DNA of 64,000 nt from Planctomycetaceae bacterium (GTDB lineage: Bacteria > Planctomycetota > Phycisphaerae > SM23-33): NCBI GenBank assembly GCA_039680605.1, contig JBDKTA010000065.1:1-64000 (forward strand), read 5' to 3'. Under the pieces are notes generated by a model. It had not been told where the DNA came from. It searched no databases and worked only from the letters and a program-made list of their open reading frames with translations. Below are positions 1-64,000 of this stretch, one piece after another. The position numbers and the translations under genes are program-made. How positions within the stretch are numbered: the stretch's first letter is position 1; every line of letters starts with the position of its first letter.

Positions 1-54
1 GACCAACTGGACTGCCGACTGCTTGAACTCCAGCGTGTATCTGCCGCGTGCCAT
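1..54 (-). CDS. IS3-family transposase OrfA, N-terminal end only (cut by window edge)
   Basis: The minus strand reads 18 codons from an ATG, beginning MARGRYTLEFKQSAVQLV. This is the classic start of the helix-turn-helix OrfA subunit of IS3/IS911 transposases (basic residues, then Y-T-x-E-F-K-x-x-A-V). A good Shine-Dalgarno (AAGGAG) lies about 8 bases upstream of the ATG. The rest of the gene, and any OrfB, lies outside the window, so whether the element is intact cannot be judged. The family call rests on recognition of the N-terminal motif only. Confidence 0.7.
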   Translation of the reverse strand, partial: MARGRYTLEFKQSAVQLV

Positions 55-88
55 CGTGGGCTCCTTCTGTTGCCTGAGGGCTCTTATA

Positions 89-586
89 TTACCCTCTCGG
101 CGCGCCCACCGTTCGTGGGGAAGCCCAGTGCCGATACAGTAGGTCACTCACATCTATTCTTTCTGCGTCGTCTGACAACATCGCTTCACCTACCTCTGCC
201 CCTTCTGCAACTTCTTCCTCCTCATTTCCTTCCCCTGCCGCAGAAGAATCATCCTCACCCCCTTCATCACCCTCTCGGACGATCTTGTCTACGAAGACGC
301 CATAGTACTCATTGCCCGCATCGTCGTATTGAACGTTTACCCATCCGAGAATTCCAATGTGCTCCATATCTCTCAGGGACAGGATGATCTCCTTGAAACC
401 CTCTTTCTGGGCCCATACGTAAGCATTCCCGCCTGAATCATCTCCTAGTCTGAGCTGAAAATACGCCTGCCCATCAAGTGTGATATTTTCCGCACCGTAG
501 TAGGTGCAATCGGGAATGCATACATCCTCCTCCCACAGTTCTTCTCCAGTAAGCTCGATGTGTCGAAGTGTGACTTCTTCAGCCAT
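89..586 (-). CDS. hypothetical acidic protein
   Basis: This 165-residue protein is not one I recognise. The first 105 residues look like a small beta-rich domain with many aromatic and glycine positions. The C-terminal third is a low-complexity acidic stretch rich in Glu, Asp and Gly. The last residues (SPRTVGAPRG) read into the leader of the neighbouring IS3 element, so the natural C-terminus may have been replaced by the insertion. Codon use favours this frame over the opposite strand. There is no signal peptide or membrane segment. It stands alone among transposon debris and is probably accessory. Confidence 0.55.
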   Translation of the reverse strand: MAEEVTLRHIELTGEELWEEDVCIPDCTYYGAENITLDGQAYFQLRLGDDSGGNAYVWAQKEGFKEIILSLRDMEHIGILGWVNVQYDDAGNEYYGVFVDKIVREGDEGGEDDSSAAGEGNEEEEVAEGAEVGEAMLSDDAERIDVSDLLYRHWASPRTVGAPRG

Positions 587-825
587 GGTCGTTCTCGCAA
601 GACCAGTTGCTCACAAATTGCTCTTAGCACAGAGATCGAAGCTATCCGTTTCACCCGTTGAAGTTGCGATTCTATCTTCTCCAGTGGACATGTCAACACC
701 GTATCTTGCTGACTCATCCCCAGTTTTGGTTGAGAGGGGCAAAGAAAAAGGCGGCGCCTTCCCGATGATTCCGTTAGGTAAGACGGAGCGCGCTCCAGGA
801 ACAACCTGGAAAGGAAGGCACCGCC

Positions 826-987
826 ATGGATCGCACGGATGCGATCGCTTGGGTCGTGTCGTTCTGCGCTTCTCTTCGGCTGTCCCAAGCCAAGACCTTG
901 AGTGAGTTGTCGGTGGCCGGTTATCCGGAGTTATCCGGAGACATCCATGAGCAAGTCTGTGTCAAGACTCTAGCGGGCGAATCTTAG
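826..987 (+). pseudogene. transposase N-terminal remnant (IS4-like)
   Basis: A 53-codon reading frame begins MDRTDAIAWVVSFCASLRLS and continues QAKTLSEL, which resembles the start of IS4-type transposases. After about 29 codons the sequence no longer looks like protein and soon stops. Upstream, 752-764 (GGCGGCGCCTTCC) and 813-825 (GGAAGGCACCGCC) form an inverted repeat typical of an insertion-sequence end. I read this as the left end of a deleted element. The family assignment is from memory of the N-terminal motif and is tentative. Confidence 0.5.
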
Positions 988-1297
988 CGGGCGTGCCCAC
1001 ACATTCATTCGGCGTCATCCCTTCAGGGAGCGCCAGTATTCTTCGTGCGTCGCCGGCCTCAGTCACCATAACGAGGTCGTCTTCGGGGCTGGGGAGCAAG
1101 GGACGACCGAGCGCGGTCTCGAGCTTTTTGACGAATCCCCCCGGCCCCAGCGGTCTGCCTGTATTCTCGCTGCGGCGGATCGCCTCGGCAAGGGGTTGCT
1201 CGTCCTTTTCACCCCAAAGGTATTCCTCCCACGATTGTCTCCCTGACCACTGTCGGTTGGGATCCGTCATGCGCGGCGCCGCAAACGCGCGGGGCAA
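962..1297 (-). pseudogene. REP-associated tyrosine transposase (RAYT), C-terminal remnant
   Basis: The 111-residue frame contains the run E-x-x-R..TGRPLGPGGFVKKLE..LGRPL. This is the characteristic C-terminal end of Y1_Tnp/REP-associated transposases, where it normally reads TGRPLG(S/D)xxFVxxLExxLGR. The N-terminal catalytic part with the HUH motif and Tyr is missing, so this is a truncated, inactive copy. Its broken left end abuts a REP-type palindrome at 1289-1313, which is consistent with the known RAYT/REP association. There is no credible start codon for a functional protein. Confidence 0.65.
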
Positions 1298-1313
1298 GTT
1301 CCGCCGCTAACGA
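1289..1313. repeat. REP-like palindrome, GCGGGGCAAG..CCGCCGCTAAC family
   Basis: The sequence CGCGCGGGGCAAG-TTCCGCCGCTAACGA recurs at 52070-52106 (GCGGGGCAAGCCCCGC, a perfect hairpin) and at 43176-43200 (GCGGAGCAAGCTCCGC). The paired changes in the third copy preserve base pairing. Here it is fused to a RAYT remnant. Confidence 0.6.
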
Positions 1314-1399
1314 ATCGCACAAACGTTTGCCTTTTCTGACTGCTCTTAATCCTCTTAATCTTCTTAATCTTTTCCCAATCCCGCTCTCCCCGTTGCCGC

Positions 1400-1405
1400 T
1401 ATAAT
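1400..1405 (+). promoter_or_regulatory. -10 box (TATAAT) directly upstream of trpD
   Basis: A perfect TATAAT ends 8 bases before the trpD ATG. Transcription starting about 7 bases downstream would give an almost leaderless mRNA. No convincing -35 hexamer or Shine-Dalgarno is visible. Confidence 0.4.
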
Positions 1406-1413
1406 CTGCGACC

Positions 1414-2439
1414 ATGAACCATCCGCAGGCATATTCGGCGATCCTGAGCCAGGTCGTCAACGGCGAAGACCTCTGCGCCGAGCAGGCGCGTGCGGCCTTT
1501 GGGGCCATCATGGACGGGCTGTGGAGCGAGGCCCAGATCGCCGGGCTGCTGGTGGCGATGGCGGTCAAGGGGCACACCGTTGACGAGATCGCCGGGGCGG
1601 CCACCGCCATGCGAGAACACGTCACGCCCATCAACGCCGGGGGGCGCGACGTCGTCGACACCTGCGGCACCGGCGGAACGGGCATCAGCACGTTCAACAT
1701 ATCGACGGCCGCCGCCCTCGTCGCCGCCGGGGCGGGCGTGGCGGTGGCTAAACACGGAAACCGCACCCACACCCGCGCCAGCGGATCGGCCGATGTGCTG
1801 GCCGCGCTGGGCGTGAATATCCAGGCCTCGGCCGAGACGGCTGCCCGCTGCCTGCGCGAGGCGGGCGTGTGCTTCTGCTTCGCGGTGACCTGCCACCCCG
1901 CCATGCGCTACGCCGGTCCGGTGCGCAAAGCCCTGGCCGTGCGAACGATCTTCAACCTGCTGGGCCCGCTGACCAATCCCGCCGGCGCGCGGCGGCAGGT
2001 CATGGGCGTTTTCGATCCGGCGCTGACCGAGACCATCGCCCGCGTGCTGGCGTCGCTGGGCGCGGTGCGGGCGTTCGTGGTGCATGCCGATGACGGCCTG
2101 GATGAAATCTCCACCACCTGCCCCACCCGCGTCAGCGAACTGCGCGATGGACACGTCGTCACCTGCACCGCCGAGCCGGACGACTTCGGGTTTGCCCGTT
2201 CAAAGAGCGAAGACCTGCTGGTGACATCGGCAGCCGAGTCGGCCCAGGTCATTCAGCACGTGCTGGCCGGCAAGAAGGGCCCCGCCCGCGACATCGTGCT
2301 GCTCAACGCCGCAGCCGCCATCGCCGTGGCGGATAAAGCCGACGACATCGGGGCCGCCGTCCCCATCGCCGCCCGCTCCGTCGACTCCGGCGCCGCTGCC
2401 GCCGCATTGGAAAAACTCATCGCGGTCAGCAATTCGTAG
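1414..2439 (+). CDS. trpD: anthranilate phosphoribosyltransferase
   Basis: TrpD transfers the phosphoribosyl group of PRPP to anthranilate, the second committed step of tryptophan synthesis in the cytoplasm. The 341 residues match the family length. The PRPP-binding glycine loop CGTGGTG sits at residues 84-90 and the KHGNR motif at 113-117, followed by a SGSADVL segment (S-G-S-A-D). An N-terminal helical domain precedes the nucleoside-phosphorylase-II-type catalytic domain. No other trp genes are adjacent, so it is a stand-alone gene here. The ATG follows a TATAAT box by 8 bases with no clear Shine-Dalgarno, suggesting a very short or absent leader. Confidence 0.96.
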   Translation: MNHPQAYSAILSQVVNGEDLCAEQARAAFGAIMDGLWSEAQIAGLLVAMAVKGHTVDEIAGAATAMREHVTPINAGGRDVVDTCGTGGTGISTFNISTAAALVAAGAGVAVAKHGNRTHTRASGSADVLAALGVNIQASAETAARCLREAGVCFCFAVTCHPAMRYAGPVRKALAVRTIFNLLGPLTNPAGARRQVMGVFDPALTETIARVLASLGAVRAFVVHADDGLDEISTTCPTRVSELRDGHVVTCTAEPDDFGFARSKSEDLLVTSAAESAQVIQHVLAGKKGPARDIVLLNAAAAIAVADKADDIGAAVPIAARSVDSGAAAAALEKLIAVSNS

Positions 2440-2480
2440 CGGTCACAGACGGCGTGCCCAGGCGTCACGCGGGACGCTGC

Positions 2481-2876
2481 TCAACTCGTTTCAATCAGGG
2501 TTTCCGCCCAGTCGACGACGCGCTGGGCGACGGCCAGGGCCTGGTGGTATTGCGGTTCGGTGACCGGAACCTCGCGCTGGTAGGGTTCGCCGGCGCCGAT
2601 CCGCTCCAGCGACGTCACATGCTCCATCGCCTCGGCCGCGGCTGCGTAGTCAGGCACGCGGCGCAGCAGTTGGGAGAGGTCCTCGTTGTCGTTGAAAGCA
2701 ACGTGGTAGTGTATCAGCACGGCCCGCAGGGCATTGATGGCGGCCTGGTGGGCGTGGTCGCAGAGGTTCTCCAGCAGCACGCCTCCGGCCCCGGGCGAGA
2801 TGCGGGCGAACTCCAATTCCTTCTGCGCCAGATCGAGCCAGTGACGATGTTCCTGAAGCAGTTTCGCCGCAGGCAT
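2481..2876 (-). CDS. HEPN domain protein
   Basis: The reading frame can be extended upstream, but the ATG at 2876 with AAAGGGGG about 8 bases before it is the likely start, giving 131 residues. The protein is all-helical with the HEPN pattern: A-x-x-E-L-E-x-A near the N-terminus, then a central L-x-D-H-A-x-Q-A-A helix. It contains RAVLIH, which fits the R-x4-H spacing of HEPN ribonucleases, though the same position in MNT/HEPN pairs often reads K-A-x-L. No MNT nucleotidyltransferase is adjacent, so it is an orphan. It could be a toxin relic or a nucleotide-binding protein. A TATAAT box lies just upstream. Confidence 0.7.
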   Translation of the reverse strand: MPAAKLLQEHRHWLDLAQKELEFARISPGAGGVLLENLCDHAHQAAINALRAVLIHYHVAFNDNEDLSQLLRRVPDYAAAAEAMEHVTSLERIGAGEPYQREVPVTEPQYHQALAVAQRVVDWAETLIETS

Positions 2877-2926
2877 GGCAGCCCCCTTTCGCGGTATTAT
2901 AGCAGCGACTAACCCGAAGACTACAT

Positions 2927-3080
2927 GAACCGCAGAGATCGCAAAGCACGCAGAGAAGCAGATGGCTAAAAACAAGAACATTCAATGTTGCGGCCGGCGT
3001 GACCGGAGAAAACAGGCTGTCCATGTGAGCGACTTGCCAGCCTCTGCGGGCTCTGCGATCTCCGCGGTGAAATATCCCGG
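2927..3080. repeat. inverted-repeat element, copy 1
   Basis: It begins ACCGCAGAGATCGCAAAG and ends CTCTGCGATCTCCGCGGT followed by GAAATATCCCGGCTAA. The ends are inverted copies of each other. The core contains AACAAGAACATTCAATG and CAGGCTGTCCATG, shared with copies 2-4. It is not coding. Confidence 0.75.
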
Positions 3081-3090
3081 CTAATCGGGA

Positions 3091-3285
3091 AACTGCATGA
3101 ACCGCAGAGATCGCAGAGTACGCAGAGAAGCAAATGGCTTAAAACAAGACCATCTAACGTCGCCATCGGCGTTAATCCGGAAAGACAGACTGTCCATGCG
3201 GCCCGCTTCCGTAAGTGTCCGTAGGTCTCTTCGCTCAAAGCACCTCTGCGGCCTCTGCGATCTCCGCGGTGAAACATCGGGGCTA
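3091..3285. repeat. inverted-repeat element, copy 2
   Basis: This copy starts only about 11 bases after copy 1, in the same orientation. Left end: ACCGCAGAGATCGCAGAG. Right end: CTCTGCGATCTCCGCGGT. The core shares CAAGACCATCTAACGTCGCC-type sequence and CAGACTGTCCATG with the other copies. The stretch 2877-3342 holds these two elements and a short ATGGGCAAGAGCCCAT palindrome near 3317, and no gene. Confidence 0.8.
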
Positions 3286-3342
3286 ACAGCGGCATGCATA
3301 CAGGAGCCCGTGCGACTCATGGGCAAGAGCCCATGCTACGGT

Positions 3343-4239
3343 CTATTCCCAGGGGAAGTCTCTGCCGGTCAGGGCGGTGTAGGCCTCGATGTACTTGCTT
3401 CGGGTAGCCTGGACCACTTCGGCGGGCAGGGCCGGGGCCGGGGGGGTGCGGTCGAAGTGAATGTCATCGAGGTAGTCGCGGACGAACTGCTTGTCGAAAC
3501 TGGCTTGCTCGCGGCCTTCCTTGTACTGGTCGGCCGGCCAGAATCGCGACGAATCGGGGGTGAGGCATTCATCGACGAGGATGATCCGGCCGCTCTCGTC
3601 AAAGCCCCACTCGAACTTGGTGTCGGCGACGATGATGCCTCGCTGGGCGGCGTAGTCGCGGGCGCGGGAGTACAGGGCGATGGACTTGTCTCGAAGCTGC
3701 GTCATCACGTCGCTGCCCACGAGTTCGCAGGCCCGTTCGAAGTTGATGTTCTCGTCGTGTTCGCCCAGTTCGGCCTTGGTGGCGGGCGTGAAGATCGGCT
3801 CGGGCAGCTTGGAAGACATCTTGAGCCCTTTAGGCAGGGCGATCCCGCAGACCGTGCCGGATTTCTGGTATTCCTTCCATCCGCTTCCGGCGAGGTACCC
3901 GCGCACCACGCACTCGATGGGCACGACCTTGGCGCGGCGGCAGAGCATGAACCGCCCGTCGAGCTCGTCGCTGCGGCAGTCCTCGGGCAGGTCCTTCATG
4001 GCCGCCGAGATCACGTGGTTGGGCGTCACGTCGGACAGCAGGTCGAACCAGAACAGGCTGATCTGCGTCAGGACGCGGCCCTTGTCGGGGATGCCGTTGG
4101 GCATGACCACGTCGAAGGCGCTGATGCGGTCGGTGGCCACCAGCAGCAGTTGCTCGGGCAGGTCGTAGATGTCCCGCACCTTTCCCGACCGCTTGGGATA
4201 GTGTCCGATGGAGGTTGTCAGCAAGGCGGTGCTCTTCAT
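3343..4239 (-). CDS. purC: phosphoribosylaminoimidazole-succinocarboxamide synthase (SAICAR synthetase)
   Basis: PurC condenses CAIR with aspartate using ATP, a middle step of purine synthesis. The 298 residues begin with the family pattern G-K-V-R-D-I-Y-D-L followed by DRISAFD, the ATP/CAIR binding region. Later come [14 protein letters not shown] and the DTKFEWGFD aspartate-binding segment. It is full length, with no close purine neighbours. The start is an ATG preceded by an AAGGG-type ribosome binding site. The gene ends about 60 bases from an inverted-repeat element. Confidence 0.96.
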
Positions 4240-4285
4240 AGGGGTACCCTTCTACCGCCGCCGGCGCGGCAGGTCAAGAGCGCAC

Positions 4286-5332
4286 TCAGCGCCGGGCGGT
4301 CCACAGGGGCGGGCTGAGGTACTCGATGATGCCTATGGCCATCGCCGACGCCAGACGCCGGCGATGGTCCGCCCGGTCGAGATCGGACGCGTCGGTGCTG
4401 TTGGAAACAAACCCCATCTCCACCAGGACCGATGGAATCCGCGGCTCGTTGATCACGCGGATCGTCTTGGGATGGCGCCGGATCCCGCGGCTGGCCAGGT
4501 TCAGCGACGCCATCTCCCCGGCGATGGCGGAGGCGGCCGTGATCGATGCGGAGGAAGGGCTGCGTCCGAGGTAGACCGTGAAGCCCGAGGCGCTGCTGTT
4601 GGCGGCGGCGTCGGCGTGGAGGCTGAGCATCAGCCGCGCGCCGCTGCGGTTGGCGATCGCCACGCGATCGGCAAGCGGAATGAACGTGTCGTCGCTGCGC
4701 GTCAGGATCACCTCGACGTTCTGCGCTCGCAGGACAGACGCCAGGTCCAGCGCCACCGCCAGCACCACGTCCTTCTCGCGAACCTGCCGGTGCTGACCGG
4801 CCACGCCGTAACCGCCGACGGCGCCGGGGTCCTTACCGCCATGGCCGGCGTCGATGAGCACCGGACCCAGTCGCGGACCGCTGTACTGCAGCTTGATCGG
4901 CGGCGACAGACGCGACGGCGCCTCCGGCGCCACCAGCGCCCGGCGCGGGCGCGACGTCGTACGCAGCGCCCGAGCCAGGTCCTCATCCAGGCCCCGCGGC
5001 AGAAGGAGCGAATCGCCCTTCTCGTGCGGGCTGATCTGCCCGCGGTACGTCAGCGGCCGCCCGTTCACCAGAACCGCCCCGCCGGGGTCGACCACCAGCG
5101 TCACCAGGTTGCCCGAGGCATCGCGAAGCATGGCGCTGTAGGCCGATGCGGAAAGGACTCGCAGCTTGAGATCGGCGGCCATCGTCTCCAGCGGCACGTA
5201 CTCGCTGGTCGGGTCGACCAGGTCGCTGGGGCGCCCCCACATGCTGTCCCACCGCTGGCGGTCGGCCTCGGTACAGCCGCACGCCGCGGCGGCCAGCAGG
5301 ACGACAATCGTAAGATTGCGGATAGCATTCAC
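4286..5332 (-). CDS. N-acetylmuramoyl-L-alanine amidase (Amidase_3), probable lipoprotein
   Basis: The C-terminal half (about residues 155-340) is an Amidase_3 zinc hydrolase that cleaves the stem peptide from muramic acid. VLIDAGHGGKDPGAVG carries the first zinc His, and H in LSLHADAA the later zinc His. I prefer the GTG start at 5332, which follows GGAGAG. It gives a short hydrophobic signal ending AAAACGC, resembling a lipobox. Upstream in-frame starts (TTG at 5401, ATG at 5374) would bury the signal. The N-terminal 130 residues are a poorly conserved envelope domain I cannot name. It likely acts in cell separation or wall recycling at the envelope. Confidence 0.88.
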   Translation of the reverse strand: MNAIRNLTIVVLLAAAACGCTEADRQRWDSMWGRPSDLVDPTSEYVPLETMAADLKLRVLSASAYSAMLRDASGNLVTLVVDPGGAVLVNGRPLTYRGQISPHEKGDSLLLPRGLDEDLARALRTTSRPRRALVAPEAPSRLSPPIKLQYSGPRLGPVLIDAGHGGKDPGAVGGYGVAGQHRQVREKDVVLAVALDLASVLRAQNVEVILTRSDDTFIPLADRVAIANRSGARLMLSLHADAAANSSASGFTVYLGRSPSSASITAASAIAGEMASLNLASRGIRRHPKTIRVINEPRIPSVLVEMGFVSNSTDASDLDRADHRRRLASAMAIGIIEYLSPPLWTARR

Positions 5333-5419
5333 CGGCAGACTCTCCGCGTAGCCCCCGCCCTTCGTTTCGACCATGGCACCACAAACCAGCCGGCGTGTCA
5401 AGGCGGCGAATCTCGCAGG

Positions 5420-6442
5420 TCATGAAAGAACTTGCCCGGCGATCGCCAGAGCCCGCTCGATATCCTGCTCGTCGACTTCCAGGCACGTCACGGCCCGGCA
5501 GGAATGGGGACCCAGCGCCATGATCCGCACGCCGGCCTCGTCGAGCCTGGCAGCCAGGTCCGCGGCGGGCATGGTGGTGATGTCGAAGAAGACGATGTTG
5601 GTCTGGACGCTCTGGGGGTCGAGTTTGACGCCCGGCAGGGCCGCCAGCCCGCCTGCAAGTTTCCGGGCGTTGGCATGATCTTCCGCCAGGCGCCGGCGAT
5701 TGTGTTCCAGGGCGTACAACGCCCCCGCCGCGATGATGCCCACCTGCCGCATGCCGCCGCCGAAGAGTTTTCGCACGCGTCTCGCCTGGGCGATGAAGTC
5801 CTTCGTGCCCGCCAGCGCCGAGCCCACCGGCGCGCCCAGGCCTTTCGAAAAGCACACGCTGACGGAGTCCACCTGCCCAGCGTAGTCCGCTTCGGATACG
5901 CCGGCGGCGACGGCGGCGTTCCAAAGCCGCGCGCCGTCCATGTGGATCTTCATCCCGCGCCTGCGTGCCTCGGCCGACACGCCGGCCAGCGTCTCCAGCG
6001 GCCAGATGCTCCCGCCGCCGCGATTGTGCGTGTTCTCGAGGCACACCAGCGACGGCTGGGGGAAGTGTACGTTCGCCGGCCGGATCGCCGCGGCCAGTTC
6101 ATCGGCGTTGAAGATTCCGCGCCGGGCCTCGATCAGCCGCATCGTGACGCCGGAAAGCGCCGCCGGAGCGCCGGCCTCATAGTAGTGGCAGTGGGCGTTG
6201 GCGTCGGTGACGACTTCGTCGCCCGCACGCGTGTGGCAGCGTATGGCGATCTGATTGGCCATCGTCCCCGAAGGCGTATAGAGAGCGGCCTCTTTGCTGA
6301 GAATCTCGGCCGTCTTCTTTTCCAGAGCGATGACGGTGGGATCGTCGCCGAGCACATCATCGCCCACTTCCGCCGCCGCGATGGCGGCGCGCATGGCCGG
6401 GGTTGGTTTGGTAATCGTGTCAGATCGCAGGTCTATGGGCAT
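5420..6442 (-). CDS. ltaE: low-specificity L-threonine aldolase
   Basis: This PLP enzyme cleaves threonine/allo-threonine to glycine and acetaldehyde. The N-terminus [15 protein letters not shown] is diagnostic. G-T-M-A-N-Q and H-M-D-G-A-R-L-W follow, with the PLP-lysine in [14 protein letters not shown]. Length is 340 residues from the ATG at 6442. The frame is open upstream for eleven more codons, but these are encoded by an AATTTCC repeat array and are unlikely to be translated. No strong Shine-Dalgarno remains because the repeat abuts the start codon. Confidence 0.93.
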
Positions 6443-6480
6443 TTCAATTTCCAATTTACAATTTCCAATTTCCAATTGAG
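6443..6480. repeat. AATTTCC simple-repeat array (left flank of IVP cassette 1)
   Basis: Four imperfect copies of a CAATTTCC-type unit lie between the ltaE start codon and the four-helix-bundle gene. The same unit recurs in inverted orientation on the other side of that gene (6894-6926 and again 6984-7017). Confidence 0.8.
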
Positions 6481-6488
6481 AAGAACCT

Positions 6489-6869
6489 TCACGCCGGGTT
6501 CTTCCTGGCCTTGGCGACCCTTCTTGCTTTGGCGGTCTTTTCGGACGCTACAACAATCGAGATGATCTCTCGTCCTTCCTTGATCAGGTCGCTGACAAGA
6601 GCATCCTTTGTCAATTCGGCCTCTTTTGCCATGACGATCCAGAAGACGGATTCATCCGCTTCCTCTTCAACGATGCCGAGCTTGTTGAGAAAGTCTGCGT
6701 AGCTTCTTCCTGCACACGCGGCGTGATAATTCGCCGCGGCGCTGGTTCCGCATCTAATCAACTGATTAGCCATGATCTTGCCCGTAATGGTCTTTGGAAA
6801 TGACTCGGCAAGGCGTATGCACCGCAGCGCGTATGCCCGCAGTCTCTTCTTCATTTCATCAGGCGTCAT
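6489..6869 (-). CDS. four-helix-bundle protein, S23 / 23S rRNA IVP family
   Basis: The protein has 126 residues and four predicted helices. Family hallmarks are A-L-R-C-I-R-L near the N-terminus, F-P-K-T, then Q-L-I-R-C-G-T-S-A-A-A-N-Y and D-F-L-N-K-L-G-I-V-E-E-E-A-D-E-S. This family is known from open reading frames inside 23S rRNA intervening sequences and from Avd-like accessory proteins of diversity-generating retroelements; no retroelement is present here. The ATG at 6869 follows AGAGGCG. The gene is enclosed by inverted AATTTCC arrays that butt against ltaE and dapB. Its function is unknown. Confidence 0.85.
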   Translation of the reverse strand: MTPDEMKKRLRAYALRCIRLAESFPKTITGKIMANQLIRCGTSAAANYHAACAGRSYADFLNKLGIVEEEADESVFWIVMAKEAELTKDALVSDLIKEGREIISIVVASEKTAKARRVAKARKNPA

Positions 6870-6893
6870 GGTCGCCTCTGTTGTTTAATGTTG

Positions 6894-6926
6894 TTAAATT
6901 GGAAATTCCAAATTGGAAATTGGAAA
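6894..6926. repeat. AAATTGGAAATT array (right flank of IVP cassette 1)
   Basis: The units AAATTGGAAATT-CCAAATTGG and further copies are in inverted orientation to 6443-6480. The flanking text TTAATGTTGTTAAATTGG recurs almost exactly at 6975-6990. Confidence 0.8.
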
Positions 6927-6962
6927 TTACTCCAAACCCTTCTTCATCTCATCAGGCGTCAT
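6927..6962 (-). pseudogene. truncated second copy of the IVP gene start
   Basis: Reading minus from 6962 gives MTPDEMKKGLE then stop. The first eight codons are identical in protein to the complete gene at 6489-6869 (MTPDEMKKRLRAY). It is followed by another AATTTCC array and preceded by the same TTGTTAAATTGG leader. The gene body has been deleted between the two arrays, leaving a tandem remnant. Confidence 0.7.
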
Positions 6963-6983
6963 AGGGCACCCGTTGTCAATGTT

Positions 6984-7017
6984 GTTAAATTGGAAATTCC
7001 AAATTGGAAATCGGAAA
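6984..7017. repeat. AAATTGGAAATT array abutting dapB stop codon
   Basis: This is the third array of the same unit. Its last bases run directly into the TAA of dapB. Together with 6846-6926 it forms an imperfect direct repeat of about 80 bp. Confidence 0.75.
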
Positions 7018-7809
7018 TTATTTCAAGCCCAGCACATCCAGCATGTCATACAGCCCCGGCTTCTTGCCGGCCAGCCACTGGGCGGCCCGCAGGGCGCCGC
7101 GGGCGAAGTTGTCTCGGGTGTGGGCAACGTGGCCCAGGGTGATCGTCTCGCCCAGGTTGCCGAAATGCACCGTGTGCTCGCCGACGGTGTCGCCGACGCG
7201 CAGGGCGTGCATGCCGATCTCGCCGGGGTTCCTGGGGCACTGCCCGCCGCGACCCAGGACGGCGACCTCGCCGTATTCCTTGCCCGTGACGGCACAGATC
7301 GACTTGGCCAGGGCGATCGCCGTCCCGGACGGCGCATCCTTCTTGAAGCGATGGTGCGTCTCGGAGATCTCGATGTCATAGTCGCCCCCCAGCGCCGCGG
7401 CCGCCTGGGCCACCAGCTTGAGCAACACGTTGACGCCCACGGACATGTTGGCCGCATGCACGATCGGGATCGTCGCCGCCGCGTCGGCGATCTCGGCGCG
7501 CTGGCTATCGGTCAGACCGGTCGTGCCGATGACCATCGCGCAACCCCGCTCGCGGCAGACCCGCAGCCACTCCATCGTGCCCTCGGGCAGCGAGAAGTCG
7601 ATCAGCACCTGCGGCAAGGCCGCCATCTCCTGCGTCACCGCCAGGCCGAAATGCCCCACGCCGGCCAATTCGCCGACGTCGGCTCCCAGCGCCGGTTGAC
7701 CGGCGACTTCGACAGCCGCCACGATGTCGAACTGCTCCGACTCGATAGCCAGCGCCGCGATGCGCCGCCCCATGCGCCCGCCCGCGCCCGTGATAGCGAT
7801 TTTGATCAT
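7018..7809 (-). CDS. dapB: 4-hydroxy-tetrahydrodipicolinate reductase
   Basis: DapB reduces hydroxy-tetrahydrodipicolinate with NAD(P)H in the lysine/diaminopimelate pathway that feeds peptidoglycan. The N-terminal nucleotide loop I-T-G-A-G-G-R-M-G-R-R is present. So are IGTTGLT, the catalytic E-T-H-H-R-F-K-K-D-A-P-S-G-T motif (His pair and Lys) and the C-terminal R-D-N-F-A-R-G-A-L-R-A-A-Q-W. Length is 263 residues, normal for the family. AAAGGACG precedes the ATG. No other dap genes are nearby. The stop codon is fused to a simple-repeat array. Confidence 0.96.
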   Translation of the reverse strand: MIKIAITGAGGRMGRRIAALAIESEQFDIVAAVEVAGQPALGADVGELAGVGHFGLAVTQEMAALPQVLIDFSLPEGTMEWLRVCRERGCAMVIGTTGLTDSQRAEIADAAATIPIVHAANMSVGVNVLLKLVAQAAAALGGDYDIEISETHHRFKKDAPSGTAIALAKSICAVTGKEYGEVAVLGRGGQCPRNPGEIGMHALRVGDTVGEHTVHFGNLGETITLGHVAHTRDNFARGALRAAQWLAGKKPGLYDMLDVLGLK

Positions 7810-8248
7810 GGCATCGTCCTTTCGGCTTCACAAGTAACCGAAGGCGGCATCGAAATCAACGCCGGGCCGCCGCGCCGGGGGTGACCGATCTCTGGCAGAT
7901 GAAACCTTACCACAGAGGCACAGAGGGCTCTGAGGCAACAACGAAGAAACAACCTTGCCACAGAGCCCACAAAGAGCACAGAGAAGAGGCGAAGAGTTCC
8001 GGGGATCAAATAGCCGCTGAGGTCGCTGGGGTCGCAGAGGAAAGAAGTAGTTTTGTCTTCTTACATCCTCAGCGTCCTCAGCGACCTCTGCGGCTTAATC
8101 GTTCGGCGGCAGTAATCGCACTCTGCAATAGGTTGCGGGCCAAGCCCGCGCTGGGTTCTCTGTGGCAAGGGTCATTGCTGCCGCGGCGCCGGAGGGGCGT
8201 TTTTGATTTGCTCTGGCCGCGGCCAAGGGCTATCGTTTAGGGCTTCCC
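7810..8248. other. intergenic region with ACCACAGAG-type inverted repeats
   Basis: I see no gene. The stretch carries ACCACAGAGGCACAGAGG near 7907 and GCCACAGAGCCCAC near 7955. Converse sequences CCTCAGCGTCCTCAGCG and CTCTGTGGCAAGG lie near 8069 and 8158. This is a degenerate relative of the ACCGCAGAG element family. A GCGGGCCAAGCCCGC hairpin lies near 8136. Confidence 0.55.
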
Positions 8249-9976
8249 ATGGCAGCCGACGCGAACAAAGATCTGCATTCCGTGCGCGACACGGTCGAGA
8301 GCGTGTGGGTGGCGATCATCCTGGCGTTCGTGCTGCGCGCGTTCATGGTCGAGGCGTTCGTGATTCCCACCGGCTCGATGGCCCCGCGGTTGATGGGCGA
8401 GCACTGGGACCTGACGTGTCCCTCGTGCGGGCTGCAGTACCCCTTCGGCTACAACGAGCAGCTCTACGGCGGACCGCCGCGGCGCGGGCAGGACGTCACG
8501 CCGATGAACGCCGCCTGCCCCAGTTGCCGCCACCCCTACGAGTCGCGCGACCTGGTCAACAACGGCGACCGCGTGCTGGTGCTCAAGTATGTCTACCCGT
8601 TCCGCTCGCCCGAGCCCTTCGACGTGGTGGTCTTCCACAACCCCCAGAGCAACGAAGACAACTACATCAAGCGCCTCATCGGCCTGCCGGGCGAGACGAT
8701 TGAGCTGGTGCATGGCGACGTGTTCGTGAACACCAAGGATCCCACCAAGGCCGCCGACTTCGCCTCCGGATGGCAGGTCCGCCGCAAGCCCCCCCGCGCC
8801 CAGGAGGCGATGTGGGAGGTCCTGTTCGACAACGACTTTCGCCCCAGTCCGCAGTGGGCCGGCGATGAAAACTGCCCCAAATGGGTTCTGCCCGACGCCG
8901 GCGGCGCGCGCTGGAAGGTCAATGCCCAGGAGCACGTCGATACCCGCACGCTGGCCTTCACCGGCGGGGCTCCCCAGACGCTGACCCTGTCGGTTCCGCG
9001 CAATCACTTCAAGCCCGTCTACGGTTACAACCCGCAGTTGCAGAGCGACGCCTCCGACCTGTACCCCGAGGCCGACGTCAACGGCGACCTGCGCCTCTCG
9101 GCGGTGCTGATCGGCGGCGGGCAGTCGCAGGTGTCGCTGGAGATCGCCACGGTGTCGCAGGAGTTCCGGGCTGTCATCGACACCGGCGGCAGCGTCGAAC
9201 TCTTCCGCCGCGAGCGGGACGCGGCGTCATGGGGTCAGCCGTGGCGGCGGGCGAGCATCGGAGCGATCTCGAGCGGCCAGGGGCAAGCCATTTCGCTCGC
9301 CCACGCCGACTATACCGTCACCGTCGACGTGGCTGGCAAGTCCGTCATCCGCGCCGAATACGAGGCGCCTTACCAGCGCCTCATCGAGCAGCTGGCCCAG
9401 GTGCAGACGACGCCCGCCGATGCCCAGAGGCTGTTCCCGACGCCGAAGATCTCGATCGAAGGTTCGGGCGAGGCGTTCTCGCTGCTGCACGTGCGCGTCG
9501 ACCGCGACGTGTACTATGTCTCGCGCAGCCTGGACCTGGACGATCCCAGGGAGATAGCGATTAATCCAGTGCTGATGCAATACGCCCAGAGCCCGCCGGT
9601 GCGGAAGGAGATCGAGCGGTTCCCGGCCCGAAACGGCAGAGGCTATCTCGGCTGGGGCGTCACGGGAAGGGCGATCACGCTGCACCATTACCCGGACAAC
9701 CCGGACCTCGACTCCTTCTTCGTCCTGGGCGACAACAGCCCCGCCAGCCTCGACGGGCGAGCGTGGATCAAGGCGGCCCCGACGCTGAAGCTGTGGAAAG
9801 ATCCCCAGAACCCCGACGAGGCAGGGCGAACCCCGCTTTACCAACTGGGCACGGTCCCGCGGTACAGCATGATCGGCAAGGCGATCTACGTATACTGGCC
9901 GGCGGGATATCGACCGCCGGGATTGCCTTCCTTGCCAATCCTTCCCAATGTCGGTAAAATGCGGCTGATCTATTGA
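8249..9976 (+). CDS. lepB: signal peptidase I, planctomycete type with zinc ribbon and large insert
   Basis: LepB removes signal peptides from exported proteins at the outer face of the inner membrane. One membrane helix (about residues 18-38) precedes the catalytic IPTGSM (Ser43). The general-base Lys is most likely Lys113 in DRVLVLKYVYP, and GDNSPASLDGR (from about residue 494) is the conserved late box. The protein is 575 residues, against about 200-330 normally. Two extras explain this: a CPSC...CPSC zinc ribbon (Cys57, 60, 90, 93) between Ser and Lys, and a beta-rich insert of roughly 300 residues resembling a LamG-like sandwich before the last box. It is a stand-alone gene. Confidence 0.93.
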   Translation: MAADANKDLHSVRDTVESVWVAIILAFVLRAFMVEAFVIPTGSMAPRLMGEHWDLTCPSCGLQYPFGYNEQLYGGPPRRGQDVTPMNAACPSCRHPYESRDLVNNGDRVLVLKYVYPFRSPEPFDVVVFHNPQSNEDNYIKRLIGLPGETIELVHGDVFVNTKDPTKAADFASGWQVRRKPPRAQEAMWEVLFDNDFRPSPQWAGDENCPKWVLPDAGGARWKVNAQEHVDTRTLAFTGGAPQTLTLSVPRNHFKPVYGYNPQLQSDASDLYPEADVNGDLRLSAVLIGGGQSQVSLEIATVSQEFRAVIDTGGSVELFRRERDAASWGQPWRRASIGAISSGQGQAISLAHADYTVTVDVAGKSVIRAEYEAPYQRLIEQLAQVQTTPADAQRLFPTPKISIEGSGEAFSLLHVRVDRDVYYVSRSLDLDDPREIAINPVLMQYAQSPPVRKEIERFPARNGRGYLGWGVTGRAITLHHYPDNPDLDSFFVLGDNSPASLDGRAWIKAAPTLKLWKDPQNPDEAGRTPLYQLGTVPRYSMIGKAIYVYWPAGYRPPGLPSLPILPNVGKMRLIY

Positions 9977-9980
9977 TGAG

Positions 9981-9989
9981 TTATGCACA
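9981..9989 (+). promoter_or_regulatory. DnaA box (TTATGCACA)
   Basis: It matches TTATNCACA and sits five bases after the lepB stop codon. Confidence 0.5.
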
Positions 9990-10245
9990 AGCGTACCCAA
10001 GCGGCCACGGCCTTTGGGACGTGTTCGCGACAGCGCGAATGTTTGAGGATCGCTACAGTTGAATGAGGCCGGCGCCGTTGAGGCTTTAGGGCGGCAGTGC
10101 CCGATAAGCCTATAGTAATGTTGCCTTTACGTTGTTTACGATAATCATTGGCGATTTTATTGCCGGCGGCATGAAGATTGCTTAATCGGCCCCGGCGAGA
10201 CCGCGACGAGGCAGAGGGATGGCGGCAGTAAGCCTTCTGCACAGG

Positions 10246-10254
10246 TTATCCACA
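10246..10254 (+). promoter_or_regulatory. DnaA box (TTATCCACA)
   Basis: This is an exact consensus DnaA box, 39 bases before the lptB start codon. Confidence 0.55.
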
Positions 10255-10292
10255 GCGATTCCGCCAAGAGCGGAAATCACAGGAATCACCGA

Positions 10293-11030
10293 ATGGTGTT
10301 GCTTGAAGCCAAAGGGCTTGTGAAACGGTACGGCGGCAGGGCCGTGGTCAACCACGTCTCCATCCGCGTCAACCAGGGCGAGATCGTCGGTCTGCTGGGG
10401 CGCAACGGCGCCGGAAAGACCACGACCTTCCGCATGGTCGTCGGCATGATCAGCCCCAATGCCGGGGCGGTCAGCTTCGACGGGCACAACATCACGCGCA
10501 TGCCTATGTTCAAACGCGCCCGCCACGGCATGGGATACCTCTCGCAGGAACCCAGCATCTTTCAGCGGTTGACGGTGCGCGACAACCTGATGGCCGTGAT
10601 GGAGACGATGAACCTCTCGCGGGCTGCCCGCGATGAGCGTTCGGAGCACCTGCTGGACCAGTTCGGTCTGACGCACGTGGCGGGGCAACTGGCGCGCACG
10701 CTCAGCGGCGGCGAGCGCCGCAAGCTCGAGATCGCCCGCGCCCTGGTGACCAACCCGGTGATGATCCTGCTGGACGAACCGTTTTCCGGCGTGGACCCCA
10801 TCGCCGTGCAGGACCTTCAGAAGGAAATCGTCGCCCTGCGCGAGCGGGGCATCAGCATCCTGCTGACCGACCACAACGTCCGCGAGACCCTCACCGTCAC
10901 CGACCGAACGTACATCATCGACAACGGCAAAGTCCTCCGCGAAGGCCCGCCGGCAGACCTGATCAACGACGAACTGGTCCGCAGAACCTACCTGGGCAAT
11001 TCCTTCCGCGGCGACGAGTTCTCAGAGTAG
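10293..11030 (+). CDS. lptB: LPS export ABC transporter ATP-binding protein
   Basis: LptB powers extraction of lipopolysaccharide from the inner membrane by LptFG. The 245 residues have Walker A GRNGAGKTT near residue 38 and the LptB-specific GYLSQEPSIFQRLTV Q-loop. They also have the signature LSGGERRK, Walker B VMILLDEPFSGVDPIAV and the H-loop LLTDHNVRETL. Full length. The usual partners lptA, lptC and lptFG are not in the window. Its presence implies an outer membrane. Confidence 0.95.
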   Translation: MVLLEAKGLVKRYGGRAVVNHVSIRVNQGEIVGLLGRNGAGKTTTFRMVVGMISPNAGAVSFDGHNITRMPMFKRARHGMGYLSQEPSIFQRLTVRDNLMAVMETMNLSRAARDERSEHLLDQFGLTHVAGQLARTLSGGERRKLEIARALVTNPVMILLDEPFSGVDPIAVQDLQKEIVALRERGISILLTDHNVRETLTVTDRTYIIDNGKVLREGPPADLINDELVRRTYLGNSFRGDEFSE

Positions 11031-11069
11031 CCCGGTGGCATGGCGACGCACGTCAGATTTCCCCGCCAG

Positions 11070-11250
11070 GGCGAAAACTGCATGAACCGCAGAGACCGCA
11101 GAGCACGCAGAGACGCAAGTGGCTCAAAACAACGCCATCTAACATCGCTTGGGCGTTAATCTGAAAAAACAGACTGTCCAGGCGACCCACCTGCGTGGTT
11201 CAAAATATCTCTGCGGTCTCTGCGATCTCCGCGGTGAAATATCCCGGCTA
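11070..11250. repeat. inverted-repeat element, copy 3 (ends on a stop codon)
   Basis: Left end ACCGCAGAGACCGCAGAG, right end CTCTGCGATCTCCGCGGT then GAAATATCCCGGCTAG. The core shares ACGCCATCTAACATCGC and CAGACTGTCCA with copy 2. The terminal CTA is the stop codon (TAG on minus) of the small lipoprotein gene at 11248-11409. Confidence 0.8.
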
Positions 11251-11409
11251 GTCGCGATCGCTGTTATAATCGGAATCCGACGGTGACGCCTGCCGGGAAG
11301 GCTGCACATCCGCGTCGTTATCATGCACCGTCACATCGGTCCTGCATCCGCTGAGAAAGAGAACCATCCCCACAACCAGAGCCACCGCCAACGTCCTCAA
11401 AACGACCAT
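11248..11409 (-). CDS. small lipoprotein (53 aa)
   Basis: An ATG at 11409, five bases after a perfect AAAGGAGG, opens a 53-residue frame. A hydrophobic segment MVVLRTLAVALVVGMVLFLS is followed by the lipobox L-S-G-C. The remainder is short, polar and Asp/Ser rich (ends SDYNSDRD). It is probably an entericidin-like or unknown envelope lipoprotein. Its TAG stop lies in the last bases of an inverted-repeat element, so its C-terminus may have been set by that insertion. The neighbouring gene on the same strand is also a lipoprotein. Confidence 0.75.
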   Translation of the reverse strand: MVVLRTLAVALVVGMVLFLSGCRTDVTVHDNDADVQPSRQASPSDSDYNSDRD

Positions 11410-11468
11410 GATACATCCTCCTTTGTTATGGCATGGGCAGCCGGTATCTTCCGGATCTGCGATCGAAG

Positions 11469-11945
11469 CTAGTCGTCATAGCGGTCGCGCAAGCGTTCGC
11501 GCCGCTCTTCTTCTCGCTCGCGGGCATCCTCGAGGCGTTCGCGCCGCTCCTCTCGCATTTCCTCGCGCCGCTCGCGCTGCTCCTCGCGCCAGTCGTCGCG
11601 GTCCCAATAGCCGCGGTAGTAAACATACACCCCGCCGTCGCGGCTTTCATAACGCGGCGAAACCCATCGGGTCGTTCCGGTCGGAGGAACCGTCCAGTAC
11701 CCCGGAACCCAGACGTATTCCGATCCGGTCCAGTCCCAGTACCCGCCGACCCAGGCGTAGTTGGGCCCGGGGCTGGGCGGGACCGCCTCAGAACGAGGCT
11801 CCGGCGGCGGAGGCACGTCGTTATACCCGTACGCCGTCGGCGCCGCTGTCGAGCGATAGACCATCGTTCCGCCCGAACATCCCGACAGCAGCAGCATCGC
11901 GGCCACGCCCACACCCATAGCCAACATTGCCTTTGAATTGTTCAT
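11469..11945 (-). CDS. YXWXGYW repeat lipoprotein with charged C-terminal helix
   Basis: The 158-residue protein starts with a signal peptide ending LLLSGC (lipobox Cys about residue 23). The middle has two W-V-x-G-Y-W/W-V-P-G-Y-W motifs plus YYRGYWD, the YXWXGYW-type repeat seen in many Gram-negative envelope proteins. The last 45 residues are an Arg/Glu helix of the type RREEMREERRERLED, likely a single alpha-helix or coiled coil. It is probably periplasmic and outer-membrane anchored. Function unknown. It lies in tandem with a smaller lipoprotein gene. Confidence 0.8.
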   Translation of the reverse strand: MNNSKAMLAMGVGVAAMLLLSGCSGGTMVYRSTAAPTAYGYNDVPPPPEPRSEAVPPSPGPNYAWVGGYWDWTGSEYVWVPGYWTVPPTGTTRWVSPRYESRDGGVYVYYRGYWDRDDWREEQRERREEMREERRERLEDAREREEERRERLRDRYDD

Positions 11946-12109
11946 GAGACCCCTCCCCTGTTAGAGACTGATATTCCCCCGTTTCAACTAATTCTAGCGG
12001 CGTTGAGGCACGTGCGTTGGATACAAAGAACCGGATACGACGCCCGTGACAGAAAGGACACGAAGAAATAATCCGCAATCTCAAATCCGAAATCCGCAAT
12101 CGGTGCGGG

Positions 12110-14119
12110 TTAGGCCGGTAGAACGCGGAAGGCGTGCGGAGAACCGTAGCCCAGGAGATAGTAGATCGCGCCGTGGATCATGGGGATGATCCCGCCCATG
12201 AGGTCGCCGGCAATGAGGCCGATCATGATCGGCTTGAGCCCCTGGTATCCGCGGCTGCCGAAAAGCCGCGTGACGACGAGCTTGATCAGCCATCCCAACA
12301 GAAACGAATTGGCCAGCGTCTTGCTCTCCATCGTGCCCAGCACCGCAAAGAGCACCGGGTGGATCGGCCACCACGTGAACCGCATCCGCAAGGCGCTGAA
12401 GGCCAGCACCAGCGCCACCGCCACGCCGAAGGCCGTGACGGCCGGCAGATCGGGGCTGGCGTTGAGATAGCGACCCAGCCCAGTGACGGATTGCTGCTGG
12501 CGCAGCTCGGGCGTGATGTCGATCTGCTTCTTGAATGCCGCGACGGCGTCCAGGGCGTAAAACGGAACCATCTCGCGCGTCCATTCCTGGTCGCCGGCGC
12601 CGACGTTGCGGGCGCCCTTGCTGTACTGGATGTACAGCGTCGCCGGCAGCGCCACCGCCAGCCCCAGCAGCAGCGCCACGACCGCCAGGCGACCGAACCG
12701 TTGCGATTGCCCGCCGCGCTTCTCGAAGAGCTTCAGCGCCGTGGCCATGAACGGCATGAGAGACTCGCGCGAGCCGATGAACGCCAGCGTCGAGACCATC
12801 ATCATGATCGCCAGCGACCGCACATCGATGGCCGAGATTCCCAGGAACCCCAGCAGCACGATGCACGGAAAGTGATACGGGTGGATGAAGAAGGTGCCCG
12901 TCTCGGCCACGATGCGCGAGATGACGGTATAGATAATGACAGCCTCGATCGAGTACAGGATCGCCAGCGGCCAGTCCACCCCCGCCTTTGCCAGCAGCAG
13001 CACAAAGCACGCGAGGGCGATCAGGAAGAGCCTGGCCGCCCAGACCGCCGAGGGCTGAGTTTCGCGCGACACCGGCAGCAGCAGCGCCCGGCCGAACACG
13101 GTCCCGTAGTATCGCCGCCCGGAGAACAGGAGCATCAGGAACAGCCCGAAGAACGCCCCGGCGTGAGCGAACGCGCCGGGGTAGACGGCGAAGAATTTGC
13201 CCTTCTCGATGGAGGTGCCCTGGCTCATGAAAAAGGCCACCACCGCCAGGTAAACGTACGGCGCCAACCCCAGTGACAGCGACAGATCCAGCGAGAGGAA
13301 AAACGCAAACCCGACAGCGGTCAGGCAGATCGGCTGAATCACCAACCACCACCCGCCGGCCTGGTTGAACTGCGGGAACAACCTCGTGACGGGGCGCCAG
13401 TCGACCGACATGGGGATGCTGAACATGTTGACGTTGTACAGGGCGTAGTAGTTGACCAGATGCACCGCCAGCACCAGCACGGCAGCCACCCAGAACACCC
13501 TGTTGCGCAGGATCGAGGCGATGTTGCCGTTCTGGTCGGGCATCAGCGCGTCGGCGAAGGTGACGATGGGATAGCGCAGGCGCTCGTGGTGCGACCACTG
13601 GCGGTGTACCACGACGGCCAGCGCCATCATGGCCAGGGACAGGCACAGCAGCAGGGGCAGCCAGAATGTCAGCGTGCGCGTCCAGTGCTGCCAGGGGACG
13701 TCGGAGAGACCGCCGGTCAGGAAGTCAGAGACGGCCTTGGGATCGGCGTCGGTGAGCATGTAGGAACGCAGGACCTTGATGACTTCGGTGCTCTTCCAGT
13801 CGGCGCTTTCGGCGCGATCGTGGGGCAGCATGAGGGTGTTGGTGAAGGAGTGCATCAACCCCCTGCCGGGAATGCTGCAGGCCACCAGCGCCAGCCCCAC
13901 TACGACCGCCAGTTCGAGCCCGCTGAAGCGGCGATTCGGCCAGAGCACCCCCAGCAGCGGATTGGCCACCACCACCAGCAGGAACAGCGCCCCGAAGACG
14001 GAGATGGGCATGTAATTGCCCACCATGAAGGTCCCGTGCAGGACCATGTCATTGAAGAACGTGACGCCGCAGATCAGCGCCGCCAGCACCAGACCCAGAA
14101 TGACCGACCGTGACGTCAT
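12110..14119 (-). CDS. polytopic membrane protein, DUF6785/DUF6784 family
   Basis: The 669 residues contain about 14 hydrophobic segments, from ILGLVLAALICGVTFF at the N-terminus to a final block near 640. Polar loops carry R-L-R-Y-P-I-V-T-F and GHLMGGxxP-like motifs. This architecture matches the large DUF6785/6784 membrane family that is abundant in Planctomycetes and Verrucomicrobia and distantly resembles oligopeptide transporters. Substrate and function are unknown. It is transcribed divergently from the TIGR03790 gene, which may share its regulation. Confidence 0.75.
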   Translation of the reverse strand: MTSRSVILGLVLAALICGVTFFNDMVLHGTFMVGNYMPISVFGALFLLVVVANPLLGVLWPNRRFSGLELAVVVGLALVACSIPGRGLMHSFTNTLMLPHDRAESADWKSTEVIKVLRSYMLTDADPKAVSDFLTGGLSDVPWQHWTRTLTFWLPLLLCLSLAMMALAVVVHRQWSHHERLRYPIVTFADALMPDQNGNIASILRNRVFWVAAVLVLAVHLVNYYALYNVNMFSIPMSVDWRPVTRLFPQFNQAGGWWLVIQPICLTAVGFAFFLSLDLSLSLGLAPYVYLAVVAFFMSQGTSIEKGKFFAVYPGAFAHAGAFFGLFLMLLFSGRRYYGTVFGRALLLPVSRETQPSAVWAARLFLIALACFVLLLAKAGVDWPLAILYSIEAVIIYTVISRIVAETGTFFIHPYHFPCIVLLGFLGISAIDVRSLAIMMMVSTLAFIGSRESLMPFMATALKLFEKRGGQSQRFGRLAVVALLLGLAVALPATLYIQYSKGARNVGAGDQEWTREMVPFYALDAVAAFKKQIDITPELRQQQSVTGLGRYLNASPDLPAVTAFGVAVALVLAFSALRMRFTWWPIHPVLFAVLGTMESKTLANSFLLGWLIKLVVTRLFGSRGYQGLKPIMIGLIAGDLMGGIIPMIHGAIYYLLGYGSPHAFRVLPA

Positions 14120-14347
14120 GGCCTCTCAGTTCGCTGCAATCGTCCCGCCAATCAACCCATCATAACGGAAATGGTTTCGCCGGAGTAGCGCAGGTGTCGC
14201 CCGCCCGGGCGGGGAACTGCCAAGCCGCAAGCCATGCGGCCAGATTCATCTGATGCGTCCACTGACCGATAAAAGATAAGAAGGGGCGACATGGGTCCCG
14301 GCGACGTGTTATAGTTAAGGGACCAAGCCTCAGTGGGAAACAGCCTC

Positions 14348-16840
14348 ATGCCCTCAGGAAAATCGATCGTTTACGCGGCAGCGTTTACGCTGCTGACGCT
14401 GTCCGCCGCCGCCCGCGCCGGGCTGGCGCCGGAGAACGTCGCCGTCGTCGTCAACGAAGACAGTTGGGCCTCCAAGGCCGTCGCCAATGAATACGTGTAC
14501 CTGCGCCGCATCCCCGCCCTCAACGTGATCTACCTCCCCCTGGGCGATCAGCCCAGCTTCGAGATCGTCTCGCTGGCAACCTTCAAGGAGAAGATCCTTC
14601 AGCCGGTGCTCGAGACGATCAAGTCGCGCGGGCTGACTGGGCAGATCGACTGCATCGCCTACTCCAGCGACATCCCCTACGCCGTGCGATACCCGATGAG
14701 CCCCGGCGCCACCGCCGCCGCCAAACCGCGGATGGGGCTGGGCTCGCTGACCAGTCTGACGTACTTCCACCAGATGGTGCTGGCCGGACAGACGCAGTTC
14801 GGCTCGGTGGCCAACAACTACTTTCGCCGCACCGTGCGCACGACAGCGATCGAGCCGCCCAGTCCCCAGCAGCGCCAGCAGATAAGGGACGCCGCGGCGG
14901 CGCTGGCGTCGCGCGACTATGCCGGCGGCGAAAAGCTCTTTCGTCCGCTGCTGAAGATCCCCGACGCGCGCGGAACCATGCACTTCGGCCTGGCCTGCTG
15001 CCTGGCCGGGCAGAAAAAGAACGACGAAGCGATGGCCATGCTCGCCGCCGCGGCAGGCGAGGGATTCCGCAATCGATCGGCCATCGAGCGAAACGAGATC
15101 TTCGCCCCCCTGCACACGCACAAGGGCTGGGCGCCCCTGCTCATGCAGATGGCCACGCCGGCCTTCGACAGCAACGTTTCGACCCAGCCGCCCCAGGCGT
15201 TCCGCGCCGGCTACGCCTGGGACGACGAGGGCAACCGCGTCTCGGGCGGCGGGCAGGCCAGCCGGTATCTCCTCTCGACAATGCTGGCGGTGACCAGCGG
15301 GCGGGGCAACAGCCTCGACGAGGTGCGAAGCTATCTGCGCCGCAGCGCCGCCGCCGACGGCACCAGGCCCTCTGGCACGTTCTACTTCATGAACAGCGGC
15401 GACATCCGCACCCAGATTCAGCTCTGGGCGTATCCGGCCGCTGCCGAGGCCGCCCAGGCGCTGGGCGTGAGGGCGCGGTCGCTCAAGGGCTCGATCCCGA
15501 AAGAGAAAGACATCGCCGGGCTCATGACCGGAATGGCGGGCTACTCCTGGCCGAAGGAGGCCCAGGTGCTGCCCGGGGCGTTCTGCCACAATCTCACCAG
15601 TTGGGGCGGCGTCCTGGTCTACGGGTCTGAACGCAGCGGGGGAATCTTCTACTCCTCCAGCCAGACGCCGCTGACGGTGCTGATGCGCCACGGGGCGGCC
15701 GGCACGTGCGGCACGGTCACCGAACCGGGCGCCACCCAATCCAAGTTCCCCACGCCCTTTTTCCAGGTCATCTACGCCCAGGGGTTCAGCCTGGCCGAAG
15801 CCCTGTACCAGACCGTGCAGTCGCCTTATGAATTACTGACCGTGGGCGACCCGCTCTGTCAGCCGTGGGCGCGGGGCACGAAGGTCACGCTACCGGGCCT
15901 GGCGAGCGATCGCCCCGTCTCGGGCAAGATCGAACTGGCCCCCTCAGCCTCTCCCGCAGGCGGGATCAAGCAGTTCGAGCTGTTCGTCGATGGGCGGTGG
16001 GCGGCTGCGCATGAATCCGGAAAGCCCGCCGTTTTGAACACCAGTGCCGGGGCGGACGGGTATCACGAGCTGCGATATGTGGCTGTCAGCGGCGACGCGG
16101 CGGAAACCCGCACCAGCACCCCGGTGCCCTTCAACGTCGACAACCAGGGGCGCAGCGTGCAGTTGTCGGCTGCGGCAAAGACGTTCACGCTGAATCAGAC
16201 GGTGCGGTTTTCGGTCGCGGCCAAGGACGCCGCGCGGATCTCGCTGACGCACAATGCCCGCCCGCTGGGTGTCGCCGCCGGTCCTGCCGGAACCATCAGT
16301 GTTCCGGCGGCGCAGTTGGGGCTGGGGAAGGTTCGCGTGCAGGCTGTCTCGGACGTCGTCACGCCAGGCGGGGCAATGCAGGCGGCCAGTCCGCCGCTGG
16401 AGATCGAGATTCTTCCCGAGGCGCCGCTGCCGGCCCAGACGATCGATACCGCCACGCTGACCGCCGGGCTGCTGTTCAAAGCCGGCGCCGAAGCGGCAAA
16501 AACCGCTACCACGCTACCGGCGGGGCTCACAGGCCTGGCCAAGACCGGCGGAAACGTCCTGGAGGGCATTGTCGAGGCCCAGCAGAACGGCCTGCATCAG
16601 ATCCAGATCTTCAGCGTTGAGCCTGCCGTCCTGACCGTCGGCGCGCAGACCTTCGCCCACGGCGGCAGGGGCTGGAGTTTCTTTCCCGTCTCGCTGGCCA
16701 AGGGGTTCCACCGCCTGAAACTCACCGGCCCCTTGAGCGGCCGGATCGACCTGCGTTTTGGCCAGGACGGCGCCGCCAGCCTGAGCCCCAAGAACGCCTG
16801 GCACGTGCGACAACCGGGCGAACCGGCGGCGACGCAGTGA
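14348..16840 (+). CDS. TIGR03790 family exported protein
   Basis: The ATG at 14348 gives 830 residues with a signal peptide (SIVYAAAFTLLTLSAAARA). The mature N-terminus LAPENVAVVVNEDSWAS and the later IPALNVIYLPL are typical of TIGR03790, a family of unknown function frequent in Planctomycetes. A-x-G-T-C-G-T-V-T-E-P and Y-E-L-L-T-V-G-D-P-L-C close the core at about residue 520. The last 300 residues are Ig-like beta domains. A GTG fifteen bases upstream is an alternative start. A weak -10 (TATAGT, 14310-14315) lies upstream. It is likely periplasmic or surface located. Confidence 0.82.
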   Translation: MPSGKSIVYAAAFTLLTLSAAARAGLAPENVAVVVNEDSWASKAVANEYVYLRRIPALNVIYLPLGDQPSFEIVSLATFKEKILQPVLETIKSRGLTGQIDCIAYSSDIPYAVRYPMSPGATAAAKPRMGLGSLTSLTYFHQMVLAGQTQFGSVANNYFRRTVRTTAIEPPSPQQRQQIRDAAAALASRDYAGGEKLFRPLLKIPDARGTMHFGLACCLAGQKKNDEAMAMLAAAAGEGFRNRSAIERNEIFAPLHTHKGWAPLLMQMATPAFDSNVSTQPPQAFRAGYAWDDEGNRVSGGGQASRYLLSTMLAVTSGRGNSLDEVRSYLRRSAAADGTRPSGTFYFMNSGDIRTQIQLWAYPAAAEAAQALGVRARSLKGSIPKEKDIAGLMTGMAGYSWPKEAQVLPGAFCHNLTSWGGVLVYGSERSGGIFYSSSQTPLTVLMRHGAAGTCGTVTEPGATQSKFPTPFFQVIYAQGFSLAEALYQTVQSPYELLTVGDPLCQPWARGTKVTLPGLASDRPVSGKIELAPSASPAGGIKQFELFVDGRWAAAHESGKPAVLNTSAGADGYHELRYVAVSGDAAETRTSTPVPFNVDNQGRSVQLSAAAKTFTLNQTVRFSVAAKDAARISLTHNARPLGVAAGPAGTISVPAAQLGLGKVRVQAVSDVVTPGGAMQAASPPLEIEILPEAPLPAQTIDTATLTAGLLFKAGAEAAKTATTLPAGLTGLAKTGGNVLEGIVEAQQNGLHQIQIFSVEPAVLTVGAQTFAHGGRGWSFFPVSLAKGFHRLKLTGPLSGRIDLRFGQDGAASLSPKNAWHVRQPGEPAATQ

Positions 16841-16935
16841 GCGATTTCGGATTGTCGATTGCGGATTTCGGATTAGATTTCAGATTCCTGATTTGAGATT
16901 TGAGATTTGAGATTTGAGTATTTCAGATTCCAATG

Positions 16936-16958
16936 AAAAACCCCGCCGTAGCGGGGTC
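16936..16958 (-). terminator. rho-independent terminator of the LamG PEP-CTERM gene
   Basis: On the minus strand a 6-bp GC stem CCCCGC/GCGGGG with a 4-base loop is followed by TTTTTC. It sits 60 bases after the stop codon at 17021. Confidence 0.8.
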
Positions 16959-17020
16959 TTTCGTTTCGTGCCACAGCCTTCTTGAGGGCTGTGATAACAG
17001 GGGCGAAAGCCTCTGCTGCC

Positions 17021-17821
17021 TTAGCTGCGTTTGCGGCGAATCAAAGCCGCCAGGCCGCCGATAGCCAGCAAGCTCATCGTCGCCGGCTCGGGGACCGCCA
17101 GCAATGACCCGATCGTCGCGCCATCGCCATTGTTGAAGATCTGGCCGATTTCGTCGGCAGCCAGTGCCCGGCCCCAGAACGCGATGTCGTCTATGCCCCG
17201 CGTGTCGTTCGTCACACTGTTGTGATACAGAGCCCCGGCGCTCCAGTAGTATCCACCGGTCGAAACAAGGCTGGCACTTGCATCCAGCGTGAACGAGTGC
17301 GTCACCAGGGCGCCGCTGTAACCGTTCTGGATGCGGAACGTCGCCGTCTGGGCTCCCTGGTCGTAGACGAAGGAGGCGAAGATCCACGGGTTGTTGGTGT
17401 AGTCAAAGGGGAGGTTCCCGGTCTGAGCGCTGACGCCATCGCTCACGCGCACATACAGATTACCGTTGTTGGCGGCCGAGATGGTCCAGCCTTGGGCGTT
17501 GGTTGCTCCGTTCCCAAGGACCACCGTATTGGTCAGACTAGGTCTGATCCACGCCGTTGCACTGAAGCTAGAACCGAAGCTTGCGGCGCCCTTGATGGTC
17601 GGGAAGCCCAGTCCCCCGGCGCCCTGATAAGCGAATCCGCTGAATTTCCCACCCGTAAGACTGATGTTAGCCATGATCGGATCGTCCGAAGCGCCGACCT
17701 GATCGGTGGTGACCGTGTCCATAGGCGTATACATGATCAAACCGTCGCTGATCGCTGCATGGGTAGTACCGCACGTCGCCAGAACCAGCCCGAGCCCCAG
17801 AATCGCATACGTCATCCTCAT
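17021..17821 (-). CDS. PEP-CTERM anchored LamG-type protein
   Basis: The 266 residues comprise a signal peptide (about 1-22), a concanavalin/LamG-like fold (about 30-235) with G-R-A-L-A-A-D-E-I near its end, and a PEP-CTERM tail. The tail is VPEPATMSLLAIGGLAALIRRKR: PEP motif, membrane helix, basic end. Such proteins are cut and transferred by exosortase and end up on the surface or in extracellular matrix. AAAGGACG precedes the ATG, and a strong terminator follows. No exosortase gene is visible in the window. Confidence 0.85.
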   Translation of the reverse strand: MRMTYAILGLGLVLATCGTTHAAISDGLIMYTPMDTVTTDQVGASDDPIMANISLTGGKFSGFAYQGAGGLGFPTIKGAASFGSSFSATAWIRPSLTNTVVLGNGATNAQGWTISAANNGNLYVRVSDGVSAQTGNLPFDYTNNPWIFASFVYDQGAQTATFRIQNGYSGALVTHSFTLDASASLVSTGGYYWSAGALYHNSVTNDTRGIDDIAFWGRALAADEIGQIFNNGDGATIGSLLAVPEPATMSLLAIGGLAALIRRKRS

Positions 17822-18433
17822 TGCCTCGTCCTTTCAAAAAAGTGCCCATACCTGCTCCGGCTGCAAAAGAACCGGAGCCCAATAGAAATATTCCGATACG
17901 ACAAAACTGCTTCTGTCACAGGCCAGACGTGCCCGCCTCCGTCTCTGCTACCCAACCGCCGAATGATTGGCAGCTTCTCCTAGGGCAATGAACGGGGCAC
18001 TTAAGCCTGACTGGCGCGATCTTACCACTAAACGCGCGATTTGCAAGCCGAAAATCGGATTTCTCACCAGATCGGACATTCTTCAACCGATGATTTGGCC
18101 AAGACAACTAACCACAGTCAATCATGAACCTGCAGTTCAGCCGAAACGATGAAAAGCAACTTGCAGTGTGACAGATACTTTTACCCGCCGGGTTCCTTGC
18201 GTGACCAGTTTCTCTGCGGACCCCTTCAGCCCTTGGTCCCGGCGAAGCCGTCGGGGGCCTGCCGTGCCAGGGCCAAAAGTCCCTGCCCTACCCCCGTCGC
18301 CATGTCCCCTTGATAACAAAGGGCGCAAAGAAACTCCTGTTACTCTCTTTCTTGTCTTTCTTCGTGCTCTTGGTGATCTCTGTGGCAAAGTTGTTGGTCT
18401 TACGGCGTCCTAAGCCCGCTTAGCCAAGGTATA
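17822..18433. other. long intergenic region without recognisable gene
   Basis: I find no credible coding sequence in any frame. The first 200 bases are the upstream region of the PEP-CTERM gene. Around 18340-18400 lies a degenerate TCTTGGTGATCTCTGTGGCA-type piece of the ACCACAGAG repeat family. No tRNA-like structure was found by eye. Confidence 0.4.
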
Positions 18434-18463
18434 AGAAAAGGGCTCCCGATTGCTCAGGAGCCC
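18434..18463 (-). terminator. terminator of the RRM protein gene
   Basis: On the minus strand GGGCTCC pairs with GGAGCCC across a 10-base loop and is followed by TTTTC. It lies 54 bases downstream of the RRM gene. Confidence 0.8.
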
Positions 18464-18516
18464 TTCGTCTTTTGTGGTTTCATGGGCCTTCGCCGAAGCG
18501 ATGGACCATTTACCGA

Positions 18517-18852
18517 CTAGTACCGGCCGCGGCCACCGCCGCCACCGCCGCCACCGTAGCCACCGCGACCGCCGCCGCCACCGCCGCCGCCGCCAGGACG
18601 CTTGACCTGGGGACGCGCTTCGTTGACGGTCAGGGCGCGGCCGTCGTATTCCTTGCCGTTCAGGGCGCTGATGGCGGCCTGGGCTTCGGAATCGCTACCC
18701 ATCTCGACGAAACCAAAGCCCTTGCTCTGGCCGGACATCTTGTCCATGATCACCACGGCGCTTTCGACAGTGCCGTGCTGCGCGAACAGTTGCGACAGGT
18801 CCGCGTCGTTGACGTTGTAGCTGAGGTTACCGACATACAGTTTCTTGCCCAT
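18517..18852 (-). CDS. RRM-domain RNA-binding protein with glycine-rich tail
   Basis: The 111 residues hold one RNA recognition motif: RNP2 LYVGNL at 5-10 and RNP1 KGFGFVEM at 44-51. A Gly/Arg/Tyr tail (about 92-111) follows, as in cyanobacterial Rbp and plant GRP proteins. Such proteins bind single-stranded RNA and are often cold-induced. The gene has its own promoter about 180 bases upstream (19030-19058) and its own terminator. The long untranslated leader fits post-transcriptional or cold regulation. Confidence 0.92.
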   Translation of the reverse strand: MGKKLYVGNLSYNVNDADLSQLFAQHGTVESAVVIMDKMSGQSKGFGFVEMGSDSEAQAAISALNGKEYDGRALTVNEARPQVKRPGGGGGGGGGRGGYGGGGGGGGRGRY

Positions 18853-19029
18853 TGAGGATTCTCCTGCTTCAGGGCTTTGGATCCATATTTTCGCTTTCGT
18901 GGATCCATCTGAAAGGGGCTCTCATTCCTGCCCAGGGAGTCAGGAGCGTCTGACGCGAGAGTGTGGCGTGGACTGGCAATACGTCTGGTCCCGTAACAGT
19001 TCCCGTCTTTCGACGAACCGAACAAAAGA

Positions 19030-19058
19030 AGTATAGTCCCTCTTGCGGTTGTACACAA
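19030..19058 (-). promoter_or_regulatory. sigma70-type promoter for the RRM gene
   Basis: On the minus strand TTGTGT, 17 bases, TATACT. It is divergent from the rpmA promoter 34 bases away. The predicted leader is about 170 bases. Confidence 0.55.
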
Positions 19059-19091
19059 GTTCTTTCTAACGCCAAAGCCACGATAAATTCT

Positions 19092-19120
19092 TTGACATCC
19101 TGCCGCCGGTTTTCTATAGT
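19092..19120 (+). promoter_or_regulatory. strong sigma70-type promoter for rpmA
   Basis: TTGACA, exactly 17 bases, TATAGT, placed 51 bases before the rpmA start codon. This is one of the best consensus promoters in the window. Confidence 0.75.
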
Positions 19121-19170
19121 AACTGGACTAGCCGGTCGCAGAGATTCGGCACTGACTTTGGAGTAACGGT

Positions 19171-19404
19171 ATGGCGCATAAAAAGGGACAAAGCTCGACG
19201 CGAAACGGGCGCGATTCCAACCCCCAGTATCGCGGCGTGAAAGTATACGGCGGCCAGGTCGTCGTCACCGGCAGCATCATCGTTCGCCAGTGCGGCACGC
19301 CCCTCAAGGCCGGGCACAACGTCGGTCGCGGGCGCGATGACACGCTGTTCGCCCTCAAAGACGGCACCGTCACCTACCGCGGTCGATACGTCGACGTGCT
19401 GTAG
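19171..19404 (+). CDS. rpmA: 50S ribosomal protein L27
   Basis: The 77 residues start [19 protein letters not shown], the conserved L27 N-terminus reaching the peptidyl-transferase centre. [25 protein letters not shown] and DGTV follow. Unusually the L21 gene (rplU), normally just upstream, is absent; instead a strong promoter drives rpmA directly. The obgE gene follows after a hairpin terminator, retaining the common rpmA-obgE order. It ends slightly earlier than most family members (about 85). Confidence 0.96.
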
Positions 19405-19435
19405 CACAGCCTCCCCAGGCTTTGGGCGCGTATAG

Positions 19436-20518
<1,083 letters not shown>

Positions 20519-20572
20519 TTGGATGATTGGATGGATGGATGATTGGATGGATGGATGGATGGATGGATGGGG
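20519..20572. repeat. GGAT tetranucleotide array (left flank of IVP cassette 2)
   Basis: About 11 GGAT units, some interrupted by GATT, start right at the obgE stop codon. The inverted equivalent (ATCC) lies at 21073-21111 on the other side of the IVP gene. Confidence 0.85.
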
Positions 20573-20615
20573 GATTCGGGTTTGGGAGCTTTCTTCTGGC
20601 GCAGGGAGATGGGCT

Positions 20616-21026
20616 GTGAAGAGAAACAATGTCAACCGGGGATATCGGGACCTTCGGGTTTGGCAAGATGCCGTTGACTTGTATGTTCTCGTTTCACGTG
20701 CATTCGCTAAACCTGCCTTCGAGCTTGGAAAAGTGACGTCGAACCTGCTGGATGCGGCCAACAGCATTTCCCGCAACATCGCAGAGGGTTATTGCAGGCG
20801 ATCTGCCAAAGAGTATCTGAACTTCCTGAACATTGCCTTGGGTTCCTGCGGCGAATTGCTTTCTGCCGTCACCGCATCCAACAAGGCTTCACAACTCCCT
20901 GACGATAAATTCGAAGCCATCGACACATTGCATTACAAGGTGGAGAATGAACTGCTTAAACTGATACAAGCGATTCGGAACAAGAACCGTGATGGAGAAT
21001 GGAATGAAGCGTTCTCAGAAAGGTAG
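20616..21026 (+). CDS. four-helix-bundle protein, S23 / 23S rRNA IVP family (second copy)
   Basis: I chose the GTG start at 20616 after GGGAG, giving 136 residues. Upstream in-frame codons are translations of the GGAT array. The sequence has the canonical family signature: GYRDLRVWQDAVDLYVL, then AANSISRNIAEGYCR and EYLNFLNIALGSCGEL, ending with a long helix. It is a different subfamily from the gene at 6489-6869, so this is not a recent duplication. It is bracketed by inverted GGAT/ATCC arrays between obgE and coaX. Unknown cellular function; the family is known from 23S rRNA intervening sequences. Confidence 0.9.
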   Translation: MKRNNVNRGYRDLRVWQDAVDLYVLVSRAFAKPAFELGKVTSNLLDAANSISRNIAEGYCRRSAKEYLNFLNIALGSCGELLSAVTASNKASQLPDDKFEAIDTLHYKVENELLKLIQAIRNKNRDGEWNEAFSER

Positions 21027-21072
21027 CCTGCCGGCCCATACCTGTTCGCACTGCGAACTACGCCGGGCAAGG

Positions 21073-21111
21073 TTCATCCATCCATCCATCCATCCATCCA
21101 TCCATTCATCC
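21073..21111. repeat. ATCC array (right flank of IVP cassette 2)
   Basis: Nine near-perfect CATC/ATCC units in inverted orientation to 20519-20572, ending 23 bases before the coaX ATG. Confidence 0.85.
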
Positions 21112-21133
21112 CTCTGTCGATTTGGAGTGAACC

Positions 21134-21925
21134 ATGGAAATCGAAGAAATCCCGTCGGTTCTTGCCTGCGATGTGGGCAATACAAACATCCGCATGGCGT
21201 GCGTCAGTGGCGAGGAGGTCAGTAGTGTCGTCATCGTGCCCTCCGATGATGAGCGCGCTATCGCCGCGGCGATCAAGGCCGCATGGGACGAGATTCCCGA
21301 GCCCAAAGCCCTGGCCGCCTGCAGCGTCAACGCCTCCGCTCTTGCGCACCTGGAGCGGGCGGCGATGGCCGCCGGCGCCCCGCCGGTGCAGGTCGTCGGG
21401 CGCGATCTGCCGCTGCCGATCAAGACCACGCTGAAGCATCCTGAGGTTGTGGGAACCGACCGCCTATGTGCCGCCGTGGCGGCGTACGACCGCTTGGGCG
21501 CCGCATGCGTGGTGGCCGACTTCGGCACGGCGGTCACCATCGACTGCGTCGACGACGGCGGCGTGTTCCAGGGCGGGGCGATATTTCCGGGGCTGCACCT
21601 GTCGGCCGCGGCGCTGCATGAGCACACCGCGCAGTTGCCGCAGGTGACGATCGAGGCCCCGACGTGGGCCTTCGGCGGCGACACGCGCGAGGCGATTCTG
21701 GCGGGCCTGTTCGCTTCGGCCCGCGGGGCGCTGCAGCAGCTTGTCGAGGCGTACGCCACGGCGCTGAACCATTGGCCGCTGGTGATCGCCACCGGCGGGG
21801 ACGCCGCGGCGGTCGTCGGCGAGCTGGAAGAATCCTCATTGGTCCAGGCGATCGTGCCCGACCTGGTCCTGCGCGGCGTCGCGATGGCCTACTACAACGC
21901 CCTGACTAAAGAAGAAGCGGAATAA
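21134..21925 (+). CDS. coaX: type III pantothenate kinase
   Basis: CoaX phosphorylates pantothenate, the first step of coenzyme A synthesis. The 263 residues show the ASKHA-fold motifs: ACDVGNTNIRMA at the N-terminus, VVGTDRLCAAVAAY and VVADFGTAVTIDCV in the middle, and GGAIFPGL. The C-terminal ATGGDA is the adenosine motif. TTGGAG precedes the ATG. The preceding GGAT-flanked cassette separates it from obgE. Confidence 0.94.
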   Translation: MEIEEIPSVLACDVGNTNIRMACVSGEEVSSVVIVPSDDERAIAAAIKAAWDEIPEPKALAACSVNASALAHLERAAMAAGAPPVQVVGRDLPLPIKTTLKHPEVVGTDRLCAAVAAYDRLGAACVVADFGTAVTIDCVDDGGVFQGGAIFPGLHLSAAALHEHTAQLPQVTIEAPTWAFGGDTREAILAGLFASARGALQQLVEAYATALNHWPLVIATGGDAAAVVGELEESSLVQAIVPDLVLRGVAMAYYNALTKEEAE

Positions 21926-21941
21926 CTCCGCAGCACGGCCA

Positions 21942-21974
21942 CTATGGAGTGCGGCGGCAGCGACGCCGCTTTAA
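21942..21974. repeat. CTATGGAGTGCGGCGG palindrome
   Basis: CTATGGAGTGCGGCGG followed by CGCCGCTTT. The same palindrome recurs inside the mnmE-like gene (22261-22293) and twice at 35488-35590. Confidence 0.7.
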
Positions 21975-21999
21975 GAGTTGCTGGAAGGTGGACGTTGGC

Positions 22000-22035
22000 A
22001 TGGATGGATGGATGGATGGATGGATGGATGGATGG
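22000..22035. repeat. GGAT array between coaX and mnmE-like
   Basis: Nine GGAT units without an associated IVP gene. It is followed at 22044-22104 by a GGTGGCATGGCGACACGCG...GTCGCCAT palindrome, the same order as at 41632-41740. Confidence 0.8.
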
Positions 22036-22135
22036 GAAAGGGGTGGCATGGCGACACGCGTTTCTGTTTCTTGCGGGCCTGCCTGCCGGCAGGCAGGTCG
22101 CCATGGGTGCGCAGCGGGGGTAACGGAACGATAGG

Positions 22136-23308
22136 ATGAGCGAACGCACTTCTTACGCGGCAGTCCTGACCCCGCCCGGGCGCGGGGGAATCGCTGTCAT
22201 CGCTTTGAACGGACCGGGCGCGGGGCAGATTCTGCAGCACATCTTCGTTTCCAAAAACTTCCAAAGCGGCGGCTCGGCCGCCGCACTCCATAGTCTGCAA
22301 CTGGGCGCCATCGTGCGCGGCGATGACGTGCTCGACCAGGTCGTGCTTTGTCGCACGCCGCAGGGCTTCGAGATCAACATCCACGGCGGCCCGGCGGTCG
22401 CCCGGGCGGTGCTGGAACTGCTGGCCTCGCACGGGGCGAAGATTCTCACTGCCGAGCAGGCCCCGCCCGCCCTTGCGCCGGCGCATCCGCGGTGGAACAA
22501 TCCCGCGATCGGGCGTGAGATGTTGTCGGCCGTCATCAAGGCTCGCTCCGCGCGCGTGCTGGCGGCGATCAGCAACCAATGGTCTGCCGGGCTGAGTCAG
22601 TTGGCGTCTGACATTCTTGGGTGCCATGGGCTCGACGCCAGGAGGGCCAGCGCGGCGCTTGGCGAGGCGGCGCGGGCGCTGCCGCGCATGCGGCGCCTGC
22701 TCGATCCGCCCAACATCGTGCTCGTGGGGGCGCCCAACGCAGGCAAGAGCACGCTGATCAACGCCCTGACCGGCACGGCTGTCAGCATCGTACATGACCA
22801 GCCCGGCACGACGCGCGACTGGGTTCGCGAGCCTGCCCTGCTGCGCGACCTTCCGGTGTATCTGACCGACACTGCGGGGCTCTGGCACGGCGCCGCCGAA
22901 GCGATCGACCGCCAGGCGATCGAACGCGCCCGCGCGTGCGCTGCGGCTGCCGATCTGGTGCTGCTGCTGGACGAACGTTCTCCCCGCGTGCCGGACTGGC
23001 TGGCGGCAAAGAATGTGCTGTGCGTGCGGACGAAGGCTGATCTGCCGCCCCATGGTGACCCGCAGGCGTGTGGCCGTGCCACGCATTCCGCAGTTCCCAT
23101 CTCGGCTCGCACGGGCGAAGGGCTCGATGAGCTGGCCGATGCGATTCTCGAGCGATTGGAGTTGCGCGATCTCGATCCTCGCGCGCCGGCGGCGTTCACG
23201 CAGCGTCAGGCAGACCTCCTGACGCAGGCCGCCGATGTCTTCGATCGCGCGGAGCGATCAAGTGATTTGCCCATAAAACAAGCCCTTTTTGAACTGCTGG
23301 GGCGATGA
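22136..23308 (+). CDS. divergent MnmE/TrmE-like GTPase
   Basis: The N-terminal domain starts like MnmE (YAAVLTPPGRGGIAVI...). It has the folate-domain end EINIHGG in place of EIHCHGG, then a helical region. The G domain has G1 GAPNAGKST, G2/TTRDW, G3 DTAGL and G4 TKAD. MnmE modifies wobble uridine of tRNAs with MnmG. However, the protein has only 390 residues (MnmE about 450) and lacks the C-terminal C-x-G-K tail that carries the catalytic Cys. A palindromic repeat encodes residues 42-53. It lies next to dnaA, matching the ancestral mnmE position. Either a reduced MnmE or a paralog of different function. Confidence 0.75.
   Translation: MSERTSYAAVLTPPGRGGIAVIALNGPGAGQILQHIFVSKNFQSGGSAAALHSLQLGAIVRGDDVLDQVVLCRTPQGFEINIHGGPAVARAVLELLASHGAKILTAEQAPPALAPAHPRWNNPAIGREMLSAVIKARSARVLAAISNQWSAGLSQLASDILGCHGLDARRASAALGEAARALPRMRRLLDPPNIVLVGAPNAGKSTLINALTGTAVSIVHDQPGTTRDWVREPALLRDLPVYLTDTAGLWHGAAEAIDRQAIERARACAAAADLVLLLDERSPRVPDWLAAKNVLCVRTKADLPPHGDPQACGRATHSAVPISARTGEGLDELADAILERLELRDLDPRAPAAFTQRQADLLTQAADVFDRAERSSDLPIKQALFELLGR
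22261..22293. repeat. palindromic repeat inside mnmE-like coding sequence
   Basis: CCAAAGCGGCGGCTCGG-CCGCCGCACTCCATAG is the reverse complement of the intergenic repeats at 21942 and 35488. It is in frame and encodes FQSGGSAAALHS. Confidence 0.75.
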
Positions 23309-23366
23309 GAACCCCGCCGCCGCGGGACTCTTTTTGCCCGCGGGGGCAAAAGCGGGGCGATAAGCC

Positions 23367-23375
23367 TGTGCATAA
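23367..23375 (-). promoter_or_regulatory. DnaA box (TTATGCACA)
   Basis: It matches TTATNCACA on the minus strand, upstream of dnaA. Confidence 0.55.
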
Positions 23376-23433
23376 CTTGTGGAGGAAGTTTTTTTTTCGA
23401 CCCCAACTCCACCACTGATCATGTCTTGAGCGA

Positions 23434-23442
23434 TGTGGATAA
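23434..23442 (-). promoter_or_regulatory. DnaA box (TTATCCACA)
   Basis: Exact consensus on the minus strand, 59 bases from the box at 23367. Confidence 0.6.
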
Positions 23443-23530
23443 GAAACGCCTCGTTTTGTAATTGTACTGCCGCGCCGACATGCTTAGATTCAGCACTCGT
23501 TGCAGTTGATTTGGGCTCGGGCAATCGCAA

Positions 23531-23582
23531 GTGGCACAGCCTTTCCAGGCTGTGACTCACAGGCTGGAAAGCCTGTGCCACC
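23531..23582. repeat. GTGGCACAGCC palindrome, 52 bp
   Basis: Two 25-base arms, near-perfect inverted copies: GTGGCACAGCCTTTCCAGG on the left and CTGGAAAGCCTGTGCCAC on the right. Relatives occur at 38464-38515, 47631-47713 and 16967-16997. Confidence 0.8.
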
Positions 23583-23630
23583 GATAGCGGGCAGCCGCCC
23601 GCGGTAGCCCAGGGACAGGGAAAAAAGACC

Positions 23631-25049
23631 ATGACGGCATTAGCGCCATCGCTGCGCGCAGACAACACGCCTCGCACCATACTGAGCATGCTGGCCCAGC
23701 GCATCGGTCCACAGCGGTTCAACGCGTGGTTCCGCCACGGCACGCAGTTGGATGTCGAAGAAAACCACGTGCGCGTCAGCGTGCCCAATCCGTTTGTCGC
23801 CAACTGGATGGAAACGCACTTCCAGGCCGAGATCGCCGCCGTCGTCGCCGAGCACACCGGGCGCACGCTGCCCGTGATCGTCACCGTCGACGCCGCCCTC
23901 ACCGGCGAGTGCCGCAAGAACGACCTCGACACCCAGGCCGACCTGGTGGCCAAGGCCCAGGAAGGTCGCCTGCGACCGCGGCGTGCGGCGGCGCCCGTCG
24001 CCCTGAGGGGCGAGCTGGACGACTTCGTCGTCGGCCCCAGCAACCGCATGGCGTACTCGGCCGCCCTGGCGATCACCGAGGCGCCGGTTCCGCCGTTCAA
24101 TCCGCTGTTCATCCACGGACCGTGCGGGGTGGGCAAGACGCACCTGCTGCAGGGCATCTGCAACGCCGTCTCGCGCCGCCGCCGCGACGGACGCCCCTGC
24201 ACGTGGCGCTATGTCACCGGCGAGCAGTTCACCAACGAGTTCATCAGCGCCTTGCGCGCCAAACGCGTCGACGAGTTCCGCGGGCGATACCGCAACCTCG
24301 ACATGCTGGCCATCGACGACGTACACTTCCTGGCCGCAAAGAAAGCCACCCAGGACGAGTTCCTTCACACCTACAACACCATCGAGTCCGGCGGGCGGCA
24401 GGTCGTCATGGCCAGCGACGCCCATCCGCGCCTCGTCGGCGAGTTCAACCCGCAACTCGTCAGCCGCTTCGTAGCCGGAATGGTCGTCAAAGTCGACGCC
24501 CCCGACAAGGACACGCGCCTGGCGATCCTCGCCCGCCGCAGCCGCATGATGAAGCTTCGCGTCTCCGCCGACGTGCTCGACTACGTCGCCGTGCATATCC
24601 GCGGATCCGTGCGGGAACTCGAAGGCACGCTGATCAAGCTGGCGGCACTGGCAGAACTGGGCGGCAAGACGATCGACCTGCCCCTGGCTGTCAGCGCCCT
24701 GTCCGACCACCTCGCCCGCACCGACAGCGCCCTGACGCTGGGCGACATCGAGTCGGCCGTCGGGGCGTACTTCGCCATCACGCCCGCCGACATCCACTCC
24801 TCGCGCCGCACGCGCCCGGTCTCGGCGGCCAGAATGATCGCGATGTTCCTGGCGCGCCGCCACACGACGATGAGCTTCCCGGAGATCGGACGGGCGATGG
24901 GCAAACATCATTCGTCCGTCATCCAGGCCGTCCAGCGGGTCGCCGAAATGATCGCCGCGGACGAACCGCTGAGCTGGACCGGACCGGCCGGACCCAAGTC
25001 CGTGCCCGCCGGGGAGTTGATCGAGACGCTCTCGGCGCAACTGAAATAG
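23631..25049 (+). CDS. dnaA: chromosomal replication initiator protein DnaA
   Basis: DnaA binds 9-mer boxes at oriC and opens the duplex. The 472 residues contain an N-terminal domain I (about 12-80) and AAA+ domain III with Walker A GPCGVGKTH at about 163-171 and Walker B MLAIDDVHFL. The Box VII/sensor region is GEFNPQLVSRFVAGM. Domain IV has the HTH ending GKHHSSVIQAVQRV (family consensus usually D-H-S/T-T-V). Neighbours differ from the standard dnaA-dnaN-recF order: mnmE-like upstream and a terminator downstream. DnaA boxes in its leader suggest autoregulation. Confidence 0.97.
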   Translation: MTALAPSLRADNTPRTILSMLAQRIGPQRFNAWFRHGTQLDVEENHVRVSVPNPFVANWMETHFQAEIAAVVAEHTGRTLPVIVTVDAALTGECRKNDLDTQADLVAKAQEGRLRPRRAAAPVALRGELDDFVVGPSNRMAYSAALAITEAPVPPFNPLFIHGPCGVGKTHLLQGICNAVSRRRRDGRPCTWRYVTGEQFTNEFISALRAKRVDEFRGRYRNLDMLAIDDVHFLAAKKATQDEFLHTYNTIESGGRQVVMASDAHPRLVGEFNPQLVSRFVAGMVVKVDAPDKDTRLAILARRSRMMKLRVSADVLDYVAVHIRGSVRELEGTLIKLAALAELGGKTIDLPLAVSALSDHLARTDSALTLGDIESAVGAYFAITPADIHSSRRTRPVSAARMIAMFLARRHTTMSFPEIGRAMGKHHSSVIQAVQRVAEMIAADEPLSWTGPAGPKSVPAGELIETLSAQLK

Positions 25050-25337
25050 AAAAGAAAATCCGAAATACGAATATCGAAATTCGAAGCAAAAAGAAGCAAA
25101 ACGGCAATAAACAAAAATAGGAGTCAGAAGCCGGCGTTCTTCCTGTTGGTTTTCCGTTTCTTGTTTCTTGTGTCTTGTTTCTTGCTTCTTGTTCTTTTGC
25201 TTTTTGTTTCGAATTTCGAATTTCGGTATTCGAATTTTGTTTCTGATTTTTCCCTTCCCGGATGGCGCCGGGCGTGATTGGTCAGGGACCGACCGCCGTA
25301 CCGGATGGCGTCGGTGCGTTTTTATCCTTCACGGACG
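25050..25337. repeat. intergenic CGAATTTCG-type simple repeats
   Basis: Between dnaA and the terminator are palindromic runs of AATTCGAA/TTTCGAATTTCG (about 25065-25110 and 25205-25240). They frame a run of CTTGTTTCTTG repeats (25160-25200). No gene is visible. Confidence 0.6.
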
Positions 25338-25377
25338 GGCGCCCGGGTTTGGATGCCCGGGCGCCGACGTTTTTTTG
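25338..25377 (+). terminator. strong rho-independent terminator
   Basis: GGCGCCCGGG and CCCGGGCGCC pair perfectly across an 8-base loop. T7 follows four bases later. It probably ends dnaA transcription. Confidence 0.85.
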
Positions 25378-25583
25378 TTTTGGGGGAAAAGGACCCAAGG
25401 AACTGCAGCGACTGCAGGGACTCAGGAAAGATCGCCCCGTCATCCGTTTCTTCCCATCCTCTGAATCCCCTTGATCCTCTAATCCCGCACTCCCCGTCTC
25501 CGGCCCCCCCGGGGAACCACAATCTACCCCCATGATTGAAATTCCCGGCCGCGTGGGCATAATGTCCTCCGCCGGAGACGCAC

Positions 25584-26414
25584 ATGTATGACTGGTTCGT
25601 AAATCTCAACCCTGTCGTTCAGGCCCTGCTGGCGACGCTGTTCACCTGGAGCGTGACGGCCGCCGGCGCGGCGATCGTCATTTTCACCCGTAAGTTTTCG
25701 CAGAAGTTTCTCGACGCCAGCCTGGGAATGGCCGCGGGGGTCATGATCGCTGCGAGTTTCTGGAGCCTGCTGGCCCCGGCGATCAAGATGGCCGAGAACG
25801 GTTACGGTACGCTGGGGTGCTTTCCCAAGTGGGTTCCTCCGCTGATCGGGTTCCTGCTGGGGGCGGCGTTTCTGCGCGTGGCTGACCGCCTGCTGCCCCA
25901 CCTGCACCCGGGGCTGATCTCGCCAGAAGGCGTCAAGACGCGATGGCACCGCAGCACGCTGCTGGTGCTGGCGATCACCCTGCATAACATCCCCGAGGGT
26001 TTGGCCGTCGGCGTGGCGTTCGGGGCGGCCGGCACGATGACCGGCGACGCCGCCACTGCTCAACTCGGCGCCGCCATCGCCCTGGCCATCGGGATCGGGC
26101 TGCAGAATTTTCCTGAGGGCTCTGCCGTGGCCTTGCCGCTGCGCCGCGAAGGGCTCAGCCGCAAGCGGGCGTTCTGGTACGGACAGCTTTCGGGCTTCGT
26201 CGAACCCATCGCCGGCGTGCTGGGGGCCTGGGCGGTGCTTTCCATGTCGGGCATTCTGCCCTATGCCTTGGCGTTTGCGGCCGGGGCGATGATCTTCGTC
26301 GTGATCGAGGAGCTGATCCCCGAGAGCCAGCGCAACGGATACGTCGACCTGGCCACCGGCGGCGGGATCGTCGGCTTTGCCATCATGATGACCCTCGACG
26401 TGGCGCTGGGATAA
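25584..26414 (+). CDS. ZIP family metal transporter
   Basis: The 276 residues form about eight membrane helices. Helix 4 carries [11 protein letters not shown] and helix 5 [10 protein letters not shown], the paired metal-binding motifs of the GufA-type ZIP subfamily. It likely imports zinc or a related divalent ion across the inner membrane. The loop between helices 3 and 4 has H-x-H residues (LPHLHPG). No Zur-type regulator or site is evident nearby. It is a single gene. Confidence 0.93.
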
Positions 26415-26427
26415 GGGCCGGACAAGG

Positions 26428-26598
26428 AAACTGCTTTCACCGCAGAGACCGCGGAGACCGCAGAGAAGCAAACGACTTAAATAATCGCAGTCGCGGTGGG
26501 CTCAATCGAAAGACTGTCCAAGAAGCGATCTCTCGAACTTCTTTGAAGCATTCTACCTTTGCGGTCTCTGCGATCTCCGCGGTGAAATACGCAGGCTA
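26428..26598. repeat. inverted-repeat element, copy 4 (ends on a stop codon)
   Basis: Left ACCGCAGAGACCGCGGAGAC, right CTCTGCGATCTCCGCGGT then GAAATACGCAGGCTAG. The core retains AGACTGTCCAAG but is otherwise diverged. The CTA in the terminal GGCTAG is the TAG stop of the large PQQ gene. Confidence 0.75.
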
Positions 26599-29500
26599 GA
26601 CGCTGGGCGCGAAGGCGATCGACGTTTCCAGCCACGAGCCGCAACTGCATCCGCCGCCGGCCTCGGGCGAGAGCACCATCCCGCAGGCGGCGACGGTGCT
26701 GATCCAGCACCCGGGGCGCAGGCGGTACCAGAAGCTTGCCTGGTCGTTGTTGAAGTCCCACACCGTCACGTGGCTGGAGCGGAAGATCGCCGTGCGGTCG
26801 GTCATAATGTACGTGCCGCATCCGCCGCCGGGCATGCGGACCTCCAGCAGCGCTCCGGTGGCCAGGTCGAGCACGCGCGGACGCACGAACACCTTGCCGT
26901 CGACGATCGCCGGATGCGACATGTGCCCGCCGTGGTTGTCGCTCATCCACTCGAAGCTCGTCTGCCACAGCGCCGAGCCGTCGGCAGCGCTGAACGCATA
27001 CACGTTGTACCGCACGTCGGAGGCGTTAATGACCAGCCGCCCCTCCGCCGCGGCCATGTAGAACACCACCACGCCCGGGGCGGTCTTGAGCGGCTGCTCC
27101 CACAGCAGGCGTCCATCGGCGGCGTCAAGCGCCACGAGATACTGCTGCTGCCACAGCTCGTCCATGCCGACGCGGCGATCGGCGCTGGCCAGCACAGCCG
27201 GGTGTCGGCACTCGACGAAATACACCCGCCCGTCGGCGATGCAGATCGTCGAGTTGATCACCACGCCGCCGGCGTACTTCCACGCCAGGCCGCCGGTGCT
27301 CTTGTTCATCGCGAAGAGATTTTCACTGCAGACCTTGAACGTCGCCGGACCGTCCTTGGCGTCATACCAGTTCGCATGGCCGACAAACGCCACGAACGCC
27401 GATCCGGCCTTGACCGCGCTGCCGATGATATTGGCGCCGCCATCGGCGACATAGCCCCAGTCCCACGCCGCGCCTGTGTGCCATGGCGGTCGTTTTCCCG
27501 CCGCCATGTCCCCGGACCCTGAAACTACCTCAAACATCTTGGCCACGCTGCCGTCTCGCTGGTCGATCTTCCAGCACTGCCCTTTGACGGCCGCGTAGAG
27601 ATGAGATTGGTCGGCGCACCAGTTGCCGCAGTCGCGGGGCATGTTGAAGCGGCAGAACGCGGGCATTTCGAGCGACCAGAGCACCGTGCCGTTGAACGAG
27701 TCCAGCGCCACGATGCGCCGGCGCCCCTGGCCAAACAGCCTGCCGTTGATCGCCAGGGGGGCGGGTTTGCGGCCGTTGCGGTCGGGCTGATACCGCGGGC
27801 CCGGTTCACCGACCCACTGCACGGCCAGGTCGAGCGTGGACCCTGCGCCGGCCAGCGCCTCGCCGCCGTAGGAGGTGTTGTCGGCCAGACCGTACTGGTG
27901 AGTCCAGACGCCGGCGGTGGCGATCGGCGGGAGCGTGGTGACGGTCGGGGAGATGGCGGCTGGGGAACGGCCGCCATGGCACCCTGTGTCGCCGCCGCGA
28001 ATCAACACGCCGCTGCCGGGGCACAGGAGGCGCATGGCCTCGGCGGCGGCAGGATCGCTCAGCGGTTGCGACGCGACGATGATGTTGGCGAAGCTGCCGA
28101 CGAAGGGGATGGCGTCGTAGCTCCGGACGTGATGGACAGCCACGCATGCGCCGTACACGCCGGCGGCCTGGAACATGCGGCGGGCAGAGGCAACCGCCGC
28201 GGCGTCGGTATCGACAGCGATCACGCGCAGGCGGCTCTGGCGTGCCAGTTCGTATGCCAATTGCCCGTCGCCGCAGCCGAGCATCAGGCAGATGCCCCGG
28301 TCGACGCCGGCGGTCTTGAGAATGCCTTCGGCGGCCTGTCGTGTGGCATGGGCGTCTCGCCCATGCTCCGGGGTGGCATGGGCGTCTCGCCCATGCTCCG
28401 GGGTGGCATGGGCGTCTCGCCCATGCTCTTGCTTTTGTCCCTGCACAGGCAAGACGCCCACGCTACAGGGCTCATAGTTGAAGTACGTGTCGCACTCGAA
28501 AGTCACCGCCTGATCGCCGGCCCAGGCCGTGCAGTCGTAGATGGCGTCCCGGCGCAGATCCGTCAGATGCACCTCGTGCTGGACCTTCGGCTGAGGGTCT
28601 TCGATCGCGCGCTGGTCCTGGCCGTGGGCATATTGAAACTTCGTCGGGACCGGGTCGGGGGTTTGCCAGCGGACTGTGGCCGCGGTGCGGCTGGTGAATT
28701 GCAGGTACGGCGCCAGGGGCATGGCCTCGGGCGGGGTGATTTCCTCGACCGGGCCGCCCTCGACGTACGCGGGGGGTGCCGGTTTCCACGCATTGGCGGC
28801 GGCCTGCCCCTGAGGCGCGAAGCAGTAGATCGCCCCGGCGTCGGTGGTGGCGTAGAGCATTCCCGCGGCCAGCGCCAGGCCGTGTACTTTGCCCGTCACG
28901 GCCGACTGCCAGAGTTGCAGACCGGTGTCGGCGTCGAAGGCCGCCAGGGCGTCGGCCCCGCCGGCAAAGAGCGTGGTCCCGGCCAGCACGAGCGAATACG
29001 GGTAGTCGCACGGTTGCTTCCATCGCTCGGCGCCGCTGGCGCGATCGACGGCCGCCAGCGTGCTGCGCGTGAGCACGAAGACCGTGCCGTCATGCACCAC
29101 GGCGGCGGTTCCATCATCGAAGGCCGCCAGCTTCTGCCCCGAATCGCCGGCGCTGAGGGTGATCCATCCGGCGTTGTTGCCCGGGCCGTGCAGGACCTGG
29201 TCATCTTCGGTCAGCAGCACGAAGCATCCCCCGCCGTTGGTGAGCGAGCCCAGCAGCCGCCCGTCTTTACGCGAGAACATCAGCGGCGGGATGCGGCCTT
29301 GGGGAATGTACAACCGGTCGGCCGAGATCAGCATGGCTCCTTCCATCGTCAGCCCGGCGGTTTGCTCGACGCGTCCGCTCTGCGGGGCCCCCTGGTGCAG
29401 GGCGACGTATCGCCCGCGTCCTTGGGGCTTGCCGCTGTGGGCGTCGACGGCGCAGAGATACGAGTCTTCCCACGGGAGCATGCCGGCGGCGAAATACGCC

Positions 29501-30009
29501 GTGCCGTCTTCCACCAGCACACCCGTGCGCACCGGCCAGTGCCCGATCAGCCGCCCGTTGTTGAGGAACCGCCGCCCATCCGGCGAGGGGCGGAACTTCC
29601 AGACCAGCGAGCCGTCGTCGGCCGCCAGGCAGTATGCAAAACCGTCGTCGCTGCCGAAGTAGATCTTGCCGTCAACAAACGTCGGGGCGATGCGCACCGG
29701 CGCATCGGTGGTGAAGAGCCATTTCTCCTGCCCGCTGATCGCGTCGAGGCAGTGGACGGAATCGTCCACGCTCGATCCGAAAAACAGCGACCCGCCGGCC
29801 ACGATCATGTGAAAAGCCGGATCGTAATTTCGCATCGAGCGCAGGGGCTTTACGATGCGGTAGGCGTCGTACTTGGCCGGTCCGCTCCAGGCGGGTTGGG
29901 GCGGCTGGGGCGACTGCCACGTCCAGGCCTGAGCCAGCGAACCGGCGTTGAGGGTCGCGTGCGTCTTGCCGCTGCGGCGGTTGTCGTGCTGATACGTCGG
30001 CCAATCCAT
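26596..30009 (-). CDS. PQQ-type beta-propeller protein with embedded methyltransferase domain
   Basis: The 1137 residues have three parts. Residues 1-420 are PQQ-like propeller repeats (I-S-G-Q-E-K-W-L-F, D-G-S-L-V-W-K-F). Residues 430-510 resemble a fibronectin-type domain. About 560-690 form a class I SAM-methyltransferase fold with L-M-L-G-C-G-D-G-Q-L and A-V-D-T-D. Residues 700-1137 are a second propeller (L-D-S-F-N-G-T-V-L-W-S-L). No signal peptide is evident, so it is possibly cytoplasmic. Residues 528-556 are three in-frame copies of a REP-like palindrome (EHGRDAHATP), acting as linker. The TAG stop lies inside an inverted-repeat element. Substrate unknown. Confidence 0.85.
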   Translation of the reverse strand: MDWPTYQHDNRRSGKTHATLNAGSLAQAWTWQSPQPPQPAWSGPAKYDAYRIVKPLRSMRNYDPAFHMIVAGGSLFFGSSVDDSVHCLDAISGQEKWLFTTDAPVRIAPTFVDGKIYFGSDDGFAYCLAADDGSLVWKFRPSPDGRRFLNNGRLIGHWPVRTGVLVEDGTAYFAAGMLPWEDSYLCAVDAHSGKPQGRGRYVALHQGAPQSGRVEQTAGLTMEGAMLISADRLYIPQGRIPPLMFSRKDGRLLGSLTNGGGCFVLLTEDDQVLHGPGNNAGWITLSAGDSGQKLAAFDDGTAAVVHDGTVFVLTRSTLAAVDRASGAERWKQPCDYPYSLVLAGTTLFAGGADALAAFDADTGLQLWQSAVTGKVHGLALAAGMLYATTDAGAIYCFAPQGQAAANAWKPAPPAYVEGGPVEEITPPEAMPLAPYLQFTSRTAATVRWQTPDPVPTKFQYAHGQDQRAIEDPQPKVQHEVHLTDLRRDAIYDCTAWAGDQAVTFECDTYFNYEPCSVGVLPVQGQKQEHGRDAHATPEHGRDAHATPEHGRDAHATRQAAEGILKTAGVDRGICLMLGCGDGQLAYELARQSRLRVIAVDTDAAAVASARRMFQAAGVYGACVAVHHVRSYDAIPFVGSFANIIVASQPLSDPAAAEAMRLLCPGSGVLIRGGDTGCHGGRSPAAISPTVTTLPPIATAGVWTHQYGLADNTSYGGEALAGAGSTLDLAVQWVGEPGPRYQPDRNGRKPAPLAINGRLFGQGRRRIVALDSFNGTVLWSLEMPAFCRFNMPRDCGNWCADQSHLYAAVKGQCWKIDQRDGSVAKMFEVVSGSGDMAAGKRPPWHTGAAWDWGYVADGGANIIGSAVKAGSAFVAFVGHANWYDAKDGPATFKVCSENLFAMNKSTGGLAWKYAGGVVINSTICIADGRVYFVECRHPAVLASADRRVGMDELWQQQYLVALDAADGRLLWEQPLKTAPGVVVFYMAAAEGRLVINASDVRYNVYAFSAADGSALWQTSFEWMSDNHGGHMSHPAIVDGKVFVRPRVLDLATGALLEVRMPGGGCGTYIMTDRTAIFRSSHVTVWDFNNDQASFWYRLRPGCWISTVAACGMVLSPEAGGGCSCGSWLETSIAFAPSV
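28343..28432. repeat. triple 30-bp REP-like repeat within coding sequence
   Basis: Three units of GTGGCATGGGCGTCTCGCCC-ATGCTCCGGG with an exact 30-base period, each holding the palindrome GCATGGGCG..CGCCCATGC. The period keeps the frame (10 residues). Intergenic relatives are at 41756, 49098, 49190 and 51812. Confidence 0.85.
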
Positions 30010-30128
30010 GCGTGGACCTCCTGATGCTAATACAAGAAACTTACCACAGAGGCACAGAGTTCACAGAGTGTAAAACAAAAGCGGCAAGCACTACGCAGCG
30101 CGGCGGGGTTGCCGCTTTGGTTGTTGTC

Positions 30129-30863
30129 TTATCCTCTGAGGGCTCTGTGCCTCTGTGGTGAGTTTTTGGCGGCCATGAACATCTTGCGTCTATCCTGCGA
30201 CAGGCGTTCGATGGCGTACCGCAGCATCGTGCGGGGCATGACGGCGGCGTGGCGGGTGAGGAACTGCTCCAGCACGGCCGTGTCTCGCTTGCCGACTTCC
30301 CGCAGCATCCATCCGACGGCTTTGTGCATCAGGTCGTGCGCGTCGCCCAGCAGGATTTCTGTGATGGCCAGCGTGTCGTCGAACTGGCCGAGGCGGATGA
30401 AGTGCAGCGTCGCCAAAATGCTGATGCGCCGCTCCCACAGCCACTTCGAGCGGGCCAGGCGACAGAGCGGGCGGCGGCTCTTGTCGGCCAGGTACTCCCC
30501 CACCACCTGCGGGGCCGAAACGTCCACCAGGTCCCAGTTGTTCACGAACTTGGTGTTGGCCAGGTACAGGGCGTAGATCGTCTTCTTCTTTTGGTCGTCG
30601 CCCCGCGCCGCCTGGGCGACCAGGATGATCAAGGCCGCCAGGCGCTCCTCGTGAATCTTCGAGTGCAGCAGCTTCTCGACCTGCGAAAGCGCCATGGCCG
30701 CGAAGTCTTTGGCAACGGCCCGAATGACGGGCACGCGCAGACCGATGAAGACGTCGCCCTCTCCGTACTGCCCCGGACCGGTCTTGAAGAACCGCTGGAG
30801 GAATAGCGCATCGGCCGGATCGCCCAGGGCCCGCAAACGTGATTGAAGGTCTTTTGCCGTCAT
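30129..30863 (-). CDS. DNA alkylation repair protein, AlkD-like HEAT-repeat glycosylase
   Basis: AlkD excises N3/N7-alkylated purines by a non-base-flipping mechanism. The 244 residues are all-helical HEAT-like repeats. Typical motifs are Y-G-E-G-D-V-F-I-G-L-R-V-P, I-H-E-E-R-L-A-A-L, FVNNWDLVDVSAP (the catalytic Asp region) and R-R-I-S-I-L-A-T. The last dozen residues (SPQRHRALRG) are encoded by an ACCACAGAGGCACAGAG repeat, which also supplies the TAA, so the C-terminus was probably altered by repeat insertion. Adjacent genes are unrelated. Confidence 0.88.
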   Translation of the reverse strand: MTAKDLQSRLRALGDPADALFLQRFFKTGPGQYGEGDVFIGLRVPVIRAVAKDFAAMALSQVEKLLHSKIHEERLAALIILVAQAARGDDQKKKTIYALYLANTKFVNNWDLVDVSAPQVVGEYLADKSRRPLCRLARSKWLWERRISILATLHFIRLGQFDDTLAITEILLGDAHDLMHKAVGWMLREVGKRDTAVLEQFLTRHAAVMPRTMLRYAIERLSQDRRKMFMAAKNSPQRHRALRG

Positions 30864-30875
30864 ACCGGCATAGTA

Positions 30876-30966
30876 ACCAGTAATCAGTAACCGGTAACCA
30901 GTAATTGCACAGTTGAGCAGTGATTACCGATTACCGATTACCGATTACTGATTACTGATTACTGAT
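30876..30966. repeat. GTAACCAGTAATCAG / ATTACTGATT tandem array
   Basis: Alternating TAGTAACCAGTAATC and inverted ATTACCGATTACTGATTAC units lie between alkD and the deacetylase gene. The same family forms a longer array at 37124-37258. Confidence 0.8.
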
Positions 30967-30979
30967 ATAAGATTGTGCC

Positions 30980-31777
30980 ATGCGTATCCCAATCACCATG
31001 TGCCACGGCTGCGGCGGCGGCCCGAGGCCCCTCGACGCCGAACGGTTCGAGCGTTACTTCGCCATCGCGCGAAGGCTGGGCTTCGAGTCGATCTCGTACG
31101 ACGACCTGGCCGCCTGGCGGTTCGAGGGCGCTGCCCTGCCCGGGCGGCCGATCATGTTCGACTTCGACCACGCAGCCGTTTCGATCCGCCACCAGATCAT
31201 GCCCGTCATGGCAGCGGCGGGATATCGCGGCAACCTGTTCGTCCACACTGAGCCGCTGGAGCAGATGCACGCCGGGCCGATACCAGCGCACGACGAGCGG
31301 TCTTACATGACCTGGGACGAGATCGGCGAGTTGGTCGCCGGCGGCTGGCACATCGGCGCCCACACGCACACGCACCCGAACCTTTCGGCGCTGGCGATGA
31401 AAGATCCCAGCGGCGAGGCGATAGCCGTCGAACTGCAGACCAACGACGATCTGCTGCGGCGGCGCCTGGGTGTCGTGCCGCGCGACTTCGCCTTTACCGG
31501 CACGAGCTGGTCGAGCCAGGCCTACCGCCTGGTGCAAAGGCGATACCGCTTCGGGCGGCTGTGGATTATCGGGGCGATGTACGAAGCCGACGGCAAGGCG
31601 ATCCGCTACGCCGACCTCGTCGGCGCGCCCGGGGCGGACGAAGCAGACGGCGGCCCGCCGGCGGCCGCGAGATACATCACAGAGCAGACGCCGCCGCACA
31701 TGCTGCCGGCAATGGAACTGCAGGAGTTGATTCACGATTACGGGGCGTTCGAGGCGTATCTGACTGCCGCGCTCTAG
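30980..31777 (+). CDS. polysaccharide deacetylase family protein
   Basis: The 265 residues fit the NodB/CE4 fold that removes N- or O-acetyl groups from glycans. IMFDFDHAA is the F-D-D motif with a His replacing the usual Gly. HIGAHTHTHPNLS is the zinc-binding H-S/T-H-x-x-x-H motif. A T-G-T-S-W region corresponds to motif 3. No signal peptide is seen, so a cytoplasmic location is possible. The gene starts 13 bases after the TTACTGATT array, with little room for a Shine-Dalgarno. Confidence 0.82.
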   Translation: MRIPITMCHGCGGGPRPLDAERFERYFAIARRLGFESISYDDLAAWRFEGAALPGRPIMFDFDHAAVSIRHQIMPVMAAAGYRGNLFVHTEPLEQMHAGPIPAHDERSYMTWDEIGELVAGGWHIGAHTHTHPNLSALAMKDPSGEAIAVELQTNDDLLRRRLGVVPRDFAFTGTSWSSQAYRLVQRRYRFGRLWIIGAMYEADGKAIRYADLVGAPGADEADGGPPAAARYITEQTPPHMLPAMELQELIHDYGAFEAYLTAAL

Positions 31778-31787
31778 CGGGGGATGT

Positions 31788-31959
31788 CTCACCGCAGAGT
31801 TCGCGGAGGACGCAGAGAAGACGGACAAGGAAGGGGAATGATGGAATAATGGAATCCTGCACCAAGCCGACGTTCCATTATTCCATTATTCCATTGTTCC
31901 TTCTCTTCAGCTTTCTCTGCGTCCTCTGCGATCTCTGCGGTGAGTCGCTTTTGCGGCTA
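31788..31959. repeat. inverted-repeat element with exchanged core (shell copy 5)
   Basis: Ends ACCGCAGAGTTCGCGGAGG and CCTCTGCGATCTCTGCGG match the copy 1-4 shell. The core is instead a nested inverted repeat of ATGGAATAATGG/CCATTATTCCATT. The terminal GGCTAG overlaps the stop of the CPBP protease gene. Confidence 0.7.
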
Positions 31960-32679
31960 GAACGCCATCGCGTACAGGTCCCAGACGATATGCGAGCCGA
32001 TGGCGATTCCCAGGCCGCGGTGGACGTAGATCGTGCCCCAGAGCAGCCCGGCCAGCAGCAGGAAGAAGAACCTCTGCCAGGCAAACCCTTCCGGCGTCGC
32101 CAGGCCGCCCCAGTGACACAGGGCGAAAACGATCGCCGAGACCGTCACCGCCACCATCAGCACCGGGCGCTGGGGCATCTCGAAGAGGTCCACGAAGATC
32201 GCCAGCGCCACGCTGATCAGCACCAGGCGGAAGAAGAACTCTTCGTAGATTCCCGCACCGACGGCCTGGGTCACCAGGTGCAGCGCGGTGGCCGCGGATG
32301 TGGCAGCCTGGGACGTCTGGGCCGCCATGAACCCCAGCAGGAACGACAGCGCCACCAGCGGCAGCGTCCAGAGGATGGACTCGACGGCCATCCCGATCAG
32401 GACGGCCGGTTCCAGGCGCCACGGCGCCCGGGTGCGCCAGTGGGCCACCAGCAGCGTCGAGACGATCAGCAGGCTCGACAGATGCACCGCCGAGGCGCCC
32501 AGGTGCTGAAATACGAAATTGAAGTAGTAAGGCACGACCAGTCCGCTGGGGTGCCACGCGGCGACCATGTGGAAGCCCAGCAGCGGCAGCGTGATGAACA
32601 TGAGGATATTCCAGGCCTGGCGGGACTGTGCGAAGTATCCCAGTTCATCCGGGCGGATGTTCTTGTCAGAGGCAGTCAT
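31957..32679 (-). CDS. CPBP family intramembrane metalloprotease
   Basis: The 240 residues from the ATG at 32679 contain about seven membrane helices. The Abi/CPBP motifs are present: E-E-F-F-F-R (motif 1, in GAGIYEEFFFRLVL), F-A-L-C-H-W (motif 2) and S-H-I-V-W-D-L (motif 3). Such proteases (Rce1-like) cleave prenylated or signal peptides, or give bacteriocin self-immunity; the substrate here is unknown. A second ATG nine bases upstream is equally possible. The TAG stop lies in the last bases of a repeat element. Confidence 0.85.
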   Translation of the reverse strand: MTASDKNIRPDELGYFAQSRQAWNILMFITLPLLGFHMVAAWHPSGLVVPYYFNFVFQHLGASAVHLSSLLIVSTLLVAHWRTRAPWRLEPAVLIGMAVESILWTLPLVALSFLLGFMAAQTSQAATSAATALHLVTQAVGAGIYEEFFFRLVLISVALAIFVDLFEMPQRPVLMVAVTVSAIVFALCHWGGLATPEGFAWQRFFFLLLAGLLWGTIYVHRGLGIAIGSHIVWDLYAMAF

Positions 32680-32734
32680 TGGCGGCATTATCGCCGACGC
32701 GCCGCGCGTTGCCAATGGGGATCAGAAGCTTTGC

Positions 32735-33349
32735 CTATTTCCCGGCCAGTTTCCCTGCAATCTGGGCGACGTGGCGCCCTTGATATTTCGCGATGGTCAG
32801 TTCGTTCTCGCTGGGTTGGCGCGAGCCGTCGACGTCGGCCAGCGTGGTGGCGCCGTAGGGCGTTCCGCCGGTGATTTCTTTCATGTTGAGCAGGTGCGTC
32901 TCACCGTAAGGCACGCCGACGATGATCATGCCCAGGTGCAGCAGCGTGGTGTGGAAGCTGGTGATGGTCGTCTCCTGCCCACCGTGCTGGGTGGCGGTCG
33001 AGGCGAAAACGCTGCCGATCTTGCCCACCAGCGACCCGTTCAGCCACAGCCGCGTGGTGCGGTCGAGAAAGTTGCGCATCTGGGCGCACATGTTGCCAAA
33101 GCGCGTGGGCGTGCCGAAGATCAGCGCGTCGGCCTCGGGAAGGCGGTCGACCTCGGCGATGGGAATGTGCGAGAAGGCCTCGCGCGCCTGCTTGGCGCCG
33201 GATTTCTCCAGCGCCTCCTCGGGCACCAGTTCGGGCACTTGAAACAGGGAAACCTCCGCCCCGTCGACCTCGCGTGCTCCGGAGGCCACCGCCTCAGCCA
33301 TTTTGTAGATGTGCCCATACATGCTGTAGAAGATGATCTGGATTTTCAT
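32735..33349 (-). CDS. wrbA: NAD(P)H:quinone oxidoreductase, WrbA type
   Basis: WrbA is a flavodoxin-like FMN enzyme that reduces quinones by two electrons. The 204 residues start I[15 protein letters not shown] (FMN phosphate loop). [18 protein letters not shown] and [14 protein letters not shown] follow. [20 protein letters not shown] near the C-terminus is the WrbA signature. A TATAAT box and AAAGGAG precede the ATG. Confidence 0.96.
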
Positions 33350-33390
33350 GCGTAGAACTCCTTTGTGGGATTATAGGCCCCGCGGTTCGG

Positions 33391-33487
33391 GTGCCGTGGC
33401 GGGGAGGCCCGAAGGGCCGGACAGCCACGATCCCCGCATCGCAGCAGAGTCCGTCGTGGCTGTCGGGCTTCGCCCTCCCGCCACAGC
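33391..33487. repeat. long imperfect inverted repeat
   Basis: GTGCCGTGGCGGGGAGGC at the left pairs with CCTCCCGCCACAGCACC at the right. The inner parts GGACAGCCACGA and TCGTGGCTGTC also pair. Left-arm GGCCCGAAGGGCC and right-arm GGGCTTCGCCC are small hairpins themselves. Confidence 0.7.
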
Positions 33488-33513
33488 ACCATCAGCAAGC
33501 AGCGCTCGGGGCG

Positions 33514-33936
33514 TCAATCGCTTTCGTCAGTCGGCGGTTCCTGACTGCCGGCTGCCGGTTCCCCGGGCAAGGCCAGTTCAGAAATGATTCTCGCCACGCG
33601 GGTTGGGCCCAGGCCGCGGACGTGTTCCAGGTCCGCGCGGGTGCGGAACGTCTTGCCGCCGCTGCGGTAGTCCACGATGGCCTGGGCGTACGCCGGGCCG
33701 ATCCCGTGCAGGCGGCGAAGGGAGCCCACCGATGCCGTATTGGGGTCGATCTTCTCGCGGATGCGAGCCTGGGCTTGTTCGTTTGGTGGCGGCAGGGACT
33801 GGATCCAATCGAACTGGCTCAAAGCGGAAGACACGATCATGGCCGCGGCCGCCAGCACGCACAGGATCAGGATGGTGGACGTTTCCCGGGCTGTCCAGAG
33901 CAGATCGAATCGCCGGCGATGGTCAGGGGTGTTCAT
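33514..33936 (-). CDS. ComEA-type helix-hairpin-helix protein
   Basis: The 140 residues have one N-terminal membrane segment (about 20-40) and a double HhH domain (about 65-125). The latter reads I-D-P-N-T-A-S-V-G-S-L-x-x-L-H-G-I-G and then V-R-G-L-G. Proteins of this form bind DNA outside the inner membrane; ComEA acts in DNA uptake. No other competence genes are in the window. The start overlaps the end of the GH10-like gene by 14 bases, indicating translational coupling. Confidence 0.85.
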   Translation of the reverse strand: MNTPDHRRRFDLLWTARETSTILILCVLAAAAMIVSSALSQFDWIQSLPPPNEQAQARIREKIDPNTASVGSLRRLHGIGPAYAQAIVDYRSGGKTFRTRADLEHVRGLGPTRVARIISELALPGEPAAGSQEPPTDESD

Positions 33937-35473
33937 CGCTGGGGGCCGGTGCGGCAGGGGCCGGACCGCGCTGACCGGCCAGGAAGTTGTTGCGGAAGTT
34001 GCGCAGTTCGCGGCAAGCGAGTTTGGGTTCGGCCGGATCGTGGCAGAGCCCGCCGTGGGGGATGTAGTGCGGGGTGGTGTCCGACAGGTCGCGCCAGCAG
34101 AGGCTCTCGACGAAGGGCTTGGACAGGCTCACGCGGAAGAACGCCTGCAGCCACTCGGCCTGGAGGCGCTGCGACCACGGGGCATGCCACTGCCCGGCCC
34201 GCACGATCGACTCCTTGCCCTCCCACGCGTCGGCGGGGTCGGCGGTGATGTCCGAGGGCACGCCGCAAGCCGTCACGTGAACGGGCTTGCTGAGGCTGAT
34301 GAACTCGTCGAGCAGGGCGCTGATCTGCATGAAGTCGCGCACACAGAACCCGTCCATCGCCACGCCCATGAACATCTGCAGACCGAAGGAGTCAAACTTG
34401 ACGCCGCTCTGGACGGCCATGTCGGCGTAGAGCATCGGCGGGATGGTGCGCTGGTTTCGGGCGTAGTACTCGCCCCAAGGCAGGACCAGCTCGATCATCA
34501 CCTGGCTGCGCGGGGCCATCTTCTTGACCAGCAGGCAGGTCATCCGCGTCAGCTCCATGAGCTGCTCGAAATTCAGGTTGAAGGCGTTGTGGGCGTGAAT
34601 GCCCGAGACCACGTTCCACACCTGCACCTGCTTGCTGTAGCGCTGCACGATGCGGCTGGCGTGCTCGAACACCAGCTCGCGCAGCGAGTCGAAGTCGTTC
34701 TCCCAGATGTACAGCCACTCCGGCACCGTCGCCGGGTCGAAGCTCAGCAGAGGCCCCGAGTGGATGGGCTTCTTGTGCTGCACGCCCCACTTGATCCAGT
34801 TGTCTGCCGCGGTGTAATCGTACTGCCGCTCCTTGGGCTCGATCTGCTTCCAGGGCAGCGGGATGCTGACGAAGTCGCACATCTCGCGAACACGGGTGCG
34901 GTAGTTGTCGGCGGTCTGGGCCAGGTCGATCTCACAGCCGAAAGTGGCCTTGGCGGCCGCCGGCGCCCGCCGGCGCGTCAGGAAGATGTCGGCGTGGAAC
35001 AGGGCGGCCTTTTCGCCCAGCGTGACAGTCTGTTCGAGGGCCTGGTCGGCCAGGGCGGCGGCCTCGGCGGGGTCGGCCGGTTTAAGCGACCGGGCGAACT
35101 TGCGGCGGACCTCGTCGAATTCCTTGTTGAGGCTCTCGGCGCCGACGTAGTCGAAGAGTCCCCAGTCTTCGCGTTTCTGGGCCAGGCGCATGATCTGCCC
35201 GCGGGCGATCTCGACGTTGAGGTTGTACGGCTCGCCCCGCTCGGGCAGGCGCGTGGTCGGCAGCATGAACGTGCCCGACGATCCGGCGTGCCACAGCAGC
35301 GCCAACCCGCAGGCCCCGGGGGCGTGCTTCATGCAGGAGATCTGCCCGTTGCTGGCCGCCAGGTCGGCGCGGACGGGAATATTGTCCTGGCCAAAGATGT
35401 ACGCCCCTGTCAGGTCGATCTGACTGGCCAACTTACCATCACGATATACGTCGAAGCGAAGCATATTTGACAA
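33923..35473 (-). CDS. GH10-like (endo-xylanase related) protein, possibly catalytically altered
   Basis: The 516 residues have an N-terminal beta-sandwich (about 1-150) and a TIM-barrel region recalling family GH10. YRTRVREMCDFVSIPLPWKQIEPKE-type text precedes, with strand motifs V-Q-V-W-N-V-V-S-G and P-V-H-V-T-A-C-G-V. In active GH10 enzymes these strands read W-D-V-V-N-E and x-x-T-E-x-D and carry the acid/base and nucleophile Glu. Here Gly291 and Cys403 replace them (my alignment by eye). No signal peptide is seen. It may bind rather than cut glycans, or act by another mechanism. Coupled to comEA. Confidence 0.7.
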   Translation of the reverse strand: MSNMLRFDVYRDGKLASQIDLTGAYIFGQDNIPVRADLAASNGQISCMKHAPGACGLALLWHAGSSGTFMLPTTRLPERGEPYNLNVEIARGQIMRLAQKREDWGLFDYVGAESLNKEFDEVRRKFARSLKPADPAEAAALADQALEQTVTLGEKAALFHADIFLTRRRAPAAAKATFGCEIDLAQTADNYRTRVREMCDFVSIPLPWKQIEPKERQYDYTAADNWIKWGVQHKKPIHSGPLLSFDPATVPEWLYIWENDFDSLRELVFEHASRIVQRYSKQVQVWNVVSGIHAHNAFNLNFEQLMELTRMTCLLVKKMAPRSQVMIELVLPWGEYYARNQRTIPPMLYADMAVQSGVKFDSFGLQMFMGVAMDGFCVRDFMQISALLDEFISLSKPVHVTACGVPSDITADPADAWEGKESIVRAGQWHAPWSQRLQAEWLQAFFRVSLSKPFVESLCWRDLSDTTPHYIPHGGLCHDPAEPKLACRELRNFRNNFLAGQRGPAPAAPAPSDEHP

Positions 35474-35487
35474 TCACAGCCACAGAA

Positions 35488-35590
35488 CTATGGAGTGCGG
35501 CGGCAGCAGCCGCCGCTTTCCCTGTTTCTGGGGCAACAGCTACCCAACAACATCCAAAGCGGCGGCTCTGGCCGCCGCACTCCACATGCG
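35488..35590. repeat. paired CTATGGAGTGCGGCGG palindromes
   Basis: Two inverted copies (35488-35520 and 35554-35584) lie upstream of the GH10-like gene. A GGCAGTGCGTT-type region and no gene follow to 35728. Confidence 0.75.
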
Positions 35591-35728
35591 TCTGGCCATG
35601 CCACCCCTTCCCGTGACTTACTAAGTAATGTACTGGCAGGCAGTGCGTTTTGGAACGATATGTTTGCCCAGACGTGCAAATCGCGGCCGGGTCACTTCAG
35701 TGACCCCGGAACGGATGCAACCGACCCC

Positions 35729-36571
35729 CTACGCCTTATAGACGTCCCTGTCCTGCTCGCGTTGGCGCTGCGAGGCCTGGGCGAGGGTCTTTTTTTCGCG
35801 CGAAGTGAGGCTGTTGAGCCCCTGCTGATGCACCTTGGCCAGGATGCGGTCGATCTCCTGGCGGTCGTCGGCGCGATTTTGCATCTTGCGCTTCCACGAG
35901 CTGCCCCCGCCCCGGCGCAGCGATTGCCACGCCCGCTCCAGGGCCGGCACGGCGTACACCCACGCCGCCCCCGCCAGCGCCCCGCCCAGGTGCGCCGCGT
36001 CGGCGACCCTGCCGGTCGAGCCGCGCCCCGCCAGACCGGAAAGCACCTGGAACGCCGACCACGCCACGAAAACAGCCGCCACCACCCGGATGGGCACCGG
36101 AATGATGATCAACAGCAGCCGCACGTGCGGAAACAGAAGCGCGCAGGCCACCACGATCGCCAGGACCCCTGCCGAGGCCCCGATCACGGGGGCCGACGAG
36201 ACCGCCACGTGGAACAGCCCGCCGGCGGCGCCGCAGATCAGGTAAAACGCCAGGAACCGCCGCGGGCCCCAGGCGCTCTCAAGCATCATCCCCACGAAGT
36301 ACAGCCCCAGCATGTTAAATGCCAGGTGCCACTCGTCAGTGTGCAGGAACTGGAACGAGAGGAACCGCCACACCTGCCACGCCTGCTTGGCCGACAGGAC
36401 CAGTGCATCTTGAACGTGGGGATAGCTCTTCTTCAGGACAACCTGCAGGACGAACATCGCCCCGTTGGCGATCAACAGGATCAGAACCATTCGCGACGGA
36501 CGCGGAAACGCCAGCGACATCGGGCCCCCGCCGCCGCCGCGCCAGTATGGGCGGTTGGACAACCCCATCAT
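35729..36571 (-). CDS. rhomboid family intramembrane serine protease with C-terminal extension
   Basis: Six membrane helices (about residues 28-215) form the rhomboid core. H-x-x-x-N is in WHLAFNMLGL, the catalytic Ser in GASAGV and the catalytic His in AAHLGGALAG. The last 60 residues form a cytoplasmic helix-loop-helix, E-I-D-R-I-L-A-K-V-H...L-T-S-R-E-K-K-T-L, a tail often found on rhomboids of this group. The start ATG overlaps the Nudix stop codon (ATGATG), with GGGAG as Shine-Dalgarno, so the two are coupled. Substrate unknown. Confidence 0.9.
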   Translation of the reverse strand: MMGLSNRPYWRGGGGGPMSLAFPRPSRMVLILLIANGAMFVLQVVLKKSYPHVQDALVLSAKQAWQVWRFLSFQFLHTDEWHLAFNMLGLYFVGMMLESAWGPRRFLAFYLICGAAGGLFHVAVSSAPVIGASAGVLAIVVACALLFPHVRLLLIIIPVPIRVVAAVFVAWSAFQVLSGLAGRGSTGRVADAAHLGGALAGAAWVYAVPALERAWQSLRRGGGSSWKRKMQNRADDRQEIDRILAKVHQQGLNSLTSREKKTLAQASQRQREQDRDVYKA

Positions 36572-37101
36572 GACTCCCGTTTAAGCCAGTATAGCGCCAA
36601 GGCCGCAATCGACTTGCCGTCGTGCAGCGTCCCGTCGCGAACCATTCGGCGCACGGCCGAGTCGGAATACACTTCCACCGTGATCCGCTCGTACTGTTCG
36701 AGGTTCTGCGGGCCGGCCGACAGGTTCGTCGCCAGGTAGGCGTGCATGACCTCGTCGGTGGTGCCCGGACCGGTGAAGAACTGCCCGAGCTTCTCGATGC
36801 GCCCGGCGACGTACCCGGTTTCTTCCGTCAGCTCGCGGGCGGCGCAGAGGTCGGGGTTCTCGCTGTCTTCGAGCATGCCGGCAGGCAGCTCCAGCAGGTC
36901 CTCGCCGACGGCGAACCGCTCGTTGCGGATCAGGGCGATCGAGCCGTCGTCGAGCACCGGCAGAATCACCGCCGCACCGCCGTAGTGTACAAAGTCGCGC
37001 TCGACAAGGCTGCCGTCGTCCATGCGCAACGTCACCTTGTACGCCGTCGCGACGCGACCCTGGTAAACGAGCTTCTGGCTTTCGAACTTGTGTGTTGGCA
37101 T
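36568..37101 (-). CDS. Nudix hydrolase, ADP-ribose pyrophosphatase-like
   Basis: The 177 residues contain a perfect Nudix box at 75-97: G-x5-E-x7-R-E-L-T-E-E-T-G (Gly75, Glu81, Arg89, Glu90, Glu93, Glu94). The upstream F-V-H-Y-G-G-A-A-V-I-L-P and G-E-D-L-L-E-L-P-A-G fit ADP-ribose/nucleotide-sugar hydrolases. FFTGPGTTDE downstream also fits. TATAAT ends six bases before the ATG, suggesting a leaderless or nearly leaderless mRNA. It is followed by the coupled rhomboid gene. Confidence 0.93.
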   Translation of the reverse strand: MPTHKFESQKLVYQGRVATAYKVTLRMDDGSLVERDFVHYGGAAVILPVLDDGSIALIRNERFAVGEDLLELPAGMLEDSENPDLCAARELTEETGYVAGRIEKLGQFFTGPGTTDEVMHAYLATNLSAGPQNLEQYERITVEVYSDSAVRRMVRDGTLHDGKSIAALALYWLKRES

Positions 37102-37123
37102 GAGGGGATTATAACAACCGGGA

Positions 37124-37258
37124 GGCAGTAAGCAGTAATCCGTAAACAGTAATCAGTAATCGGGTAATCAGTAATCGGGTTACTGGTTACTGTACTGGTT
37201 ACTGGTTACTGGTTACTGGTTACTGGTTACTGATTACCGGTTACTGATTACCGATTAC
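37124..37258. repeat. TTACTGG / CAGTAATC tandem array
   Basis: About 18 units of a 7-8 base repeat: AGTAATC on the left, TTACTGG in the middle and GATTACC on the right. It can fold on itself. It fills the gap between the Nudix gene and dxr. Confidence 0.85.
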
Positions 37259-37304
37259 GTGATTGCCAATATTTCCTTGGCAGCTAAGATAGCTGATTCA
37301 TGCC

Positions 37305-38459
37305 ATGAAAACTAAACGCGTAGCCATCCTCGGTTCCACCGGAAGCATCGGGCGCCAGGCGCTGGAGGTGATCGACTCCACGCCCGGGCTTTGTGCCTGC
37401 GCGCTGGCGGCGGGGGGCAATTGGGAACTGCTGGCTGAGCAGGCCCAGAAGTTCCGTCCGCAGACCATTGCCCTGGCGGACGGAAAGAATCACGCGGACC
37501 TGCGGTCGCGCCTCGGGGCGGGCGTCGAGGTGCTCAACGGTCCGGATGCAATGACCGAACTCGTCCGCCGAAGCCGCCCGGACATTCTTCTGACGGCCGT
37601 CGTCGGAGCAGCCGGTCTGGCGCCGACGCTGGCGGGGATCGAATGCGGGGCGGACCTGGCCATCGCCAACAAGGAAACGCTGGTGATGGCCGGGGCGGTC
37701 GTCATGCCCGCGGCCCGGGCAGCGGGCGTAGCCGTCCTGCCCGTCGACAGCGAGCACTCGGCGATTTTGCAGTGCCTCTCGGCCGGCAAGCGTTCGGAAG
37801 TGCGCCGGGTGATCATTACCGCCTCCGGCGGGGCGCTGCGCGACTGGCCCGCCGACACGGCCGAGTTCGCCACCGTAAAAGACGCTTTGAACCACCCCAC
37901 CTGGCAGATGGGGCCTAAGATTACCATAGACTCTGCCACGCTGATCAACAAAGCCCTGGAGATCGTCGAGGCACACTGGTTCTTCGACCTCGGGGCCGAC
38001 GAGATTGCGGTCGTCCTGCACGAGCAGTCAATCGTACATTCATTAGTGGAATACTGCGACGGGTCGGTGATCGCCCAGATGGGCCGGCCGGACATGACCG
38101 GGCCCATCGCCTACGCGCTGAGCCACCCCCACCGCCAGGTGCGCCGCGGGGCGCCGCTGGACCTGGCGGCTGTGGGAACGTTGACCTTCCGCCGCGTGGA
38201 GGGGCGATTCGCCCGCGCGGTGGACCTGGGGTTCGAAGCCATCCGCCGCGGCGGAACGGCCGGCGCCGTGCTCAACAGCGCCAACGAGGCGGCCGTGGCG
38301 GCGTTTCTGGCGGGCAAGATTCGGTTCGGCCGCATCGTCCCGCTGGTCGAAGAAATACTCAACCGCGCCCCCCGCGGCGGGCGCGACGTGACGCTGGACG
38401 CATTGATCGAGGCTGACGCCTGGGCCCGCCAGTGCGTAGCCGCGGCTATCGAGGGCTAA
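37305..38459 (+). CDS. dxr: 1-deoxy-D-xylulose 5-phosphate reductoisomerase
   Basis: Dxr converts DXP to MEP with NADPH in the non-mevalonate isoprenoid pathway. The 384 residues carry the NADPH loop A-I-L-G-S-T-G-S-I-G-R-Q, IANKETLV and the metal site PVDSEHSA. ITASGGAL follows, then the H-P-x-W-x-M-G-x-K-I-T-x-D-S-A-T motif and V-L-H-E-Q-S-I-V-H-S. Full length. The following rseP gene keeps the frequent dxr-rseP pairing, separated here by a palindromic repeat. Confidence 0.96.
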   Translation: MKTKRVAILGSTGSIGRQALEVIDSTPGLCACALAAGGNWELLAEQAQKFRPQTIALADGKNHADLRSRLGAGVEVLNGPDAMTELVRRSRPDILLTAVVGAAGLAPTLAGIECGADLAIANKETLVMAGAVVMPAARAAGVAVLPVDSEHSAILQCLSAGKRSEVRRVIITASGGALRDWPADTAEFATVKDALNHPTWQMGPKITIDSATLINKALEIVEAHWFFDLGADEIAVVLHEQSIVHSLVEYCDGSVIAQMGRPDMTGPIAYALSHPHRQVRRGAPLDLAAVGTLTFRRVEGRFARAVDLGFEAIRRGGTAGAVLNSANEAAVAAFLAGKIRFGRIVPLVEEILNRAPRGGRDVTLDALIEADAWARQCVAAAIEG

Positions 38460-38463
38460 CTTG

Positions 38464-38515
38464 GTGGCACAGGCTTTCCAGCCTGTGCTCCACAGCCTCC
38501 AAAGGCTGTGCCACC
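38464..38515. repeat. GTGGCACAGGC palindromes between dxr and rseP
   Basis: GTGGCACAGGCTTTCCAGCC-TGTG and CACAGCCTCCAAAGGCTGTGC-type arms. It ends 13 bases before the rseP ATG. Confidence 0.75.
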
Positions 38516-38528
38516 CAAAGAGGATTGC

Positions 38529-40655
38529 ATGCCGATATTAGCAGCGAGTATGGCGTATATGTGGTCGGAATGGCTTTGGCCGGTCGCCCTGATGGTGATG
38601 GGGTTGGCGGCGGTAGTCTTCTTCCACGAACTGGGACACTTCATCGCCGCCAAAGCGGTGGGCATCAAGGTCGAGCGGTTCGCCCTGGGATTTGGTCCGC
38701 GGCTGTTCGGCGGCAAATGGGGCGAGACGGACTTCTGCGTGAACCTGGTTCCCCTGGGCGGCTACGTCAAGATGCTCGGGCAGGAAGACGCCAAGGAGGT
38801 CCAGGACCACTACGAGGACCCGAGGGCGTATCCCAATAAATCCGTCGGAGCGCGGATGATCGTGATCGCCGCGGGGGTGGTGATGAACGTCATCTTCGCC
38901 GCGGCATTGTTCGTGACGGTCTGCATGGTCGGCATCGAAATGCAGGCGCCCGTCGCCGGCCGCGCCATACCGGGAATGCCCGCCGATACCGAAAAGATCG
39001 TCTGGACGACGCCGCAGGATCTGCCGCCCACGGCCGATCGCCCCGACACGGTCGGCCTGGAAGCCGGCGACCGGATCGTGAGCGTCAACGGAAAAGAAAT
39101 CACCACCTATCGCCAGCTCGTGCTCAAAGGCGCCTTCGCCGACAAGGGCGAAGTCTTCACCTTCGTCATCGAACGCCAGTTCCAGGGACGCACCTGGCGG
39201 GGCGCCATGCAGATGGCCACCACCCAGGGAAGAACCGCCGGATCGACGATGCGCATGTTCGGCATCGCCGCGGCGCCGGGGCGAACGCTGGCCGTCCCCC
39301 CTTATACCCTGCTGGACGTGCCCTTTGAGAACAAAGATGTGCTGACGGCCGTCAACGATCAGCCGATCCGCCACGGATGGGAACTGGATCCGCTCAGCCA
39401 GAAGCTCGACGGCAAGGGCGTCACCGTGACGGTGATGCGCAAGGTCGAGTCCGACGGCAAGGCGTTGAAGGAGCAGACGCTGACGGTGCAGCCGCGCCTG
39501 CAGACGGGGTCCAACGTCTTTTTCAAAAAGGACGGCACGGTCGTGCGCGCCTGGCCGCTGTGGATGGACAGCGAGGAGGCGCCCGACGGTTCGACAGTGC
39601 TCAAATATGTCGTGACCTTGAGCGACGGGTCGCGGAGAGAACTGCTCGATAGGGACCTGGCGTCAACGGGTTCGCCGCTGGACATCCTGGGCATGACGCC
39701 GCGGGCGGAAGTGGGCTGGATCTCCGAAGACTCCCCCGCCTCCCGCGCCGGGATGCTGCCCGGAGACAAGATCGTCCAAATCGGCGACATCTCCACGCCC
39801 ACCTACGAAGAGCTCCAGAAGGCCCTCAAGGATTCCGCCGGCCAGAGCATCGCCCTGACCGTCGAACGTGAAGGCAAGACTCTCGACCTGACAGCCGCTC
39901 CCAAGATGCAGAAGGACCAGGCGATTCTGGGGTTCGGTCGCGCGTCCGACATCTCGTCGACCATTGTGGCGGGCCTGCGCGAGAACTCACCGGTGGCTAA
40001 GAACGCCAAGGGACGCGTCCACAAAGGCGCGGCGCTGGTAAGCGTCAACGAGACTCCGGTGCGGACCTGGTTCGACGTGCGCCAGGCGCTCAACGCCTTG
40101 TCCGGCAAAGAGGTCACGCTGACGTTCCGCGACGGCGGCAAGGACATTCCCGTGGCGCTGGGCGTTCTCGATGCGGCGATGTATCAACCGCAGGACCTCG
40201 ACGTGAACCTGCTGGGTCCCGGCGCGGCCCAGCGCCCGCTGACGTTCGAGGTGCGCAAAGGCCCCCTCGAAGCCATCGCCTGGGGCGTCGGCGAATCGGC
40301 CGACTTCATCCGCGAAGCCTACATGAGCCTGCTGGCGCTGTTCCAGCGCAAGTTCCCGCTGTCGGGGATGACCGGGCCGCTGGGCATCGGCGGGCTGGCT
40401 ATCCAGGTCGGGCGCGAGAGCGTGGTGCAGTTCGTGTACTTCATGGCCATGATCTCGTGCTTCCTGGCGGTGATGAACTTCCTGCCGATCCCCGTCGTCG
40501 ACGGGGGCCACGCCGTGCTGCTGATTGTCGAGAAGGTCCGGGGCAAGCCCCTGCCGGCGCGGGTCGTCAACGCCATTCAGATGGTTGGATTGTTCCTGAT
40601 CCTCGGCGCATTCCTGGCCATCACCTTCAACGATCTGCTGCGGATGGTCAAGTAG
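38529..40655 (+). CDS. rseP: site-2 zinc metalloprotease RseP
   Basis: RseP performs regulated intramembrane proteolysis, classically of anti-sigma factors and signal-peptide remnants. From the ATG at 38529 (after AGAGG) the protein has 708 residues. H-E-L-G-H in the first membrane helix binds zinc, and L-P-I-P-V-V-D-G-G-H near the C-terminus supplies the third ligand. The periplasmic part is unusually long (about 110-600). It holds at least two PDZ domains (G-W-I-S-E-D-S-P-A-S-R-A-G-M-L-P-G-D is the clearest). The 3' end overlaps the convergent lipoprotein gene by 8 bases. Confidence 0.94.
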   Translation: MPILAASMAYMWSEWLWPVALMVMGLAAVVFFHELGHFIAAKAVGIKVERFALGFGPRLFGGKWGETDFCVNLVPLGGYVKMLGQEDAKEVQDHYEDPRAYPNKSVGARMIVIAAGVVMNVIFAAALFVTVCMVGIEMQAPVAGRAIPGMPADTEKIVWTTPQDLPPTADRPDTVGLEAGDRIVSVNGKEITTYRQLVLKGAFADKGEVFTFVIERQFQGRTWRGAMQMATTQGRTAGSTMRMFGIAAAPGRTLAVPPYTLLDVPFENKDVLTAVNDQPIRHGWELDPLSQKLDGKGVTVTVMRKVESDGKALKEQTLTVQPRLQTGSNVFFKKDGTVVRAWPLWMDSEEAPDGSTVLKYVVTLSDGSRRELLDRDLASTGSPLDILGMTPRAEVGWISEDSPASRAGMLPGDKIVQIGDISTPTYEELQKALKDSAGQSIALTVEREGKTLDLTAAPKMQKDQAILGFGRASDISSTIVAGLRENSPVAKNAKGRVHKGAALVSVNETPVRTWFDVRQALNALSGKEVTLTFRDGGKDIPVALGVLDAAMYQPQDLDVNLLGPGAAQRPLTFEVRKGPLEAIAWGVGESADFIREAYMSLLALFQRKFPLSGMTGPLGIGGLAIQVGRESVVQFVYFMAMISCFLAVMNFLPIPVVDGGHAVLLIVEKVRGKPLPARVVNAIQMVGLFLILGAFLAITFNDLLRMVK

Positions 40656-41568
40656 GCCCCGGCGACGCCGGCTCGCTGGGCTTGGGCGTGGCCAGAACCT
40701 GCGGAATGATGACCAGCACGGTCTCGAACTTCGCGCCGTCCTTCTCGCGCACCAGGAAGTGATGGCCGGGGCTGGAGCTGCTGGCCGACTGGGCGTTGGG
40801 ACCCACGATCAGGAAGTCGTTGGCGCGCACCGACAACTGGAACCGCAGGCTGTCGAAGTCGTACATGTCCTGGCGCAACTCGGACATGACGCGCCCGTCG
40901 CGAGTGAACAGACGCTGGCGGGTCTGCGCGTCGCGGATCTGCGGGGTGGCCGTCACCAGCACGTTCCAGGGTTCGTCCTCGTTGATCGTCCCCAGCAGGC
41001 TCATGAGATATTGCCCGGCGGGGTAGTCGCAGCCGCTGAGGGTGCGGTCAGGGCGCGAGACGAAGATCGTCGCCGGCGAATCGTCGTCCTTGAGCGGCAC
41101 CTCGACGCTCTTGCCCGGAAGGCAGTGCATGAGCCGGTCGGTGTAGCCCTTGGCGGTGAGGGCCTTGAGGATGCGCGCCAAGTCCGGCCACGTGTCGCGG
41201 CGACCCAGGCCCACGCGCAGACCGTTGCGCCCCAGGGCGGCTGCCCGCGCCGGGCCCAGAGGCTCTTCGTCAACATAGCTCCAGATCTCTTCCGACCCGC
41301 TGACGGTGCCGATCGGGGCCTCGATCGAAATCACCTGCAGACGCAGGATCAACACGTGCGTGCGCGGGTCCGGCGCGGCGCCGGGAACGACCTCCACCAC
41401 CGGATGAACCGTCTGCCCGATCCGGGCAACCAGGACCGGCTGGGTGGTCGTCGGCGGATTCTTGACAACCGCGCGGGGCGGCACGCCGATCTGCGAATCG
41501 TCCCCTTGCGGCTGACAGCCGCAACAGACCGCCAGCGCCAACGTGCATGCGATCGTCATGCGATTCAT
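40648..41568 (-). CDS. hypothetical lipoprotein
   Basis: The likely start is one of three closely spaced ATGs (41577, 41568, 41559), giving about 306 residues. MTIACTLALAVCCGC is a lipoprotein signal. The upstream part of the frame is encoded by a GGAT array and is not protein. Residues 45-300 have beta-rich segments such as V-L-I-L-R-L-Q-V-I-S-I-E-A-P, and end with F-E-T-V-L-V-I-I-P-Q. I do not recognise the family; the pattern recalls secretin-adjacent or pilus-associated lipoproteins, but that is a guess. It is convergent with rseP, overlapping 8 bases. Confidence 0.65.
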   Translation of the reverse strand: MNRMTIACTLALAVCCGCQPQGDDSQIGVPPRAVVKNPPTTTQPVLVARIGQTVHPVVEVVPGAAPDPRTHVLILRLQVISIEAPIGTVSGSEEIWSYVDEEPLGPARAAALGRNGLRVGLGRRDTWPDLARILKALTAKGYTDRLMHCLPGKSVEVPLKDDDSPATIFVSRPDRTLSGCDYPAGQYLMSLLGTINEDEPWNVLVTATPQIRDAQTRQRLFTRDGRVMSELRQDMYDFDSLRFQLSVRANDFLIVGPNAQSASSSSPGHHFLVREKDGAKFETVLVIIPQVLATPKPSEPASPGPT

Positions 41569-41631
41569 GCAAAACATGCTAGTTGCACATCGCAGGCAAG
41601 TCAACGAACAGTAGCGACGGCGGGAGGAAGA

Positions 41632-41667
41632 ATGGATGGATGGATGGATGGATGGATGGATGGATGA
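41632..41667. repeat. GGAT array upstream of the lipoprotein gene
   Basis: Nine GGAT units with no IVP gene. A GGAAGAATGGAATGTTGG run and the GGTGGCATGGCGACACGCG palindrome follow (41698-41740), the same arrangement as at 22000-22104. Confidence 0.8.
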
Positions 41668-41755
41668 AAGACCGGAAGAATGGAATGTTGGAAGAATGGG
41701 TGGCATGGCGACACGCGTTGTTCAGCGGGTCGCCATGATCGCAGCACCCGACGGG

Positions 41756-41808
41756 GAGCATGGGCGGGACGCCCATGCGACTCACGGGCGAGACGCCCGT
41801 GCTACTGC
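41756..41808. repeat. paired REP-like palindromes overlapping the hemL 3' end
   Basis: GCATGGGCGGGACGCCCATGC and CACGGGCGAGACGCCCGTG lie side by side. The second contains the hemL stop codon (41782-41784). Confidence 0.75.
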
Positions 41809-43101
41809 TGCAGCCGCGAAGGCTTTTTCCGCCGCGGCGATGGTTGCGGCAATATCGGCGTCGGTATGGGCCGCCGAGACGAACATCGCCTCGTACTGGC
41901 TTGGGGCGATGTAGACCCCCTCGTCCAGCATCGCGTGGAAGAACGCCGCGAATGCCCGCGTGTCGGCGGCAGTCGCCTGGCGGTAGTCGCTCACGGGCGG
42001 GGCGGCGAAGAACGGCGTCATCATGCTGGCGACGCGGTTGAGGCAGCATTGGTCTTTCCATCCCGCGCCGGCGGCGGCACGAGACAACCCCGCGGCCAGG
42101 TGCGACGAAGCGATGTCGAGCTTCTCATAAAATCCTTCCGCCCGCAGGGCCGACAGCGTCGCCAGGCCCGCGGCCATCGCCACCGGGTTGCCCGAGAGCG
42201 TTCCCGCCTGGTAGACCGGTCCCTCCGGAGCGAGGTTGGCCATGATCGCTTCAGAGGCGCCAAAGGCCCCCACCGGCAGGCCCCCGCCGATGATCTTGCC
42301 CAGCGTGGTGATGTCCGGCCGCACGCCGTAGAGCTTCTGCGCCCCCCCGTACGCCACGCGAAAGCCCGTCATCACCTCGTCGAAGATCAGCAGCGTTCCG
42401 CAGGAATCGCACGCGTCGCGCAGGCCCTGCAGATATCCCGGCGCCGGCGGCACGACGCCCATGTTGCCGGCCACCGGCTCGACCAGCACCGCGGCGATTG
42501 TTTCGCCCTGCGAGGCCAGCATCGCCTTGACGGCATCGAGGTCGTTGTAGTGCGCCAGCAGCGTGTCCGCCGTGGCGCCGCGGGGCACGCCCGGGCTGGA
42601 GGGCATGCCCAGCGTCAACGCCCCGCTGCCGGCGCTGACCAGCAGCGCGTCGCTGTGACCGTGATAGCAGCCGATGATCTTGACGATCTTGTCGCGCCGC
42701 GTGGCGCCCCGCGCCAACCGGACGGCCGACATCACCGCCTCGGTCCCGCTGGAGACGAACCGGACCTTGCGAATCGACGGAAACGCCGCGATCACCGCCT
42801 CGGCCAGCAGCGTCTCGCTCTCGGTCGGCGCTCCGAAACTCGCGCCATTCTGGATCGCCTTGGCCACCGCCGCGGTGACCTGCTCCGCCGCGTGGCCGAG
42901 TATCGCCGGACCGTAGCTGCCGACGTAATCGATATACGTGTTGCCGTCGATGTCCGTAATGCGGGCGCCCCGCGCCCGGGCGATCACCGGCGGCGTGCCC
43001 CCCACGGCCGCAAACGCCCGCACCGGCGAGTCGACCCCGCCGACGAGTACCTTGCATGCACGGGCAAAAGCAGCTTTGGATTTTTCTTCACGATGAGTCA
43101 T
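41782..43101 (-). CDS. hemL: glutamate-1-semialdehyde 2,1-aminomutase
   Basis: HemL converts glutamate-1-semialdehyde to 5-aminolevulinate for tetrapyrrole synthesis. From the ATG at 43101 there are 439 residues. G-G-V-D-S-P-V-R, RFVSSGTEAVMSA and YHGHSD are present, as are L-I-F-D-E-V-M-T-G-F-R and the PLP-Lys in TTLGKIIGGGLP. The C-terminal ARASRP and the TGA stop are encoded by a REP-like palindrome, so the original end was probably slightly different. The absence of other hem genes nearby is unremarkable. Confidence 0.96.
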   Translation of the reverse strand: MTHREEKSKAAFARACKVLVGGVDSPVRAFAAVGGTPPVIARARGARITDIDGNTYIDYVGSYGPAILGHAAEQVTAAVAKAIQNGASFGAPTESETLLAEAVIAAFPSIRKVRFVSSGTEAVMSAVRLARGATRRDKIVKIIGCYHGHSDALLVSAGSGALTLGMPSSPGVPRGATADTLLAHYNDLDAVKAMLASQGETIAAVLVEPVAGNMGVVPPAPGYLQGLRDACDSCGTLLIFDEVMTGFRVAYGGAQKLYGVRPDITTLGKIIGGGLPVGAFGASEAIMANLAPEGPVYQAGTLSGNPVAMAAGLATLSALRAEGFYEKLDIASSHLAAGLSRAAAGAGWKDQCCLNRVASMMTPFFAAPPVSDYRQATAADTRAFAAFFHAMLDEGVYIAPSQYEAMFVSAAHTDADIAATIAAAEKAFAAAAVARASRP

Positions 43102-43125
43102 ATGTAAGTCGCCCAAAGCACCGGA

Positions 43126-43262
43126 ATGTTAGCGGTCGAGCTTGCTCGACGTGGTTTTTCGCTGACCGAACAACCGCGCGGAGCAAGCTCCGCCGCTAAC
43201 TCTTCACTGCGGGTCCTCATGGCGACCCGCAAAAAACAACAACGCGCGTCGCCATGCCACCC
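43126..43262. repeat. cluster of REP-like palindromes between hemL and leuS
   Basis: GTCGAGCTTGCTCGAC (43137), GCGGAGCAAGCTCCGC (43180) and CATGGCGACCCGC...GCGCGTCGCCATG (43217-43257). A CTTCGAACTTCGA simple repeat runs up to the leuS stop codon. Confidence 0.75.
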
Positions 43263-43296
43263 ATCCACTTCGAACTTCGACCTTCGAACTTCGAAC

Positions 43297-46083
43297 TTAT
43301 TTCACCACCAGATTCACCAACCGGCCCGGCACGACGATCCTCTTGAGCACCTGCTTGCCTTCAACCGCCGCGGCGACGGCGGGTTCGGCCAGGGCGGCGG
43401 CGATCACGTCGGCCTCAGCGGCGTCGGCGGGCGCGGTGATGCGGGCTTTCATCTTGCCGTTGACCTGCACGGCCAACTCGACAGTGTTCTCAACGATCAT
43501 CGCCTCGTCGAATGCCGGCCACGCTTCGTACGCCAGCGAGCCCTCGTGGCCGAGCACCTGCCAGAGTTCCTCGGCGATGTGCGGGGCCATTGGCGCCAGC
43601 AGCAGAACAAAGCGCCCGGCCTGGTCGCCCGTGATGCGCCCGGCTTTGAAGACCGCGTTGACGAACTCCATCATGGCGGCGATAGCCGTGTTGAACTTCA
43701 TCGCGCGGTAGTCTTCGCCGACCTTCCTGATCAGGCGGTGCAGCGCCCGCTCGACCTGCTCGTCGGGCGCCTCGGCCGACAGCAGCGGCGCATTCTCCTC
43801 GGCGCCGGCGATCATCCGCCAGACGCGCTGCAGGAAACGGTGTACGCCGGGCACGTCGCGGGTGTTCCAGGGCTTGGAGGCGTCGAGGGGGCCCATGAAC
43901 ATCTCGTACAGGCGGAAGGTGTCGGCCCCGTACTGGCCGATCACGTCGTCGGGGTTCACCACGTTCTTCAGGGCCTTGGACATCTTCTCGACACTGATGG
44001 CCAGCTCCTCGCCGGTGGCCTTGAGGATGGGCTTGTCGCCGGTAAAGTCGATAGCGTCGTAGGGCATGCTCACGCCACGGCGGTCGCGGTAGGTGAAGCT
44101 GGTGATCATACCCTGGTTGAACAGCTTGCCGAAGGGCTCGCTCGTCGAGACGTGCCCCAGGTCGAACAGCACCTTGTGCCAGAACCGCGAGTACAGCAGA
44201 TGCAGCACGGCGTGCTCGGCCCCGCCGACGTACAGGTCCACCCCGCCGGAGGCGTTCGTTTCAGAGGGCGACATCCAATACTTCTCGATGTCGCGGCCGA
44301 CGAAGCGGTTATCGTTGTCGGGGTCGAGGTAGCGCAGGTAGTACCAGCAGCTCCCGGCCCACTGGGGCATGGTGTTGAGTTCTCGCGTAGCCGGCCCGCC
44401 GCAGACCGGGCAGGTGGTCGCCGCCCAGTCCGTGAGCTTGCCCAGCGGCGGCGAGGGCGGCGCCGACGGGTCGTCGCTGGACATGGGCGTGAAGTCGTCC
44501 ATCTCCGGCAGTTCGAGGGGCAACTGATCCTCGCCCAGGGCCACCGCGCCACAGGTCTCGCAATGGACGATCGGGAACGGCTCGCCCCAGTACCGCTGCC
44601 GGCTGAACAACCAGTCGCGCAGCTTGTAGTTCACCGCGCGCTTGCCCAAGCCGTTTTCGGCCAGCCATTCGGTGATGCGCTTCTTGAACTCCTGCGTGGG
44701 CAGACCGTCGTAGAGTCCTGAATTGACGGCCGTGCCGTTGCCGACGTACCCATGCCAATCGACCCCTTCGGGCGGGGCCACCACCTGCACGATCGGCAGG
44801 TTGAACTTCTGCGCGAACTCGTAATCGCGCGTGTCGTGGGCGGGCACAGCCATGATCGCGCCGGTGCCGTAGCCCATCATTACATAGTCCGCCACCCAGA
44901 TCGGGATGCGCGCGTCGTTGATGGGGTTGATCGCGTAGGCGCCGGTAAAGACGCCGGTTTTGTCTTTCGACTCGGCCGTCCGCTCGAGTTCGGACTTCTG
45001 CGCCGAGGCCGCGATGTAGCTCTCGACCGCGTGGCGCTGGTCGGGCGTGGTGATCTGCATCACCAGCGGATGCTCCGGCGCCAGCACCATGTAGGTGGCC
45101 CCGTAGAGCGTATCCGGCCGCGTGGTGTAGACGACCAGTTCATCTTCGTAGCCATTGATCTCAAAGATGACCTCGGCCCCGATGCTCTTGCCGATCCAGT
45201 TTCGCTGCATGATCTTGATCGGCTCGGGCCACTCGACGGTCTCGATGTCGGCCAGCAGGCGCTCGGCGTAGGCGGTGATGCGGAGCATCCACTGCTTGAG
45301 CGCGCGGCGGTAGACGGGATAGTTGCCCCGCTCGCTGCGCCCTTCGTTGGTGACCTCCTCGTTGGCCAGCACCGTGCCGAGTTTGGGGCACCAGTTGACG
45401 GGCACCTCGTCCATGTACGCCAGGCGCTGGCCGTCGATCACGTCGCGCTGCTGGGCGGGCGTCAGCTCCTGCCATTTCTTCAGCCCCGCCGCCTCGCCGA
45501 AGACCGGATCGAGCCCCTCCACCGGATTGGGAACCGGGGCCCCCGACAGGTCCACCATGTATTGGCCGTTTTCCAGGGCGTTGATCAGCTCAGCGACCGG
45601 CCGCGCCCGCTGCGCTGCCGCGTCGTACCAGCTATTGAACAACTGCAGGAAGATCCACTGCGTCCAGCGGTAGTAGTCTTCGTCGGTCGTCGCCAGGCGG
45701 CGCGACCAGTCGTAGGAGAAGCCGAACATCTTGATCTGCCGCTCGATGTTGGCGATGTTCGCCTCGGTCGTCACGCGCGGATGCACGCCGTGTTCGACGG
45801 CGTACTGCTCGGCCGGCAGACCGAAGGCGTCGTACCCCATCGGGTGCAGCACGTTGTACCCGCACATGCGCGCCCATCGGGCGACGATGTCGGTCGCCGT
45901 GTAGCCTTCCGGGTGCCCGACGTGCAACCCCGCGCCGCTGGGATAGGGAAACATGTCCAGCACGTAAAGCTTGGGCTTGTTCTCAAAGCCCGCATCGCCG
46001 GGGTTGACCTGGCAGAACGTGCCTTTGTCGGCCCAGTATTTCTGCCACTTCGTCTCGATCGCTGCAAAGTCATATCCACGCAT
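43297..46083 (-). CDS. leuS: leucyl-tRNA synthetase
   Basis: LeuS charges tRNA-Leu. The 928 residues contain the class I signature H-V-G-H (PYPSGAGLHVGHPEGY, about residue 52), the CP1 editing domain (T-x-R-P-D-T-L-Y-G-A-T) and a zinc-type Cys pattern (CETCG...CPVCG). The catalytic K-M-S-K loop reads KMSKALKNVVNP, with Ala in place of the usual second Ser. Full length, with C-terminal anticodon-binding domain. The stop codon sits 34 bases after a CTTCGAA repeat. Confidence 0.97.
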   Translation of the reverse strand: MRGYDFAAIETKWQKYWADKGTFCQVNPGDAGFENKPKLYVLDMFPYPSGAGLHVGHPEGYTATDIVARWARMCGYNVLHPMGYDAFGLPAEQYAVEHGVHPRVTTEANIANIERQIKMFGFSYDWSRRLATTDEDYYRWTQWIFLQLFNSWYDAAAQRARPVAELINALENGQYMVDLSGAPVPNPVEGLDPVFGEAAGLKKWQELTPAQQRDVIDGQRLAYMDEVPVNWCPKLGTVLANEEVTNEGRSERGNYPVYRRALKQWMLRITAYAERLLADIETVEWPEPIKIMQRNWIGKSIGAEVIFEINGYEDELVVYTTRPDTLYGATYMVLAPEHPLVMQITTPDQRHAVESYIAASAQKSELERTAESKDKTGVFTGAYAINPINDARIPIWVADYVMMGYGTGAIMAVPAHDTRDYEFAQKFNLPIVQVVAPPEGVDWHGYVGNGTAVNSGLYDGLPTQEFKKRITEWLAENGLGKRAVNYKLRDWLFSRQRYWGEPFPIVHCETCGAVALGEDQLPLELPEMDDFTPMSSDDPSAPPSPPLGKLTDWAATTCPVCGGPATRELNTMPQWAGSCWYYLRYLDPDNDNRFVGRDIEKYWMSPSETNASGGVDLYVGGAEHAVLHLLYSRFWHKVLFDLGHVSTSEPFGKLFNQGMITSFTYRDRRGVSMPYDAIDFTGDKPILKATGEELAISVEKMSKALKNVVNPDDVIGQYGADTFRLYEMFMGPLDASKPWNTRDVPGVHRFLQRVWRMIAGAEENAPLLSAEAPDEQVERALHRLIRKVGEDYRAMKFNTAIAAMMEFVNAVFKAGRITGDQAGRFVLLLAPMAPHIAEELWQVLGHEGSLAYEAWPAFDEAMIVENTVELAVQVNGKMKARITAPADAAEADVIAAALAEPAVAAAVEGKQVLKRIVVPGRLVNLVVK

Positions 46084-46484
46084 GGCTTGTTTCTACGACG
46101 ATTGCGTGGCTAAGTCAACGGGGACGGGGACGGGGACGGGGAGTGCGGGATTGGGACGGGATTGAGGGGATTAAGAGGATTAAGACAAGAGGAGTTACTA
46201 AACGGGGATTGGGACGGGGAGTGCCGGATCGGGGAGCGTTTGTTTCGTCCTCGTCCTCGTCCTCGTCCTCGTCGTCGTCGTCGGTTGTTTCTTTCCTGGC
46301 CGGAGAACGGGGAGTGCGGGATTACGCGGATTGAAAGGATTAAGAGGATTAAGACAAAGATCAGGAACACGCAGATCGCGGGATCGGCCAGACAGAAGCC
46401 CCAATCGCAATGTCTCCAATCCTCAATCCTGTTTTAAAAATCCTCTTAATCCGCGTAATCCCGCACTCCCCGGTCTCTGATCTG
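46084..46484. repeat. low-complexity intergenic region (GGGGAC, GTCCTC, GATTAAGAG repeats)
   Basis: It contains GGGGACGGGGACGGGGACGG (46119 on), a TCGTCC/TCGTCG run (46250-46285) and GGATTAAGAGGATTAAGAC in direct and inverted copies (46166, 46336, 46437). G-rich runs could form quadruplexes. No gene is visible. Confidence 0.7.
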
Positions 46485-47735
46485 TCAGCGCGAGGCGGTC
46501 TCCAGGGCGTGGAGGTCCTGGCCTTGCTGGAGGGCGTAGGTCTGCCAGGCGGCCGAGAGGCCTTCGAGGAAGTTGGGGTCCGGCGGGACGCACAGCGTCC
46601 GCTCCAGGGCGTCGGCGACGGTGCATCCTTCCTTGAGATTGTCCAGAAACGCCGAGAACTGCTCGCGGCCCAGGCGGCTGTGCAGGAACTGCGTCAGGCT
46701 CAGGCTCTGGGCGTAGAACGTGCCGCGGTGTTCCATGTCGCTCTGGTCCATCAGCAGGAGCTTGTCCATGCTGATGCCGTCGTCGTCGCTCAAAGCCGCC
46801 GCCGCCAGCAGCAGGCGGTCGTTGTCGACGACCGGTTCGGCCAGCATGGCCAGGCCTTCGTTGAGGAACAGCGGGCACGGCGCGTCGCCGAAGTATTCCT
46901 TGAGCACGAGATGGCAGGTTTCGTGGGGCAGCACGCGGTCGATGGTGACGGTGCTGAGGGTGCGGTCCTCGTTGAGCTGCGTCAGGTCGATCCGACGGGT
47001 GACGACGCCGCCGGCCGTGGTGAGGCTGAATCGCCCGCCCGACCACTCCGGCGCCCCGGGGGCGTTGGCGGCGTAGTCGTTCTTGTCGACCCAGACGTTG
47101 ATGTCAACGACGTGCGGATACTCGTGGGGCAGCAGGTCGCCGCAGATGCGACGCAGGCTTGCTTCGGCCAGATCCGCGATCAGCGCCGCAAGGTCCGCAT
47201 TGCGGGCGTGGACGGCGAAGTGGCGGCTCGTGCGGGTGACCGCCGAGCCGACGGCCGCAAGATTCTTCCTCTGCTGCTCGCTCAGGGCGGCGCTGGGCAG
47301 CCCGGGGCGGCGGGCGGCGGAGCCTTCGCGGCAGCGGCGCATCTGTTCAAGCACATACGCGCGGGTCTGCGTCGAGTCGCAGGCCTTGAGGAACTGCTGA
47401 TAAGCGTCCAGCGCCTTGGCGGTCTGGTTCTGGCGCTGATAACACTCGGCGGCGATGATCCACGCCCGACCCGGCGCGCCGGGCTGCGAGAGCAGGTCGT
47501 CGACGACGGCCGTCGCCCGGGCGTAGCGCCCCTGACGCAAATGCTCCAGCGCCGACTGGACGGGCGAGGGCTCGCTCGGCGTCAGGGCGGCCGCCGTACA
47601 CACGCCGGCCGCCAGGGCCAGCGCCAGCACGTGGCACAGCCTTTCCAGGCTGTGTCTGCGGTGGCACAGCCTTTCCAGGCTGTGCTTACACAGGCTAGAA
47701 AGCCTGTGCCACCTTGTCTTGTTAGCCGGCGTCAT
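46485..47735 (-). CDS. exported peptidase MA-like protein with repeat-derived N-terminus
   Basis: The ATG at 47735 overlaps the upstream gene by 14 bases. The first 35 residues include RHSLERLCHRRHSLERLCH, encoded by palindromic repeats, and are followed by the hydrophobic VLALALAAGVC signal core. Next comes a TPR-like section (residues 55-125). The C-terminal gluzincin-like domain has H-E-T-C-H (about 268-272) and downstream F-L-N-E-G-L-A-M, as in HExxH...NEG peptidase MA families. It is probably a periplasmic zinc metallopeptidase. A GTG start after the repeat (VLALAL) is a fallback. Confidence 0.78.
   Translation of the reverse strand: MTPANKTRWHRLSSLCKHSLERLCHRRHSLERLCHVLALALAAGVCTAAALTPSEPSPVQSALEHLRQGRYARATAVVDDLLSQPGAPGRAWIIAAECYQRQNQTAKALDAYQQFLKACDSTQTRAYVLEQMRRCREGSAARRPGLPSAALSEQQRKNLAAVGSAVTRTSRHFAVHARNADLAALIADLAEASLRRICGDLLPHEYPHVVDINVWVDKNDYAANAPGAPEWSGGRFSLTTAGGVVTRRIDLTQLNEDRTLSTVTIDRVLPHETCHLVLKEYFGDAPCPLFLNEGLAMLAEPVVDNDRLLLAAAALSDDDGISMDKLLLMDQSDMEHRGTFYAQSLSLTQFLHSRLGREQFSAFLDNLKEGCTVADALERTLCVPPDPNFLEGLSAAWQTYALQQGQDLHALETASR
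47631..47713. repeat. three GTGGCACAGCC palindromic units inside a coding N-terminus
   Basis: Two direct copies of GTGGCACAGCCTTTCCAGG-CTGTG and one inverted ACAGGCTAGAAAGCCTGTGCC. They lie within the first codons of the peptidase MA-like gene. Confidence 0.8.
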
Positions 47736-48975
47736 CAAGTTCCCCCACCAGCAGGTCCCGCATGGCGGTGAGTTTCTTCAGGTCGGCCTGGGCCCATTGG
47801 ATTTCCAGCACGAGCTCGCGGCGGTACGGTTTGGCCAGTTCCATGATCTCCGTCAGCGAGCCGCGGACGGCGTTGACATGGTGGATGAGCTTCATGACCG
47901 ACTCGCGGTAGTCGTTCTTGGACATGTTCTTGTTGCCCAGGGCCGCCATCGCGGCGTCGAAACGTTTGGCGTCGGCGTCGACCTGCTGGCGAATGGTCAC
48001 GATGCGGAGGCGCGTGATCTCGACGCGATAGCTTCGCGTGATGTCCGGCACGAGGGCGTCGGCGGCCTCGAACGACTTCGCCGCGGCGGTGAACTTGTTC
48101 TCGGCCAGGGTCTTGTTGGTCGCCTGGGCATCTTTGGCTTCGGCCAGGAGCTTCTTGCCCGCCTCCATGCGCCGGCGGGCGAGGTCCTTCAGGGCCGCCT
48201 CGACGACGATGGGACGGCTCAGCGAAGCCGGTCCGGCCTGCACCTGCGCCTGGCGACCCATCAGACCCGCGCTGGGCGGGTACGGTTCGGTCAGCACGTA
48301 CATGCCGTCGGCGTTGGCCGTGAGAATCTCGGCGATGGCGGCGAAGCGCAGATAGCGGCTGTCTTTGCCTTTGGCGCCCAGGGCGGCGTAGATCTTGGCG
48401 GCTTCGTTGAAGTTGCCGCCGCGGAGCTGGGCCTGCCCGGCCAGGTCGTCGACGAGAATCTGCTGTTCGGCGCCGCGGGCGATCTGGCGAATCGCCGGAA
48501 GGATTCGACCGGTCAGGGCCGACACGTCGCCGGCCTCGAGGCGGCTGCGGGCCAGTTCGACAGCCTTGTCGAACTCGACCCAGGCGTTGTCGATCCGCGC
48601 GTAGCCCAGACCCTGGCGGGCCTGAAGATTTTCCGCATTGAGGTCGAGCACCTGCTGGAATATCTTGCGGGCCTGCCGGTCAAGCCCCTGTCGGGCCGCC
48701 CAGAGCCCCACGCCCAGCAGTTCGGTCTCGCTCTTGGGGTCGATCTCCTTGAGACGATACGCCAACTGCTCCTCGGGCGTCTCCTGGATCTCGATGCGGG
48801 CCACTTTCGACCGCAGAAGCGTCAGACTGCCGTAAGGCATCTCAATGGTGACCGATTCGCCCTCGACAGTGACTTTTCCGCTGAACGTGCGGCCGTCTGA
48901 AGTGACAACCTGGTCCGCCGACGACAAAGCCGGGCAGACGAATATCAAGCTTAGGAGTAAAACCAGCCTACGCAT
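47722..48975 (-). CDS. exported TPR-like protein of unknown function
   Basis: From the ATG at 48975, 417 residues with a clear signal peptide (RRLVLLLSLIFVCPALSSA). The N-terminal domain, V-V-T-S-D-G-R-T-F-S-G-K-V...M-P-Y-G-S-L-T-L-L-R-S-K-V, resembles a small SH3-like or LSm-like fold seen before TPRs in planctomycete proteins. Helical repeats (Q-A-R-K-I-F-Q-Q-V-L-D-L-N-A-E-N) and a long helical C-terminus follow. It is likely periplasmic. The stop overlaps the start of the peptidase MA-like gene, so the two form a coupled pair and may act together. Confidence 0.72.
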   Translation of the reverse strand: MRRLVLLLSLIFVCPALSSADQVVTSDGRTFSGKVTVEGESVTIEMPYGSLTLLRSKVARIEIQETPEEQLAYRLKEIDPKSETELLGVGLWAARQGLDRQARKIFQQVLDLNAENLQARQGLGYARIDNAWVEFDKAVELARSRLEAGDVSALTGRILPAIRQIARGAEQQILVDDLAGQAQLRGGNFNEAAKIYAALGAKGKDSRYLRFAAIAEILTANADGMYVLTEPYPPSAGLMGRQAQVQAGPASLSRPIVVEAALKDLARRRMEAGKKLLAEAKDAQATNKTLAENKFTAAAKSFEAADALVPDITRSYRVEITRLRIVTIRQQVDADAKRFDAAMAALGNKNMSKNDYRESVMKLIHHVNAVRGSLTEIMELAKPYRRELVLEIQWAQADLKKLTAMRDLLVGELDDAG

Positions 48976-49374
48976 GGTTGGCTCCGCGGCCGATCGCAGG
49001 TACAACCCATCCCGCGCCCCCCATCAGACCGCACCAGAAGTATAACATGACCCGCCCACCCCGCCAGCGCAAAATCCGACCCATCAGGCCTGCCGCCGTG
49101 TGGCATGGGCGTCCCGCCCATGCTCCCCGTCTCGTGCATAGCCGTTCCATCCTCAGCCCGCCGAAGGACCCGCCCGTGTCCCGTGTCTTTGTGGCATGGG
49201 CGTCTCGCCCATGCTCCCCCCGGACCGGTGCCACGCACAACTCCGTTGTGCGTGTCCCCGTCCGTGTCCCGTTGAAACATTCTTCAATTTCTCAAAAGAA
49301 ATCGGGCTCTCGTACGTCTAACTGCATGTACCACTGCTGTTACAATAATCAAAACATGGTTGAATAAGGCAGGA
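48976..49374. other. intergenic region with two REP-like palindromes
   Basis: GTGGCATGGGCGTCCCGCCC (49096) and GTGGCATGGGCGTCTCGCCC (49190) each complete a hairpin with CATGC. CACGCACAACTCCGTTGTGCGTG (49232) is a third hairpin, given here in two parts CACGCACAA and TTGTGCGTG. Base composition drops from about 49270. Confidence 0.65.
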
Positions 49375-49482
49375 GTGGCCAATTATAAAAAAGCAAATCC
49401 AAGCCCCTTTGGACCGCAGCCCGTGCCTGTTGTGGTTCCAGATCGGGTCCTTGGCAAGATCATCGATCAGCTAGGACTATAA
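49375..49482 (+). CDS. small ORF, 35 aa (tentative)
   Basis: A GTG-initiated frame ends IIDQLGL and contains P-S-P-F-G-P-Q-P-V-P-V-V-V-P-D-R-V, which looks like real protein rather than noise. GGAG overlaps the GTG too closely to be an ideal Shine-Dalgarno, so it could instead be the tail of a longer broken frame. It ends four bases before the next gene. Confidence 0.3.
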   Translation: MANYKKANPSPFGPQPVPVVVPDRVLGKIIDQLGL

Positions 49483-49485
49483 CGC

Positions 49486-50112
49486 ATGGCCTTCTCCAGA
49501 ATACTCGGTCTAATAGGAATCTCTGCGATCATATCCTGCCTAGGCTGCGAAAAAAGGGCCAGCGTAAGAGAGGCGACTACGACGCAGCCGGTCGGAAGGA
49601 TAACCATCCGTGTACCAACATTTCCGGGCTCTGCGCGAGTGGAAAAGCTTGATGGCCTATTCTCACGCCCCGTCCCCGGTCAAACTATCAACTGCTCTTT
49701 GAAGCTTATCAATCTCGATAGCTACGGCGAGATTATGTATAGTAACATCTTTGTTGAGCGGGGGGAGGTAGTCTTCTACTCGGAGAAAGGTGAGATTCGA
49801 TATGGTCCTGGAGTCAGACCTGGCTTGCCTGGGAATGGTCGATGCCGACCTTCCCCGGGCAAAACAATGAAGGAGTTTTCGGTATCTCCCGCCACGAATG
49901 TCAGTGTACTAGCCCACAAGAGCGGCGTCGCGATACTGGGTGTGGGCAACGGCCGCCTTGTCGAGAATGATGATTGGGATCCCGAATATTTCAAGCAAGC
50001 CTTACCCATTCAATCGAGTGGCAAGAACTGGATTGAAGTGGAATTGCGAGTCGTTTTCAGTAAGGACTTTTCGGGGCGACTTGGCGGCTGGAAGGTAATC
50101 AAGACACCCTGA
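49486..50112 (+). CDS. hypothetical lipoprotein in lower-GC island
   Basis: The 208 residues start with MAFSRILGLIGISAIISCLGC, a lipoprotein signal with lipobox C-L-G-C. The mature part has beta-strand-like segments (I-T-I-R-V-P-T-F-P-G, W-I-E-V-E-L-R-V-V-F-S-K) and no family I recognise. Codon use is less GC-biased than in its neighbours, which suggests recent acquisition. It starts just after a small tentative ORF. Confidence 0.6.
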   Translation: MAFSRILGLIGISAIISCLGCEKRASVREATTTQPVGRITIRVPTFPGSARVEKLDGLFSRPVPGQTINCSLKLINLDSYGEIMYSNIFVERGEVVFYSEKGEIRYGPGVRPGLPGNGRCRPSPGKTMKEFSVSPATNVSVLAHKSGVAILGVGNGRLVENDDWDPEYFKQALPIQSSGKNWIEVELRVVFSKDFSGRLGGWKVIKTP

Positions 50113-50394
50113 CTTGAGACTGGTGGGGTGTCAGAAAGCGCGACCAGTGGGACAGATATCAATGGCCCTAAACGCAGCGCAGGCGCCGAGCAAAGGGCGA
50201 AGCCGCCCAATTTCTGTGGGAGCACTGATAGGCGACTGTCCCCAATGGCCCTAAGTTAAGGCGTTTCCGCCGCCTTCGGGAGTGCAAAGTCGACCTGTGC
50301 TCGATGGCCCTGTTTTTAGCGATTGCCGCTCTCTCAATGCCTGTCCGGATGCAGGAAAGGCCATTCAGAACCATCACCAGGCCGTTACCAGACA

Positions 50395-50422
50395 TTGACA
50401 CTACTAGAATCCCGCGTATACT
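50395..50422 (+). promoter_or_regulatory. sigma70-type promoter upstream of 50491 gene
   Basis: TTGACA, 16 bases, TATACT, 68 bases before the ATG. The rest of 50113-50490 shows short ATGGCCCTAA-type repeats and no gene. Confidence 0.6.
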
Positions 50423-50490
50423 GCGGATGCGAACCAGACTTTTGCCCTAAGTTCCCGAGGCGTTATCCTGGACAGGTGTGGATATAACAT

Positions 50491-51774
50491 ATGCAGATAG
50501 AATCAGTAATGGAAGGACGATTTTTTACGCTCAACACTATCGTCCGCGTCAACCAAATCGAAGTGAGCCGAGAACAGAACGAAGGTGCTGATGAAACTCG
50601 ATGCCATACTCTCGAGTCAGTCACACAATTCCGCGAGGCGGTCTGCGCTGGCTGGCCGCAGGCAAGGATAACTTGGGCCTTCAGTTGGCGCGCGCTTCAC
50701 TGTAAAGAAGAGAACTACCAGGCAATCCGAGACTACGTCAAACTGTGCCACAACAAATACGGTGATGATGTGACCTTCATCCCCGGCGCCTATTTTGCGA
50801 ATGCATACAACTCTCGGGAACAGGTCAATCGTGATCTTCATGAAGGCCTGCTCCGCGTGTCTGAATTTATGGGCGACGGCTTTCGCCCGACAAGCATCGT
50901 TGCAGGGTTTCTATCCGCGGAAAACCAACAGTACCTGGCAGAGAAAGAGAACATTCACGTCTGCCAGGGCAACATCTGGAGTCAATACGCGATCGACAAC
51001 CAGGACGGGGACGGATCAATCTGTTACCCCTATTATCCGTCCATGGAGCACTTCTGCAAACCCGCGCAAGGAACAGCCGATTTTATCGACTGTGTTAATC
51101 TCGACGGCTGGACGATGGATTTTCTGGCTGCCAGACGAGAAGGTTTCAAGGACGGTTTCAACAGTCGCATGGGGGTGGGTCCTATTGAAACCATCGGGGC
51201 TTTCGGCCCTGAAATTGGCCTGCAACAGATCATGGCAACGACGGCGATGCATTTCGATGATAGTCTATCCCGCAACGGTTTTGCCTGGGTTACCTGCTGC
51301 TGGGAAATCTGCCTGGTCGACCAGATCGGCCACCTCGAAGTGCTGACGGAGTGGTTGTCAGAGATCCGTAGACGCTGGCCGAATGCTGCATGCCTCACAC
51401 AGGGCGACTTCGGCTTGCTTTGGCGACAACAGTTCAAAGACAACGACCGCATCGATTACCGCTTTGTCCAACGCGGAACAGGCATAGGCGGCTCCGACAA
51501 GGACAAGGAGATCTGCTGGTTTATGAACAAGGCTTTCCGACTTGCGTTTCTGCGCGAGTGCCAGACCGACGGTCCATCGCAGATCATTGATTTTACGCGC
51601 TATGGGGCACCCGCTGAAGAGCCGCACGACATGACTCGCCGTTGGAGTCTACTGGGGCAAATCAACCAGAAACAGACACGTCCGCAAGACAAGCCCGTGT
51701 TACTTCGCGAGTTGGCTCAAGAGGACAGAGATCTGATATTTCACAAATACCCAGACCTGAAACTATGGCTTTAA
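50491..51774 (+). CDS. uncharacterised protein, possibly DUF3863-like
   Basis: The 427 residues are soluble, with many Trp, Tyr and Cys. Text such as M-E-G-R-F-F-T-L-N-T-I-V-R-V-N-Q and D-G-W-T-M-D-F-L-A-A-R-R-E-G suggests a TIM-barrel or deacetylase-like glycan enzyme. I recall similar sequences as DUF3863 in Bacteroidetes but cannot verify it. There is no signal peptide. Codon use and GC are clearly lower than in the flanking genes, pointing to horizontal transfer. It has its own good promoter. Only the existence of the gene is secure. Confidence 0.7.
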   Translation: MQIESVMEGRFFTLNTIVRVNQIEVSREQNEGADETRCHTLESVTQFREAVCAGWPQARITWAFSWRALHCKEENYQAIRDYVKLCHNKYGDDVTFIPGAYFANAYNSREQVNRDLHEGLLRVSEFMGDGFRPTSIVAGFLSAENQQYLAEKENIHVCQGNIWSQYAIDNQDGDGSICYPYYPSMEHFCKPAQGTADFIDCVNLDGWTMDFLAARREGFKDGFNSRMGVGPIETIGAFGPEIGLQQIMATTAMHFDDSLSRNGFAWVTCCWEICLVDQIGHLEVLTEWLSEIRRRWPNAACLTQGDFGLLWRQQFKDNDRIDYRFVQRGTGIGGSDKDKEICWFMNKAFRLAFLRECQTDGPSQIIDFTRYGAPAEEPHDMTRRWSLLGQINQKQTRPQDKPVLLRELAQEDRDLIFHKYPDLKLWL

Positions 51775-52454
51775 CGGGGGTCAGGGGCTTTAACGACGTC
51801 AGGTACTAGCATGGGCATCTTGCCCATGAGTAGCACGGGCGTCCCGCCCGTGCAGGTTGCCGGGACATGGCCGGGCCCTTCGACAGGCTCAGGATGAAGC
51901 GGGCATGCGACTCCCGGGGGGGAGACGCCCGTGCTACGACGCAGAGGCGCAATCTTCAAAACCTTTGTGGTCTCTGTGCCCTCTGTGGCAAGGTTGCTTC
52001 TGGTTTAGGGTACAAGGTTCATGTTCGACTGTGGCCTGGTCAGCAATCATGGAACATGTCCGTGGCACGTCGTGCGGCAAACGCGCGGGGCAAGCCCCGC
52101 CGCTAACGACGGAGCGTAACGGTAATCTGGAATCTGACGTTGTCTATTTCGCCGGAGGCTGCTGGCCTACTAGTAAGCACTGATTGGTGTATCATAAGGC
52201 AATAGTAATAGCTTACCTTCCCTGCAAGTAGCTGTGAAAAGTACAACAAAGTGCAAGGAAGTGGAATTGTGGTACAGCGCGTACCGCTTTGGGGCGGCGG
52301 TGCAGGTGAAATGCGTTGTCGCCACTGAAGGGCGGGGATGGGAATTTTCCCTAAGGTCTTTCCGCCAGCGGCCCGATGTACTCCACAGGTTGGCTTGGGC
52401 GCCTTGGGAATGACTTGCGCTGTCGATTGCGCGGGTCGTCGGCAGAGGAACTGC
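51775..52454. other. repeat-filled gap before the sensor kinase
   Basis: Palindromes: GCATGGGCATCTTGCCCATG (51811), GCACGGGCGTCCCGCCCGTG (51835), CCCTTCGACAGGCTCAGGA (51877) and GCGGGGCAAGCCCCGC (52078). A CTCTGTGGCAAGG fragment lies near 51985. From about 52170 to 52454 is the leader of the kinase gene. I see no gene. Confidence 0.6.
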
Positions 52455-55208
<2,754 letters not shown>

Positions 55209-55302
55209 ACGCTGAAGGCTCGCTCAGGCGCGCCGCGGCGGATATCATGCCCCCTGCCGCCGGAAGTGCCGGCGACTGAACCTGACGCAAGGGAGTCTGT
55301 CG

Positions 55303-56481
55303 ATGGATCTGTTTCGTAAGGGTGGCGCGCGGGTGTCGCGGTGGGCGAGTTTTGAGAATCCCTCGGCCGCCGCGGGCGCCGCCGGGCGCGCCAACCGCGG
55401 GGCCAAAGGGTCGCCTTGCGCGAGCCTGGCGGCGGGACAGACGCTCACGCTGCTGGACGTCCAGGGCAGCGGACTGATCGGGCGGATCTGGCTGACCCTC
55501 AACGAACGCTCGCCCGAGACGCTGCGGGCGTGCCGCCTGGAGATGTGGTGGGACGGCCAAGCCGAACCCGCCGTCGCGGTGCCGCTGAGCGATTTCTTCG
55601 GCGTGGGCCTGGGCCGCATGGCCGCTTTCGAGAGCGAGCTGTTCGCCAACCCCGAGGGGCGCAACTTTCTGAGCTTCGTGCCGATGCCCTTCCGCCGCGC
55701 GGCCCGCATCGCCGTCACCAACGAGTCGCCCGCGGACCTGACGCTGTTCTACGACGTGGAACTCCTGCTCGACGTGCCCCACGACGAGGATGTGATGTAC
55801 CTGCACGCCTACTGGCGGCGCGAGCGCCCCAACGCGCTGGGGGCCAACTTCGAGATCCTGCCCCGCGTCGAAGGCGCGGGACGGTTCCTCGGCTGCAATA
55901 TCGGCGTGATTGTCGACAGCCGCTACCAGCACGCATGGTTCGGCGAGGGCGAGGTCAAGATGTGGCTCGACGGCGACAGCGAGCTTCCCACCATCTGCGG
56001 GACCGGGCTTGAGGATTACGTCGGCACGAGCTGGGGGCTGGGCAAGTTCGCCCACCGCGTGCAGGGCTGCCCCATCGCCGAGGCCGACACCCGCCAGTAC
56101 TGCTTCTACCGCTATCACACCGATAGCCCGATCTACTTCTACCGCAACTGCCGCGTGGCGATCCAGACCATCGGCGGATCGATGCGCGAGCACGTCGTCA
56201 AACTCCAGCACGGCGGCGTGCCGCTGGTTCCCGTGACCTGCGCGACCCTCGACGGCAAGCAGTACATCCCGCTGATGGAGCGGGCGACCCAACCCACCGA
56301 CGCCGCCGACGCCTCGTTGCCCGACGGGTGGTACAACTTCTTCCGTCAGGACGACTGGTCTGCCACCGCATACGTCTACCTCGACCGCCCCGGCGGATGC
56401 GGCGCGCCCCTCGCGCCGCCGGATCATCGCACCGGCGCCCTGCGAACCGACATCAAAGGCACCGAGCGCGCGGACGTATGA
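55303..56481 (+). CDS. glycoside hydrolase family 172 (DUF2961) protein
   Basis: The 392 residues match the DUF2961/GH172 double jelly-roll family (D-fructosidases, arabinofuranosidases). G-S-G-L-I-G-R-I-W-L-T at the start, then the diagnostic L-P-T-I-C-G-T-G-L-E-D-Y-V-G-T-S-W-G with the putative catalytic Glu, and Y-R-Y-H-T-D-S-P-I-Y-F at the C-terminal side. No signal peptide, so probably cytoplasmic. AAGGGAG precedes the ATG. The stop is only 18 bases from the convergent PEP-CTERM gene. Confidence 0.87.
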   Translation: MDLFRKGGARVSRWASFENPSAAAGAAGRANRGAKGSPCASLAAGQTLTLLDVQGSGLIGRIWLTLNERSPETLRACRLEMWWDGQAEPAVAVPLSDFFGVGLGRMAAFESELFANPEGRNFLSFVPMPFRRAARIAVTNESPADLTLFYDVELLLDVPHDEDVMYLHAYWRRERPNALGANFEILPRVEGAGRFLGCNIGVIVDSRYQHAWFGEGEVKMWLDGDSELPTICGTGLEDYVGTSWGLGKFAHRVQGCPIAEADTRQYCFYRYHTDSPIYFYRNCRVAIQTIGGSMREHVVKLQHGGVPLVPVTCATLDGKQYIPLMERATQPTDAADASLPDGWYNFFRQDDWSATAYVYLDRPGGCGAPLAPPDHRTGALRTDIKGTERADV

Positions 56482-56498
56482 AGATCGGTCCCCGGTGG

Positions 56499-58592
56499 TC
56501 ACCTGCGGCGCAGCAGCGCCAGAAGGCCTCCGGCCAGGATGAAGGCCAGCGTCGTCGGCTCGGGAATGGCGCTGACGGCGAACTCGCTGTTGTGGTCGAG
56601 GACGGCCCAGACGACGTTGGCGTCGGTGTCGACGCCCCAGTAGCCCAGCGTGAAGTCCTCGGCTGCATCGTAGGCCCCGAGCCCGCGGAACAGCGGCGTG
56701 TTGCCCGCACCGAAGTTGCCGTCGACGGGATTGACCCACAGGCCGCTGCCATTCTTCCAGGCCATCCGCAGCCCGCCGGCCGAGGCCAGCGTGCGTTCTT
56801 GCAGGTCGCCGCCCAGAAGCGAATCGTCATAGGAAAGCTGCATCACATAGACGTCGCCGTTGGTGTCGCCCAGCGTCAGCACGTCGCTGATCAAGGCGAT
56901 ATCGTTGGCGTCCGCGTCGCGCCAGATCGTCTGCACGGTGCGCTGCGAGCTGAAAATGCCATCCAGCAGCGTCACCACCGTGCCGCGAGACTTGTCGCTG
57001 ATGCTGGAGAGTTTTTCCTCCAGATCGCCCAGGTCGATATCGGCCGCCACTACGGATGACAGGTGCCCGGTGTTGCCGGTCACCACCTCCTGCAGCGACC
57101 AGACCAGTTGGGTCGCGCTGAGCAGGTCCGCCCCCAGCAGCGCCGGGTCCGTCGCGACCTGCATCGTCAACGTGCCCTTGTGCGAGCCGTTGAGCTGTCC
57201 GGTCGCATCGAATTGCACAGTCCCGCTGAAGGCCTGGGCGGTTGTCGTCACCACGCCCGTCTGCGTAACGCCGCTGGTCAGGCCCGCAACCGACCAGCCG
57301 TCTCCGCTGACCTGGTAGCTCTCCAGAACCGCGCTGGCCCGCTGGCCCAAGGCCCCGTTGTCGCTGGAGGCGGCATTGGTGACCGTGGCCAGGCCGCCGT
57401 CGCCCAACTTGCCCGTATTGGCCGATACCGCCGCCGCCTGATACACCTGAGCCGTCACCGCAATCGTGTCGGCGGCGTCGTCGCTGCCCTGACCGGACGC
57501 GGCGCTGGTGGCGGCCAGATTGTCGATCGTCACCGACAGCGTCTTGGACCCGCTGACGCCCGAGCCCGCCGGCGCGGTCGTCAGGTCGATCGCCAGCGTC
57601 TCGGTCTGACTGCCTTCGGCGATGCTGCCGTCGGCGGTGACCGTTAGACCGGCGGAGGATGCGGCGGAGTACGTGGTGGCGCGAAGGCCGGTCTTATTCA
57701 GATCGACGTTGACGGCCGCGGGGTCATACCCAACGAGCATGCCCCCCAGGTTCAGCGAGGCCGGGGCGGTGACGACCGTATCGTTCAGCGGCGCCGCGTG
57801 GGGCGCCACTTCGGCGTACGTCGTGGCCAGGCGAAGTTCGTCGATGAACCCGTCGTTGGATTGGCTGAAATACAGGCCAACCTGGTTGAACGTGAAGTCG
57901 GCGATACTCGTGCCCGAGGCGCCATTGCTGGCGGCGCTCTTGACCGGCGTGGCATCGAGGTTCGGGTTGATCCAGAGCCAGGCGGTTTCAACGCCGGCCT
58001 TGAAGTCGATCTGGACGACGAGAAAGTCCTGGTTGTCGCCAGCGGCGACGCCGGAGTTGTACTTCAGCCCGCCCTGGTCGTAGATCGTCCAGTTGGCCTG
58101 CGAGACCGAACCATTGCCCTGTCCGACGAAGAACTTGTCGCCCAGCGAGATGTTGGTCTTCTGCGATCCGGCGGCGCCCTCGATCAGCGCGCTGAGCCAG
58201 ACGGTCGTGCCGCCGGAGCCCCAGGTGCTGCTGAGGTTTCGCTCGGCGTTCTTGGTGCTCGATGCGGTGCTGCCGACGTGCCCGCCGGCCGCCATCAGCG
58301 TGTTGCCCAGCAAATCAGTGTACGTCAGGGTTCCCGGGACGATCACGATGGGCTGGTTGTCGCCGCCCCAGGCGCCGCTCCAGGCGCCCGATCCGCCGTT
58401 TTCGCCCTTGAGCCCGCCGGCGGCGTAGTCGAACGAATCGGCGGCAACCGGTTCGGCGCGGGCGACCGGGGCCGCCATCGCTATCGCCATCAGCGAGAGA
58501 ACGGTCATCAGCCCGCCCCGGCAGAGTGTGCTTGAAAGGGGCCCCAAGAGAGATTTCATGAACACGATCGCCCGTTTCATCTTCCCGTTCAT
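56499..58592 (-). CDS. large PEP-CTERM surface protein with LamG-like N-domain
   Basis: The 697 residues have a signal peptide ending V-A-R-A, with cleavage near residue 46. A LamG/concanavalin-like domain follows (about 48-265; A-D-S-F-D-Y-A-A-G...F-I-D-E-L-R-L). The middle (about 270-470) is Ala/Thr/Gly-rich beta repeats typical of choice-of-anchor proteins. The tail IPEPTTLAFILAGGLLALLRRR is a PEP-CTERM sorting signal. An exosortase outside the window would process it. A second ATG twelve bases downstream is an alternative start. It shares no leader similarity with the PEP-CTERM genes at 62.3-63.8 kb. Confidence 0.85.
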   Translation of the reverse strand: MNGKMKRAIVFMKSLLGPLSSTLCRGGLMTVLSLMAIAMAAPVARAEPVAADSFDYAAGGLKGENGGSGAWSGAWGGDNQPIVIVPGTLTYTDLLGNTLMAAGGHVGSTASSTKNAERNLSSTWGSGGTTVWLSALIEGAAGSQKTNISLGDKFFVGQGNGSVSQANWTIYDQGGLKYNSGVAAGDNQDFLVVQIDFKAGVETAWLWINPNLDATPVKSAASNGASGTSIADFTFNQVGLYFSQSNDGFIDELRLATTYAEVAPHAAPLNDTVVTAPASLNLGGMLVGYDPAAVNVDLNKTGLRATTYSAASSAGLTVTADGSIAEGSQTETLAIDLTTAPAGSGVSGSKTLSVTIDNLAATSAASGQGSDDAADTIAVTAQVYQAAAVSANTGKLGDGGLATVTNAASSDNGALGQRASAVLESYQVSGDGWSVAGLTSGVTQTGVVTTTAQAFSGTVQFDATGQLNGSHKGTLTMQVATDPALLGADLLSATQLVWSLQEVVTGNTGHLSSVVAADIDLGDLEEKLSSISDKSRGTVVTLLDGIFSSQRTVQTIWRDADANDIALISDVLTLGDTNGDVYVMQLSYDDSLLGGDLQERTLASAGGLRMAWKNGSGLWVNPVDGNFGAGNTPLFRGLGAYDAAEDFTLGYWGVDTDANVVWAVLDHNSEFAVSAIPEPTTLAFILAGGLLALLRRR

Positions 58593-58816
58593 TGCGCAAA
58601 GCCCCTGGCTAAAGAGTCACGATGTCCGATGCAACTACCCATGTGTCCGGCGCTGGCGCTGAAATGAACCGCCAATCGCAAAATAGTCTAGCGCGGCAGG
58701 AGGCTTCTCTCCAAAATTCCAGAAGAAATTAAGGCGGCCGTCCGGGCTCTTTTGCCCGGGCGGTCTCGCGATAGTGGCGGCGGAAGAGTATCCTTAATAA
58801 AGTGACGGCGCACGAC

Positions 58817-59317
58817 ATGGACAATCCGCCGGCCTTCTTCTGCGACGCGATGCTGGGCGGTCTGGCGCGCTGGCTGCGGGCGGCGGGGTATGACGCGGCG
58901 TACGAGTACGGGATCGACGATGGCGAGCTCATCGCGGCCGCAGCGGGGCAGGGGCGTACCATTCTTTCCAGCGACGGTCCGCTGTTCGACCGCAATATCA
59001 TCCGCGGCGGCGGCGTGGCGGCGCTGTTCGTGCCGCGACAGCTCGACAAGTTCACGCAGTTGCAGTTCGTGATGCGGAGTCTGGCCCTGCCGCTGCGCCC
59101 GCCGCGCTGCATGGCCTGCGGCGGCGAGCTGGCGGAGATTCCCAAGCACGCCGCGGCCGACGAGGCCCCGCCGCTGGCGTACCGCAACTGCGACCAGTTC
59201 TGGCGATGCACGCGCTGCAGCAGACTCTTGTGGCACGGGACGCATTGGCAGAAAATCGTGGCAAAGCTGGGAAGTTTGGGAACCGGGAATAGGGAACCGG
59301 GAACCGATGGGGGATAA
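58817..59317 (+). CDS. Mut7-C family RNase-like protein
   Basis: From the ATG at 58817, 166 residues (a GTG at 58802 is possible). The N-terminal PIN-like Mut7-C domain reads F-F-C-D-A-M-L-G-G-L-A-R-W-L-R-A-A-G-Y-D and then I-L-S-S-D-G-P-L-F. Asp residues likely bind metal. The C-terminal zinc ribbon has C-x-x-C-G-G and C-x-x-C-S. Family members are presumed ribonucleases. The final residues (GNREPGTDGG) derive from a GGAACCGGGAA-type simple repeat. It precedes an HD-domain gene on the same strand. Confidence 0.85.
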   Translation: MDNPPAFFCDAMLGGLARWLRAAGYDAAYEYGIDDGELIAAAAGQGRTILSSDGPLFDRNIIRGGGVAALFVPRQLDKFTQLQFVMRSLALPLRPPRCMACGGELAEIPKHAAADEAPPLAYRNCDQFWRCTRCSRLLWHGTHWQKIVAKLGSLGTGNREPGTDGG

Positions 59318-59409
59318 GGGTCATTCTGCCCCGGAGGTCCTTGCAGTCCCTGCAGTCGCTTATGTCCTTTCCCCTTGCCCCTCCTTGACGAAAGTACGAG
59401 GATACTGCC

Positions 59410-59901
59410 ATGGAAGATTCCTTACGCCGGCAGTTGCTGGCCGCTTTGCGGCGCGAGTTTGCCGACGACGGCGGCAACATCGAGCACGCCCTGGCCGTGC
59501 TGGCATACGCCCAGGCCATCCTCCAGGACGAGGACGGCGACGCCACGGTCGTCGAGGCCGCCGCCATCCTGCACGACATTGGCGTAGCCGAGGCGCGGCG
59601 GAAGTTCGGACGCTGCGACTGGCAGTTGCAGGAGTCCGAGGGTCCGCCTCTGGCGCGGCGGATCATGCAGGACCTGCGGATGGATGAGAGCGCCATCGAC
59701 CACGTCTGCCGCATTGTCGGCTCGCACCACAGCGCCAAAGACATCGACACGCCCGAGTTCCGCATCCTCTGGGACGCCGACGCTCTGGTGAACCTCGCCG
59801 GCCCGGCCAAAACGTTGCCGCGCGAAGAGCTGGCCGCCAAGATCGAAGAAGTCTTCCGCACGCCCACAGGAAAGGCGCTGGCGCGGCGGCGGTGGGAATA
59901 A
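59410..59901 (+). CDS. HD-domain phosphohydrolase
   Basis: The 163 residues hold one HD domain: His in [12 protein letters not shown], the H-D pair in [13 protein letters not shown]-x-x-S-A-K-D (SHHSAKD) and the last Asp in L-W-D-A-D-A-L. Such proteins hydrolyse nucleotides or phosphate esters with a divalent metal. The substrate cannot be told from sequence. CGAGGA precedes the ATG by about 8 bases. Possibly co-transcribed with the Mut7-C gene. Confidence 0.85.
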
Positions 59902-59941
59902 ATGGGACAGCGAAAGCTCTGCTCTGGTAGAAAAGAAAGAC

Positions 59942-60115
59942 ATGTCGGGAAAGAACATCACGATAGACCTTGAGGCATACAATCTTCTTGCCGCTGATAA
60001 GCGACCCGGAGAATCCTTTAGCAAAGTGATCAAGCGTCGGATGGGTCGGCGATCGCCACAGGTCTTTTCAAAAAACCGCATAACTCCGCGGACGGCTAGA
60101 TCAGCAAAGATCTGA
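59942..60115 (+). CDS. orphan VapB-type antitoxin, C-terminally altered
   Basis: A 57-codon gene: the N-terminal 33 residues, [13 protein letters not shown]...[13 protein letters not shown], match the VapB antitoxin family of COG1753/DUF217 type. After residue 34 the expected acidic toxin-binding tail is replaced by basic, unrelated residues ([11 protein letters not shown]), as after a frameshift or deletion. No PIN-domain VapC toxin follows. Its codon use and lower GC differ from its neighbours. Likely a relic of a lost toxin-antitoxin pair. Confidence 0.65.
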
Positions 60116-60141
60116 ATGTTGTTGATTCCAAGGAAACCAGT

Positions 60142-60870
60142 ATGACAAGCGATCTGCCCCTGAGCGTTCAGATGCAGTTCCTTCGGCCCGGTCAGCTTGA
60201 GGCTGCGGCTCGGGCGTTTCCGGTGGTGTACGTGCCGTTCGGGCTGATCGAGTGGCACGGGCGGCATTTGCCGCTGGGCAACGACGCGCTCAAAGCCCAC
60301 GCGTTCCTGGTCAAGACGGCCGAAAAGTTCGGCGGCGTGGTGTACCCGCCGGTGTACTTCCATGCCGGGTTCGACCAGCAGCATCTCGTGCCGGTGATCA
60401 GCCAGCTCTTCGCCCAGCTCAAGGCCACCGGGTTTCGCGTGATCATCGGCGTCTCGGGGCATAACATCCCCGAGCAGGTCGCGATGATCGAAAACGCGCT
60501 GGCCGACGTGACGGCCGACGGCGAATGCGCGGGCGTGGGCCTGTGGGAGATGACGCTCAGCAAGTGCGCTGAATCCGACAGCGACCATGCGGCCAAGTGG
60601 GAGACGTCGAACATGATGTTCTTCTACAGCGATCTGGTGGAGATGGGCGAGTTGGGCGAGGGCGAGATCACGCTCGACATGTCGCCGCCACACGGGATCG
60701 GCGGGCTCGATCCGCGCCGCCATGCGTCGGCGGAAGTCGGCCGGCGCAACGTGGAACTGGCCGCCGACGCACTGGGACGCAAGGCTCAGGAACTGCTCAA
60801 TTCGCTGCCGCCTGAGAAACGCGCCTTCAACCTGCCGGCGATCGTGCCGGGGCAGTGGTGGCTGGTTTAA
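60142..60870 (+). CDS. creatininase family amidohydrolase
   Basis: The 242 residues contain the metal-binding core V-P-F-G-L-I-E-W-H-G-R-H-L-P-L-G-N-D of the creatininase/MftE fold (Glu, His, Asp ligands). I-I-G-V-S-G-H-N and the later S-P-P-H-G-I-G-G follow. Members cleave cyclic amides or act in formamide metabolism and peptide-cofactor maturation. No mycofactocin genes are near, so the substrate is unknown. It begins 26 bases after the antitoxin relic. Confidence 0.88.
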   Translation: MTSDLPLSVQMQFLRPGQLEAAARAFPVVYVPFGLIEWHGRHLPLGNDALKAHAFLVKTAEKFGGVVYPPVYFHAGFDQQHLVPVISQLFAQLKATGFRVIIGVSGHNIPEQVAMIENALADVTADGECAGVGLWEMTLSKCAESDSDHAAKWETSNMMFFYSDLVEMGELGEGEITLDMSPPHGIGGLDPRRHASAEVGRRNVELAADALGRKAQELLNSLPPEKRAFNLPAIVPGQWWLV

Positions 60871-60926
60871 GAGCAGGCTCAACAACTGCCAAGCCGCAAG
60901 CGGTTCAAGGTCCGCACGCATGGTCC

Positions 60927-61526
60927 CTACTGCGCCGCCGCCGGCGCGGGCGCGGTGGTCGGGGTGGGGGCGTTATAGGCCTTGAACGACTCGGCGTGCA
61001 TCCAGTACGCCATGCCCGCCGTCAAAGCCCACACAGCCGCTGCCGCAAGCACCACCACCGCTGCCAGGGTGCGAAGGGTCGCCGACTGGCGGACGCACAG
61101 CACGAAGCCCAGCAGCACTCCGCCGACGCCGGTGAGGATGAATCCCAGGCCTGACAGCAGCGACATCTGCGTCAGGTCCAGGTGGATGATTCGCGCCCCG
61201 AGCAGGATCGCCGCCAAACCGGCCACGAACGCATAGATGGACGTCGGCCTCAGGCTCCAGCCGGCGCCCAGGGCCAGCGCGGCGGCAAGATACACCGCCC
61301 CGAAGAGGACGGACATTTCGCCGTAGAGGCTGTTGTAGGGTCCGGGCACCGGCCAGGTCCAGCACATGTGCAAGCCCGCCGCCATGGCGATCAGTCCGGT
61401 GACTGCGAACGGCGGCGCCCATGATCTGGTATCTTCCTTGCCCAGCCCGCGGGCGTAGAACCACGCCAGCACGAGCAGCCCAGCGGTCATGTTGGCCAGC
61501 AGCAACGTGACGTAATCGATGAACAT
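60927..61526 (-). CDS. DUF981 family membrane protein
   Basis: The 199 residues have six hydrophobic helices. The N-terminus MFIDYVTLLLANMTAGLLVL and the segment G-L-H-M-C-W-T-W-P-V-P-G-P-Y-N-S fit DUF981, a family of small inner-membrane proteins of unknown function. The C-terminal tail is Ala/Pro/Thr-rich. No Shine-Dalgarno stronger than GGAGAGG is needed (present about 8 bases upstream). Confidence 0.8.
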   Translation of the reverse strand: MFIDYVTLLLANMTAGLLVLAWFYARGLGKEDTRSWAPPFAVTGLIAMAAGLHMCWTWPVPGPYNSLYGEMSVLFGAVYLAAALALGAGWSLRPTSIYAFVAGLAAILLGARIIHLDLTQMSLLSGLGFILTGVGGVLLGFVLCVRQSATLRTLAAVVVLAAAAVWALTAGMAYWMHAESFKAYNAPTPTTAPAPAAAQ

Positions 61527-62244
61527 GAGCCTCTCCTTCCGTGAGTATCTTAGGCGGGCAGATTCGTCGCTGGCGCAGGGGGTTTTGCACTTTTTTCGCG
61601 GTGAAATTGGCCCGGGCGAAAGCGAATCGTATGGTTGCTGCAGATGGCCTGGCGGATCGAGGTTGCGTCACGCGAGGCCTTCTGGCAACGCGGCATGGGC
61701 GCTTGACGGCTGTGCGGGTCTGGCCCTTCGTGCTGCGGTTCGCCCGCCTGTTCGGAGCGGATTGCGGCGCGTCGGCGCCAGGCTCGCCGGCGTGGCGCGT
61801 GCGGTTGTTTCTGCCGGCGTTTCGGCGGCGGGTCCGGGGTCGTTTCGCGCGACTCAGCCCTTTGCGGCTTGGACCTTTTCCCCGCGGCGCGGCGGATGCA
61901 TCCGGCGCGCCCGGGCGTCCGGGCTGCGTTGCCAGGCGGCTTGGCGGGGATCGGCGCTGAGGGGCGCCGGTGGCGACACGGCGGCGTGTCGCCGGCGCCG
62001 GGGTCGTCTGGGAGAGTCAGGAGGTGCGGCCGGTGCGGTTCGTCTTGCAGGGCGAGCGGCAACCGTGCCGCGATCTGTGGCGGAGCGCCGCTTGAGGAAG
62101 ATCAGTGCGCGGCGGCGCTGGAAGGAAGGAAAGCACTGCTGTCTGGAGGAGGAGGTTTCGGTCGGCCGCATGAACGGCCAGGGATCGTGAGGGAGATGTG
62201 CGAGGGGCGCCGCCGTGGTGCGGCGTCATCAGAAGAGAGAGGAA
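61527..62244. other. GC-rich intergenic region without recognisable gene
   Basis: Several long open frames exist here on both strands, but all read as compositionally biased Arg/Ala/Pro sequence with no domain-like pattern. I see no gene. It contains hairpins such as GGCGACACGGCGGCGTGTCGCC (61973-61994, two GGCGACACG arms) and may hold a promoter or untranslated leader for the PEP-CTERM pair downstream. Confidence 0.45.
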
Positions 62245-62309
62245 GTGTCGCCGTCCGAGGCTCGCGGCCGGCGAGGAGGGATCGAGCCACATTGCCCCTG
62301 GAGGCAAAA
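62245..62309 (+). promoter_or_regulatory. conserved 5' leader, copy A (Shine-Dalgarno in a hairpin)
   Basis: GTGTCGCCGTCCGAGGCTCG begins a block of about 63 bases repeated nearly exactly at 63002-63064. Its last part TTGCC-CCTGGA-GGCAA folds into a 5-bp stem that encloses the GGAGG ribosome binding site. CTCGC-GGCCG-GCGAG is a second stem. The ATG follows 4 bases after the block. Confidence 0.65.
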
Positions 62310-62945
62310 ATGAAGATTACCATGACTCATGCTGTGGTTTGTGCTGCCGTGATTTCTCTGATTGGGATGCAGGCCTCTGCCGATGTGATGACGTACAACG
62401 GCCAGGCCCTGAACTCGCAGGTGAAGATCAACTGCGTCGGAACGCTGGCGAACAGTCTGACAACCGGCGCCGGGCAGATGAAGATCAACTACCAGGGCGA
62501 GGATGTGCTGGGCTACTGCGTGGACCTCAACCACTACGCCGGCACGACCGAAGTGACGGAACGAAGCGCTTCGACGCTGGCCAACGGCTGGATGGTCGCC
62601 TACCTGTTCAACACATACGCCCCTGCCGTGGTGACCGGCATTGACGCCTCGGCGCTGCAGTCGGCGCTGTGGGAAGTGATCAACGAGACCGGTTCGGTCT
62701 TCGACGTGACCGCCGGGCACTTCTTCATCAGCAACAATGCCGCCGTGGCGACCGCTGCGAACAATCTGCTGGCGACGATTCCCGCCAGCTACAGCCCCAG
62801 CGTCTGGCCGATCGTGCTCGACAGCCTGACCAAGCAGGACATCATCATCGAAGGGCGCATCCCCGAGCCGGCGACCATCGGCATGATGGTTCTGGGCTCC
62901 ATGGGAGTCTTCATGCGCCGGCTGAGCCGACGCCACGTTGCCTGA
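62310..62945 (+). CDS. PEP-CTERM protein with thioester-domain-like fold
   Basis: The ATG at 62310 follows the conserved leader; 211 residues. The signal peptide ends near A-S-A (residue 24). The body has G-Y-C-V-D-L-N (Cys70) and A-L-Q-S-A-L-W-E-V (Gln117), which resemble the C...TQ-x-A-x-W pair of surface thioester domains that form internal Cys-Gln bonds and attach covalently to targets. The C-terminus IPEPATIGMMVLGSMGVFMRR is a PEP-CTERM signal. The thioester call is inference from pattern, not proven. Confidence 0.75.
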   Translation: MKITMTHAVVCAAVISLIGMQASADVMTYNGQALNSQVKINCVGTLANSLTTGAGQMKINYQGEDVLGYCVDLNHYAGTTEVTERSASTLANGWMVAYLFNTYAPAVVTGIDASALQSALWEVINETGSVFDVTAGHFFISNNAAVATAANNLLATIPASYSPSVWPIVLDSLTKQDIIIEGRIPEPATIGMMVLGSMGVFMRRLSRRHVA

Positions 62946-63001
62946 GATTTGTGCCAACCGTTTGAACTACAGCTTGCCCTTCTGGAAGCAAACACAAGTT
63001 T

Positions 63002-63068
63002 GTGTCGCCGTCCGAGGCTCGCGGCCGGCGAGGAGGGAATCGGGCCCATTGCCCCTGGAGGCAAGACC
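63002..63068 (+). promoter_or_regulatory. conserved 5' leader, copy B
   Basis: It matches 62245-62307 at nearly every base, including the CTCGC/GCGAG stem and the TTGCC/GGCAA stem that hides GGAGG. A GTG start follows 4 bases after the block. Confidence 0.65.
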
Positions 63069-63839
63069 GTGAAGACGAACAAGATCAACAGCCTGATGGG
63101 AATCACGATGGTGCTTGTGGCCGCTTCGGTACTGAATGCTTCTGTCATCAGCGAGACCTACACTCTGAACAAGTCAACCGACGACGGGATGCCGCTTGCG
63201 GGGCTGTCGGCCCAGGCGACGTTTTTCTGGGACGATGCCGCACCGGATTCACTGAAGATCTCGCTGCGCAACACGTCGACGTCGGTCCCGGGCTGGTTCG
63301 ACAGCGCCGATCAGATCCTGACGAGCCTTTCGTTCGACCTGGGGGGCCTGGCGATCACCGGCGGGACGGCCACCATCGCCGCCGGCAGCCAGAGCGTGAG
63401 CTTTGACTGTATCCCCGTGCAGTTGACCGGCGGGGCGGATGTCAGCGGCGAATGGGGATTTGGCAACAGCGGCAGCGGAAGCTCCCCACTGCTGACCAAC
63501 GTGATCTCGGCGATGCGAGCCCACACCTCGACAAGGTTCGGCCCCGTCAACATGGACGGGCCGACAAATCTGGACGGTCCGCAAGGCGGCATTGTGACCT
63601 CGCCGGCGCTGGTAAGTCTGGATGGATTGGGCGCCGTGGCTGACTGCATCAACTTTGACCTGACACTGTCGAGCGATCTGTTGGGCTTGGGATTCCTTAA
63701 TAATGGCCATAGCCTCGTGGCTGAGTTTGGCTCCGACGCCGCGTTCGTGACCGTCCCTGAACCGGCCACCATGAGCCTGCTGGCCGTGTGCAGCCTGGCG
63801 GCGGTGATCCGTCGCCGTCGAATCGGAGGTGTCGCATGA
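63069..63839 (+). CDS. PEP-CTERM surface protein
   Basis: GTG start five bases after the leader hairpin; 256 residues. A signal peptide (about 1-25, M-G-I-T-M-V-L-V-A-A-S-V-L-N-A) precedes a beta-rich domain. Strand-like repeats include L-T-S-L-S-F-D-L-G-G-L-A-I-T-G-G. The tail VPEPATMSLLAVCSLAAVIRRR is a PEP-CTERM sorting signal. The central domain is not one I can name. The stop overlaps the next ATG (ATGA), implying coupled translation. Confidence 0.82.
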   Translation: MKTNKINSLMGITMVLVAASVLNASVISETYTLNKSTDDGMPLAGLSAQATFFWDDAAPDSLKISLRNTSTSVPGWFDSADQILTSLSFDLGGLAITGGTATIAAGSQSVSFDCIPVQLTGGADVSGEWGFGNSGSGSSPLLTNVISAMRAHTSTRFGPVNMDGPTNLDGPQGGIVTSPALVSLDGLGAVADCINFDLTLSSDLLGLGFLNNGHSLVAEFGSDAAFVTVPEPATMSLLAVCSLAAVIRRRRIGGVA

Positions 63840-64000
63840 ACCGTCTGCTGACATCAATCATCCTGCTGGCCGGCCTGGGGGGGCTAGCCGTGCCAGGCCA
63901 AGCGGCGATCTTCACCCTGGCCGACGCTAACTCGACCGCCACCGTCGACGCCACCGGGGGCGCGGGGATGTACGAGTGGAAGGTGGACGGCGTCGATCAC
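63836..64000 (+). CDS. exported protein, N-terminal part (cut by window edge)
   Basis: The ATG overlaps the stop of the preceding PEP-CTERM gene by four bases, and 55 codons remain open to the window end. The signal peptide is L-L-T-S-I-I-L-L-A-G-L-G-G-L-A-V-P-G-Q-A. The mature start I-F-T-L-A-D-A-N-S-T-A-T-V-D is beta-like. It is probably another secreted or PEP-CTERM-type protein of the same operon; family unknown. Confidence 0.7.
   Translation, partial: MNRLLTSIILLAGLGGLAVPGQAAIFTLADANSTATVDATGGAGMYEWKVDGVDH

Follow-up and report, generated by a model that had tools for sequence, protein, structure and literature searches.

S23-family genes enclosed by inverted repeat arrays form widespread, mobile-looking cassettes at bacterial protein-gene junctions

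Proteins of the S23 (IVP) family, which we take to be common and conserved, with solved structures (2gsc, 2rld), have to our knowledge no known function. Their genes have been met chiefly in intervening sequences (IVSs) of 23S rRNA, as in helix 45 of Coxiella, where tandem heptamers (GACAGAT) stand directly upstream of S23p (PMC4990558), and CPR bacteria carry 16S/23S insertions with 23S_rRNA_IVP (PMC11270868). In the window, by which we mean the whole 64,000-nucleotide stretch analysed here (contig C65 of a 5.23-Mb assembly, hereafter the own genome), a gene of this kind is found between dapB and ltaE, enclosed by short tandem repeats in opposite orientation. What kind of element places it there?

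The gene at 6489-6869 is a member of the PF05635/TIGR02436 (S23, IVP) family, matching PF05635 with E=5.1e-12 (46.4 bits against a curated cut-off of 33.8), TIGR02436 with E=3.5e-19 (score 69 against a curated cut-off of 24) and the structure 2rld with E=2.8e-10. Its position between inverted arrays, claimed in the original prediction, was confirmed: TRF places one array at 6441-6477 and two in the opposite orientation at 6896-6928 and 6987-7019, and the inverted-repeat scan pairs 6446-6477 with 6897-6928 as arms of 32 nt each, 91% complementary and 419 nt apart. The arrays do touch both neighbouring genes, as had been noticed, the left one adjoining the ltaE ATG (6442-6440) and the right one overlapping the dapB stop codon (7020-7018). 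Two copies of the S23-upstream arm are present because a 91-bp tandem duplication (6846-7020, TRF) takes in this arm and the first S23 codons. Like an rRNA IVS, the cassette has complementary ends around an S23 ORF; its site, however, is not a 23S or 16S rRNA gene, both cassettes of the window sitting between protein genes. Both of their S23 genes were missed by a codon-usage gene caller.

The second cassette, of like layout and expected at 20519-21111, was recovered at 20520-21111, with arms at 20537-20570 and 21078-21111 enclosing its S23 gene. The probable start of this gene is the GTG at 20616, since the ATG at 20523 falls inside the array. It had been described as unrelated in sequence to the first; the repeat unit does differ, and this is explained by its S23 belonging to another clade, each clade having its own unit. 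Gene-less inverted arrays and hairpins also occur in the window (Table 1), and further S23-free intergenic arrays of 7-, 4- and 9-nt units lie at 16843-16932, 22000-22035, 25156-25237, 41626-41699 and 11086-11235. A perfect 30-nt x 2.9 tandem repeat with the palindromic unit GTGGCATGGGCGTCTCGCCCATGCTCCGGG was seen at 28343-28428, inside a minus-strand ORF (26596-30009).

Table 1. Features of the window and of S23 loci and related elements in the own genome
Feature	Position	Strand	Unit or basis
ltaE-like beta-eliminating lyase, host gene, left border	5420-6442	-	PF01212 E=1.7e-102
Outer array arm, 3' of S23, adjoining ltaE start codon	6441-6477		(ATTTCCA)5.4; TRF + inverted-repeat scan
S23/IVP four-helix-bundle gene, 126 aa	6489-6869	-	PF05635, TIGR02436, PDB 2rld
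91-bp tandem duplication with second upstream arm (6988-7019), ending in dapB stop	6846-7020		TRF period 91, 1.9 copies, 89%; arm match 88%
Inverted arm 5' of S23	6897-6928		S23-sense unit CCAATTT; 91% complementary to 6446-6477; fits S23 subfamily-2 consensus
dapB, host gene, right border	7018-7809	-	PF05173/PF01113
Second-cassette array arm	20520-20570		8-nt/4-nt unit TGGATGAT/TGGATGGA; TRF + inverted-repeat scan
Second S23 gene (ORF 20523-21026)	20616-21026	+	PF05635 E=3.8e-19
Second-cassette inverted arm	21075-21111		(CATC)n; TRF + inverted-repeat scan
Gene-less inverted heptamer hairpin, loop 24	30872-30963		AGTAACC.../...GATTACT; inverted-repeat scan
Gene-less hairpin, 9-nt arms, loop 93	31788-31944		CCGCAGAG-type; inverted-repeat scan
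Gene-less inverted heptamer arrays	37126-37264		CAGTAAT / GGTTACT; TRF
Gene-less hairpin, 9-nt arms, loop 97	46303-46477		GGATTA-type; inverted-repeat scan
Own-genome locus L001			AGATCCT
Own-genome locus L004			TGGATGGA
Own-genome locus L005 and paralogue L006			CGACGAGGA
Arms of L005	C22:302497-302533 / 304525-304561
Own-genome locus L007 (the dapB-ltaE cassette)			CCAATTT
Own-genome locus L008			GGAATAAT
Own-genome locus L009			CTAAATT
Own-genome locus L010			AACAAAAC-like, weakly
Copies of the GGGAAAAGTCGCGGCGGAGGCAC-armed element	C22:39005, 109273, 281582; C49:6928, 42146; C39:81559

The own genome contains 13 PF05635 matches, 10 of them above the cut-off, and 8 of these 10 S23 genes lie between inverted arrays, with units that differ at nearly every locus. 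Arms are absent at L003, and the strict score gives no clear pair at L002. Locus L005 is split, its left arm being separated from S23 by a gene judged transposase-like on reading the neighbouring frame, and the S23 frames of L008 and L010 are broken by reading. A scan limited to array-type arms and covering about 863 kb of this genome found 54 inverted array pairs, 40 of which have a loop below 150 nt and are gene-less hairpins; such hairpins are commoner here than gene-bearing ones. Among the pairs with longer loops, six enclose S23, and the only other short single gene held tightly between arms is a GxxExxY PD-(D/E)XK gene (PF13366/TIGR04256). Identical unit families occur with and without S23, namely AGATCCT, CGACGAGGA and GGAATAAT. 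The genome also holds many copies of an element with GGGAAAAGTCGCGGCGGAGGCAC arms and a near-constant loop of about 110 nt, which is not of array type, and an abundant REP-like palindrome, TGGAGTGCGGCAGCC..GGCTGCCGCACTCCA (e.g. C33:4882-4967, C22:218746-218835 and window 35491-35584).

The generality of this arrangement was assessed with an arm score, the best ungapped inverted match between the 450 nt upstream and the 450 nt downstream of a gene, with cross-locus pairings as nulls and with other genes in the same loci, own-genome genes and ParE toxin genes as controls. PF05635 is present in 32 of 35 genomes of the same family, where 22 of 29 S23 loci score at least 14. We further sampled 80 S23 loci from GTDB (L117-L196), spanning Planctomycetota, Bacteroidota, Clostridia, Acidobacteria, Proteobacteria, Cyanobacteria, CPR, Verrucomicrobia, Chloroflexi and others; being the best matches to one S23 subfamily, they over-represent it, and related loci do not count as independent. 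A score of at least 14 was reached by 55 of the 80 against 1.7% of cross-locus pairings, and one of at least 16 by 48 of the 80 against 0.8%; about 30% of the loci fall below 14. At the higher threshold only 6 of the 348 control genes from these loci scored (Fisher p=3e-35), of which two are second S23 genes and one reads as a RAYT-like protein. This RAYT-like gene (MPNHVHLLW, L186:8603-9158) has inverted flanks, so the scan also catches a REP-RAYT-like case. Among own-genome genes 9 of 654 score at least 16, several of them adjoining array cassettes, and inverted arrays were found at none of 30 ParE toxin genes in same-family genomes. An S23 lineage with the motif F-E-[NK]-L-x-VYQKA... (L002:1486-1845, L108, L109, L111) seems array-less and is possibly domesticated.

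The placement of S23 between inverted arrays is thereby confirmed as general and above chance, and mobile-looking S23 array cassettes of about half a kilobase are spread over much of the bacterial tree. Arrays around all gene types alike, which would have spoken against the original prediction, were not seen: the rate is high only at S23 and GxxExxY genes, and the other-gene and ParE controls rule out that arrays flank any gene. The same controls, together with the cross-locus pairings, contradict an origin as ordinary slippage-prone intergenic simple repeats with no special tie to S23. Heptamer simple sequence repeats (SSRs) are over-represented in some bacteria (PMC4692102, PMC4679880), but slippage does not generate a matched pair of inverted arms separated by about 450 nt, and we give this origin almost no credence. 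No support was obtained for the proposal that the cassette had moved out of rRNA into intergenic space. A motif search found no rRNA motif at any of the 80 GTDB loci, which leaves confinement to, or departure from, rRNA unsupported and indicates that protein-gene junctions are the usual habitat.

Mobility of the cassettes is well supported by empty and filled orthologous junctions, by gene-less versions and by the dispersed and decayed copies that are present. Comparison of orthologous ltaE-dapB regions, as proposed in the original prediction, showed that S23 is absent from this junction in all relatives in which both genes are adjacent; two (L055, L062) carry gene-less hairpins of other units and five have no array. 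At a junction in genus g9, G008 has a full (AGGGACT)n S23 cassette. G048 has kept only a remnant, bordered on each side by (AGGMACC)-type arms but lacking S23 through deletion, and G046 and G047 show no element of this kind. The dispersed AGGGACT arrays of G008 are mostly one-armed or mosaic with other arrays, with a clean pair by score at 1 of 20 (L306). In three species of genus g11 the same junction is occupied by an S23 cassette. Depending on the species its arms are (TGGCAAT)n, (TGGCAAC)n or (AGGTGCT)n, left and right differing jointly; cassette replacement is possible in G010, because its S23 is just 55-64% identical. On Nostoc plasmids, the junction between TraM and a hypothetical gene is empty in L378, L382, L383 and L385, filled by an (AGGGAAC)n S23 cassette in L377 and L381, and occupied by gene-less hairpins in L379 and L380. 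One and the same junction can be empty, hold a full cassette or hold a gene-less hairpin. The S23 genes of L377 and L381 are identical at 362 of 363 nt against 83-94% for their flanks, with one arm of 6 versus 5 repeats, which suggests homing-like movement or recent recombination. The nrdB-nrdA junction has an S23 cassette in L376 and none in L384. The S23 cassettes do not simply interrupt the empty site but take the place of 16-40 nt of it. The single candidate for a target-site duplication, an AATRGTCA direct repeat (AATAGTCA/AATGGTCA, compared with the empty L385), bounds the gene-less hairpin of L380; none was found at the S23 sites examined.

Arms are matched within a locus and differ between loci, and those of junction-matched cassettes differ as a pair. 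Such matching might reflect an RNA-processing or regulatory cassette, whose arms would form a transcribed stem released by RNase III, as in rRNA IVSs, or bind a global regulator. Consistent with this, the S23-sense RNA folds with its arms paired (MFE -170 kcal/mol, z -5.4), RNase III cleaves the Coxiella IVS at its heptamer repeats (PMC4990558), and paired heptamer arrays of Geobacter have been classed as predicted global regulator sites (PMC2700814). However, G.U-compatible arm mismatches are no commoner than A.C-type ones (39 versus 50 and 18 versus 10, or 57 versus 60 summed over the two sets); RNA pairing is thus unsupported as the force keeping the arms alike, and DNA-level copying is favoured over RNA selection. 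Presence and absence at one junction, and the location of cassettes between unrelated genes, likewise argue against an RNA-level role, which we judge improbable. Of the two natures first suggested, a mobile cassette with simple-sequence inverted ends agrees with the junction comparisons, and an RNA-processing cassette is unsupported, no G.U excess being seen.

The repeat unit also follows the S23 clade. Arms are mostly of 7 nt, at 45 of 55 GTDB and 17 of 22 same-family loci, and 68 heptamer arms read in the S23 sense share the polar consensus A(81%) G(98%) [G/T] N [G/A] T [T/C] (YAGKNNT), with an information content of 3.46 against null maxima of 2.82 (row-permuted) and 2.76 (random strand). 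A second S23 subfamily (ANYxEA), which includes the window gene 6489-6869, has arms at 22 of 30 loci with the consensus [C/A]NAA[A/T]N[T/A] (NNAAWNW, 7 nt; window unit CCAATTT). Leave-one-out assignment placed 62 of 70 and 20 of 20 arms in the right S23 subfamily, and the clade to which the window's second S23 belongs uses 8-nt TGGA-type units in each of its four members (L004, L008, L337, L338). Across 103 heptamer loci, protein identity correlates with unit similarity (Mantel r 0.40, and 0.29 for pairs below 35% identity; p<=0.002). Both the length and the sequence of the unit vary with S23 clade, and the unit keeps one polarity with respect to the gene; the link to clade could stem partly from shared ancestry, though it persists at low identity. 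GxxExxY genes (PF13366, PD-(D/E)XK) lie in analogous inverted arrays at 26 of 30 same-family loci (L084-L087; L197-L225) and at 4 of 4 in the own genome, mostly with 9-nt units (CCGCAGAGA / ACCACAGAG / GGGATTACA).

These associations bear on the main rival explanation, that the hairpins owe their movement or formation to replication slippage or to another enzyme, such as a Y1/RAYT-type transposase, and that S23 merely settles in their loops as it does in rRNA helix tips. Gene-less hairpins do far outnumber S23-bearing ones, Y1_Tnp is present in 32 of 35 same-family genomes with 15 copies in the own genome, and rRNA IVSs likewise place S23 in a hairpin loop (PMC4990558). Yet a mere passenger is hard to reconcile with array units and lengths that track the S23 clade in fixed polarity, with the distinct, mostly 9-nt array class of GxxExxY cargo, or with the lack of ParE genes in such loops (0 of 30), and we consider this explanation unlikely.

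We regard it instead as probable that the window feature is one copy of a widespread kind of mobile element of about 0.4-0.6 kb, composed of an array arm, S23 and an inverted arm, with S23 as the end-recognition or mobilising factor. For the biochemical role of S23 and the strand-transfer enzyme, we infer the following scheme. The arrays would be the ends and recognition sites of the element. S23, basic (pI at least 8.8 in most of 20 sequences tested) and related to pentameric proteins of known structure, would bind its cognate array in trans and would mobilise or maintain both S23-bearing and gene-less hairpins, like RAYT proteins with REPs. We know of no catalytic activity for S23; strand transfer would be done by an enzyme encoded outside the cassette, for which a Y1 transposase is a candidate. 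The likeness of the arms may be kept by slippage together with copying at the DNA level, through template switching within a hairpin or cruciform. A telomerase-like or RT-templated origin of the arrays, prompted by Avd homology, is speculation. We hold only tentatively to a bolder proposal, in which S23 proteins themselves mobilise a pan-bacterial transposon class with hypervariable, clade-coded 7/8-nt inverted-array ends, GxxExxY nucleases do the same for a parallel class of mostly 9-nt units, and rRNA IVSs represent the minority of S23 elements whose insertion happened to hit rRNA helix tips.

REP/BIME elements and their RAYT proteins (TnpA-REP, Y1) combine a one-gene autonomous copy with many gene-less intergenic hairpins, and protein clade is linked to hairpin sequence. 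S23 cassettes share all three traits, with many gene-less hairpins of one sequence family in the own genome and, for AGGGACT, in genus g9, but they have no Y1 domain and end in tandem arrays, not in a fixed REP palindrome; in the window cassettes no Y1 (HUH) gene was found, PF05635 being the sole match. Fixed terminal inverted repeats common to all copies, as in IS elements and MITEs, are not seen either, the unit varying by locus. The long inverted-repeat stem with an S23 ORF in its loop, the element size of about 430 nt and the scattered distribution recall rRNA IVSs, whereas the protein-gene junction site, the clade-specific repeat-array ends, the many gene-less versions and the lack of any visible RNA-level maintenance set the cassettes apart. 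Heptamer SSR families, including Xanthomonas GGGAATC (PMC4692102), Beggiatoaceae TAACTGA (PMC4679880) and the Geobacter pairs MTYCTGA (PMC2700814), are also intergenic 7-nt arrays, sometimes in convergent pairs, and MTYCTGA on the other strand resembles YAGKNNT; the accessible parts of these sources neither tie them to S23 or GxxExxY nor treat them as element ends. Avd of diversity-generating retroelements (DGRs) has a homologous four-helix-bundle pentamer fold (PMC10053308), but the cassettes examined carry S23 only, with no RT or TR/VR seen inside. Viral contigs scanned with the window's second S23 yielded no relative. In the part of the literature covered, we found no prior description of the S23-array link, of 9-nt repeat strings, of GxxExxY in this setting or of S23 with a mobile element; coverage being partial, novelty is provisional. 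Provisionally, then, rRNA IVSs, Avd homology and heptamer SSRs, some of them paired, were known separately, and the link between them is new.

The array association gives a direct hypothesis for S23 function, with a predicted cognate site for each clade, and the cassettes offer an explanation for intergenic heptamer, octamer and nonamer repeats filed as SSRs or putative regulator sites. They also pose a new problem, namely how a change of repeat unit comes to affect both arms jointly across some 450 nt. If S23 is indeed the mobiliser, this would answer the question of its function and would imply mobility through a protein without a known transposase or recombinase domain.

Follow-up and report, generated by a model that had tools for sequence, protein, structure and literature searches.

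Between obgE and coaX in this planctomycete genome lies a single small gene with short tandem arrays on both sides, the downstream array inverted relative to the upstream one. The locus raises the question of whether these arrays are the ends of an element to which the gene belongs, or repeats of the host that the gene happens to sit among. An earlier note, made from the letters alone, had favored the former. We examined the window, by which we mean the whole stretch of 64,000 nucleotides (contig 65 of a 5.23-Mb genome whose relatives include Planctomycetales MAGs), and compared it with S23 loci in the same genome, in the same class and in a named sample worldwide.

A candidate S23 cassette at the obgE stop codon

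The feature is probably an S23 (IVP) insertion cassette of ~0.6 kb, placed at the obgE stop codon within the obgE-coaX-mnmE operon (Table 1). Its upstream arm had been described as about 11 GGAT units running from that stop codon. The array does begin within the obgE stop region, however it is a mix of octamers and tetramers rather than pure GGAT: as a tetramer it scores 12.8 copies at 82% by TRF, and it fits better as an 8/16-nt period, TGGATGATTGGATGGA (94%). The nine ATCC units ahead of coaX were recovered as described. The two arms align across 37 bp with a score of 64, against a mean of 20 and a 95th percentile of 25 for mismatched arms of other elements, and no such arrays appeared in order-3 Markov shuffles of the window. 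The purine-rich strand of the left arm lies upstream of the S23 gene, and the element as a whole folds better than shuffled sequence (z -2.6). The S23 gene is the only gene between the arms (PF05635 and TIGR02436, E 2e-19 and 4e-20), as the earlier reading had it; a 167-aa open reading frame from an ATG at 20523 runs through the left array. With the array that follows coaX, three GGAT-type arrays lie within 1.5 kb at obgE-coaX-mnmE.

Table 1. Parts of the obgE-coaX cassette and related features of the window
Feature	Position	Strand	Basis
obgE, upstream host gene	19490..20518	+	NCBIfam NF008955, E 1e-147
Left (upstream) arm, GGATGATT/GGATGGAT array	20513..20570	+	TRF; pairs with right arm, score 64
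S23 / 23S-rRNA-IVP gene, 136 aa, GTG start	20616..21026	+	PF05635, E 2e-19
Right (downstream) arm, ATCC array, inverted relative to left arm	21075..21111	-	TRF, 9.2 copies, 93%
coaX, downstream host gene	21134..21925	+	Type III pantothenate kinase models
Third GGAT array, coaX-mnmE gap, without a gene of its own	22000..22035	+	TRF, 9 copies, 100%
Cassette 1: S23 gene (6531-6848 matched), heptamer AATTTCC / GGAAATT arrays on either side	6442..6928	-	Tandem-repeat and profile matches

A first cassette in the window, reported earlier to have a different unit and a similar layout, is real: arms of the heptamer AATTTCC enclose another S23 gene. The likeness between the two had been called convergent; the wider comparison below suggests instead that the cassettes form one element family.

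The protein belongs to the S23 / 23S rRNA IVP family by sequence cut-offs (PF05635, 70 bits versus a cut-off of 33.8; TIGR02436, 72 versus 24) and by fold. The AlphaFold2 model is a four-helix bundle (pLDDT 88), whose best PDB match is 2gsc (XCC0516), followed by 2rld (BT_0352) and, more distantly, Avd (4dwl). The S23 protein bears neither a transposase nor a nuclease signature. In 12 pairs dN/dS is 0.03-0.25, which shows purifying selection on S23 genes, and thus the protein matters to the element. Solved structures of S23 proteins have been available since 2006, and to our knowledge no function has been assigned to them. The subfamily of the window protein is rare: leaving out the window gene and its paralogue, 392 Planctomycetota genomes yielded 2 matches.

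Inverted arms recur around S23 genes

The genome has 13 S23 matches, and six of the ten best carry inverted arms of their own (L001, L004, L005, L006, L009 and L010), as do all four of its GxxExxY genes, one pair of arms being weak (L015, score 37). Among relatives in the same class, 77 of 99 S23 genes have an arm score of at least 34, compared to 1.1% of mismatched pairings, while direct pairings reach this score in 9/99. In the worldwide sample of some 30 phyla, 53/76 S23 genes lie between inverted arrays (1.9% when mismatched). On closed plasmids of cyanobacteria and Riemerella, eight of ten score at least 42; here mismatched pairings reach 14%, a consequence of the similarity among the units and of two records being near-copies. 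The control gene coaX has inverted arms in only 2/28 cases, one of them flanked by gene-less palindromes. Because closed plasmids show the matching layout, the assembly error that had been considered for this locus is unlikely.

The neighbors of S23 genes are different and unrelated from one plasmid locus to the next. None of 20 worldwide loci examined lies in or near rRNA, and one Nostoc cassette is inserted antisense within nrdB-nrdA. A variant arrangement was seen in one S23 subfamily (L002 and L127, related to L068, L072 and L120), in which both hairpin arms lie upstream of the gene rather than around it; in L002 and L127 the gene directly follows a tRNA-like sequence.

The repeat unit follows the protein lineage

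The period of the arms depends on the protein. S23 arms in the class are mostly of 7 nt (46 of 62 scored, with 14 nt in 7 and 8 nt in 5), and the worldwide sample gave the same preference (7 nt in 33/40, 14 nt in 4/40). GxxExxY genes (PF13366, of the PD-(D/E)XK family) are unrelated to S23 yet have an identical layout, with arms in 43/49. Their period is 9 nt in 21 of 30 and 7 nt in none (Fisher p ~1e-12 versus S23, in both directions). The strand polarity is shared, the purine-rich strand lying upstream in 100/109 S23 and 40/42 GxxExxY arms.

The same coupling is seen within S23. All four members of the window subfamily, two of which are in other families, have 8-nt inverted arms of the GGA type, with units GGATGAWT (the GGATGATT/GGATGGAT of the window), GGATGAAT, GGAGGGAT and GGAATAAT, indicating that the unusual unit of the obgE-coaX cassette is that of its protein subfamily. 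In a set of 111 elements, with same-genome and orthologous pairs taken out, protein identity correlates with the similarity of arms compared in the same orientation (Mantel r 0.27, p 0.002), whereas the wrong orientation gives r -0.18.

We also considered whether a mirrored order of units proves copying from one arm to the other. The first comparison gave 0.85 versus 0.74, however a unit-shuffle control reduced this to 0.850 versus 0.824, so the mirrored order is only weakly better than shuffled and we dropped the argument. The GxxExxY loci L302-L350 and L014-L017 have inverted 9-nt arrays of a near-constant unit, CRCRGAGNN, and similar units flank GxxExxY genes on Bernardetia, Sphingomonas and Gemmatirosa plasmids (L420-L422). 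The Sphingomonas gene lies between fabD and fabG, where the left arm alone was seen.

Filled and empty sites

The earlier note had also suggested a search for empty sites, and these were found at two distances. The order obgE-coaX-mnmE is conserved in relatives; in other genera of the same family and order the three genes are mostly adjacent, with gaps of 10-100 bp and no S23 gene, and coaX is up to 62% identical in these cassette-free genomes. Two such relatives (L093 and L091) have gene-less inverted arrays of other units in the obgE-coaX and coaX-mnmE junctions. Closer comparisons come from Nostocales plasmids, where filled and empty junctions have flanks ~91-97% identical. The inserts measure 503, 413 and 518 bp with both arms included, and fit between one gene's stop codon and the next gene's start codon, both of which are preserved. 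The empty junctions have no arrays, and therefore gene and arrays arrive together. Target-site duplications are not consistent: 3 bp at one plasmid site, 5 bp at another and small replacements at two others, with no aggregate signal. Taken with the recurrence of the arrays around most S23 genes and the dependence of the unit on protein lineage, these sites bear out the view that the inverted-array ends belong to the cassette.

The paralogous cassettes L008 and L009 have diverged to dS ~2 and still share a near-identical downstream arm, with homology stopping at the outer end of this arm, indicating that arms can be younger than the gene. The upstream arm of L008 has been lost to an apparent IS end (upstream of position 1451). 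One candidate for a filled site reduced by internal deletion, L409, matched in junction and array motif; S23 homology was absent and we score it as a gene-less hairpin only. At the cas6-cas4 junction, Anabaena sp. 90 (L405, 540-850) carries an S23 cassette whose heptamer arms are very long, and Dolichospermum (L402) has a different palindromic element, GTAGGTTGGGTT...AACCCAACCTAC.

Arrays without a gene

Similar arrays also occur on their own. The genome has 209 overlapping (GGAT)4 matches, amounting to dozens of arrays, and lone GGAT arrays greatly outnumber those that flank S23. The possibility raised earlier, that they expand independently of the gene, is thus partly right: they do stand without a gene in this genome, however arrays also spread with S23. 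A census of sampled genome stretches (864 kb from three genomes) found that most inverted arrays have a gap below 200 bp and no gene, whereas S23 lies between heptamer or GGAT arrays that form inverted pairs at a distance of 400-505 bp (the G035 pair being assigned through L132). A gene-less GGAT palindrome in the genome of the window lies at G000:C9:10885-11005. Arms are more similar to gene-less arrays within their own genome than to those in other genomes (44.7 versus 27.3, p 0.008).

The abundance of 9-nt arrays tracks GxxExxY strongly, and that of 7-nt arrays tracks S23 more weakly. In the 27 genomes that have GxxExxY, the density of the nonamer CRCRRAGNNCRCRRAG is 10.0 per Mb, against 1.5 per Mb in the 13 genomes that lack it (p 2e-5). 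Over these 40 genomes the rank correlation with GxxExxY is 0.74, or 0.63 as a partial correlation given S23, and a control pattern is flat. Part of the count is the genes' own arms, but the window's genome (G000) has 571 matches for four genes. For 7-nt arrays the count was 69 where genomes have 5-13 S23 genes (1,080 kb sampled) and zero where they have 0-1 (486 kb sampled). Over ten genomes, 7-nt arrays correlate with the S23 count (rho 0.69, p 0.026), two S23-rich genomes being almost array-free in the sample, and 9-nt arrays with GxxExxY (rho 0.81, p 0.005).

Several further repeats were noted. Perfect (GGAT)9 arrays without S23 occur at 41632-41666 as well as in the coaX-mnmE gap, each followed by a GGTGGCATGGCGACACGCG...TCGCCATG palindrome, and the pairing recurs at G000:C9:21580-21660. 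Gene-less palindromic arrays of 7-, 8- and 9-nt units lie at 30872-30966, 37125-37258, 31788-31944 and 46303-46477, the unit of the last resembling the arms of a GxxExxY cassette elsewhere in the genome (L017). A dispersed REP-like palindrome, GGTGGCACAGSCTTTCCAGSCTGTG, has three copies in the window (23531-23581, 38463-38515 and 47660-47713), and a perfect 30-bp tandem repeat, GTGGCATGGGCGTCTCGCCCATGCTCCGGG, itself palindromic, is present in 2.9 copies at 28343-28428.

Alternative explanations

The main rival holds that inverted arrays are pre-existing host repeats, like the rRNA helices used by IVS, and that S23 lands in their loops by a structure-directed route, which would make the arrays targets and not ends. 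The frequency of gene-less palindromic arrays, even at the obgE-coaX and coaX-mnmE junctions of relatives, favors it, and it accounts for the resemblance of arms to the gene-less arrays of their own genome and for the near-identical arm of the long-diverged L008 and L009. It does not account for empty plasmid sites that are free of arrays, which come with the gene, or for a unit whose period, sequence and polarity track the protein lineage across genomes; furthermore, where genomes have 0-1 S23 genes, the stretches sampled contained no 7-nt arrays. We regard loop targeting as unlikely. Chance bracketing by a hypermutable GGAT microsatellite, with S23 as an unrelated insertion, might be suspected from the dozens of GGAT arrays in this genome and the three that crowd this locus. 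However, inverted arms of 8-nt GGA-type units are also found in the other three members of the subfamily, of which two occur in other families, and inverted arms recur S23-wide, leaving this explanation very little room.

A different kind of reading places the function of the arms in RNA, as a stem cut by RNase III such that the inserted gene is removed from the operon transcript or insulated in it. It has a precedent in the Coxiella S23 IVS, with its terminal stem, adjoining tandem heptamers and RNase III excision (PMC4990558), and the better-than-shuffled folding of the obgE-coaX element is consistent with it. Selection for an RNA stem was sought as an excess of G.U over A.C mismatches between arms and none was found (130 versus 108, p 0.17, for S23; 50 versus 57 for GxxExxY), which speaks for arms maintained as ends of DNA rather than as stems in RNA. 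The absence of rRNA locations among the 20 loci examined and the antisense cassette in nrdB-nrdA also speak against an RNA-level role, and we consider it improbable. Finally, S23 could be an ordinary host gene with terminators or regulatory hairpins at its sides, as its purifying selection would allow; its patchy and polymorphic presence, the empty sites and the unrelated neighbors from locus to locus make this the most far-fetched of the explanations.

A working model and its implications

Our preferred reading, which we hold with some confidence though well short of certainty, is that the cassette ends are the two inverted tandem arrays and that each S23 protein lineage has its own unit, 8 nt of GGA type here and mostly 7 nt elsewhere. 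Weighing against it are the lack of a transposase or nuclease signature in S23, the inconsistent target-site duplications, the many lone GGAT arrays, the near-identical arm of L008 and L009, the small effect of mirrored unit order, the ten-genome basis of the 7-nt correlation and the position of the empty obgE-coaX sites in other genera. As a mechanism, we suggest that S23, an Avd-like four-helix bundle, may recognize its own array as DNA, possibly as an extruded hairpin. The cell would supply a polymerase or nuclease, and together with S23 this enzyme would copy or move the array-bounded DNA into intergenic gaps, where the upstream stop codon and the downstream start codon would survive the insertion. 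Gene-less palindromes would be passengers of this process; gene-less palindromic arrays of the same vocabulary abound in this genome and are most likely non-autonomous partners or remnants of the cassette.

More broadly, S23 and GxxExxY could be two branches of an unrecognized class of minimal mobile elements, in which the protein sets the period of inverted tandem-array ends (7-8 nt with S23, 9 nt with GxxExxY). These elements and their gene-less derivatives would then have given rise to much of the heptamer and nonamer DNA dispersed in bacterial genomes, with the rRNA IVS as a side branch. We think this joint proposal about equally likely to be right or wrong. If true, an overlooked class of mobile elements shapes intergenic DNA across many phyla. 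With each repeat length linked to a single small protein family, the function of S23 and the origin of heptamer arrays both become testable; for GxxExxY, a nuclease-like protein without an assigned function, a candidate role emerges, with CRCRGAGNN as a candidate recognition motif. In the open-access literature searched, we found no report of tandem-array ends on cassettes of S23 or GxxExxY.

Comparison with known systems

The best reading of the obgE-coaX cassette is one of S23/IVS kind, related to the rRNA IVS and located outside rRNA. With the 23S rRNA IVS of Coxiella and Leptospira it shares the protein family and a single S23 open reading frame enclosed by terminal inverted repeats that can pair into a stem. 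In Coxiella, RNase III excises the IVS, whose terminal stem measures 28 bp; tandem heptamers, GACAGAT, lie beside its S23 frame and vary in copy number between strains (PMC4990558). In contrast to these IVS, the obgE-coaX cassette lies between protein genes, and S23 cassettes have whole tandem arrays as ends, with a unit that depends on the protein lineage, abundant gene-less copies and no sign of RNA-stem selection.

Like the inverted ends of IS elements and DNA transposons, those of related S23 cassettes move with the gene at plasmid sites; unlike them, the arms at obgE-coaX enclose S23 only, with no recognizable transposase. REP/RAYT systems and MITEs offer a closer parallel, in that one small gene with palindromic ends is accompanied by many gene-less palindromes; their abundance tracks the gene strongly for 9-nt arrays and GxxExxY, and more weakly for 7-nt arrays and S23. 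The cassette differs from them in lacking a Y1 or DDE transposase (no PF01797 match was found in the obgE-coaX cassette) and in having tandem arrays of 7, 8 or 9 nt as ends. Y1 transposases were considered as a common driver and rejected, as the palindromes around the Y1 genes of this genome are of the ordinary kind and not tandem arrays. PF05635 has been treated as Avd-like (PMC10053308), and the window S23 model shares its fold with the Avd protein of DGRs (4dwl, TM 0.7-0.9), whereas the reverse transcriptase, template repeat and variable repeat of a DGR are absent between the arms, where S23 stands alone.

Dispersed 7-nt units are themselves familiar, as the STRR of cyanobacteria, GGGNATC of Xanthomonas and Nostoc, and TAACTGA of Beggiatoaceae; the Xanthomonas arrays include 70-75 that form inverted pairs, and the Xanthomonas, Nostoc and Beggiatoaceae arrays were described without an origin or a link to mobile elements (PMC4692102, PMC4679880). 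The 7-nt arrays seen here differ in being tied to S23 cassettes, and the solved S23 structure XCC0516 comes from the very Xanthomonas species that carries the heptamer arrays.
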